From positions 11,847,223 to 11,911,222 of the forward strand of contig OW285197.1 in assembly GCA_935421135.1 (NCBI GenBank): a stretch of DNA of 64,000 nucleotides. The letters are read 5' to 3'. The notes under the pieces are model-generated. The model did not search any database, had not been told where the DNA came from, and saw only the letters and a list, made by a program, of their open reading frames with translations. Each line of letters starts with the position of its first letter. The first letter of the stretch is position 1. A program made the translations under genes and the position numbers. Of the stretch, positions 1 to 64,000 are shown one piece after another. The stretch is from Bugulina stolonifera. Lineage: Eukaryota; Bryozoa; Gymnolaemata; Cheilostomatida; Bugulidae.

Positions 1-199
1 TGGCTACTACTATTACACAAACTATTGCAGCTGTTACTGCACTTATTACGGCAATTGCCATGCTTTCTGAGGCTCCCCAGTGGATAAGACTGGGAGAATC
101 TTTGAGGACGCTATTTGATAGTTCCAATATGCCAGTAATTATGAGCGTATTTTATTAGTTTACTGAAATTTAAGTTTATTTATATTTTCTTTAACATAG

Positions 200-1386
200 C
201 TGCTGGAGTTCACCTCGGACTTGGTGTACAGTGTAGCAAAACTACAAGGCGTCGACATTCCAGTTAGCATGAGGAGAGTTTATGATTTGGTTCACATAGC
301 CACGGAGTTTATAAACACTTACTTCCATAAGTGGATCTACGCGCAAGGCGGCTGGGTAAGTCGAGGCAGTATAACATTGTCACAATATTTTATTGATTGC
401 AAACCATTTTCGAAGTGACTATAGCATTTGATTTAGTACTATATTATTAATAATATTATGTGAAACAGAATTGCCTGTAGGATTTTCTACTGCAAGCCTG
501 GTGAAAAAACTTATAATAATTTCAAGCGGTGGTTATTCAGTGCCGCTCTCTAGCAAATAACACAATTTATTGCTGTCTTCTAGAAAAATCACACGCAGTT
601 TAAAAGAGTGCCAAGGCACTCACTTGCTCGTGTAATATGCATGTTGTATTGCGATTAAACGAGAAGTAGAATTAAGTGTAACTCCCTGCTTGTTTTCACG
701 TCTTTCAGGAAAAAGTTGTAAGTTTGAAACCCTATCTTCAGAGAACTAAGTGTTATAACATTCCAGCAATGGCTATCTTTAAACCACCAGGAGATGATGT
801 TGACTTACATGAAAATCCTGATCAACTTTACTTTGATGAAGATGCCGCAATCAAAGAATTTTATATGGTGCAAAGAGAACACTTTCTTGCACACCGTAAA
901 GAGAGGGATTATGTCCCAGACCCACCTCTTGATGACGATTTTGAACACACGAAACAACAAGAAATCACTGACCGATATATGAAATTGATGCTACGGGACA
1001 AATGTTTTAAATCTCACCACCAATTGATGGAAAAACAAAGAGTGACACCAAACCCAGACAACCCCGATCTGTGGAAGCATGAGTATATGCCAGACTACAC
1101 TGGTGCAGAGGCTAACCTTGATGATGCGTTTGGTACTGATAGCGAAATATCCCAAATTAAGAAAAATTTTTTGAAGAACGCATTAGCAACCCAAGCCCAT
1201 GGGATAGACCCTCGGTTCCAGACGTTTACTGCTCCACATAAAAGAGATCAAAAGCGTCTTGGAGCTTACAGAGGGCCAGAAGATGAAGACCCAGAAGAGG
1301 ATACCAATTGTGAAGCTGCAGGATTTCGTTTAACAGATGGCAGTGTTCCAGCAGGTGCCGGTGGTGGCCCATGCTCTGGGTGTTAG
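200..1386 (+). CDS. Bcl-2-like protein, 3' end only (BH2 exon plus C-terminal extension)
   Basis: Two exons are visible, 200-355 (phase 0, after ..catag) and 709-1386 (after ..tttcag, stop TAG 1384-1386); the 5' part lies outside the window. The first exon is 156 nt and starts LLEFTSDLVYSVA, the back half of a BH1 helix, and ends YFHKWIYAQGGW. That matches the BH2 motif W-I-x-x-x-G-G-W of Bcl-2 family apoptosis regulators. It is nearly the twin of the 6675-6830 exon of the next gene. The last exon encodes 225 residues beginning EKVVSLKPYLQRTKCYNIPA, with a conserved YMPDYTGAE.N element and an acidic then Gly-rich end. I see no hydrophobic tail anchor, which most Bcl-2 proteins carry here. AATAAA occurs near 1500. 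Family assignment rests on BH1/BH2 pattern and gene structure; function (pro- or anti-apoptotic) cannot be told. Confidence 0.6.
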
Positions 1387-2669
1387 TCCAAACCACGCCC
1401 ACAGGAAACATTGATATAAAAGTTATAATACAAGAAACATAGTCAAACAAATGCAAGTTGAAATAATATTTCCGGTTATTTAAAATCGCTCTATTTAAAT
1501 AAATAAAAATTCTCACGTAAAGGAAAGTACAAATAAGCGGTGCTATTGTTTACAGTTTAAGCTACTCGTGGTAGTCACTGGAGTCGGAAACTGTGGAGAT
1601 GTTGCCCTCCGCCTTAAAATGCTTTGTAGAGCAAACGCTTTCAGTTGATATAAAAAGTCATCAAAAAAATTTTTTCCTCAAGCCTACTTGTGAATCTATT
1701 CAAATGAAAGTTTTATCCCAAAACTTAGCTCATTACTTAAACATATAATATAACGTATAGCAAATGATGTTATTTCATTAGCATGCTAATAAAGGACACT
1801 CTATGTTGAAACGTACTGTTATTTCTCTATGCATACTATAAATTACATTTTTGACAGGAGTGAAATTAGCATTTCCATTAATAGACATGTCTGGATATTG
1901 CATGTGCATGCTAGATAAATTTAGTAACGTGCAGAAACAAAAATTATTTTCGTTCGGTAATATACAACTCCCTATCACACTCAGCTAGGTCAGAATAATA
2001 TATTTCATTATAATAAAGAAGACTAGTAATAATATTTATTGTTAACAAAGGGAGTCCCCTTCAGAACAAGTGTTAGTCACTCCTGGACACTTACATTGCA
2101 TTCGGCCATTAAATACAGCCACAAGTCATATAAACGAGTAAAATTCCTGAATATGCTTTAATATGTTAATCGGTTACATTTTCTACGTGATGTTTAATGT
2201 TTTCTCAACTGTACGATTAGTACTTACAAAACTTGAGCATTCAAGTTTTCCAGAAAGATCTGGTTTAACCATAATGACTACGTAGATAAAACAGCATGGT
2301 TACAAATCATCAAACTAAATCTACCTCACACTTAATCCAAATGTTTCAATTTCATCATTTTTAACAAATAATCGCAGTCAAAACCTTTATTCCTAATAAA
2401 CTGCCCGTAAGCACTCTAACAGCTGATCCCGAAAGTTACACAACATTTTCAACGAAATATTGACCCTACTAATACTTTACCAATTTTATAATTTTTTGCC
2501 TCAGTTTCATTGAACTTATTTCACGTTTTTGCTGCCAATATTATTAGCATTTTGTGAAATTTGCTAGTATTAGTAAAACTGATGGCTTCACACATATCCC
2601 TTACATAATAACGTAAAGAAGAGAGCAGGGTCTCAGTAAATCACATGCTACTACTTCCTATCAGTTAAA
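1387..2669. other. intergenic spacer between Bcl-2-like genes
   Basis: No convincing exon was found. It holds the polyadenylation signals of the upstream gene and, near 2040-2157, a decayed repeat related to the MITE at 52533-52790. Confidence 0.5.
2040..2157 (+). repeat. decayed MITE-like repeat
   Basis: A stretch with GGAGTCCCCTTCAG, then AGTCACTCCTGGACAC, GCATTCGG and an end CCTGAATATGC matches, in the same order, the second half of the element at 52533-52790 (TTTCCCTTCAG, AGTCACGCCTGGACGC, GTATTCGG, CCGAATACGCC). Terminal repeats are no longer intact. Confidence 0.4.
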
Positions 2670-5600
2670 ATGAGTGAAGAGGAAGGTTTTGGACCAGAAC
2701 CATGTGGCTCATATCACCTGGTGGCTGGCTATGTTAAAAAAAAGTACGTACTTTTTTCGTTTCATGATCGTCTTTGTTAGACAGCATAACATTATGTCAA
2801 ATACTTGATGCAGGAGAAACTGTCACCAAATAAAGTTTTGAATTCACCGATAGTTAGACATCCAAGATTAGGCACAGTTGGTCTTGCGGTTCAACTTTAT
2901 TATTTCCCTCTAGATTCGTTTTCTGTTACCATATCCGTCAACTAGTGCCTGGCGATTTATGAGGCGTTAATGAATGGCTGAATATTGTTATAATTGGCAC
3001 CCATGGGAACCAGCACGTAGCTAGCTACTATTTCTACTACTCTTAGCTGTTTAGTATAAATGACAACAGAAACTAAACACTGATGGTGCAGAAACTAATA
3101 AGCACATTAGATAACAGAGTTTCTTTTTAAAAATCGTCAAATTATTTGTTCAGAGTAAAGAGGCTGTGATTGAATTGCATTATATTAAGTGGTCCATTCT
3201 CCTATAACTATACTATAAGATACTTTATTTAGCTTAAGATGTAGTGGGATGGTGCCTGGAGATGATCTAGACAGACTGTTTCCCCAGACACAACCTGACT
3301 ATGAAAGTAGTCAACTTCAAAACACCCTAGCCCAAGTGGGTGAGTCATGTCTTGATCCTGAACCATGATAACATTGGTGTTAGCTACCATTGCTTCGAAA
3401 TTTGCATGTCAGTAGATTTAGCTCCTAAAATTGGAGCTCACATAAATAAAAATGATGGAGTGTTCACTGTAAAACAAGTAACTACAGTTTAGTAGTGACT
3501 GCAAGTGATGGGAACCTGTCTGGTTATTACTGTGTCCTCAGCCAAAATAAGTAAAACTTTAAAGACAATGATGAAACTTGCCCTTCTGTTGTCAATGTCT
3601 ATCAAAATTTTTGCTTACCGTAATATCACAAAAACTAATGTAGCCATAGCAGCATGTTAATATACATGTATTTATTTATAACATAACACAGCTCTCCGTT
3701 TCAGCTTTGACCATAAAAATCATGGTCCTTAAATGAAACAATTAAAAACTTGCAGATCGAATGTGCAGGAATAATACTTGACTACGACCTCACTCGACCT
3801 GATCTTTAATTTTTATGTGTTATCGTGTCATTCTTAGAAAATACCATAACTAATAATGGAATGCGCTTAACCTAACCTAGAGCATGCTAAAGCCATACAT
3901 GTGTGAACATGTCCCTTACAACCAAAGTAATACGATATATAACTTTGCAACATATACCCTCATTCTAGTTCACCTTTTAATCCATAAATCTACAAGTGAC
4001 GTGGAGAAAGTTACGGCAGAAAAGATTGAACAAATTTTCTACATTACTGACTTGGAGTCAAAAGATCCGATAGTTATCAGTGTGTTTAACGACACACTGA
4101 GGGCGTGGCTACTCGACGATCAGCACGTCATGTGTTGGGAGAGAGTGCTCATGGTAAGCATGACATTGAAATGCCACATGATATATATGTCACATGATAT
4201 ACGTCACATGGTACACGAGTATGTCAAATAGTATGTCATTTTGTGATATATGTCACATGGTAGAGTCGGCGAGCCGTTCACCAATCTGTCCAATTATAGA
4301 CCTATCAATAGTATCTACACCAATAACTGAGTCAGTTCACAGGAAGTGCCGCCCTATGAAAGTAAATTTTGGTCCAACCGCAATGTGAGGACATTATTAC
4401 TTAACCCTTTATTCTTGTTATTCATCTTGCATTATACTCGTATATGCATGAGTTTAACTCAAATTGAACAGTTTTATTTTTGAGAATATTTTTGTGAATA
4501 TGATGTCACTTCCTGTTATTATTTGCAGGTTTTAGCGTTCACCATGTCTATGATTGAACAGAACATTATTCAACACAAGAAGAAATCTATAAATAGAATT
4601 CTCTTGCTGGTGGGACTCTGTGCTGACTTCCTCGACTACTTTATGGCTTCCTTTATTAACACTGCAGGTGGATGGGTAAGTGGGTGCATAACAACAGTTT
4701 ATAAAACTAGCAACGGGCATACAAATGCCTCTTCAAAGACTACCCATGTTTGCCTGCCTTATCTTAGTATGCCAAGTTTGTTGAAGGCCAAGCAATAACT
4801 CTAGCCAACACTTACCTTAAAACTGCAGAGTCTAGTTAAAAATGTCAATGTTATGACCTGTGAATAACAACTGACACCAGAATCGTATCGGTTTTCTGTC
4901 ATAATCTATAGTTATTGTAGTCGGGTTTCTTATTGGTAAGCGATAACATAATGAAACAGCAAGTGTTTGACATTCCAAACACAGCATTAAGGATTGAGGA
5001 CGTGGAGAGGTCGCCAGGGGGCACTGTTTATGTAAATAAAGCAGAGGTGCAGCAGAACACGCTGTTGGCCGAGCAGAAGGAGAAACTGGACTCGTCACAT
5101 GTCAACTATGATCTTATATCAGCTTATGTACGAGAAAAGTAAGTAAAAGTAGAGAGATAACTGGCAGCATGGGTATTAGTGGGCAGTTTGCAAATGATAG
5201 TTCACATCTGGATATTTAGCACCTAATGTACATTGTAGCTTAGCTTCAGGAGCTAACGGGTTTTTAGTTTTAAAATGGCTGCCTTCTAAATAAGATTTTG
5301 GTTAGTCACTGGAGGATAGAGACTATAGAGATAACCAAACAGACATGCTATCAATTTCAATTATTCCTATTTGGTCAGTCATTGAACAGGGAGTTAACTG
5401 CCTTCCAATTGGTTTGATCAATGCACTATTTAATGTTATGTCAAATGTTAGGTTAGTTTGTTCGCAATTTAGCAACTTTTTAAAGGTGTAATATATAGCT
5501 GATGTAACTGAAAAAATTCTTTTATCATAGTTTAGCAGCTCGTAACGAAATTGAAGATAAAGTTGGATACATCTTGCCCCAAATTCTAACCATCTTGAGA

Positions 5601-7774
5601 GCTCAAGAAACTGAATACGCTCAGTCGGAGATCATTGTAGCCATGGTAGATGTTGGTAAGAAATGTGAACAGTTGCTTTAGATAATATATACGTGTACAC
5701 AGACTTTGTGAAGTTGAATGTAGAGTTTTATGTAAAAATATCGCGACTATTTTCTCTGTTTTGAGTTGCTTCCCTATCAACAATTTACAGCGTCTATATT
5801 TATATATTTATATTTATTCCATATCCTCAATAGGTATATGTAAGCATGTGCATAAATTGGCAGGCTCAAGTTAGGGTTGGATGGTAACTAAACCATCAGT
5901 AGCCGAGTTGCAAAGAAAAATAGGTTAAGACATGGCTGTGACAATTTAAAATGCGCACTAAGCTCTTTTAAAATAGGTTGGGGGGATGGGGGAAATTGCT
6001 GCAAATGGTTTTTAAACTGTTGGAAAACCTGGAACAGAGGCTGAGACACGTAGCGTGCCCATCACAAAAGTATCTCTACATAGACTGATTTAAGACTTTT
6101 GTTTGAATAGCTAGATGGCTTATGCCATGTGTGGCTCACAAGTACCATTCAGTGACCGCTTGTTGGAATGAACAGATCCGAATAATGAGAGATCTGTGTG
6201 TAGCCAAACACTTGGTGTGGAAAAGTTTCGATATAATGATGTTCTCATGGCTTGTGCAAGACAACGCTACACCTACCTGGGATAGAGTCATTATGGTGGG
6301 TGAATAATTCAATCTCCGGTTTCTCTGAATATCCGTACTTTGTCAACCTCCAAGTTCTTCCCAAATAACACATTCTAATTGATGGTCTCTCTTGAACTTT
6401 GCGCTACAGCAAATATATTCTCGTTTAACACAATGCGGTCAAAAAAATTACAATTCCATTGAAATGCTTAAATCATGATTATTTTTGATGCAAATGTTAA
6501 ACATCGCGAAGAGAAGACAAAATAACTTAGTATTCTTCCTATCCTAATACAATTATTTTTCTTTGGTGACTGAGTTAAAATTTGCATTCTTTGAAGCATT
6601 AGATTTATATTCTCTCAATGTGATAGACTGTTATTCATGTGCAATGTTAACTAATAAAACATTGCATTTCACAGGTAATAGAGTTCACCTCAGATCTTGT
6701 GTACAGTGTTGCTAAGAGGAAGGGTGCTAGTCAAGAGGTCCAGTTAAGAAGAATCTATGATTTGGTTCACATAGCTACAGAATTTGTTAATAACTACTTT
6801 CACAGATGGATCCAATCACAAGGGGGCTGGGTGAGTATCTCCCTTGGTGCTAAGGCTATGCTAGTGTAAAAATGTGATTTGATGAACTGCTAGTCTTTAG
6901 CAATGCTGAATTTCGTGATAAAGAATCTACACATTAGATTTGTCTTCCTTTTTAAGTTGAAATTTTCGTTGACAAGGCTGAATGGGCCAGTGTGGACAAA
7001 CTGCATCAAGACTTAATAGGAATCTGCCCTTTTTCAGAAGACAGTAAATACAATAACTATCAACTTGGCAAACCACAACCCAGTTTCATATTGCTGCAAA
7101 GAGATGCAAATAGTACGTGTAGGTGTGCAGTTTATGCAGCCAACGTCATATCATCATGTTTTTATAATGTTGTTGGCAAAATATCAAAAAGAAGGTTGAC
7201 TGATAATAGACCAGGCTCTGATATACTACTTGTATTTCAGGCTAAGTTGGTGGATCGCAAAAATTATCTCACCTGTACCAAGGTTAATAATATCCCAGCT
7301 ACAGCTGTTGCCAAGATGCAGGATCCAGCATCATTGAAACAGTACCCAGACCAGAGAGTACTTGTACCACAGCCCATGACCAATGAGTATAAAGTTATGC
7401 GGAGAGAGCATCTCTTTCGTAATCCACCAAAAGATGGGTGCTGTACTGATCCAATCTTGGTCCCAGGTTTAAAGAAACTACGGCAAAATGAGATGAATAA
7501 ACAAGACAAGAAACTTTATGATCGAGAAAATTTGATGCGGCAGAAAGAGGATCTAATTGCTATGCAGAAATTTGCACAGGAGAATCCACAGTTCTGTTGC
7601 GAGGAATACCTCCCTGGCTACACTGGAGAAGATGTAAACTGTGACGCGGTGTTTGCTGGTGACCAAAAATTTGGCCAAATCATTGCTGGAAATAATGTAG
7701 ACTTAGGTTACACTAGAGGACCGGTAGCTGGCAACCAACAACAGCTCTATGAACTTAGAGGGTGCAAGAATTAA
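2670..7774 (+). CDS. tandem (two-unit) Bcl-2-like protein, 576 aa
   Basis: Nine exons join in one frame: 2670-2743, 3233-3339, 3969-4153, 4529-4675, 4921-5138, 5531-5655, 6111-6295, 6675-6830, 7241-7774. Unit 1 (about 1-171) ends CWERVLM|VLAFTM (BH1, Trp117) and FINTAGGW (BH2, Trp171). Unit 2 (about 225-399) ends TWDRVIM|VIEFTSDLVYS (BH1, Trp342) and YFHRWIQSQGGW (BH2, Trp399). The 185-nt exons carry a BH3-like core in the same column: IFYITD and IRIMRD. Exon 5 (from 4921, phase 0) begins with 22 residues that align without gaps to the start of the last exon and to that of the neighbouring gene, then ends ISAYVREK like an N-terminal exon; this is why I join the two units. The 177-residue tail has YLPGYTGED and no membrane anchor. 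Alternative: two genes, the second starting at ATG 4951. Bcl-2 folds regulate mitochondrial outer-membrane permeability; the role here is unknown. Confidence 0.6.
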
Positions 7775-8951
7775 GCAGTAATCAAAGAAGTCAGTCTAGC
7801 CACGGGAAATGGTGAATTTGAAAGAGCTGAATTGATTAGCATAGCAATTCTAATTCTAAATTATGTTTTCAATCATTGGACAAATTTGCTGAACCACCTG
7901 TTGTACTACATCTATTATTACACATGGCTATGGTAGTGTTGAAATGGTACTAATAAATCCTAATAATATAATACGACTATTGCGCCTGTGGACATTAAAA
8001 ATATTAATACTATCCTCCTTTCCAACAATTTGACTGTCACTCTTTCTAAGGAAGAAGCTCATGACAGCTTGACCTATTTTATAGTTTGAATCAAACTACC
8101 CCAACTAGTAACAACGATTGATTTCCAAACTATATGATTCTAATTCTAATTATATCAGGCTAGTGCATTTAGGTATTAGCACCATGTATCATCTTAGCAT
8201 CAGGATTAGCACCGTAAGACTTTCAACAGAAGGATATCAATATGATTTTACTAAATAACTAAAATCACTCCATTAAGTTCGGTGAGATACAAGTTGCAGG
8301 TTGTTGCTAGGCAACAGTGTGTGTGTGAATCAATAGAATATAAGATAGGCGATAGCTTTATTAAGCATGGATAGCTTTATTAAGCATGGATAGCTTTCTG
8401 TGGGTGTTGATAGCTCAGCTTAGCGTTCACCGCCAGCTTTTTGCTCAGTCATCCTACCTGTATGGACATTTTGTATTTGGTTTAAACAAGGAACTGGCAG
8501 GGTTGGAGCTGAGAGATGGTAAGGTGTATCAGTATGTATACATATATGCGTATAAATAGACTGGTAGACAGTGCAGTAGATTACAGTTCATAGCAATAGA
8601 CTTGATAGTGAGCAGAGAAAGAATAGAAGAACTCAGACTATTATTGATCTCTAACATAAGGATCCATAAGATAGCCCACAATTAATTTCTATTTCGCATT
8701 GGCTGATATATTAACGTGCTACGAAATGATATTAATGAGCAGGGACTGCAGCACTAGGCATAGTTTACAGTAAACTAGATTTCAATTTCACTGTAAAATT
8801 ATTCTTGGAATTTTCAATAAGTACATGAATTGTATACTATTAGTTATAGTAGTTATTGGTACTAGTAGCTAGTACCAATAACTACTAACAACTAGCTACA
8901 GTTGGTATATAACATGGTATAACCATTCCTTCGTAGAGAGAGCCTTAGAAG
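7775..8951. other. intergenic spacer
   Basis: Contains AATAAA near 7952 (probable polyadenylation of the tandem Bcl-2-like gene), a 2-copy repeat of GATAGCTTTATTAAGCATG near 8350-8395, and a strong inverted repeat at 8848-8886 (listed separately). No exon recognised. Confidence 0.5.
8848..8886. repeat. perfect 18-bp inverted repeat (3-nt loop) before a Bcl-2-like start
   Basis: Left arm AGTAGTTATTGGTACTAG (8848-8865), loop TAG, right arm CTAGTACCAATAACTACT (8869-8886) are exact complements. The structure lies 65 bp before the presumed ATG at 8952, so it may sit in the promoter or 5' UTR. Confidence 0.8.
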
Positions 8952-10329
8952 ATGGATTTAGCCTGCAAAGTTTACCTGATGAGCTTACCATACTATGACG
9001 TTGTGACATCGCATATTCGACAGAGGTTGGAATGCTACGTGTATAATATTATACTAATATTAAAAAATTCCCAAAAGATGAAATTCGATATTCTTTTTTA
9101 TTGTTTAAGTGAGTTTTCTACTTTCTACTGCTTTTTAAAAGTTTCTATAGTCAAATGGCAGATGAAAAGTTTCCTGGACTCCGCCCACAATTTTTAGAGT
9201 CCTATCCAATAGCAGTCTTAAATATTTACATGGGCAAGTAGACAATATAGTTTATTTTTGTTCAATTTTAGTTACGAAGGTAAACCACATGAGCCCGTGA
9301 TATCCCACATACTTCCTGTTAGCAATACAGACTTCAAAGACACTCCAATGCTGACCAATATCCAACTATGTGGTAAGAGTTCACAAATATAATGCAAAGT
9401 AAATTCTCTTAGTTTTCGCTCTATTTATTTTCTTTTGTTGCAATTGATGAATCAAAAATGAAATGGTGGACATTTCTTTCCCACTTATTTTTTATTTAAT
9501 TTGTTAATTACAGTACTGTGTACAATAAAGTCTGATTTAATGAATTTTAGCTCATTCAGCACTGAAGAATAATAGCGTAGCTCGAGAGCAGATAACTCAG
9601 CACCACAGTCAAGCACTCCGCAGAGTTACTGAGACCCAAAGTGAGGCTGTCGAGGCAAAGATTGCTTTCAATCACATTCTTCACATGCTGGTGCAGCCTA
9701 CTATTAGCAGCATTGATTGGACTTCAGTAGGTCTGGTAAGCCTACCCACCCCTTTATTTATCACACTTTAGATTGGTTTGTTGCTTCTGTCTATTTTTTA
9801 AGATTCGTCTTAACCCGATGAAACTGTAAATAGGCATGAAGTATATTTGGTACATGGTAGTGGAAGGTAACAATACTTTTTAACTGAAGTACTATATTGT
9901 CTACCCACGCAAGACCTCTACCATGGATGAATTTTGTAACAAAATTTAATAGCCTGAGCTCCAATATATAAAGATACCAGGTAGTTATCAATAACTAAGC
10001 TACACAGCAGGAAGACAACTATTTTTGGCAGGCTGGTGTTTTAATAAATGCAACTTGCTCTAATTCTAAACATACATGTACATATTTTATTATAGAGCTG
10101 TATTAAATATTTATTTCCTGGACAGTTATATTTTATCTTTCAGTTAATTGGTTTCACAACCGACCAAGCTCATAAAATAACTGATCTCTATGAAGAAGAA
10201 CAAGTGGATCTCTATGCAAACAGAATTCAGGAAATAGTCACATATGCTCTTATATTCCTTAATGAGCATCTTGCCAGCTTTATTCAACGGGCTGGTGAAT
10301 TTGAGGCAACTGGCATCACTATTAAATAA
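8952..10329 (+). CDS. single-unit Bcl-2-like protein, 181 aa
   Basis: Four exons: 8952-9025, 9272-9372, 9551-9735, 10144-10329 (stop TAA). The first exon is 74 nt, as in the tandem gene, and carries YYDVVTSHIRQ, like YDLISAYVRE there. The third exon is 185 nt and has the BH3-like segment QALRRVTETQSEAV, close to the LRRVGD core of Mcl-1/Bcl-2 but with Gly-Asp replaced by Thr-Glu. It ends SSIDWTSVGL and continues LIGFTTDQ: a BH1 motif with Trp115. The BH2 position reads FLNEHLASFIQRAGEF, so the usual GGW is lost and the protein stops 10 residues later with no membrane anchor and no C-terminal extension. A downstream in-frame ATG at 8979 is another possible start. Exons 2 (part), 3 and 4 are repeated in the tandem copy that follows. 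Confidence 0.6.
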
Positions 10330-11722
10330 TTTCTTATATACAAGGCTTGCTTAAAAAACTGCAATGTTGATCAGTGCATTCTCGTATACAAATGTAGAAC
10401 ATCGCAGATTCAATATTAAGTAGTAGTAAAGCATGAGCAATTTTTAAATAGAATCATATGTTTGGCTCTTCTCTTAAAAAAAACTTTGTAGACCTAGTGT
10501 AATATCCCCAAGGTAACTCGCACCATGATCTACAATAGTTTGGAAATAATGACCTGTTAGAGCGAAAGTTGTATAAAACCGGCCAAACATAGAATTCTAT
10601 AACATTGTTATTTTCAGAGCCACACAGATGTAGTGGTTTGAACTGGAGCAGAGATGGGAGAAACCAGAACTGCTTTTCTGGAGAACCTCAAGTTCTCCAA
10701 TGTTATTTTTTCGTTTATTAGCTAATATTGAAGACAATAAAGCTACTATGGTTTCTAAACTGACCTTCACCTCACATTTATTCACTTTGAATTGGCCAAT
10801 TACACATCAGAATCTGTTATTATTGCCTCCAAGTTTTAAATTAACTACAAGGTCCTTATTTGGGTATCACTATCTGGTAAATTTGCCAGCTATGACCTGG
10901 ACACTTTAGAATGGTGCATTTAGAAGGAAGCTATTACATAATAGTTGCACATGCGTATAATATGTTGAGCTGGCAGTCATTGTGCAGCTGTATAATGATA
11001 CAAAATGGTGGAAGTTGTTAGCAGAGAAATGTGTTTATTACTTGACTAACTTATGGTTGAAACAAGACTGATACAGGCTAGGCTTATGAAAGAGAATGAA
11101 GAAAAAAGAAGCATGCTGAGCTAAAGCTTTGTAGTAGCTATGATATTCACCTATGAGCTTACCAAATAATATAAGATAAGACAACTCTATTACAGCTACA
11201 GAGGTACCAGATTGTTAGTTCAACAGAATATACCAACCAGGCAGCTCATTTCTAAAAATTAACACAACTATGACATTCTAAATATAAATGAATCAGTTCT
11301 GTCCAGTCTAAGGATTGATTTTGGTGCCAGTGCCACAGAAAACATTGAATTCTGGTCTATTTCTGAAGTTCATGATGCAACAGGCTTTCGGTGGTGTTGT
11401 TGCTTTGGTTGTTGTTGTTGTTGTTGTTGCTTTTTGTTGTCTTTGTTTTTTTTATCTTTCTATTTAAAATAAAATCTCAATATTTGTAAAAAATGGTGAC
11501 AACGGTTTATTGGTTGTTAGATTACATGGTGGTACCAATTTAATCAGTTTTTGAAAGTATACCGAGTAGAACGTCATAATTGCTCATTCAGATAATATTT
11601 GACATGCAAGATACAACATTAAACAGTACAGTAACTAAATGGATGCATTGTTTATCATCATGTACACGTAGTATTAATCAAAGTGTTATGAGATGTTGTG
11701 GTGTTCTGGGGTAAATCTGACA
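10330..11722. other. spacer inside duplication unit A
   Basis: No gene recognised. It contains a short (GTT)n tract near 11398-11430, repeated in unit B near 15510-15542. Confidence 0.5.
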
Positions 11723-11957
11723 TCAAATCTGAACCAAGCCATGTACTTCAATCTCATAAAAGTTTAGAGCAGCATCAGCTTTAACAGCTGTCATCCTCAC
11801 ATATCTACCATACATTCTGGTGTGACAGGTCATCAGATATGGATCCATCGGTGGTCTTCCAGGAAGGTAGTTACAGATCTCATCTTCTGGAGGATCATCA
11901 AAGTTAGCATCACTTTCACCAACTGTCACTCTTACATTGATTAGTCGATCTTAATAT
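11723..11957 (-). pseudogene. broken last exon of an F5/8C (discoidin) lectin-like gene, copy A
   Basis: The minus strand reads VGESDANFDDPPEDEICNYL then TRMYGRYVRMTAV and LNFYEIEVHGLVQI-stop, the C-terminal half of an F5/8 type C / fucolectin-like domain. It is closely similar to the exon at 60916-61151 but one base shorter. At the 5' end the W-N-D-R-L of the intact copy is replaced, and a TAA stands in frame directly before D-R-L. No matching upstream discoidin exon was found nearby, so this looks like a relic. Confidence 0.65.
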
Positions 11958-13417
11958 CTGTGGCATAAATAAAACAAAACAAATAATTTATTAGCTGAAC
12001 ATTGAGTAATCAAAATATTCATGAAGCAAAAATAATGTGATCAGTTATGTATTAATGCATCAGTCTAAAGTATTGGTTCTGAATTTAGGGCTGTAGGTAT
12101 TAGGATAGAACAAAACAAAATGTTCTATTCAAACAATGTGAGAGGCTCTACCAGTCACTGAGTGCTATTGCATTATTCAAATCGTGGCTACCACATGCCC
12201 TGTCAGAAACGTTCAAAAGCGCACACTATACCTTCAGCAGTAAAGGCAGGCTTATTCTTTACAATAATCAGCATCACACAGGGAGAAGGGAAGGTTTGGA
12301 TTTATTGTATTAGAAGCTATCCAACCTTGAATAATGCTCGTTATTTGTGATACAGCGTTATATTTCCACTAAAGAAAATATAATCAGTCTTGCATCAGCT
12401 AGCATGGCATGGCAAATTTCTTCCCTTCATAAAACCATAATTTAAAATTATACACCTAGTAAAATTATAAATAAATAGTAATATTGTAGTGAATCAGCAT
12501 AGCCTGCAGCAGCATGGACTATACCTTGTGCCAATATTATTATGCATAAATCCTATACATGCTTAAAGAGGGAGTATTTCCAAAATTGACCAAAACCAAT
12601 CAAAAGGCTGAATAGCTTGTTGAATAGTACTTGCCTAGAGCTATTCAAAATGGTCTGCCAGTGCAACAGCAGATGATGTCATCTACCACAAATGGATCTC
12701 AAACAAAGGCAGTCTATGTCATCTGAGTAATCCAGTTAACCTTGTTATAAAGCACATGGAAAGGCTTTTATTCAATAACTTTTCTATTAACCAAGAGTTT
12801 ATAAATTCCTTCTACACTTTTGATAACATGATACTTGGCCACCTATATTCACTTGTCTTTTTTATTTCAAACATCAAGGAAGTGCAATTAGCAAGGAAAC
12901 TTCTCATTTATTTGAGGGTATACTACAATGATAAGACAACTTCTTCATATTTTCTAAAAACTCCCATGAGTGAATAGAGTTAGTGGGTGTCCGATTTTTC
13001 AGTATTTTTCCAAAATACACATAACTACTTATGGTAAAACAATATTAGCGCCCAAAGAGAAATGAATAACCAAATTTAGCATAAATGGTTTCCAATTATA
13101 TTTCTCTGCTCATACAAGAGGGGACAACTTAGGAAGACTACCCAGTCTTTGGTGCTACTCCCACTTTAACATTACACTTACTACCTTATACATGCTTGAC
13201 ATTGTACCTATTATCTTATTATTGTTATCAACTACTGCATGTATGATGTGTATTATATTATTATTAGCCAATCAGGCCTTCGCAATTATTGTATAAGTCA
13301 ATTACAATTACTTCTTTGCCTGATTATTACTCTAAGTCCTTTTACCTGTATACTTTTGGGGCCATAATTACATACTATCTGGCTGACGTATTTTCACCAT
13401 GTTGTTATGTAATTTCC
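11958..13417. other. spacer inside duplication unit A, right part
   Basis: AT-rich sequence without recognised exons; short open frames here have no family resemblance and occur identically in unit B. Confidence 0.5.
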
Positions 13418-14441
13418 CACATACTTCCTGTTAGCAATACAGACTTCAAAGACACTCCAATGCTGACCAATATCCAACTATGTGGTAAGAGTTCACAAAT
13501 ATAATGCAAAGTAAATTCTCTTAGTTTTCGCTCTATTTATTTTCTTTTGTTGCAATTGATGAATCAAAAATGAAATGGTGGACATTTCTTTCCCACTTAT
13601 TTTTTATTTAATTTGTTAATTACAGTACTGTGTACAATAAAGTCTGATTTAATGAATTTTAGCTCATTCAGCACTGAAGAATAATAGCGTAGCTCGAGAG
13701 CAGATAACTCAGCACCACAGTCAAGCACTCCGCAGAGTTACTGAGACCCAAAGTGAGGCTGTCGAGGCAAAGATTGCTTTCAATCACATTCTTCACATGC
13801 TGGTGCAGCCTACTATTAGCAGCATTGATTGGACTTCAGTAGGTCTGGTAAGCCTACCCACCCCTTTATTTATCACACTTTAGATTGGTTTGTTGCTTCT
13901 GTCTATTTTTTAAGATTCGTCTTAACCCGATGAAACTGTAAATAGGCATGAAGTATATTTGGTACATGGTAGTGGAAGGTAACAATACTTTTTAACTGAA
14001 GTACTATATTGTCCACCCACGCAAGACCTCTACCATGGATGAATTTTGTAACAAAATTTAATAGCCTGAGCTCCAATATATAAAGATACCAGGTAGTTAT
14101 CAATAACTAAGCTACACAGCAGGAAGACAACTATTTTTGGCAGGCTGGTGTTTTAATAAATGCAACTTGCTCTAATTCTAAACATACATGTACATATTTT
14201 ATTATAGAGCTGTATTAAATATTTATTTTCTGGACAGTTATATTTTATCTTTCAGTTAATTGGTTTCACAACCGACCAAGCTCATAAAATAACTGATCTC
14301 TATGAAGAAGAACAAGTGGATCTCTATGCAAACAGAATTCAGGAAATAGTCACATATGCTCTTATATTCCTTAATGAGCATCTTGCCAGCTTTATTCAAC
14401 GGGCTGGTGAATTTGAGGCAACTGGCATCACTATTAAATAA
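13418..14441 (+). pseudogene. 5'-truncated copy of the single-unit Bcl-2-like gene
   Basis: Carries the end of exon 2 (13418-13484), exon 3 (13663-13847) and exon 4 (14256-14441), all identical in coding sequence to the upstream gene as far as I can see. Exon 1, the exon 2 acceptor and the promoter region are absent. It would not make the full protein by itself. Because its acceptors are intact, a transcript from the upstream promoter could in principle splice into these exons instead. Confidence 0.7.
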
Positions 14442-15834
14442 TTTCTTATATACAAGGCTTGCTTAAAAAACTGCAATGTTGATCAGTGCATTCTCGTATA
14501 CAAATGTAGAACATCGCAGATTCAATATTAAGTAGTAGTAAAGCATGAGCAATTTTTAAATAGAATCATATGTTTGGCTCTTCTCTTAAAAAAAACTTTG
14601 TAGACCTAGTGTAATATCCCCAAGGTAACTCGCACCATGATCTACAATAGTTTGGAAATAATGACCTGTTAGAGCGAAAGTTGTATAAAACCGGCCAAAC
14701 ATAGAATTCTATAACATTGTTATTTTCAGAGCCACACAGATGTAGTGGTTTGAACTGGAGCAGAGATGGGAGAAACCAGAACTGCTTTTCTGGAGAACCT
14801 CAAGTTCTCCAATGTTATTTTTTCGTTTATTAGCTAATATTGAAGGCAATAAAGCTACTATGGTTTCTAAACTGACCTTCACCTCACATTTATTCACTTT
14901 GAATTGGCCAATTACACATCAGAATCTGTTATTATTGCCTCCAAGTTTTAAATTAACTACAAGGTCCTTATTTGGGTATCACTATCTGGTAAATTTGCCA
15001 GCTATGACCTGGACACTTTAGAATGGTGCATTTAGAAGGAAGCTATTACATAATAGTTGCACATGCGTATAATATGTTGAGCTGGCAGTCATTGTGCAGC
15101 TGTATAATGATACAAAATGGTGGAAGTTGTTAGCAGAGAAATGTGTTTATTACTTGACTAACTTATGGTTGAAACAAGACTGATACAGGCTAGGCTTATG
15201 AAAGAGAATGAAGAAAAAAGAAGCATGCTGAGCTAAAGCTTTGTAGTAGCTATGATATTCACCTATGAGCTTACCAAATAATATAAGATAAGACAACTCT
15301 ATTACAGCTACAGAGGTACCAGATTGTTAGTTCAACAGAATATACCAACCAGGCAGCTCATTTCTAAAAATTAACACAACTATGACATTCTAAATATAAA
15401 TGAATCAGTTCTGTCCAGTCTAAGGATTGATTTTGGTGCCAGTGCCACAGAAAACATTGAATTCTGGTCTATTTCTGAAGTTCATGATGCAACAGGCTTT
15501 CGGTGGTGTTGTTGCTTTGGTTGTTGTTGTTGTTGTTGTTGCTTTTTGTTGTCTTTGTTTTTTTTATCTTTCTATTTAAAATAAAATCTCAATATTTGTA
15601 AAAAATGGTGACAACGGTTTATTGGTTGTTAGATTACATGGTGGTACCAATTTAATCAGTTTTTGAAAGTATACCGAGTAGAACGTCATAATTGCTCATT
15701 CAGATAATATTTGACATGCAAGATACAACATTAAACAGTACAGTAACTAAATGGATGTATTGTTTATCATCATGTACACGTAGTATTAATCAAAGTGTTA
15801 TGAGATGTTGTGGTGTTCTGGGGTAAATCTGACA
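14442..15834. other. spacer inside duplication unit B
   Basis: Same content as 10330-11722; nothing further recognised. Confidence 0.5.
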
Positions 15835-16069
15835 TCAAATCTGAACCAAGCCATGTACTTCAATCTCATAAAAGTTTAGAGCAGCATCAGCTTTAACAGC
15901 TGTCATCCTCACATATCTACCATACATTCTGGTGTGACAGGTCATCAGATATGGATCCATCGGTGGTCTTCCAGGAAGGTAGTTACAGATCTCATCTTCT
16001 GGAGGATCATCAAAGTTAGCATCACTTTCACCAACTGTCACTCTTACATTGATTAGTCGATCTTAATAC
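15835..16069 (-). pseudogene. broken last exon of an F5/8C lectin-like gene, copy B
   Basis: Same as the copy at 11723-11957, with the same one-base deficit and the same premature TAA. One base next to the splice acceptor differs between copies (a T/C difference at 11957/16069). Confidence 0.65.
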
Positions 16070-17529
16070 CTGTGGCATAAATAAAACAAAACAAATAATT
16101 TATTAGCTGAACATTGAGTAATCAAAATATTCATGAAGCAAAAATAATGTGATCAGTTATGTATTAATGCATCAGTCTAAAGTATTGGTTCTGAATTTAG
16201 GGCTGTAGGTATTAGGATAGAACAAAACAAAATGTTCTATTCAAACAATGTGAGAGGCTCTACCAGTCACTGAGTGCTATTGCATTATTCAAATCGTGGC
16301 TACCACATGCCCTGTCAGAAACGTTCAAAAGCGCACACTATACCTTCAGCAGTAAAGGCAGGCTTATTCTTTACAATAATCAGCATCACACAGGGAGAAG
16401 GGAAGGTTTGGATTTATTGTATTAGAAGCTATCCAACCTTGAATAATGCTCGTTATTTGTGATACAGCGTTATATTTCCACTAAAGAAAATATAATCAGT
16501 CTTGCATCAGCTAGCATGGCATGGCAAATTTCTTCCCTTCATAAAACCATAATTTAAAATTATACACCTAGTAAAATTATAAATAAATGGTAATATTGTA
16601 GTGAATCAGCATAGCCTGCAGCAGCATGGACTATACCTTGTGCCAATATTATTATGCATAAATCCTATACATGCTTAAAGAGGGAGTATTTCCAAAATTG
16701 ACCAAAACCAATCAAAAGGCTGAATAGCTTGTTGAATAGTACTTGCCTAGAGCTATTCAAAATGGTCTGCCAGTGCAACAGCAGATGATGTCATCTACCA
16801 CAAATGGATCTCAAACAAAGGCAGTCTATGTCATCTGAGTAATCCAGTTAACCTTGTTATAAAGCACATGGAAAGGCTTTTATTCAATAACTTTTCTATT
16901 AACCAAGAGTTTATAAATTCCTTCTACACTTTTGATAACATGATACTTGGCCACCTATATTCACTTGTCTTTTTTATTTCAAACATCAAGGAAGTGCAAT
17001 TAGCAAGGAAACTTCTCATTTATTTGAGGGTATACTACAATGATAAGACAACTTCTTCATATTTTCTAAAAACTCCCATGAGTGAATAGAGTTAGTGGGT
17101 GTCCGATTTTTCAGTATTTTTCCAAAATACACATAACTACTTATGGTAAAACAATATTAGCGCCCAAAGAGAAATGAATAACCAAATTTAGCATAAATGG
17201 TTTCCAATTATATTTCTCTGCTCATACAAGAGGGGACAACTTAGGAAGACTACCCAGTCTTTGGTGCTACTCCCACTTTAACATTACACTTACTACCTTA
17301 TACATGCTTGACATTGTACCTATTATCTTATTATTGTTATCAACTACTGCATGTATGATGTGTATTATATTATTATTAGCCAATCAGGCCTTCGCAATTA
17401 TTGTATAAGTCAATTACAATTACTTCTTTGCCTGATTATTACTCTAAGTCCTTTTACCTGTATACTTTTGGGGCCATAATTACATACTATCTGGCTGACG
17501 TATTTTCACCATGTTGTTATGTAATTTCC
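16070..17529. other. spacer inside duplication unit B, right part
   Basis: Copy of 11958-13417 with no recognised exon. It ends at the breakpoint TCC, 17527-17529. Confidence 0.5.
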
Positions 17530-19190
17530 GGTACGATAGTCAGTTGTTTACCATCATCTTCTGGATAGTTCACCACACTTGGTTCTCCAGACATAGCACA
17601 CGTTGATGTATGACACGGCAGCACATGATTGGTTGACAGAGCAAGCAGACTTGCAGCTTTTAAGTGATGGAGAAATATCTTTGAAATCAGGATCGAGAAG
17701 CTGTGTGTAGGTGTCAGTGCTAAATGTGGATATTCCCTCAGCTAAAATCGAACCAACTATAGCAATACTGGTGTGCATTGCTAAAAGATGACTACTAAAA
17801 TGGAAATACAATGTTGTGTCAGCTGCAGTCGCAATTAATATTTCTGTGAAGAACTTACTAACTGTTCTACTAGATTCTTTCTAGAAACTTACAACTAAAT
17901 CTTCTTCTCATTAAAAAAATAATCGTGTTTGAAATGCTAATTACAATTCAGTTATTGAGACTGCATAACTGGTACAGAACTGGTACAGAACTGGTACAGA
18001 ACTGGTACAGAACTGGTACAGAACTGGTACAGAACTGGTACAGAACTGGTACAGAACTGGTACAGAACTGGTACAGAACTGGTACAGAACTGGTACAGAA
18101 CTGGTACAGAACTGGTACAGAACTGGTACAGAACTGGTACAGAACTGGTACAGAACTGGTACAGAACTGGTACAGAACTGGTACAGAACTGGTACAGAAC
18201 TGGTACAGAACTGGTACAGAACTGGTACAGAACTGGTACAGGTAATGTGAAGGTGTGACAACACCTTAGCTTGTTTGCTCTGTTTAAGCTAGCAAAGCCT
18301 AAATAGCACATTATTTGGAGTGCAGATCAACCCTGTTACAATTGGCTAATATCAGATACAATAGTCTAGTGATAAAAATTATTCAAAATAAGCATTTAAT
18401 ATAGCACTGATGGATTGGGGCTACATCTAATTCATAGATCCAAATAAATGGCCAACCTGCTTAAACTCACAGACTCTTCTGTAGTCACACCTGGAGTATA
18501 GCATACCATACATGTAGTTATCAGCTGCCTGTGACTTACTTTTCATCTCCTCGTATTTCTCAAAGTAAACCAAATCACTGGCTCTGCCAGCAGTCACCTC
18601 TAAGGTAGCATTGTACAGTTTGCATGCTTTATTTTCAGAATTGAAGACGCCAGAGAAACATTGGTTCTTAGAAGAGGCGCACCCTAAAGCACAGGCCCAG
18701 AGCGTGCTAACACCTACAAAATTACTTGGCTATCTACTGGCAAGAAAATCCACATCCATTTATATAACATATTGCATCCAATCAACTTTCTGACACATGA
18801 CCTTGACCTTCTGCTTTCACAAATTTTACTTTTGCCAATCTTGGTACATTGCCAATGATTTATGGTCTTTAGTATTAGCTGTGATAAGAAAAGATTTGTA
18901 GCTATTGAAGAGACATTTTGGTCAGTTACTGAGAAGAGTAATTGCAAGCGAGTTACTAAAGCTGGGAATCCCAGGATGTTCCAAGTAATTAGGGAGTGAG
19001 AGCTCTTTCGAATGATCTTACCATGTGCATCATTGATTGTAGCGCCATCTGGTGTCCAAATCTCTACCACATTCTTCTTTAGGCTGTACATCTGATTATG
19101 GCTGACAGGAATCAGTCCCTGAACCTCCACAAGTACATGCAGAAGAAGGAACACCATCTGCTTTGGTGCCAAAGAACTTCTGAGTTGCAT
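17530..19190 (-). pseudogene. PAN/apple-like secreted protein gene, damaged at its 3' end
   Basis: Three exons on the minus strand join in phase 1: 19190-19022, 18713-18540 and 17741 to about 17530. Exon 1 contains a likely signal peptide, MVFLLLHVLVEVQG, with a second Met 11 codons upstream. Exon 2 encodes a Cys-rich PAN/apple-like unit (WACALGCASSKNQCFSG, ACKLYNATLEV, VYFEKYEEM). Exon 3 gives CKSACSVNQSCAAVSY, matching the intact paralogue at 62299-62495. It then lacks 11 nt found there, which breaks the frame and produces an early stop at 17554. Similarity to the paralogue ends next to the duplication breakpoint 17529/17530. Discoidin exons expected downstream survive only as the relics at 15835 and 11723. 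It may still give a short secreted protein. Confidence 0.55.
17965..18241. repeat. 11-bp minisatellite, about 25 copies
   Basis: Unit AACTGGTACAG repeated head to tail with essentially no variation across about 276 bp. It lies in the intron between exons 2 and 3 of the PAN-like gene. Because the unit is not a multiple of three and holds no stop in any phase, it creates long open frames on both strands that I do not take as genes. Confidence 0.97.
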
Positions 19191-22100
19191 TGTGAAGCTG
19201 GGAACCTATCCCTGTAATAGGGAATTTGAAGGTTTACTGCAATAAATCTTGACTAACCTATATCATTAAACTACATTACATTGTGTCCAGCTGAGCTGCT
19301 GAGGTGCAGCCGTACAGTATGCAAACAATGGTACTGTGGGGAGAGGGAGTCAGGAATGGCTGACCAAGTAAGAGTGGGCTAGGTACACCACTAAGCGGTC
19401 AGAGATATGCATTATAGTGAGCGATTATATTAATTAATTACTAAGCGCTATATTCTCTTGAGAGGCCATGTTGCTCGGAGATAATAATATTTATATACGT
19501 CATGACTTGTAGGCTGCTTGTGTCTAATTATGCAAGTTTTCAGTTGTCTACTCATGCATCAGTGACACCCCCACAGCAAGCTTAGTATTTTATACAATCA
19601 TGTGTTAGTGGAAATTTGATAGTATTTGAACTAAAGTCACTTTTGGGCTCCCGATGACTCGTATTAAATTATAATGTGTATATGTATTATAATATGTATT
19701 AATATTACCATATAAAACGTAGTACAGTGCATTATACATGTACGTACTGTAATGGTACGCACAGTCTTCTCTAACCACCTAACATTTATTACAATGTGTA
19801 CTCATATGTATATCTGCTTGTATTGCCTACTACTTAGTCATACATGTATATTGTTGTATACTCAAATATGGCATTACCGAGTCATTGTACTGCTTTTTAT
19901 ACCCATGTAAAGAGGCCCGACCTCTCAGAATTACTTGATATTCATTTTGTATATGATTTGGATGATTCTAAGCATCTTTCGTAATAACCCGACCCATTTT
20001 GGGTCGGCCATCAGGCTTCCGGCCGCCATATTGTTGCGCAATCTTCGGACGACCCTACATCATCTTTTCCCGACACTACGTCGGCCTTTTTACCGGAACT
20101 TCCTCCGGAAGTTCTATTACTATATAAAGGGCATTGTTTTTACATTTGTTGTCTCAGTTCTTGCTTGGATCTCAATAAAGACACATCTATACTTATATAC
20201 AGAGACTTTCACTTCGTAGATAGGTCATTCTAGTCGTTAAGGTCCTCGACCTTGCAACATGAACTGCCTACTAGGTCGGATCACTCTCTTTCTCAGTATA
20301 GTAAACAAGCATAACATGGGTCGTCTTTGGTAGTTCTTTGTCTACTGACTCCGATCAATCTTTCATGTAATGAGAAGGCCTAGCACCACTCATAGGCACT
20401 TCATTTTGGGTCGGGAGTCGTCTTAGGACGACCATACCAGAAACCAAAAACTATTACAATACTATATAATTATTTCCGTATATACAATGTATATATAGTA
20501 CATTGTATGAGTGTGTACAATATTGAAATGTATATCATCAATCTGTTTTGGTGGTGGACACCTCAGATAAATATTCTAGCAATAATATTACTGTCTTTGG
20601 CAGCTTGAAAACTTCAGTGTATATTACACCTTTTAAATATGCACTGCTGTAAATATACAGTATTGCCAAGGTATGCTCATAGAGATATATCTGAGTGGCA
20701 CTGATGAAGTGTCAAACACTGAAACATACGTAGCACTGTATACAGATTGATAGTATATAACATCGCATATACTAGTATAAAGTTCTTATCTTACCTAATG
20801 GGCAATAAAAACTTTTGTAATCACATTCTGTTTTCTGTACGCCTCCGTTTGTTCTTTGCTCCGTCTTTTTATTGGTTCCAGCTCGACTATCGACTTTCTT
20901 ATTGGTCTGTTTTCTGTAATCAGTAGCATGATAGGATGCAGATTTCACAATTGCATTTACTCTTTATTTGGATTATAAAAAATTATCTTCATCACCTACC
21001 TAGCAATTGGAGATGTATGGAAATATTATATTGCTGACTTACCCTCATTAGAGACACTTTGGGCATCTAGAGCAGCTCTGCTGGCTGAGTGTACACAAGA
21101 CTGGCCATTAAATGCTCACGAGCACTCAGTAAGGGACTGAGCATTCAAGTGAGTACCCGACCCTTGTGGAAATACAACATTGCATAGGTGGTGAACACAT
21201 TTACGTAGGGTTAGCAACTGATTTCACTATTTTATTGATCTATCATTTGAATAATACATGATTATATGTGCAATTATATGTGCAATCCCTTGGTAAGCCA
21301 TTTAGAATTAAATTCTTTGTATATCATGTTATTCTAACTTACTTTGCACTGGAACGTTTTGATATTGTACATAAATATTTTATTGTTAATTATGCCTCTA
21401 ATGGCAAGCAGTTTGGCTTATTCGGATCGTTTTGATGAGATTTTCACAGAAATTATCAAAGTTGAACTTCTTGTTAAGTTCTAAATCCCCTAGGTTCCCG
21501 GGAACTCTTCTCTGGTGGTAATAATGTACAGTGGTTCAATTCACAGCTCAATTTGATCGAGGCAGAATATTAACAAACTAACTGGATTTTTACTCCCAAT
21601 CTCCAATCTATTACAAATATTTACACATTAAGCCTGCTTTCTCGTAGTACTGAACTATTTTTAGAGCTAAAGTCAGGTCTTTCTTTTAATCAGTATATGA
21701 TCAGTCTGTAAGATTTCTCAGCCTCATTATAGCGCAACCTATAAGGCGCCATCTAAAAGTTCTTTTAGAAACAAGTGTGCACTAGAAGCAAGTCTTGGTA
21801 TTCACCAGTAGAAGCAGCTGTTGGACTGCTGGACTCCTGCAGTAGAATTTACCCAGGAATAGCAGGCTAGGTGTTATAACCATCATCGGCGTTGGCGTTG
21901 AAGTATTTAAACAACATGATTTGGTATTCTTTGGGTATTGATCTCTCAATACTACATTTAGATGGCTGTAGAAGCTAATGATGTTTATCGTAAGAGTATA
22001 ATAGACACGCACTACTGAGCAGCGGTGCCATTTTATATCTTGAAAATGCTAAAGTGTGCTGATTCTATCATTGAATTTTTTACAATTTACACCCATTAGC

Positions 22101-22733
22101 AATTTATAGCTATGCCTGGAACACAGAATTTTCCTTGGAACTTTCCAATACAAAAGACTGCATGACCAGAGTTTTTTCTTATGCTATCTGTATATGAGAA
22201 ACTTATTTCGCTAAGCACGGTGATTCCAATTTTGCTGTTTTCAATTCACCGCATATGATCATAGCGCAATATAAAATGATGTTGATGCTATATACATATA
22301 CATGTATAATTTTCATATATAGGTATTGCATGCATTGTATAATATATTTATTTTGAATTTCCTCAAAGATAAACAGCATCAGAAGCCATAAAATACAAGT
22401 AATTTATGACAGGAAGAGCCTGTCTTATATACCAAGCTAGTAGTTACTATAATTGTATATAGCTAGACGAAAGGATGCTAAATGCAAAAAAAATGATTCT
22501 TGTTGATAAAATAGAGAATTAAGGACTCTTAGCAGCACGATTCATCCAAATGCCCAATTTGGTCACTAATATGACTTGTAGTGTTTCTATCGGTAATATA
22601 ATATTACAATATATTTCCTGAATCAACAGCTCTATCTGATCTTGATCTGATCAAATCAGAACATTAACAATCTAACTCAATTTTTTTTCTAATCCTGCTT
22701 TATGGATCTGTTACAAATGTTTTTTTATGAATC
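19191..22733. other. intergenic region with LTR-like repeat
   Basis: No gene recognised. It contains the repeat at 19880-20458. The stretch 21535-21630 resembles 22620-22725 next to the last SLC5 exon (shared CAGCTC, ATTAACAA and TCTATTACAAAT/TCTGTTACAAAT blocks), suggesting an old local duplication of 3' flank. Confidence 0.5.
19880..20458 (+). mobile_element. LTR-like interspersed repeat, copy 1
   Basis: Shares a colinear core with 50860-51592, 60122-60890 and 63524-64000: TACCCATGTAAAGAGG, a region of GGCCGACCC/CGGAAG blocks, a TATA-like CTATATAAAGG, CAATAAAGACACATCTATA (polyadenylation-like), and a terminal CCATACCAG...ATTACA. The order of TATA box then AATAAA, and TG...CA ends, fit a solo LTR. 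The upstream limit is uncertain. No retroviral-type coding region is adjacent. Confidence 0.6.
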
Positions 22734-25700
22734 TTAAGCAAAGAAGGCCCAAATAAAGAAACCAAACGCCAAAACAATTACCAGATTAATCTGAACCAGC
22801 AGTTTTCCTTTTCTAGATTCTTTAGTGTCCAGTGGAGTTGGAGGTGGTTCCTCAACCGCTCCTACTTTATTCTGATCTAACCCACAGAACCAGGAAAGAA
22901 GGCAAGCTTTTAGTCTATTTTTCGGCGTGCTCTCTTCATCTGCAGATCCCATTTTATTGTCCACAGATGGATTTTCTTCTCTCATGTTACCTTCTTTCCC
23001 CTAAAGTACACGTAAATGCTTTTGTGCTTTTGTGCTTTTGTAGCTTTTGTAGCTTTTGTAGCTTTTGTAGTTTTGGTGCATTATCTAATGTTATAGCTGT
23101 ATGTAGCTTGGTAATTGGTGAATGGTAGATATCAGGGCAACAGTATTAATTAACTTGTGCTAAATAAATATTGTCACCCAAATTAAGACATTGAAATCTA
23201 CAACGAAATCTAGAGAAATTAGAGAAATCTGCAATAATTACATGCAGGTAGAGTCTGGTGCTCTTAAGAATGAGCAGTGGAGCTGAAACTATTTCATCCA
23301 CATAGGCGTACATACTTATACAGACTGACTCTGTACATGATAAAAGACAAAGTTGTAGTAGCTATACCTTTAAATTTTCATCAGTTGCAGGATTTTCTTC
23401 CCATTTCGCATTAAACTGCTCCCTCGTCCACCATGTTGTCCTGTAGATCTAAATGATAGAATGCGGTATACCTGCAGGGCTTAGGAGTTACACAGTATAC
23501 ATGCATATGTGATTCAAACCATATTTGGTAACACCGCTCATAGTGGTACAAGTATAGCTAAAAGTTAGAAAGATATACTGCATGCATATTATTCACTTAT
23601 TCACTTGTATTTTATCCGTTGCATGCTGATTCATTGATGAAAATCTGCAGGAACTGTGATGAGTGTTGGTGAGATTGGGAGTGGGTGAGGGCTAACCAAA
23701 ACCATGAGAGTTCAGCTACTGAATTTTTTTTAATATTTACTCACCCCCTCACCATTTCAAATCACTAACAACTTTGATCGTGTGGTACAGTCTAAATACA
23801 ACATACAAAATTAAATTTTGTAGAGATTCATAATTATTACAAAAAAATCTGCCCATTGCCAAATTTTATTATTTTGTTCACCCCCATGACCTTACTACCA
23901 AATCAAGTTCCGGTTTTATGTGCAGTACATAATATACATTAAACTACTATTTTATCATGCTATATGTAGTCTTAGGTTCTCACCTGTCTAGCAGAAGGAG
24001 GTTTGGTTAGGATACTAACCACCCAGATTATAATAATGGAGAGAATAAACAGGAATATGGCAAAGTGGAGGTAGTGAATAGCATATATGATCCATGGTCT
24101 AGTCTCTGGTTGACCACAAGTAGGGGCGGCGTACACCCAGCCCGCAATCATCCTCGCAACACCCACTATGAACCCAATTAAGAGTGCTGCAAATGCGCCC
24201 TGTATGAAACACAACATATCTGAAAGTTATATAACTATTTGGATAAATTAGCCGTGCAGCAACATAAAATTTAGCTACCAAACTTTAGGATTGACAAGTA
24301 GAATGGGCAGACGAAAATACATGTAATTATTGTTACTTTTTGCAGAATTCAAGCTAAAAATCCCTTAGCTTTACAAAGCACTCTTAGCCTGAGTTTTATA
24401 GTCAATAACGAATATACCTCTGATTCCTGTGTATATACCATGTAAATATTAGCCCCTCCCCCAAACATACCTTCTCATTAGCTCGTGTGGTCATCACGCC
24501 CATCAGGTACACGGCACCGATTGGTGGTGCAAGATATGCTGTAATTGATTGTAGGTAGTTGAAGAGTTGTCCCCCTTGGCCTCTGTCTATCATAGACAGC
24601 CATGGTATAGATATTCCCACAAACACTAATGTGAACAGTCTGAAATGATAAAATAATGTGTAAATAATGTGTATGAGTCAAGATGGTTGATATCTTGCTT
24701 TATAAAATATAAGTTGAAGGTAGAACTACTTAACATATATCTTATTTGTGCTTACCTTCCAACCAACATGAGTTCTCTCTCCGATGCATTCTTTCTGGCA
24801 AGTTTCCAGATGTCGAGAGTGAACACTGTACTCCCAGAATTAAATATGGATGTAAGCGAACTCATCAGTGCTGCCAACATGGCTGCCAACATAAGGCCAC
24901 GTAATCCTAAATAAATTAAATAACTCCAATGTACCACCATAACTAATACATGTGAATGCAAATTCTAAATAATTATTTGGTAAACTAAGTTATTCCTGAA
25001 CTTTTATTTACATTTCAATTCAATTTTTATCAATGGTTAAAAAAAGAGATTAATTTATGGTAATAATTTCAAGCAGTAAAATGCTACTCATGACTCAGCA
25101 GATTAAAATAATATATGACCAACTTTTCTAGTCATGATTGTTCACATTACAACATGTACTTACCTACAGGCATAATCCTATGGACCATGCTTACATATGC
25201 AAAGTTGGAGCACCCCTGCTCTATCCCGCATGCGGTTTTACATTCCTCTGCTGTTCCACAGGCTACAATATCTGCAAGTATGAAGTGCATGAGTTACATA
25301 GCAGAGTTGATAAGGTGGGTACAATCCGTCCCGCTATAGGCTAGGACAGTAAACAGAGCATTTTAGTATCACATCTACATCTAGATATCATACTATATGT
25401 GGGGTTTACACCTGTGCACAAGAATTATGGGTAATAACCATTCTATGGTCTCAGAGCAGCCGTGGCCTAGTGGTAAGGGCTCTGGACTTCCATATGGGAG
25501 TCCCAGGTTCAATTCCCATAAGGGTCATTTGTGGTGTTAGGAAGAGCATCCAGCCACAATTGCTCCTGTGCCTCATATAATACTTTGCCATTGGTGAAGT
25601 GCCTTCTCCACCCCAAATTAGAAAAAAATGCAGTTCTCTTTAGATCCTTGCTTTCTTATCTGGGAATTATAGTGGGAAGTAAAATTGGTAAGTTATGGTT

Positions 25701-28700
25701 TCATTTGGTACCAGTGAGACAAACCTCTCAACTCTTATCACTTCTGGTTGGCACATTTCAGCTAACTCAAGATGCATGGATTGATTGACACGAGATTTCA
25801 TAGTAATAAATGTTGATATAACAACCCAAAATCAAAACAGAGAATAAGCCTGCAAAGTACTGTACTCTGGTAAGTATGTCTGTGTGATTCTCACCTGGAA
25901 CGAGAACTCGTGAGATTATGCCCGGCCACACCATGAGGAACATCGGTAATATCTTCATGTACCCAGTCATGATACTTCCTCCTTTAGCGTGTAACGTGTT
26001 CTTGGCCGACAGAAGTCTCTGAACTAGCACCTGAAACATTTACTTAGCTGAAGACAAAGTTTGTAACAATATCTAGTGTTTCCAACTGTTTGATGGACAT
26101 AGACAAAAATGAAGAACCTTCTAGAAAATCATCAAGTTTTAAGACACAAATGAGGAGATTTAGAGAGGAGTGCAGCTCATATTAATATTGTATTTTTGCG
26201 TTCGGTATTAAATTACATAACAACAATATTACGTTATATTACGTTATATTACGTTATATTACGTCATATTACGTCATATTACGCCACATCACAGAATAAA
26301 CATGTACATGACTGTATAAGCGACTGAGGAAGGAAGTATTTTTCAAAATTAAGAAACAAAATCGATCTCCTCACTCACCTGGTCTGTGCAGAAATACCAG
26401 AAGCTAAGAATGTGTGCACCAATCAGAACTCCTGGCCAGGGATAGTTAGGATCTGAAGCATCTCTAAATATATGATCAAAGTTACTGGGAGCTGCACCAC
26501 ACGTATCATTACTGAGCAATATTTCTGGTGAAGATACTGCAACTAAATATTTCTGCATCATTGCTTCATAACCACCAACTTTTACCAAACCTACAACGAA
26601 AATAAAATGAAATAATGTATAAATTGGTAGTTTTTCTCTTGTTGAGCATATTAACTATGTTTTACAACCAGACTAAAATTGGCAAATTCTGACTCGGGTA
26701 AATATATGTATTGTACATAATTATATGTATAGTACTGGTTATCTGTCCTAGTCTTATACTGTGGGCTTCACTGGTTCAAACTCAGTGCAGTTTAAACCCA
26801 GCTGAATTATGGGATGTCTCAACTTAGTGATCAATGCACATTGATGTCGACTGGCTATACGCCAAATATTAGTGTGAGCTTTTATAACTATCAATATTTT
26901 AAGGGGTGGCAGAGCATCCACTGCTAAATAAAGCGGCTGATATTAGTGTGAGCTGCATACTGCAGTAGTTCAAGCTGAATTCACTTACTCATCACGGACA
27001 GGATGGTCCCGCCTATCAAGATAACAACTGTTTGTAAGGCATCTGTGTAGATGACACTTGCTAGGCCACCAACAACAGTATAGAGTGTTGTAAAGGCCAA
27101 CAGTAGAAGTACCGACAAGTACCTGTTCCATCCCAGGGTGTACTGTATGATTAGTGCTCCTCCGTATATTTCTGTCTACAGTACACAGTATTGTACAGTA
27201 GTAGTAGCAGAATCTATGCTATATCATATGGTACAATGTATGTCGTAGGCACAACTACAATATTGACTTTCGCATGAGAAGATAACTCATCATATAAGTG
27301 TTTTTAGTCATAGTCAATAGTCAAGTTTTGATACATTACACATGTATATATGTATGCTTTTACCAAAGAACAGTATTGTGAATGCTTTTTCTACAATGGT
27401 CTTGTGTTAAACTTTAATGTGTTATCTATATTCTCCAACCCCAAACCTACCCTTACTTCTATGTTTACAATGTCATGCTGAGCAGCAAACATTATATTTG
27501 GAAGTTGTCCTTTCTTAGTGAGGAAAACACAACTCCCAATTGTGAACCATTAGCAAATTACTACGTTTTGCACCACATGCTGTACTTACAGAGAGCTTGG
27601 TGAGGATAAACATGATCAAGTTCTGCACAGCAAGATAGACATTGCACCTTCTCCCTCCAAATCGCTTACGGATATATTCGGGGGTCGTGTACACACCCGA
27701 GGAGATATACACAGGCATGAACACAAACCCCAACAGTTGAATTATAAACAGACCCTAAAATAGAATCAACCCCAGTTAGGACACTAGAGATTTACAACAG
27801 TATGGTTGTTGTGCATTGAAATATCTGACAGGATTTGAGATGCATCCTTTCAAGAGATTGATACATCAATGGGAACAGATCTCACAATAATTAAGTCTAG
27901 TTCCTGGATTTAATCTTCTCTGATTCAAAGCTTAAAACCGGTCTAGCCCTACTATTATGCTGAATTCTCAGAACATGTATATTATTGCTGCACACATCGT
28001 AAAATTATTGCAAACTTAGGGTTTTGCATAGTCTGAAAACGAAATATCTACCTCTTTAGATTGGAAAATACAGAGATATTTTGTGGGAACACCGGCTAAA
28101 CTATGACTGAGATTGAGGGAAAAACATGCTTCACTTGACATAAAGTTAATAATGATGATGTCTACTTGAGACACTGACCGTAAACTCGTAGCAGACGACA
28201 GCAATCCCATTGGCCGCTGCTGCACCTCCTATACCCATGAATGAACTGCTGCCAATGTTACTCACAAACAAAGAGGCACCAACCTGTGTGGAAGTTAAAC
28301 ACTAATAATAATATTGTGCATGTTGTCAATCAAAAAAGCTTTGTCAATAACAGCAGGTACATGTAATTAGAGCCCAAAAGTCCATATAAACAATATACAG
28401 GTCTTTTTGTGTTATACATGTATACTGTCACATCGTTTGCAGAAATTTTATCCGAATTTGAGTTCTAGAGAACTGACTTTAGATCTGAAATGACATGAAC
28501 CAGTGTAACTACATGGCCAGCATAGTCCTGATATACATGTACATGCACATGTATATCATGGTTTACTTACCAAGAACCAACTTATAGTTCACTTACCAAG
28601 TACCAGCTCATGGTTCTACCAGCCAGGAAGTAACCTTCTGATGTGCCACGGGAGCCTCTTCTTGCTGCCTACAACATAGTTCTTAGAAATAACAAACACA

Positions 28701-29191
28701 ATATAAACTGCAACATACAAAATAACAACATAAAATAAAAAAATCTTCCACCGCATCCATAAGCTGCAATGTACAAGTCTTACTCTTGAAGACAGTAGAT
28801 ATGTTATGTAAATCATTGTGTTATTATGCTAATTTTATCAAGAAAATAACATCAGGAGATATCATTGTGGAAAAGTTTTCAAAGTTCAAACTAGAACCTT
28901 TCATCGGGAAAAAGTGGTAAGGACGAATTACAACTAAACCTATGTAACTAATATACAAGAAGTAGCACTGCAATGTTGGGTTGTCATACATGGCCGCCCT
29001 ACAGTTAACACTCGCATGTATAGACTATTTATAAATATTGGGAACAGAGTGAGTAGTTATGTTTGATTAGTAGATTTCCGATGAACGGCATAATACGTAC
29101 TTACCCATAACCCAACAGCAACTGTTATGGCAAAATGAATTCCGATAACTATATAGTCAGGCCACTCTACTTTGGAATGAGAAGTTTCCAT
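22734..29191 (-). CDS. SLC5A: SGLT-like sodium/solute cotransporter (SLC5 family), 651 aa
   Basis: Thirteen minus-strand exons join exactly in frame: 29191-29105, 28668-28597, 28283-28179, 27754-27590, 27175-26989, 26590-26379, 26030-25895, 25271-25164, 24906-24756, 24639-24471, 24199-23984, 23448-23368, 23000-22734. The length equals the SGLT norm. Family signatures are plain: [20 protein letters not shown] then [33 protein letters not shown], a Cys-bearing loop ([14 protein letters not shown]), [38 protein letters not shown] and the C-terminal WFCGL followed by a last hydrophobic helix ending at the stop. It is a plasma-membrane protein with about 14 helices coupling Na+ to uptake of sugar or a related solute. 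The Gln of CTDQ, a sugar contact in human SGLT1, is kept, but the substrate is not proven. It belongs to the SLC5A1/2/4/9/10/11 group; which one cannot be decided. Confidence 0.93.
23018..23076. repeat. 9-bp repeat GCTTTTGTA/G
   Basis: About six head-to-tail variants of GCTTTTGTG/GCTTTTGTA just upstream (in gene sense) of the last SLC5 exon acceptor, extending its pyrimidine/purine-skewed tract. Confidence 0.75.
25453..25620 (+). mobile_element. tRNA-derived SINE
   Basis: A tRNA-like head with A box TGGCCTAGTGG (25463-25473) and B box GGTTCAATTCC (25507-25517) is followed by GTGGTGTTAGGAAGAGCATC, a body resembling a block found in several animal SINEs. It lies in an SLC5 intron. The cloverleaf is not clean enough for a functional tRNA gene. 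Confidence 0.65.
26226..26290. repeat. 10-bp repeat ATTACGTTAT
   Basis: Six to seven units of ATTACGTTAT decaying to ATTACGTCAT and ATTACGCCAC in an SLC5 intron. Confidence 0.85.
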
Positions 29192-30260
29192 CTTGCTTTA
29201 GTGACTTGTGTAGGTGAAAACAACTGAAACGAATATAATAATCATTTTATTACTTAGTAGCTGAATAATGCTGCTATAGATTCATCTGAACAAACAATTG
29301 TGTTCTATCAGACTAGCTGACAACATGAAGCATCTACATGTAGTCATATACAGTTCAAATGTTATTTCAAGATGCCTACTTTACCATGCTAGACTGAGTG
29401 GACGGTACAAGTCAGCTTCTTAAAACTGCCTCAGTCGTAATGTAATAAATCAAGTCTTAGCCAAAAGGATAGCTTGTACTTTCACTCTGAAGCACAACTG
29501 CTGTTGCAGCAACACATTTTTAGCCCACCAGCCCCCAATAGTGTAGCAGAATTTTAAATATAAACAATATTATATACATGTATGTAAAAATGTGTTAGTG
29601 ATATACGTACATGTACTTACTGCAGGAGATGAATGTAGTCTACGTAGCTGCTCTGTTATATATTCTAGTTGCTAACTAAATCTCTGACTGACAGAGCACA
29701 TGTGACTAGTGTCATGTGTGACAGCCAATGTCAAGTGACAAACAGCAATGCTGTATGTAGCATCTACTATTTTATGTTGCATAGTTTTAGTTTATCAACA
29801 GCTAGCACATCCTAGTTGATCTTATCACCCCTGCATATCATACTTGGTTGCTCTTGAAACCAAAGGAATCCTTCAAGTTGCAAACACTCAAAGAGATTTG
29901 ATAGCTTAATTAGCCAGATAGAAGAACCTACTGTTAGCAAACAGAAGCTATAGTCATGTATTATGACACCACGACTGGGAAGTTGTCTTCTCTTGACTGT
30001 TGCCATTATAATATTATTATACATTGTAATTATGCAGTTTCGAATATAGTTCAAAGTTTACATCTATCAGTGCTACTATAACTTGTTTTTGAAGTAATTC
30101 GTACCTTTCTTTGCATGCTGCTGCCGCAATTAAGAAATAGTCAATTGGAATTTTGTAGAACTTCAGTTGAATCTTTTATTAGTTTAAAAATCAAAATTAA
30201 AAAGAAAGTCATTCCCCTCTGCAGAACAAGTATGTAGCGCCTCTTCTAGTGGAAGGACTT
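29192..30260. other. intergenic region between SLC5 and aminotransferase genes
   Basis: Lies 5' of the SLC5 start and 3' of the aminotransferase stop. It must contain the SLC5 promoter and perhaps a non-coding first exon; a spliceable ..gtaagtac site around 29615 is compatible, but I cannot define it. Confidence 0.4.
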
Positions 30261-33200
30261 TTATAACTTCTTGCACCAACTTGCTAAAGCCTGAAAACAA
30301 TCATATTGAACATGATGTAGTAAACTAATCAGTGGTAATTGTCTCCTCATCATTTGTACTTATGATAATTGAGAGGTTTAGCTACAGCAAGAATTTCGAG
30401 AGACAGAGCGTCTGTGACAATGGTTAACTGTGAAACTTAAGGACCAGATTTCAACTATCACAAAGTATTGAGGCAATTCACAAGCCAGTATTTGGCTGCT
30501 AACCAGAGATAGTAAACATAAACATGTGAGTCATCACGGAGCAAATACATACTGGAACATCATTTGCTAATTACCAAATTGCTACACTATCTGTTCGCCC
30601 CGCTATCTGTTCGCCCCGCTATCTGTTCGCCCCGCTATCTGTTCGCCCCGCTATCTGTTCGCCCCGCTATCTGTTCGCCCCGCTATCTGTTCGCCCCGCT
30701 ATCTGTTCGCCCCGCTATCTGTTCGCTCCGTCTGTTGAACAAAGCCCTAGCGTTTCACACTTGCTAGCTTGAAAATGCTTTTGTCTGTTTGCATCCTAAC
30801 TTGTGATATTTTAGAATAATCTCAATAAAGTCAATGTGAATTTAAGGTAGCGGCAGCATGCATGCTTACCTGCATAGCATCGAGGGTTGGTCTACAGTAT
30901 TGCTGTAGAAACTCTACACCGATCTCAGTATTTTTATCCATCTGACAAGCGGCATCCAATGCAGGTGCTCCTTCAAAGTTTACAAATCCCAACCTGACAG
31001 TCAAGGCATTCTCCGGCTGCATGTGTAGAATAGCACCTGCCAATACCTGTAGAAGGTAAGAAAGCGTGGTAGAACACATTGTGAGTTGTCAGTCCGTGCA
31101 TCAATATTATACCCGAGTTAGTGGTCAAAATTTATTTATGTAATCGTCCATATACCATATTACTAGTTGAGTTAGAAAGGGTTGCATCTCTTGCGAGTAG
31201 TTTAATATTCCTACATGATGTAACTTTACCCACAGTACCTTGGCTGACTTAACACTGTAGGAAAATATATTTACCGCTATGTTTGTTTCATCTAGTATGG
31301 CGTCACACAACTGCTTGCCAGTGTGAATACCTCTCGCAGCTAGCTTCGTCCTTAAACTTGCAAAATCTGGATAGATAAAGAATCCAGCTCCAGCGGGATG
31401 ACATTGAATGCCCATATCTGTACACTGACTGAAAATACAAGACAGACACATAGGAATAAAGCTTCACACACGAGAGTAACTCGATTTAAAAGCAAGACTC
31501 GGCAAAACAAGTGATTGATGCGATAGGTTTCCAGAGTTTAAAATCAGTTTAGCACAAAGGTAATACTGTTAGTTCTACATGTAATACCTATCTGCTACCA
31601 TATACATGTACATTAGCTAATAGTTTTAATTTCACAGTATGTAGGTTTTATCTGACCAATTACATGTGTGTGGTTTACCTGCTGCAGTATGTAGAAACAG
31701 CCTGAATTATTCTTCTTGTTTGAAAAATAAATTCCTTACAGGCTTCTGTGTCCGAGATGAACTGAAAGTAGAAAGATAGAACTATCTGTTTTCATGGAGG
31801 CTGCTGAAACGCATCGAACTGCAAATAGTAAGATAATATAATACTTCTGTTGACAATTCACCTTGAGAAATTTATAATATGTACAAGTCATAAGCAAATA
31901 CACATACGATGTATAACGAATTGTTTTACCAAATATGCTAAGTGTCACCTTATTCACAATTCTTTCATACAAGAAAACAATTTATATAATATTATATACA
32001 TGTACATGTACAATTAGGGCAACATAAACAAATTTGATTGTTTGTGTACATGTAAAGCAAAGCCATACCTCTGCGGCAGCACACTGCTGGGGAACAGCAC
32101 ATGTGGTAAAGCTGTTACTAACAGCACATGTAAATGCATACTTGAGAGAGGACAACTCCTGTGGAAACATTGCATAACCAACTCTCCAGCCTCCAGCACT
32201 GGCCCACTTAGATATGCTATTGGTTACAACGGTGCCTTCTGGGTAATACTGAATATAAATAAAAATTATACAACATTTAAAACATTAATTCATATCTACA
32301 AGCCCCAAATATTTCTTGAAACATAATAGTACATTGTATTTTTATTATATATTATGAGCATATAAGTATTTGTGCTATATGTATGTACATCAGACAAAAT
32401 ACAGAATTTACTATAGATCATTTGACCAGGTAATTTGATGTGTCAAAAAGTATTACAAATGCCGAAACACAAAAATGGTGTTGGAATTTGTTAAGAGCAA
32501 ACGCTGGTCGGCCGGCAAGCCGGTCGGTCAGCCGATAGGTCAATGAGTCGGTCAGAACTAGATAGATATCTAACCTTTGATATGGAAACAAACTCATTAC
32601 TATAAGTGAGCTGGGAGTAGACCTCATCACTTATTATGAGGATGTCGTACTCTCTAAACACTGCAGCCAATGCCTTCATTTCCTCCTCACTGTACACAGC
32701 TCCAGCTACAAGTCAATTGGAGTGGTATGCTGACTATGACTATATTGTAAGTTATCTGGAAGAATTATGGAAAACTAATTATTTTTATTAGTGTTCTACA
32801 TACTCAGCGAAAATACCATCAAAACAATGTGTCATGAGTCTGAGATCGTAGCCATGACGATAGTTATTGTGATAAAATTTCGATATGCATTCTTCATAGC
32901 CTCTTTTTAATTCAATTTAACTCAATACAAATTCTATAGGAGTTGTCCGCCCAGAACAGATCAATGTGTCATCTAAAGTAACCATAGCGATACTGGTAGG
33001 GCAAACAGGAAGTCAAACCTTTGTACCCTAGATATCAGGTGAGAGTGCCATTAGTATTGACAGTTAGTTGCACATTGGTTTGTTGTGAGGACAACTCCGC
33101 AAGAAGAGTGATACTGAATTTAGTGGAATGCACCTGTAGCGGTATATCCTTTCTTATATCTTCCTCGCTAGCCCCAGCTCTCCATAGTAGGCAGGACCAT

Positions 33201-35950
33201 AGAGCTGCATAATTACTAGGCAAAGCATAGCGTATGTGGGCAAGAGAAGACAAATCCATAGTAAGCATCTAAATAACATTTATCTACCGGAGGGTAGACA
33301 ACTCCAAATTATATGCTACATATTTATACTAGATTATTGTAGTACACAGTAGTGATGTAGGGTGTTGTACATGAAGGATTTACCCCTGTAACCAGGGTTG
33401 GGAACTTTGATCTGCTTTTGCATTCGGTTTTCAATTTTCGATTATGGTGATTAAACCAAAGAATACAAGCAGTCGATTGTTACTTTACCAAATCAATGAT
33501 TGCACTTCAATCGATTTTACAATTGATGACGATTTTAGAAAATGTACATGTATATGGGTAAAATTTTTGTAAAAATAGAGAATTTTATTGTCTTTACTAA
33601 TTTTGTCTATTACTTTAAAATGTTATAACAAACGTGCCTAATATTACCAGTTTTATTTGCATTTTCTCATAGCTCAGAGTTATCTCCTCTACCTTTAAGT
33701 TTCTTTTCAGCCTCCAAATATTTATATGTACAGCAAATCTTAGCCAGAAATACCAGGCTATTATTTCTTATTTATTGCTAGCCAGTCACATTTCATCCTA
33801 GCTTTATGCAATGGTTTGAATACCAATCAAAACTAAAATTTAAAAGTATGAGTTTATACTTACTGGGGTTACACGGATTCACAAAGAGTAATACCCTCAA
33901 CTCATCTGGTGTATTGCGACTTTCAATGGCCTAGATTATATAAAAATATACAGTATTTAATACAACATTGATTTAATTATAAGACTAAATGTTACACTGC
34001 AAACTGTGTTGTGTAACTAATATACATATAACTATTATAATATAATATATAGAAGATGGCCAAACCCCCTATCATATAACTATATGAGTGAATGCGGCAG
34101 CAGGAAGCCCTATTTTACTCGTATTGTTAACCAGCCTAGTCAGTTGCTAGTTTTGGCTTGGTGCTGTGTTACCTTAAGCACACTTCCTCTAATTTTGACA
34201 GAAAAGCAGTAGAAGCAAGCTTTACTGACATAATTTAAATTTAAAAAATGAGTTTTGTACACAACCAACTACTTGATGAATCCAACATTCCAACTTTGTG
34301 CGGAACTCTTCATTTTCATTGATTTTTCCTTCCTCCAACATGTGCATATAACTCCAACAACTGATCGGGCAACAACATGGTACGTTGTGTCCACATGTAC
34401 ATGAAAAAAAACTTGTGTTTATTGCAAGTACAAACGCCCCTTTATTATGATTTATAGGCCATCCATACAACAATCATGAGCTACTACACATAATAAGAAG
34501 TTGTCCTCACTTCTTCATCAGAACAGTTTACTTCGATTCATTTTACTAACTCCCCTTTCAAGGTTCATTGAAGACCAATGTGGATTAAGTCCTGTTACTA
34601 TCAAATATGGACTGAGTCCAGTTACTATTACATGGTAGATGTACCTGTTTAAGAGATTGAGGGGTGAGTTTCCAGTTATCTTCATATGCTGTCTGGATAT
34701 ACATGTATTTCCTGCCAGCCAGTTCAACCATGTTCTGATACGTAGTCCAGGTTGGTGTTTTAAACAGAATGACTGTAAATTAAACATACATTTTATACAC
34801 TCTGTGGGTATAGCTCACTTTATTGTATTCTAAAGTCTGTACTGTGACAGACTGCTAATACTGCTGATATTCTATTCTATAGCCTGCACTGTGACAAGCT
34901 GCTAATACTGCTATAGTGCTGCTACACCGACACCAATATTCCTAGCCTGAGCAGTTGGGTATTTCAACATAATTTTATCCTTAACTGCCTGCTTCACTAT
35001 AATGCATCTGATTAGATAGTGTTTCATAAAACCACAGGATAAATAGACTGCTTCCTCCTAAGGTTGCTAATAAACTTCTCAATCAATAAATAAAATACAC
35101 TTGCATTGCTTAGTGGACTAGAAGTGATATGTTGGTAGACAGTTAGCACCAAGCAAACCCTCAGGCACAGCTGAAGATACATGTACAATGTAATAGCCAA
35201 GAAAAGTAAATTAACCCGGCCACAGGACCTACAGTGTACACAATACCCTCTGTAGGCAACACAAATGTTAAATATTTACCTGCATCTGTATTCATAAGCT
35301 CAAGAAGTAGGTAGAGAGCCATCTTTGACCCAGTTGTGACCACGACGTTGTCGGGTGAAAGGTGCGACTCAGGAATGCCAACATCCATTGCTTTAAAGAA
35401 AGTACCGACTGCAGTTCTAAGCTCTGGAATTCCTGCATGTGCAAAACGTAAAAAATTAAAAGCCTACTCGATGAAATACCAAAAATTATAACATCATACA
35501 ACATCCACGACTTGTAATAACAGTTATTCACTTCATATGTTCTGACAAATGGACAAAAGATTTACAATATTACAAACATAGGTCAGAAATACTATCTTTG
35601 TTAGACTAATGTCGTGTCAGGTAGGTTAGGGACGTGACTGTGTAGATCTGCGCTGACCCCACTACTCTAATGTCGTGACAAGTAGGTCTATAGTCACTAA
35701 AGCAAGTATATACACATGTACCTGCAGACGGGGCGTACTCATTGCGATATGCATGCTTCTTAAGAGCAGCCAACAGGCTTTCCGGAACAGGAAATGGTGA
35801 CAGGCCGAAACCAAGATGGTGTATCTTCCTTCCTTGCTGCTCCAGCTCTTTAACCTGTAAATTCAATTTGACTGGAGCAGCCATCTTGATGTCGTGTAGA
35901 TCAGTTCGTAAGTGCTTGAAGTCGCTGTGAGATTTCGCATGAGCAGCCAT
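30261..35950 (-). CDS. PLP-dependent class I/II aminotransferase, 443 aa
   Basis: Ten exons join in frame: 35950-35722, 35432-35280, 34772-34645, 33930-33864, 32705-32575, 32248-32069, 31761-31679, 31428-31275, 31046-30870, 30290-30261. The hallmarks of fold-type I aminotransferases are present: GFGLSPFPVP near the N-terminus, NPCNPTGAVYS (cofactor and substrate Asn), IISDEVYSQL (Asp and Tyr contacting PLP), SISKWASAGGWRVGY with the Schiff-base Lys at about residue 250, and VRLGFVNFEG with the carboxylate-binding Arg. The enzyme moves an amino group between an amino acid and a 2-oxo acid. The pattern is of the aspartate/aromatic aminotransferase superfamily; the substrate is not evident. No targeting peptide stands out, so it is probably cytosolic. 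A CATCAAGATGG-type second Met lies 22 codons into the model and could be an alternative start. Confidence 0.88.
30586..30730. repeat. 16-bp minisatellite, about 9 copies
   Basis: Unit GCTATCTGTTCGCCCC repeated almost perfectly; the last copy has one change (CGCTCC). It lies in the last intron of the aminotransferase gene and is far more GC-rich than its surroundings. Confidence 0.96.
33035..33268 (-). other. unexplained open frame in an aminotransferase intron
   Basis: A 77-codon minus-strand frame (MDLSSLAHIRYALPSNYAAL, then LLWRAGASEEDIRKDIPLQV) looks protein-like in composition but resembles no family I know. It is not needed for the aminotransferase frame and lacks clear splice sites. 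It could be a leftover exon, a nested gene or chance. Confidence 0.2.
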
Positions 35951-38900
35951 TTTAGTGATTGGTCTTTCTAATTAGCCGCTTCTTTAAAAGACATAAAAGT
36001 TGTACAAGCGCAAGATATTTCTTCCATATTATTTAGCTGAATATTGGCCATAGTGTTCTTATTTAGAATTTTGAAAATTGTACCCAGGATATTGCGGTAA
36101 ATGAGTCATGAGCCCAGACTGCGACCTTCTTCTTCCAATGATGAACCAACCGTTAACTCTACAGCCAGACTGTTACCTGGCCGTTATCTGGACGAGCTGG
36201 CCATTGAGACTCTTATCCATATAAACATTACATAACCCCTGTAAACACTTACGTGTACCTGTATATTTGCCTGTATTAACTGTGCTTGCCTACCTTTTAT
36301 AGGTTTACTGTAGACCGTTGGGTGACCGTTGCGTAGAAGACTCGTCGTCAGAAGTCCTATCGTGTGACCTCTCTACACCTGTATAAGTAGAGCAAATCTT
36401 TCTTATTGTGAATATTGTAGGATCAGTTTATACAATACAGTTTCCTTGCAGCTACAACTTACTGTAGTGATACTGCTAGGCTAAGGACCTAGGAGATAGC
36501 TACGCACCGGGCACCCCAGTCTAGGGTGGTAACCAGGATAAGTGTGTTCGTACCTTAGCGCTGCCTATTCCTACCAGCTGTGATAGTCGTTACAATTTAA
36601 TTATCTTGTTTCTATAATCAGTGCTTCACTGTCACTTTTCAGAAGGTGGGCGTTGCCTCAGCATTATGATGTAGATTGCTGTGTGTACCTTCAGATTATT
36701 GATTTGACTTCTAAGAGGGTGCCGAAGAGAGCTTAATTGATAAGACTGTTTACTATCTAATAATTCTGTCCAAAACCGTTAACCAGTCAAGACCAGTTTG
36801 GGGCAGTGTATTGTCCACTATTTCTACAGACTGAGAATTAGACTGTTGTTGAGGCAAGTGAGTTGGGTAGCACCCAAAAGTAAAACATATTACAAATTTT
36901 CTTGCTTTAATTACGACAAAGCACAGAGGCTATCTTATTTACTCTTACGTTATAAAACACTGGAGGGAAGCGAAATTAATCTTTTTGAGTCTCTGTTTAT
37001 AAAACTTTCACGGATGGGGAGAATGAAACTAGACTTATCAACTGTCTCTTGGGCTTATCTATCTTTGGTGTCTGGAGATGTATCAAGAAAAAATTTTTAT
37101 TCTCAAAATACGATTTTGAACATTTTCAAATTAAACTATTGTACGCTCCCGATGATACATGTGCTTATAGCGGACAATATTCTGGAACTACAACCATTGT
37201 TTGCTTATAAGCCTATCACTGCTGACAATATACATAAATGTAGTAACAAAACATTCACCGGAATAATTTTGAGCAGTTGAAACCTTACTATCCTTCACAG
37301 CAGAAAATAGAAATATAAAATGACTGAAAAAATAGTTGTTTATGGTAATGAGAAGAAGGGGCATATATGCAAACTTTCTTACTATAATCATGTACTAAAA
37401 TGTTTAGCTTAACTCACCACTCTTCGCTGTTATTGATCCAATATGCTGTGTCAATGAACTGGACTTACAACTTTATGCTGCTTGTGAAAATTCGCTAGGC
37501 AATAAGCTCCTCCTTCCTTCTGTGAGCTGGGTGACAAGCATACTTGCCAAGGAGCGAGAGCAAAACATCTGGACTCATCTGCTCAAAATCCCTGGACAAG
37601 TACCAGAATCTCTGGATGTAGTTTGGGTGAATCTTATTTGAATTAAAATAATCTCTCGAAAGCATCAAATTATTCATTTTAGGGCTGTTCAGTGGTTTTT
37701 AAAGCAATTTCTCTAATGTATGTTTTTAGGTTGTATCTGATGTTTTCTGAGGCTTGGTTATATTTTCACCATAAATAAAGAATCAGGACAGGTAGAAAAT
37801 TTATAGGGACAGACACAAAAACCAAAGAGTGTCCTGAAAAAATCTGGGCACTTGGCAGGTATGGTAATGATGTAAAGCCATTAGTGATGACAACTATCAA
37901 GGGACAGGATCAAGAGTTATTGTTATAGCGCTTGAGTGAAGACTCTTTGTTCAGTTTTTGTACAGAATACTATACATTACTGTTTACACCCTAGTAAACA
38001 AATACGTTATGTTGTGAGTATAATCAGCTAACAAAGGTCGCTGAAACAACTGGATGTATTAAAGAATAAAAATCAATTACTGAGAGTGGAAATCTAAGTA
38101 GTACCAATCAATAGACAATGTCATGTATTTGTAAAATAACTACCTTTAGTAGTCCAACAGTAACTTGGGTCGAGTCTCTTTTCTTTTCCAGCAGTTAGCA
38201 GTTAGTTAGGGAAGTTTGTTTACATTAAAATGTGAATGCTTGCATGCCTGCTGCATCAAATAGCTTGGTTTCCTCAAACATAGTGTTAGCTTCGTCAAAA
38301 TAAGAGTCTATTTTCTAAAATCGACAGACTCAATGCTATTTTACCTATAGTTTTAGCCAATCACAACCTACAGTGAGTCATTTTATATATGTGACCTTAA
38401 CTAAATTGAGGATTGTCTGCACCTTTTTTTCTTTTGTGTTGAGTCATCAAGGAAGATAACCAGCTCAGTGAAAATGCTAATGTTTATTCTTTGATATAGA
38501 AACTGTCCTCAAAAATATTTGGGTGTAAAAATATAAACAAAATAACGGTTAATAGAGATGTCATAATAGTAGAGCATGGGGGTGGGGTGGACAGACTAAC
38601 CACACCAATACAACAAACATCGCCAGAGGAAAAACTATTCTAACTACTATTACATAGTATGACATAGTTAATTATAGTAGGAAATGCAAAGTTCACACAC
38701 AAAAACTACATAATATTCAGCATTTACAATTTTGTAATTATCAAATTTATTTTACAACTATGTGTTCACCAAAATAGCCCAAGAAAAATGTTAACAGTTG
38801 ACAAATGAATTATCTGCAATAAGATGGCCACTACATCGCCACATACAAGGAAAACCTTATACAAGGAACACACATATTCACATATCTAATAAAATATGGG

Positions 38901-39361
38901 CAATCACAAGCTACTGGTAACTATGAAGAATTGTCCTCTCGTAACCGGCTTCAGATTTGAGAGAAGACAACTTCTCACTATGATTGGTAGCAGTTTACAT
39001 AAATAAGATCACAGTTCTGTTATTTTATAAATAAATAATAATGGCAACATACACTGTAATTAAAATAAATAATTTAACTTTATCATTACATATTTTTGTA
39101 TACTGACTAGTCTATAAATATAAAGTATAATTTTATGAAACTCGTTAAATATTTGAACAGCTTGCCTTGGAAAAAATTGAAACATCTTCATCAAGTGTAT
39201 GCTTGGCAATTAGTCTCATCTGTATGACCCTTTGAGGAGGTTATTAACTACTAATGGCTCTTGATGAGCTAGTCCTCTATTTAGATGACCCTTGAGAAGT
39301 TGGCTTGCCATCTGTATGGCCTTTGAGAAGATGACTTTCCATCAATATGGCCTTTGATGGA
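35951..39361. other. intergenic region between aminotransferase and WDR47
   Basis: Contains the aminotransferase promoter side (35951 onward) and the 3' flank of WDR47. Degenerate direct repeats of TATGGCCTTTGA / GAGAAGATGA type occur at 39215-39385. One long open frame at 36798-37280 is listed separately. No family is recognised in the rest. Confidence 0.4.
36798..37280 (+). CDS. hypothetical open frame, 160 codons
   Basis: An uninterrupted frame that starts from GTG-rich context rather than a clear ATG context and encodes a Leu/Ser/Tyr-rich sequence (LLLRYKTLEGSEINLFESLF, YSQNTILNIFKLNYC). I recognise no domain, signal peptide or splice signals. In AT-rich DNA of this size one frame of this length may arise by chance. 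Confidence 0.15.
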   Translation: MGQCIVHYFYRLRIRLLLRQVSWVAPKSKTYYKFSCFNYDKAQRLSYLLLRYKTLEGSEINLFESLFIKLSRMGRMKLDLSTVSWAYLSLVSGDVSRKNFYSQNTILNIFKLNYCTLPMIHVLIADNILELQPLFAYKPITADNIHKCSNKTFTGIILSS

Positions 39362-50170
<10,809 letters not shown>

Positions 50171-50859
50171 GGCTGCTCTTTCTGTCCTTCCAGTATGTCG
50201 GCTACATTACATCATAATCAACCTGTTAATAGAGGCGTAACATAATGATGCTGGCAGACAAGTTGCAAGTCAACTATCAAGGTCATAATACTGTCTGTTA
50301 ATATGGCTGCTTTATAATTGTTCTTATTCAAGTAGCAGAGCCTTGTTCTAGAAAAAATTGACACAGCATTTGTTTGCCTATGTAAATACAGCACAGTTTC
50401 CTTCCAGTCCTTGGCGTAACTGAACGCTCATAGTAGGCTACATGTAACTGGTTAGTATCAGCTACAATGGGGTCCAATTATATAATTGTTACAGATCAGC
50501 TTTGGTTATTGGCTGGATATTAATCAAATCCAACAATTGGCCGGTACTACATCTCAATCATATGGCTATGCTTAGGCCTACGTACAACAGAGTATCCCTG
50601 TCAAAGTTCACGGCCTTTAGTGGAGTCAACCCTTAACCATTGGCTTTCTTCCACCTAGTCTAAAAACCAAATCTTCTGGAGCTGATATATTCTTCGGATT
50701 CAGAGAGTTATAACTAACCAAATCATTTAATAACCCAGCCAGTTTTTATTACTTTAGACCTGACAAAATAGAATCTACTTGATTATACAGCTTCTATCAA
50801 ATAAAAATAAAATAGATTTCATTAGGCATACGCTACATAAGAATACATAACAATAATAT

Positions 50860-51592
50860 TGTAATGGTTTCTGTGATTTGGTGCGGTCGTCCTTGGACGA
50901 CTATCGACCCAGAAATGAAGTGCCTATGAGTGGTAATAGGACTTCGCATTACATGAAAGATCGAGCGGTCTCAGTAGCCCAAATACTACCAAAGACGACC
51001 CATCTGATCTCAAGTCCGACCTTCAGACTATACAATGAAAGAGAGTAGTTCAACCTAGTAGGCGGTTCGCTAAGCGAATGACCTAGTAAAAGGAAGAGAA
51101 AGTCCCTGTATCAAGTATAGATGTGTCTTTATTGAAAGCCAAGTGTAGACTGAGACAATGAACAGTAAAACAGTGCCCTTTATATAGTATAAGGACTTCC
51201 GGCCGACGTGACGTCGGGAAAAGACGACGTGTGGTCGTCCGGAAGTTGCGCAACAAGATGGCCGCCGGAAGCCCGACGGCCGACCCAAAATAGGTCGGGT
51301 TCTACAAAAGTTGCTTATAATGGTCCAATTCATGTACAAAATGAATATCAATGGATTCTGAGAGGTCGGGCCTCTGTACATGGGTATAAAAGGCATAAAA
51401 AAGGACTTAGTGACATTCATGTGACTATGTACAACAACATATAGTAAGATACATGGATAAGGAATGAGCATAAACACATGGAGACATGTATATAGACGGT
51501 AATTAAGTACTTTGAACATGCAATGCAGTTAAAGGTAAGTATACGAGCACTAATTGTGAGAATGTTAGTGTCAGGTGAGTAGCGCTGTAACA
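50860..51592 (-). mobile_element. LTR-like interspersed repeat, copy 2
   Basis: Begins TGTAATGGTTTCTG on the plus strand and ends near GCGCTGTAACA. On the minus strand it shows CTATATAAAGG followed by CAATAAAGACACATCTATA, in the same order as copy 1. It is probably a solo LTR. Confidence 0.65.
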
Positions 51593-51859
51593 ACTACTAG
51601 GCACTTAGGGTGCGGTGGAGCTTCGTCCGGGAGTTGGGGTCGTATACAAATGTCCTGTACCATCACAATATTTACTTACATCAATGACGACATTACGCTA
51701 GACCGCCTAGGGGGCAGAAGAGGCGTGCCTCAACTTTTGTACATAAATTACCATAAGGAAATTGTTTCATATATCATCTCATGGGTAAGACATTTGGTTT
51801 CAGAGTGGGTACAAGTGGGTACCCATGTAGTATTAGTTGTGTTGTTCTTCTGCTAATAT

Positions 51860-52195
51860 TTACTCTTTTTTGAGGTCTCGTATTGTGCGGGGTAGAAAGC
51901 TGTTATGGAAACAGTTCCCAGTGGCTCCAATAGACCGCGGTTCATTTCTACACTGTGATCTAGTCTGAACTGTTGTCTGAGGTTGCTCTATGATTTCATC
52001 ATATGATGCACAGAGAGCAGGATGGACTTCTTCTCTTGACAGTATATCTAGCAAAAGCTTTACCCGAGAGTTCCAGCGTCGGATGGCCAGCTGTTGGAGT
52101 TGAAGTTTCTCTTTGGCCTCTGTGACACCTCTCCTTCTTTTGATGCCACAGATCATTCTCACACCTTGGTTTTGCACCATCTCTAGTGCCTCAAT
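51860..52195 (-). mobile_element. LINE (non-LTR retrotransposon) 3' coding fragment
   Basis: The minus strand encodes YIEALEMVQNQGVRMICGI, then VTEAKEKLQLQQLAIRRWNS, and ends NSFLPRTIRDLKKE-stop. This block, from R-x-x-x-x-I-x-G to SFLPRTIR-D, is typical of the region behind the reverse transcriptase domain in jockey/CR1-like elements. Only about 110 codons remain; the upstream side is AT-rich DNA, as expected of 5' truncation or decay. Confidence 0.7.
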
Positions 52196-53392
52196 ATAAG
52201 ATAAATAATAGCTCTTATAGTTATCATTTGATTATCTGATTATGGCAATAGTTCAAATATAATTATTATGAATACTAGTATAACAACTATGAAATCATAT
52301 AGGCCTAACCAAATCAAAATCTTTTCTCATCGAATAACTATTTTATAATATAATCAAATTACATTAAGAATGAACATCGCGATTGTGATAAAGAATATTA
52401 TTGTTATAATAATTACAGTACAATCAATAATACAAATTTATTAAATTTTAACAACAATTTTATATTTCAATAATAACAAGGAGTCTTCTTACTTCTTGAT
52501 AATAATATTATTATTAATAATCATAATTTATTAGGCGTATTCGGATATTGCACCGTGCAAGCTTATAAATAGCAATCTGCGCCAATAACAATATGTTTTA
52601 TTCAATAATATAGCGCTAGCTATAACGCAAGGCAAGGCGTGCCTGCCAATAATAATATAAAGTATATTCACTTAGCGAGGGGATTTCCCTTCAGAGTAAG
52701 CACTAGTCACGCCTGGACGCTCAAGTTGTATTCGGATAGTTAGACCAGTCACCAGTGCTATATAAACTAGTACAGTTTCCGAATACGCCTATTATATTTC
52801 ATTAGCCTATATATAATATCAAGGAGTAAAAAAATAATGATAATATATATAGGCTAATATTTTATTTATGCCACAAACTAATTGATAATTATATTTAATA
52901 TACATATCATATATTAAAAAGCTTAAAAATAAAATCAATAAAAGCTAACAAACGAGAACTAAGAAATACTGAATAAAAAAATATTAAAAAGTCTAAGTTA
53001 AGTTAAAAGTCAAGTTCAAGTTGAAGTTACAATTTGCTTCACTGTCCTGTGAGTGGCCGTCTAGATGCAAAATGACACAATGCATATAATCTGTATAGGT
53101 TAGGTTAGTAATCGTTAACTTAAATTACTTGACCAGGCCTAAAGCTAAGAGAAGTAACCAGATGCACCGCGTTCATTCCAAAACGCCAGCCGAAAAGAGA
53201 GTTCATATAGATTGAAATCAATCAATGTTTTAATTTGCTACCGCAAGTTGCTTCTCTATTAGCCCACTACCCCGATGACAGAACTATAGGACTCTAGTTG
53301 TTCCCGCCGAACAGATTAGACATCGCTAGTTCACTGGTTTTAATGTCGGCAATATTTTTACTTTCCCAGAGAAAGACAACTCCTGTTTAAAA
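52196..53392. other. AT-rich intergenic sequence with a MITE
   Basis: Mostly A+T-rich simple sequence (52200-52530 and 52800-53000). The MITE at 52533-52790 is the only structured element recognised. Confidence 0.5.
52533..52790. mobile_element. MITE with 13-bp terminal inverted repeats
   Basis: AGGCGTATTCGGA (52533-52545) and TCCGAATACGCCT (52778-52790) are perfect inverted termini. Each side is flanked by ATT, a possible 3-bp target duplication. The size is 258 bp without coding capacity. A second GTATTCGG block lies inside near 52729. Confidence 0.85.
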
Positions 53393-53499
53393 ATGCCACG
53401 TAATGACAATACATTTTGGGCAAATCAATTCTGCTTGCAATGGAACGTGGTGGGCCGGGATGGACACTCCATATTCCAAGACCCAGACTATGGGTTAGA
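53393..53499 (+). CDS. candidate first exon of an unidentified + strand gene
   Basis: ATG at 53393 opens a 35-codon frame (MPRNDNTFWANQFCLQWNVV, then GRDGHSIFQDPDYG) that runs into a good splice donor, GA|GTGAGT. The composition is protein-like in a region otherwise poor in coding signal. I could not find its next exon with confidence and do not recognise the protein. Confidence 0.3.
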
Positions 53500-54112
53500 G
53501 TGAGTGTCAAAATGAGTAATAGCAGAATAGTGTACAAGTAACATAGTAATTGTATTATAATAAATTATCATGAAAAGTTAAAGCTAGTTTTGGGTGCAAT
53601 ATCATCATACAAGAATCATCAACCAGTGTGCAACATTATTCAGCATTAACACGAAGTACATGCACACATATTTTTATGGTTGACCTATAAAAACTAGAAA
53701 ATATTACTTCACCGACCATATAAATGCATGATGTAAGCAAGTAAAATATAATATATTACATGAATACTGGAAACTTCAAAAATACAAGATTATGCACTTA
53801 GTTCTTTTAAAATATTATTACAAATAATATAGTGTGTTAAAAATATAAAATAGAACAGTATTATGACTATAAAATTATATGTAAATAAAGAAAATATGTA
53901 TTCATATTGAACCCTTTGGTTGGCCAGTTAACATTAAAAAAACAAGGAATTTTAAGGGTGGCAGGAAATACCTACAGCAAACATGAGATCGGAGTAGTAA
54001 AACTAAAACCTGGCTATGAGTCATCAGAAGTCAGAAAGAATTAAAGTAGCTCTTATTGAATGGGTGATGATCGGTGTAATCAACAATGACAATGACAAAA
54101 TCGATACCTGAC

Positions 54113-54225
54113 AGTCAGTATAGTAATGACTCACAGTTCGTATAGTGATGACTCACTGTCAGTGGAGCGATGACTAATTGTTGGTATAGCGATGACTAAT
54201 CGCCAGTACAGTGACGATGAACTGT
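54113..54225. repeat. 22-bp degenerate repeat in the NEK 3' flank
   Basis: About five units of GTCAGTATAGTGATGACTCA type end 10 bp from the NEK stop codon, so they lie in its 3' UTR on the minus strand. Confidence 0.8.
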
Positions 54226-54234
54226 TGAAACGCT

Positions 54235-57200
54235 CTAGTCAGCTGAGTTCTGTGCTGCCTGTACTCCTCTCATATGCATGGTGTTAGCTGTATCAAACAC
54301 ATACTTGATATCTGGTCTTTTGTCAGGGTTTGAGTTGATACATTCAGCTATCAGATTGCGCAACTATAACATATAATTATTAATATGTTCCACAAGTCAT
54401 CAGGTGAATATAACATCGTATGCACAAGCTATAAACCAAGTCTGAATAAAACAACTTTCAACTCCAAACGATCAGAGGAGATGAGTTGATACTTTGCTAC
54501 CATTTTTATTCTTAAAAAGTACATAAAAGAACACTATACAATGTAAATGCAGCAACATGCATAGATATACAATATTATAGCCTGAGTTACCTCATGCTTA
54601 TAGTGATCGGACGGTAAGGGTGGGTAATCACACTGTTCTATCTTCTGACACAAAGAGTAGAGATTCATTTTATCCCCATAGAATGGTGACTGTAAGGCTG
54701 CCATCTAAATACAAATGAGTTGGTCCATACAATACATTCATAATGGTGTTCAGGAAAAAAATTGAGAAATTCACCTGGCAGACATTTGGCTTTAAAATAA
54801 ATCTGGCTATGTTAAAATCATGTAAAATTGCAGCTGCCTTCTCGTAACTTAAATCAATACAGTTCTACAGAAGTAAGTAGAGTTTCCACTCAACAGTTGA
54901 CTGAAGGAATGCTACAATATATTATAATATATTACCAGGTAATATAGAAAGTAACAAGGTACTTATTGTATATCAGCCAATGAAAAGCCACATTGTATTT
55001 ACCTCATAGAGCAGACAGCCAAGAGACCAAATGTCAGACTTGAAGTCATATCCTTTCTCATGAATCCTCTCTGGAGACATGTAGTACGGGGTGCCGACTG
55101 TAATAACATACATGGATAAACATCTTGAATGGGGTGTCAACTGTAATAACATATGCATACACATACAGTACGGGGTGCTGACTGTAATAATACACATATA
55201 TGTACATGTATATACCTGTAGTACGGGATGCCGACTGTAATAATGTATGTACATGTATATACTTATAGTACGGGGTGCCGACTGTAATAATGTATGTACA
55301 TATATATACTTGTAGTACGGGGTGCCGACTGTAATAATGCATGCATATACAATCATACAGTGTAGGGTGCAGACTGTAATAATTACTTACCTAATGAGAC
55401 GGCCCTCGTAGTCTTCGAACTAAAATAACGACCTAGACCAAGGTCACCCAGTTTGACTATACCCTGAGCTGTTATAAACACGTTGGCTGGCTTTATGTCT
55501 ACAACAGAAAGTAGTTTAGTTAGCATATTACATTACAGTAGCCATCGCCGATTATAAATACAATACATTAAAGCATAATCAAATTGAAACCATATTGTCA
55601 TGAAACACATATGAAGGTATGAGCATATAGGAGAGACTATACTGAGTGACAGACTTCCCCGTACATTTGAGTGTACTAGTGAAGAGTTGCCTGCCCATGG
55701 TCAAGCAGTACCAGGAGGGAATAAATCCACATCAACGCCTTTTACATGACATGTATGACAACAATTTATTACGCTCTAGCCCATATCAACATGCAAGTTA
55801 AACCATGAAGTGTCACGCATGGCATTATGCAATAACATGGAGTATTCAAATTGACATCTCTACTTGGCAATGACCTCTCCCTCACCTCTATGCATGATCC
55901 TCCTGTCGTGCATATGACTAAGAGCTCCACAGATCTGGATAAAATATTTCCAGACGGTTCTCTCTGGGATCAATCTGTTCTGTTTCTTGAAGTGTTTGAT
56001 CATTCTAGACAGATCGCCTGCATCAGCCAGTTCTAGGACTATGTTCAAGTCATTGTCCTCTATGAATGATGCTAGGTATTTTATAATGTTAGGGTGGTTC
56101 AGTTGCTGAAACACATCAATTATGAAATAAAACAATCATTGATAGGAATTTGTTAATTAGACAGCTGATCAGTTTTTAACGAGCAGATGAACAAGTTGAC
56201 TAACATCAGTAAATTCATTATAATAATATATAGAGAATCAAATTAGGGTAAAAGAGGTTTCAATATGAAAAATCATTAAAGAGAAAATTTGCTAAAATTT
56301 TGTAAGAATAGATATCCGGGTTTGTTTGTTTATTTGTTTGTTCAAAGATGTTTTACTTACGGGAGGCTGGCCATACTTTTTTATAGCAAATACTATTTTG
56401 TTGTAAGGAGATTTTTCTGAATAGTCTAGCCTATCCCTAACTGGGATTTGTATCCGAGGCCTCTACGACACGTAATCGCCTAGCGCAGTGGACAGAGCAC
56501 ATTACCACTACACCAGCTCAGCATCCTTCAGATAAAAGGGAGGCTTCGCCGGAGAGCAGACCTGTGAATTAAACTAACTGCACTCTCTGGCCATATCTCA
56601 CACAAAAAAGTATGCCCATATATAGCAACAACATTGTACAGAATGGTAGTGTAGACTTTAAGCTCTAATAACACTGGAAGTTTAAGTATTCTGTACCAGA
56701 TTTTATTTACCTTGAGCAGATCTATTTCCTTGATACAGTCTTGTCTAGCTTTGGCGTCCATCATCTCAAATATCTGAAAATCAAAAATAAAGTGCAGAAT
56801 TTCACACTAAATCAATTAATCACAGCAAGAACTTTTTATTAAATCAGACATATAACAAGTTTCGGCTATGTAACAAGAAAAATCGAACTTGTGCTACCTA
56901 TATAGGGGCAGCTGCACTTACACCCTGCTAAACAAACAGATTGGCTGCTTGATGCTTTCACCAGGACATTTTTTATTATAAATTCACCTTAATAATTCAA
57001 CTAGGAAACTCAACATCCCACAGAGCAGTTAACAATGTTTGAAATTGTACTTCAAGCTATTTCGTCATAGACACATCCAGTGTTAATGATGATGCATTGA
57101 TTTAACCAGAGCTACGTATTCGTAATGTCCGTGTGAGTTGAAGGAGAAATTTGAAATTAAAATTGAATTGAAATCTCATACCTGGACCTTCTTCAAGGCT

Positions 57201-57358
57201 ACCGTAGTATTGTCCACAACACATCTGGCCCGATATACTTCTGAGAACTGGCCTTTACCAATCTTCTTATCTATTTCAAAGTTCTTCATGGCATTGTATT
57301 TGCTGTCCCCGCTACCATCACTCGTATCAGAATGGGATATTTCCATCTCAGATGCCAT
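54235..57358 (-). CDS. NEK6/7: NEK6/NEK7-type protein kinase, 301 aa
   Basis: Seven exons in frame: 57358-57182, 56773-56711, 56105-55886, 55498-55391, 55097-55003, 54704-54591, 54363-54235. Length and sequence match animal NEK6/NEK7: a short N-terminal tail (about 25 aa), Gly-rich loop [12 protein letters not shown], catalytic Lys in VALKK (Lys56), HRDIKPANV, the DLG that this subgroup has in place of DFG ([14 protein letters not shown]), activation segment [19 protein letters not shown], then [20 protein letters not shown] and [15 protein letters not shown]. These are mitotic serine/threonine kinases acting below NEK9 in spindle assembly and, for NEK7 in vertebrates, in inflammasome signalling; only the kinase activity can be inferred here. 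The acceptor of exon 5 has been amplified as a minisatellite (55083-55385). Confidence 0.95.
55083..55385. repeat. minisatellite of a NEK splice acceptor plus coding start
   Basis: Six to seven units, about 45-50 bp each, share AGTACGGGGTGCCGACTGTA. On the minus strand every unit reads ..TATTACAG|TCGGCACCCCGTACT, that is, the exon 5 acceptor and its first five codons (VGTPY). The unit next to the exon is the functional one; the others, upstream in the intron, keep AG and the coding words with small changes. Confidence 0.92.
56340..56525 (-). mobile_element. tRNA-derived SINE fragment
   Basis: On the minus strand, an A-box-like TGGTGTAGTGG (56515-56505) is followed by GTGCTCTGTCCACTGCGCTA and a B-box-like GGATACAAATCC (56455-56444), with tRNA spacing stretched by a few bases. 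It lies in a NEK intron. A genuine tRNA is unlikely because acceptor-stem pairing is missing. Confidence 0.5.
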
Positions 57359-60121
57359 TTTCGTTCTGAAACTTACAATTATGCCCAGTGAATATCAAGA
57401 GCGATCAACACTATGAGCACCAGTAACATTGAGTTAGTATTAGACAATGAACAAAAAGGCAATTTTCCCTCACTGAGGCATCCAAGGATATGGCGATTGG
57501 CAAAAAATCATCGGACAATCACTAACAAACTCGGTAGAGAGACAATTTTAACCTGAATTGAAAGCCAATTGATTAGTCACTGAGTTATTATAGGTTGCCT
57601 ATAAAATATTGTCATAAGCATGCACACTCCAGGTGTCTTAGTGTAACAAAGCATTCAATGAACTAAAAGACTAAATGGGTATAATACAGTGGTTGTTGCT
57701 GGCGAATTTAGTCAAAGCTATGGCTATTATCTATGGTTTTGCAAGCACTCTAAATCACTGAGACTATGTAATTCAGTAATTGGAAGGCTTAAGCAGTTCC
57801 ATAACAGACCATGGGTTGCCAATAGTTCAGTTCAGTTTGGTGATACTCCCTCGAAGATCCCTGGAGTAAGAAAAGAGAGAGGAAGCTGATTCAAATTTAA
57901 CCTATATCTTCTCGGAGTTCCCGGATGGTCCCAGGAAAAATTAATTATAACATGCTGATTTAAAAAAGATACATTACTTTGCCATCATTTGCAATGAAGA
58001 TAGGAAGTCATTTATTCTTATTATTCAAGGAGAAGTAAACTATTTTAAAATCAGCTTTTATGAAAACCAACTGACAAAAAGTGTTTAATAAGTCTGCATT
58101 TTTGTGCAATTTTTTGGCTATGCTATCTTTAAAAACCAGCTCAGATATTACATCACTACCATTAAGTCACTCTCCCGTAGCCCTATATATCTAAAACGAG
58201 GTTTGCGATCTCCACTCTGTAGAGGTTTGTATAATGTTCTATTCCTCTTTGCAATTCTTGTGTGTGCCTTGTTTCTCTTGCGTAAATCATTGTACTGATT
58301 CTTATTGTAAAAATTAGTGCCGCACGGTGTTTCGGTATCATTCAATGTTTCAGTTTCTTTTTCTTTTGGCCCATAAACCGCAAAACTTTAAGATGTAAAC
58401 CGAAACAGAACACGTCGGCTCAGTTTGATTTAGTTTTAAAATTCAAATCATGCCTGACCCTTTACGACCATTTCTGGAAAGGGCTGCAGTGGTGAATGTG
58501 TGAATGCGTATTGTGCCTCTTTTAATTTTTATAATTCGATTCATCCTTGGGATACCGATTTATCTGCATCCATCACCCAGTGATGACTAGTTGTAGTTTT
58601 ACTTAGTTTTGAGTACTTACACATTATTAGTATTTTCAATTATGATTCATTAAAAAAAATAAAAAGATGATTGCCATTACAGTTAAAAGTGAAGTGTGAC
58701 ATCCCGCAATTGAGTATGAGATTTTCGGTTTGATTCGTTTTTTTCCTTGAATTTAAAAAGCGAATTAAACCAAAGGGGTGAGAGACAACTTCGGTATCAT
58801 TCAGTGTGTTTTTTAAAATCAGCAAAAAACTGAATGCAAGTGCAAATCAAAACTATCCAGCACTTGTAGAAAGTGTTTTCCCTTTATAATGTTGCAGCGT
58901 TTTTTTTTGTTTAACTAGTGCCTTAAATAAAAATTTATTCAGCCATTCTGGTGGAGTTGTGACTTACACCAAAAAAGTTGGTATACAGTTTGTCTTTAAA
59001 AGATTCAAACCTTCTACAGATAAGTTACAAATAACACTAGTGGCATTTACTGCTGCAATAGAATTATAATCAATATTTTAGAAAAATTATCATTATTATC
59101 CATTATGATTATCTTTAGGCCACCACTGTTAGGTGCAGTAGTGGAGAGGCTATCTAAAATTTCACCACTTCTGCACCCAACTCCATTACCATATTCGATA
59201 TTATCTTACGATTATTATCATATGATTATCTTTATTATTATTTATTATTATTTTAATTTTTTTCAATTTCATTTTCAATAAGAGCGATTTTTTAAATTAT
59301 ATGGCTTCATAATGTAACAATGCATTAACAGCATGCAATTTTTTCTTGATTTCAGCCCACATCATGTTCACTTGGGGCTTTGAAGTGGTCGAATCTGGCG
59401 TGACCGACAGAACAGGTCTAACTCTTAGTCACAGTGACAGTGACAGTCGGAGTGGACAGTGTTTATGATTTACTATTACGGCGATCACATTCAAAGATCA
59501 ATATGACCGCATTGAGAAAATCTGGTGAATCTAAATAAATAAATAAAGTACAATAGTCACAGCTGAAAGTTTTAAAAATTAAAATATTAAATTATAATGG
59601 TTCCCAGATCGTTGCCGATGACGCCAGAGAGTTTCCGTTTCCTAATGAATGTAACTAAGATGTGCTCGCTAGCTAGCGTGGTAGTTCTAAAAACATTAGG
59701 TCTGCGGCGGTTGACACTAGTTTGCTAGAAACCCACCGGTAATGGTGTGCATTTTGTCTAACTAAGACCACACTCTATTCCTACAGAACATCGTTAAACC
59801 GACCGTCTTTATTTAGACTACTAGTATACTCATCAAGCCGGTCCTTTGCGATGTGATCCTGTATCAAAGTAACTATGAAACAATATTGAAGTTGTCCTGC
59901 CTCTTATGAGAAAGGACAACTTCAAATTATAATCAATTGCAGTTGAACGCAGAATTCTCTAGTGGGAAAGGTTATCTCTTAGAAATTATTGTTTTGGGTT
60001 GAATAAAAAATGACTTAGTGACCTTTTCTCCACAAACACCTTCAAAATTTCCTAAATGAACACCTGTAGGTTCTTGAAATTGAAATCACTCCACTGTTTC
60101 TCAATAAAACTTGCAACACAT
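57359..60121. other. intergenic region upstream of NEK6/7
   Basis: No gene recognised. It includes (AT)-rich simple stretches near 59080-59290, a pair of related GGTATCATTCA(A/G)TG blocks at 58335 and 58793, and the hairpin at 59886-59925. Confidence 0.45.
59886..59925. repeat. 13-bp perfect hairpin, GTTGTCC type
   Basis: TTGAAGTTGTCCT (59886-59898) and AGGACAACTTCAA (59913-59925) are exact complements around a 14-nt loop. Imperfect relatives occur at about 27510-27537 and 38926-38975. Confidence 0.85.
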
Positions 60122-60890
60122 TGTAATGTTTTGGGTATGAGTGTGTGCATTTCGTCCTAGACGACCTCTTTGCCAAAATGAAGAACCTATGAGTGGTGCT
60201 AGATCTTCTCATTAAATGAAATAACGGCGGGTACTAGTAGTCCCAGGACTAACCAAAACGACCTATCAGGTTCAAAGTTAATACTATCTTGCTATACTGA
60301 GAAAGAGTACGAGTATGCTCAGACCTAGTAGGCAGTTCGGGCAACAAGGTCGGGGACCTTGTCAGCTGGAACGACCTATACTACGAAAGAAGACTCTGTG
60401 TAAGTAGTATAGAAGTGCATTTATTGATATCCAAGCATCAACTGAGACAATGATCACAGAAACAGTGCGCTTTATATAGTATTTGAACTTCCAGTAAAAA
60501 GGCTGACGTAGTGTTGTCCGGAAATTGCACAACAAGATGGCGGCCAGATATCAACCCAAAACATGTCGGGTACAACAAAAAGTGCTTAAGATCATGAGAT
60601 TCATGTACAAAATCAATATCAGGCAATTCCGAGAGGTTGGCCCTCTTTACATGGGTATAAAGGGTATAATGGCTCAGTAATGTATAGAATAAGTATATAA
60701 AAGATATGTTTTTATAGTATAGGTAAGTCAATATACATAATCTTACGTATGAATTTTTCATACAAGTGCAATGCAGTAGGAGTAGTTGAGTTTATAAAGT
60801 TACAATTACCAGATTACAATATTATAAGAGCACAACAGTGCTTTAATATCAGGTAATATTGTTCTAAGCGCTTTGAAACTCGACTCGCAA
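60122..60890 (-). mobile_element. LTR-like interspersed repeat, copy 3
   Basis: Most diverged copy. On the plus strand it begins TGTAATGTTTTGGG; on the minus strand it has CTATATAAAG and then CAATAAATGCACTTCTATA. The end lies about 25 bp from the stop codon of the lectin-like gene, so it may supply or replace that gene's 3' end. Confidence 0.6.
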
Positions 60891-60915
60891 GTTTTCTCTT
60901 GTCATGAATCTGTAG

Positions 60916-62755
60916 TCACACCTGAACCAATCCGTGTACTTCTATCTCATAAATGTTTAGATAGTCATTAACCTCAACAGCTGTCAGCCTCACATATCTA
61001 CCAAACATTCTAGTACGACAAGTAACCAGGAATATATGCGCTGGTGGTTGTCCAGGAAGGTAGTTACAGATCTCATCTTCTGGAGGATCATCAAAGTCAG
61101 CATCACTTTCTCCAATTGTAACTCGTACATTCGCTAGTCGATCATTCCATGCTGCAAAGTGAATACAGCATTGGATTCACATGTGAATAATTGATGAAGG
61201 CTATGTGAAAGTCCTTCAACTACATGTAAATATACTGTGATACCCACAGTTCTGCTAATAAAAACTCGTACAATTAGTGCATTTGAAACATCTCCATCAC
61301 CATTTAAATCTTTGGCACGACTTGGAGCAGGGTCAGTTACAAAATTTAATAATTCATCGGTGATCTAACTGTCTGAGAAGTCACCAGATTTTCCAGTCTA
61401 TTTGCTACTCTGACAAAATACATGTATGTAACTGGTGAATAACTGTGTGAGAGCTCATAGTAATTGAAAGGAGCATAAATCACAATTTTGAACCGTTTAA
61501 CTGTAATATGAATTTGCCAAGTGTATTTTGTATTGCTGCTATTTCACATCTGCTACAGTAACTGGTCATAACTGGGTTGTAGACTTAGTTGACCAATGTC
61601 CAGTGGATGACGCATGCATTGCGATTTGTGTTACTACTACATCAAATAAGCTACTATCAACTATTACCTTGTTGGTCACCACGTGACCTATCCCAGATCT
61701 TGACACCAAAGATGTAGTGGTTGACAGGGAGTTCAACCTGTAACCATGGAGACAGCTGAACCCCTGTGACTGCTAGACTGCTACGCTCATCCTCACTCTC
61801 ATCATATACACCATCAACCGCAAATTTTCCATAACGGTTTGCATGGAGTGATGGAAGTGTTATCTCTGCTTCTATTGAGTAAAATCAATACCAAGTTGAA
61901 CAATTAGTTATGAAAACTTGTTGGTATCAGAAAATTGTACATTTGCATGATATGAATTACTGAATGTGTATAGGTGTACAAGTACTGGAATTTTGAGGTG
62001 TTTGAAAATGAGTAGAAATTTGTAAAACATTACAATCCTAGAGCCTGTACTACGGTATAACCATCTACTTAATGAACACCGGCTTTAATATGAGAACAGA
62101 ACAACTGGGTCATGGGGAAACTATTTTTGGAAAAAAATGTTTGTTTAGCAGTAAAGCAGTTTCTCATTAGAAGTAAACTCCAGTGTCAGTACATCATTGG
62201 TAATACAGTCATGTACTGATCGTACATCTACATTGTACATAATACATGTATATAATGTGTTTAATTTGAACTATTTAATATATAACATGAACTCTCACCT
62301 CTAGCAAGGAGTGTAGAGAACTCGTAGACTTTAAGATCAGCAGAGTGAGACTCTTTAACTAAAGTCAGTTGTTTTCCAACATCTTCTGTGTAGTTCACCA
62401 CACTTGGTTCTCCAGACATAGCACATGTAGATGTAGTTCTACTGTACGATACGGCAGCACATGATTGGTTGAATGTGCAGAGAGACAGACAGACACTGTA
62501 AGAAGAGATAATCCTTTCTAAGTCAGCGTTTAATAATCCTGCATAGCTTTCGGCAGCCTAGTTGTTGTCCCCTGGAGCAATAGTTTCAACAGTAAGCATT
62601 AGTTAACAAAGTTATGTATAGGAATTGTCTACAATGGTAAAGATGTAGTGAAAAACAGAAATAGAATAAACCTAATTCTTACCACATTTAGCTGGTTGTG
62701 AGAACACTTCACTCCCAGACATTAAAGCCATAACTAAAATGTAGACAATCTTCAT
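60916..62755 (-). CDS. secreted PAN-like plus F5/8C (fucolectin-like) protein
   Basis: Exons on the minus strand: 62755-62683 (signal peptide MKIVYILVMALMSGSEVFSQ), 62495-62299 (Cys-rich PAN/apple-like unit: LCTFNQSCAAVSYSRTTSTC, GEPSVVNYTEDVG), 61871-61668 and 61151-60916 (stop TGA). The last two form an F5/8 type C domain: ANRYGKFAVDGVYD, SPWLQVELPVNHYIFGVKIW, DRSRGDQQAWNDRLANVRVT, GRYVRLTAVEV and LNIYEIEVHG. Such domains bind fucosylated or other glycans in secreted lectins. Exons 2-4 join in frame at phase 1. The join from exon 1 (phase 1) to exon 2 (needs phase 2) does not fit, so a small exon is missing from my model or the real acceptor differs. A second copy of the signal-peptide exon lies at 63269-63197. 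Confidence 0.7.
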
Positions 62756-63196
62756 GTTGGAGTATACCAATACACTATCTACATCAACCTATCTCTGCAC
62801 TAAGACTAGGTAGTAAGTACTGAGTGATAGTAATAATATGCAAAGTGATTCAAGTCATTACACTACCTGACCAGTATCTCACCTTGTCTGTACCAAGATC
62901 AGACAGTACTGAGTGACCAATTGTCAATATGCAAAGAGATTCAAAGAACTGTGAGTCCCATGAAATATAGAATTAATTTAGTCCTCCTAACATAAAGAAA
63001 ATGAACTCAATATGTATGAGCAAATTGACCTGTATAACCAATTATATAATATGATGTCTTTATGCAAGGAATTATGCTTTAGCAACGATCTCTATCCATA
63101 ATATTGTGACTGTTAGCCTAAGCTTCTTTGTTGGCTTTGAATCGTGAAATAAAAGCCTGACTTATTTATTAATAATAGAATCAAGTACATTCTTAC

Positions 63197-63269
63197 CACA
63201 TTTAGATGGTTGTGAGAACACTTCACTCCCAGATATTAAAGCCATGACTAAAATGTAGACAATCTTCAT
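63197..63269 (-). CDS. duplicate signal-peptide exon (alternative first exon)
   Basis: A 73-nt exon, MKIVYILVMALISGSEVFSQ then PSKC, with the same donor (TGTG|GTAAGA) as 62755-62683 and two amino-acid differences. Flanking sequence (GAGTATACCAATACACTAT) is also repeated, so promoter-proximal DNA was copied too, at an offset of 514 bp. It may be an alternative start of the lectin-like gene or belong to a neighbour. Confidence 0.6.
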
Positions 63270-63523
63270 GTTAGAGTATACCAATACACTATATACTAGG
63301 GGTCAACGAGTGCGTGTCTGTAGAGAAGTGCACTGACTATACTACTTATACCAATACACTATCTCACCAGTATTTCCATAATTTTAAGTAAATGAAGATG
63401 AAACCGACATAAAAATTCCATTAAAACTATGTAATGAGAAATTGATTGATCTCAATATTCTATAAATCCACTGTTAACAAAGATATTCAAAGAATCATAG
63501 CTCAATGATATATGATAATATAT

Positions 63524-64000
63524 TGTAATGGTTTCTGGAATCTCGTGCGGTCGTCCTTGGACGACTACCGACCCAAAACTGAAGTGCCTATGAGTGGTGC
63601 TAGGCCTTCTCAATAACTACCAGAGACGACCCATCTGGTCCCAAGTCTGACCTTCAGACTATACGTTGAAAGAGAGTGATCCGACCTAGTAGGCGGTTCG
63701 CTAAGCGAATGACCTGACAAAAGGAAGTGAAAGTCTCTGTATCAAGTATAGATGTGTCTTTATTGAAAGCCAAGTGAAGACTGAGACAATGAACAGTGAA
63801 ACAATGCCCTTTATATAGTATAAGGACTTCCGCCCGACGTAGTGTCGGGAAAAGACGACATAGGGGAAGTTGCGCTACAACATGGCCGCCGGAAGCCCGA
63901 CGGCCGACCCAAAATGGGTCGGGTTATACAAAAGTTGCTTATAATCGTCCAATTCATGTACAAAATAAATATCAAGTGATTCTGAGAGGTCGGGCCTCTG
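63524..64000 (-). mobile_element. LTR-like interspersed repeat, copy 4, cut by the window end
   Basis: Starts TGTAATGGTTTCTGG and is very close to copy 2 (GCGGTCGTCCTTGGACGACT, GTAGGCGGTTCGCTAAGCGA, TTATATAGTATAAGGACTTC). It lies about 250 bp from the duplicate first exon of the lectin-like gene. Confidence 0.7.

Follow-up and report, generated by a model that had tools for sequence, protein, structure and literature searches.

Gene organisation at the locus

The window analysed here, a stretch of 64,000 nucleotides of contig OW285197.1 of the bryozoan Bugulina stolonifera, carries on its forward strand a gene (gene B, 2670-7774) that contains two Bcl-2-type units, each encoded by four exons. 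The nine exons of the original prediction, running in one frame, are upheld: every intron is bounded by GT-AG, and the single frame of 574 amino acids contains no internal stop. The two halves of the gene repeat each other, with exon phases 0>2>1>0>0 (exons 1-4) recurring identically in exons 5-8 and with exons 3 and 7 both 185 nt long. Gene B lies between a second two-unit gene (gene A), which starts outside the window and is closed by the exon at 709, and a neighbour with a single Bcl-2-like unit.

200..355, forward strand: gene A exon 8, unit 2 BH2; gene A is a two-unit paralogue beginning upstream of the window
709..1386, forward strand: gene A exon 9, encoding the post-BH2 segment with the C-terminal extension behind it
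2670..2743, forward strand: gene B exon 1, start codon and unit 1 N-terminal segment (BH4/alpha1-like, by eye), with a counterpart in paralogue A
3239..3339, forward strand: gene B exon 2, unit 1, reaching the middle of the BH3-equivalent helix
3969..4153, forward strand: gene B exon 3, 185 nt, unit 1 as far as BH1 (CWERVLM)
4529..4675, forward strand: gene B exon 4, 147 nt, unit 1 BH2, last residue the Trp of GGW
4921..5138, forward strand: gene B exon 5, 218 nt, fused exon with the unit 1 post-BH2 segment, the GGTVY linker and the unit 2 N-terminal segment
5531..5655, forward strand: gene B exon 6, 125 nt, unit 2, reaching the BH3-equivalent helix
6111..6295, forward strand: gene B exon 7, 185 nt, unit 2 as far as BH1 (TWDRVIM)
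6675..6830, forward strand: gene B exon 8, 156 nt, unit 2 BH2 (WIQSQGGW), last residue Trp
7241..7774, forward strand: gene B exon 9, post-BH2 segment, then hydrophilic C-terminal extension and stop codon
8950..10329, forward strand: single-unit Bcl-2-like neighbour gene, approximate bounds with unrefined splice sites; Pfam PF00452 E 0.0027, 18.7 bits (rough model), under the cut-off

At least five genes have this two-unit make-up, namely A, B and three further genes (C, D and E) on contig C4, and they have the layout, the exon phases and the fused exon in common; exon 1 of gene C was not found. These paralogues, beyond the window, give the two-unit reading of gene B its strongest backing. Exons 3-8 of A and B are equal in length (185, 147, 218, 125, 185 and 156 nt), and the two proteins are 57% identical in unit 1, 51% in exon 5 and 56% in unit 2. 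An exon-profile scan took in the first 20 kb of the window and the 30 kb preceding it, together with 40 kb of C4 and 20 kb of C8. It scored the fused exon 5 of genes A-E at 106-119 bits and gave partial matches of at most 12 bits elsewhere in the scanned DNA, so that nothing marks the remaining Bcl-2-like exons there as parts of two-unit genes. Whole-genome searches, in which the best candidates were scored, returned 19 matches with E as query, 20 with C and two with exon 5 of A, all within genes A-E. The genome also has many weak Bcl-2-like exon matches, several of them in arrays, which suggests an expansion of the family in this lineage. Its mitochondrial contig, C27, is read best with a genetic code resembling table 5, as judged against a COX1 consensus, and this points to a bilaterian invertebrate.

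Membership of the Bcl-2 family

Against Pfam PF00452 the whole gene B protein matches in two stretches (E 8.5e-13, 49.2 bits against a curated cut-off of 31.4). Taken alone, unit 2 scores above this cut-off (33.3 bits) and unit 1 below it (25.1 bits, E 2.7e-5). Each of the other four proteins likewise matches in two stretches, and at E<=1 all ten units match, the best at 1.1e-11. When a unit profile was compared with PDB sequences, the 60 listed of 144 matches were all Bcl-2 family chains, with a best E of 8.9e-8 among those listed. Bfl-1/A1 is the best PDB match of the unit profiles; the matches span BH1-BH2 and, with Bfl-1/A1, also the stretch before it. We additionally observed weak Pfam side-matches of gene B, for example to BALF1 (E 0.017 for the whole protein, 0.011 for unit 1), which fall under the cut-offs of the families concerned.

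Searches of protein databases yielded 6187 candidates for gene B, 842 for the ten-unit alignment and 7067 for the five-protein alignment, none of them at E<=1, and a plasmid search with gene B gave no match, as expected. No protein with tandem or duplicated Bcl-2 domains was found among the papers listed from the open-licence literature, a body of work that most subscription papers lie outside. One fold per protein is the usual but not a defining property of the family, and two Bcl-2 domains in one protein, as these genes appear to encode, are an unusual layout. The gene B protein very probably contains two Bcl-2 folds.

BH motifs, tail and groove

The Trp and the basic residue of BH1 (W-x-R/K) are retained in all ten units, and the conserved basic residue argues for some groove function. 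The NWGR glycine is replaced throughout, nine times by an acidic residue (Asp or Glu) and once by Ser, and this loss is not peculiar to two-unit genes, given that the single-unit neighbour reads W-T-S at the same position (rough model). BH2 reads GGW in eight units and GHW or GDW in the other two, and in the gene models of all ten an intron lies directly behind the BH2 Trp. The same boundary is reported in pro-survival genes of the mouse as well as in genes of sponges and placozoans (PMC8998228, in excerpt). At its hand-placed position the BH3 G-D (LxxxGD) is present in none of the ten units. Two BH3-BH1-BH2 sets had been proposed for gene B; the BH1 and BH2 parts are real, while the 'BH3' of both units, placed by hand, is without the G-D signature. 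The BH3-equivalent helix is split by an intron, and a split BH3 is reported for mammalian Bok (excerpted text of PMC8998228), a likeness of hand-compared intron position and not of sequence kinship.

None of the five C-terminal extensions contains a hydrophobic stretch that could serve as a membrane anchor (Kyte-Doolittle-19 maximum <=0.44). In A and B, however, unit 1 has a hydrophobic helix on its BH2 side (Kyte-Doolittle 1.97 and 1.82), so that these two proteins may contact membranes.

The ten units resemble multi-motif Bcl-2 proteins (Bcl-2, Bcl-xL, Bfl-1/A1, Bax, Bak, Bok) in their PF00452 match, the BH1 Trp with its basic residue, and the BH2 GGW in eight of ten; in contrast to these, the proteins of genes A-E have two units and lack the NWGR glycine, the BH3 G-D and a C-terminal anchor. 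Compared with multi-motif Bcl-2 genes, each unit of genes A-E comprises four coding exons. NWGR does not strictly define the family, because proteins without this glycine are counted as members (PMC8998228, in excerpt). Trichoplax Bcl-2L4 and human Bfk likewise have no intact NWGR, but both are single folds; the glycine is an Arg in Bcl-2L4, as opposed to Asp or Glu in nine of the ten units here, and BH1 is absent from Bfk (portions of PMC8998228 and PMC8814693). As to function, a review (PMC8998228) judges a placozoan Bcl-2 protein without the glycine unlikely to have a functional groove and ascribes altered selectivity to mouse Boo, which has Ser at this position.

These features bear on two accounts of what the proteins do. 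Some poxviral Bcl-2-like proteins are adaptors without a groove, and the gene A-E proteins could be groove-less Bcl-2-fold adaptors of this kind, serving immunity or stress signalling. The altered BH1 fits such a role, as does the lineage expansion to which the weak, partly arrayed exon matches point, and human Bfk, a Bcl-2 fold without a groove, provides a precedent (PMC8814693, in part); Bfk, however, is without the BH1 Trp (same source), which all ten units here retain, and we regard the adaptor role as rather unlikely. The original prediction had instead envisaged a protein able to bind two BH3 ligands; in this account it would be a pro-survival receptor whose two grooves capture a pair of such ligands or a single effector dimer. 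The conserved W-x-R/K, the prevalence of GGW and the best PDB match to Bfl-1/A1 speak for it. Against it stand the loss of the NWGR glycine in every unit, the extensions without an anchor and a reported human Bcl-2 mutation, G145A, that abolishes Bax and Bak binding (PMC5841437, in excerpt). Because that glycine is lost in all units and none keeps the BH3 G-D, binding of two BH3 ligands finds no support in the sequence, and a receptor of this type is doubtful.

The fused exon

The first 24 residues of gene B exon 5 align without gaps to the opening residues of the 709 exon and of the 7241 exon, with offset 0 the best among 201 and 153 offsets and shuffled-residue p values of 0.00095 and 0.0029, respectively. 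The predicted kinship between the start of this exon and the terminal-extension exons is thereby borne out. The same fused exon, which ends with the N-terminal segment of unit 2, recurs in genes A, C, D and E. Between the neighbours A and B it aligns without indels and has changed mainly at synonymous sites, although residues 1-29 are just 34% identical. The GGTVY linker motif is absent from gene D; the post-BH2 motif of exon 9 is absent from D and E, and in C it is present in shifted form only.

The continuous reading frame could in principle be an accident that links neighbouring genes, or the separate coding regions of an operon, and Met codons do occur in exon 5 of A (positions 4 and 10) and B (position 11). 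However, exon 5 of C, D and E contains no Met, nor is there one in frame from the acceptor back to the preceding stop, so that unit 2 has no ATG start from exon 5 in these genes. Directly 5' of the exon 5 acceptor, genes A, B and D have a stop in the same frame. Reading on past exon 4 would add 2-4 residues before a stop in A, C, D and E, and 40 in B; these stops leave no shared terminal exon directly after exon 4. As five genes, spread over two contigs, moreover share the fused exon in the same phases, accidental joining is very improbable and was rejected, and gene B very probably yields one transcript.

A decaying or non-functional duplicate, for which the divergence of the units and some degenerate motifs might be adduced, is scarcely credible and was likewise rejected, since the nine-exon frame is free of stops and frameshifts and, between A and B, synonymous change exceeds amino-acid change, fused exon included (dN 0.34-0.38, synonymous sites saturated or nearly so; a ratio to be read descriptively).

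Origin of the two-unit genes

In a tree of the units and ordinary Bcl-2 proteins (12 rows), the first units form one group with a support of 66/99. The division into unit 1, unit 2 and ordinary Bcl-2 needs no more than the minimum of two changes on this tree, a value as low being reached in 0/200 shuffles; a single clade of second units is not rejected (p-AU 0.345), on a tree in which seven of nine inner branches are open.

The fused two-fold protein of the original prediction is well supported by the layout of the five paralogues, the indel-free fused exon of A and B and its lack of Met in three of the five genes. Two adjacent Bcl-2-like genes would have been joined, most simply once, the terminal exon of one fusing to the opening exon of its neighbour to give exon 5, and the fused gene would then have multiplied on two contigs. 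We infer a single fusion event.

Outlook

On balance, gene B is probably best explained as encoding one polypeptide with tandem, diverged Bcl-2-type helical units and a hydrophilic tail, a member of a family of at least five genes born, most simply, of one fusion. The anatomy of the gene is firmer than the mechanism first proposed for it. Bcl-2 proteins are usually described as single folds that meet one another or BH3 peptides in trans. Tentatively, and with sequence as our guide, the gene B protein could instead act as a soluble regulator in the form of a covalent pseudo-dimer: the acidic residue in place of the NWGR glycine would alter both grooves, and the protein would then work through other surfaces or very selective ligands, being neither a membrane-anchored BH3 receptor nor a pore former. 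We favour a soluble two-fold Bcl-2 derivative with altered grooves rather than a receptor that takes up two BH3 ligands. More speculatively, an old fusion might have created a covalent two-fold class outside mitochondrial BH3 signalling, with grooves closed or retuned by the conserved acidic residue of BH1 and with the conserved GGTVY linker and the tail as new interaction sites; this class might have multiplied in the lineage to serve a different regulatory function, for instance in defence.

If natural and conserved, the tandem would offer a ready test of two Bcl-2 folds working as a dimer in cis. Two-unit proteins could reveal what role the Bcl-2 fold takes on after the loss of the NWGR glycine, and the family would illustrate how a group of proteins that controls cell death has been reshaped in an understudied animal lineage.

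Anatomy of the two-unit gene

Gene B, the two-unit Bcl-2-like gene of the window, lies on a contig (C11) of a 235-Mb genome assembly, probably that of an animal to judge by its Bcl-2 genes and mitochondrial contig. The nine exons of the original prediction are borne out: their junctions are exact, every intron is GT-AG, and splicing yields a protein of 574 residues.

Exons of gene B and the last two exons of its upstream neighbour, gene A (window coordinates)
2670-2743, 3239-3339, 3969-4153; + strand; gene B exons 1-3, splice-junction model
4529-4675, 4921-5138, 5531-5655; + strand; gene B exons 4-6, splice-junction model
6111-6295, 6675-6830, 7241-7774; + strand; gene B exons 7-9, splice-junction model
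200-355, 709-1386; + strand; last two exons of gene A, two-unit paralogue of B

Exons 5-8 repeat the phase pattern of exons 1-4, and Pfam matches the Bcl-2 family PF00452 twice in protein B (E 8.5e-13). Taken on its own, unit 2 exceeds the curated cut-off and unit 1 falls below it (25.1 vs 31.4 bits, E 2.7e-5).

Exon 5, which joins the units, begins like a post-BH2 exon and ends like an N-terminal exon, as had been proposed. When its first 24 residues in B are aligned to the beginning of the 709 and 7241 exons, offset 0 is the best among 201 and 153 offsets, respectively. Across genes A-E (C, D and E being further two-unit paralogues on contig C4), offset 0 ranks first in nine of ten such comparisons and second in the other (p 0.00005-0.014, shuffles). 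The terminal exons of D and E lack the post-BH2 motif, which is displaced in C. Exon 5 measures 215-260 nt in C, D and E; its region carries a GGTVY or DGTVY linker motif in A, B, C and E, and among the five genes compared the motif was not found in D.

A family of five genes

Gene A, completed by ten kilobases 5′ of the window, is a second two-unit gene with exons 3-8 equal in length to those of B. The two proteins are 57% identical in unit 1 (96/169), 56% in unit 2 (95/171), 51% in exon 5 (37/73; least in its first 29 residues, at 34%) and 29% in the C-terminal tail (52/177). dN is 0.34-0.38 for both units and the fused exon and 0.73 for the tail; synonymous sites have changed at 71-84% over the units and fused exon.

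Querying the genome with B's unit 2 and tail gave 16 matches at E<=1, confined to A, B and the C4 cluster, where 40 kb hold genes C, D and E on the nine-exon plan of B; for C, the first exon was not found in the 40 kb read. Searches with E (19 matches), C (20 matches) and exon 5 of A (2 matches) found nothing beyond genes A-E. Exons 3 and 7 measure 185 nt in nine of the ten units and 188 nt in the remaining one, and all 39 introns are GT-AG; because the choice of models drew in part on splice sites, phase and homology, neither count is independent evidence. Two PF00452 stretches occur in each of A, C, D and E.

One protein or two genes

A separate start for unit 2 is compatible, by the Met test alone, with A and B, since exon 5 contains Met at positions 4 and 10 in A and 11 in B. 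In C, D and E, translated exon 5 contains no Met, and no in-frame Met occurs from its acceptor back to the preceding stop. Unspliced read-through past exon 4 would add 3, 40, 2, 4 and 2 residues before a stop in A, B, C, D and E, respectively. Judged from these sequences, a single transcript very probably carries both units of gene B.

Kinship and origin

All ten units match PF00452 at E<=1. A ten-unit profile matches 144 distinct PDB sequences at E<=1 (best 8.9e-8, Bfl-1/A1), and the best 60 of these are all named Bcl-2 family members. The unit 1 profile matches 143 (best 3.7e-6), with Bcl-2 family chains likewise among the matches listed; one of the best 60, 3qbr, bears a locus-type name. 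Two ordinary Bcl-2 proteins from the same genome, compared by profile, align over 98 and 61 columns near BH1-BH2 at modest probabilities (30% and 70%); the N-terminal helix is therefore positioned by eye alone. An intron directly follows the BH2 Trp in all ten unit models, a boundary also described in pro-survival genes of the mouse and in genes of sponges and placozoans (PMC8998228). Among the papers listed in searches of open-licence literature, none described a tandem Bcl-2 protein.

In a tree built from the ten units plus two ordinary Bcl-2 proteins, with the window's single-unit Bcl-2-like neighbour left out, the unit 1s form one group (support 66/99). The best tree does not unite the unit 2s, but a tree constrained to do so is not rejected (p-AU 0.345). 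Unit 1, unit 2 and ordinary Bcl-2 groups need two changes on the tree, the minimum, equalled in 0 of 200 shuffles. Terminal branches are long (median 0.99), and good support is confined to two of the nine inner branches. A single fusion that preceded the spread of the family is the simplest explanation, though not proven.

Surrounding loci

Window positions 9297-13417 and 13409-17529 form a direct duplication (4121 bp, 99.8% identity) in which the later exons of the single-unit gene recur; it is either recent or an assembly artefact. PF00452 has 56 matches across the genome at E<=10, only 7 at E<=0.001, and many are one BH2-type exon; sites include C8:6.65-6.78 Mb, C11:11.02-11.10 Mb and C11:14.07-14.10 Mb. 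These weak matches suggest that Bcl-2-like genes expanded in the lineage. An exon-profile scan of 20 kb of the C8 cluster found no fused exon. Several more BH2-type exon matches lie 5′ of gene A (C11:11817223-11847222, minus strand), and the A/B locus appears to be an array of Bcl-2-like genes.

Nine open frames, each of 178 aa, have weak, near-equal Bcl-2 scores on C1, C2, C3, C4, C5 and C7 and are perhaps carried by a mobile element. The only one read (C1:17350333-17350587, in locus L058) has a 169-residue piece below the Pfam Bcl-2 cut-off (E 0.0022) and a C-terminus judged hydrophobic by eye.

COX1 matches with in-frame TGA (C26:34375-36051, C12:7199-8926) possibly reflect a contaminant or symbiont in the assembly; that on C26 is readable with TGA as Trp and looks ciliate-like. 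C27 is a mitochondrial contig of 14440 bp with a table-5-like code. Its protein genes, as identified by eye, all lie on one strand; atp8 was not seen among them.

Altered motifs and a possible pseudo-dimer

At the BH1 NWGR position, nine of the ten units read W-D/E-R/K and one W-S-K, none with Gly. With a pattern that accepted D, E or S besides Gly, six of eight other Bcl-2 loci in the genome (L001-L007, L036) matched, all six with Gly; it was not found in L004 or L005. The single-unit neighbour (rough model) has W-T-S here, which counts against a clean Gly split between two-unit and other Bcl-2 genes. In PMC8998228, a functional groove is judged unlikely for a placozoan Bcl-2 protein lacking this Gly, and mouse Boo, with Ser, is noted to have altered selectivity; Bcl-2 G145A does not bind Bax or Bak, according to PMC5841437. 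G-D was found in none of the ten BH3-equivalent helices, placed by hand.

The tails of the two-unit proteins are hydrophilic; in A and B they have no Pfam match at E<=10. Proteins D and E start with MGN, a putative N-myristoylation motif, and could be so modified.

At the level of sequence, the anatomy, homology and conservation of the two-unit genes are established. Their product may be a soluble, covalent pseudo-dimer of two Bcl-2 folds with altered grooves, in which the basic residue kept in W-x-R/K could still permit ligands to be bound selectively.
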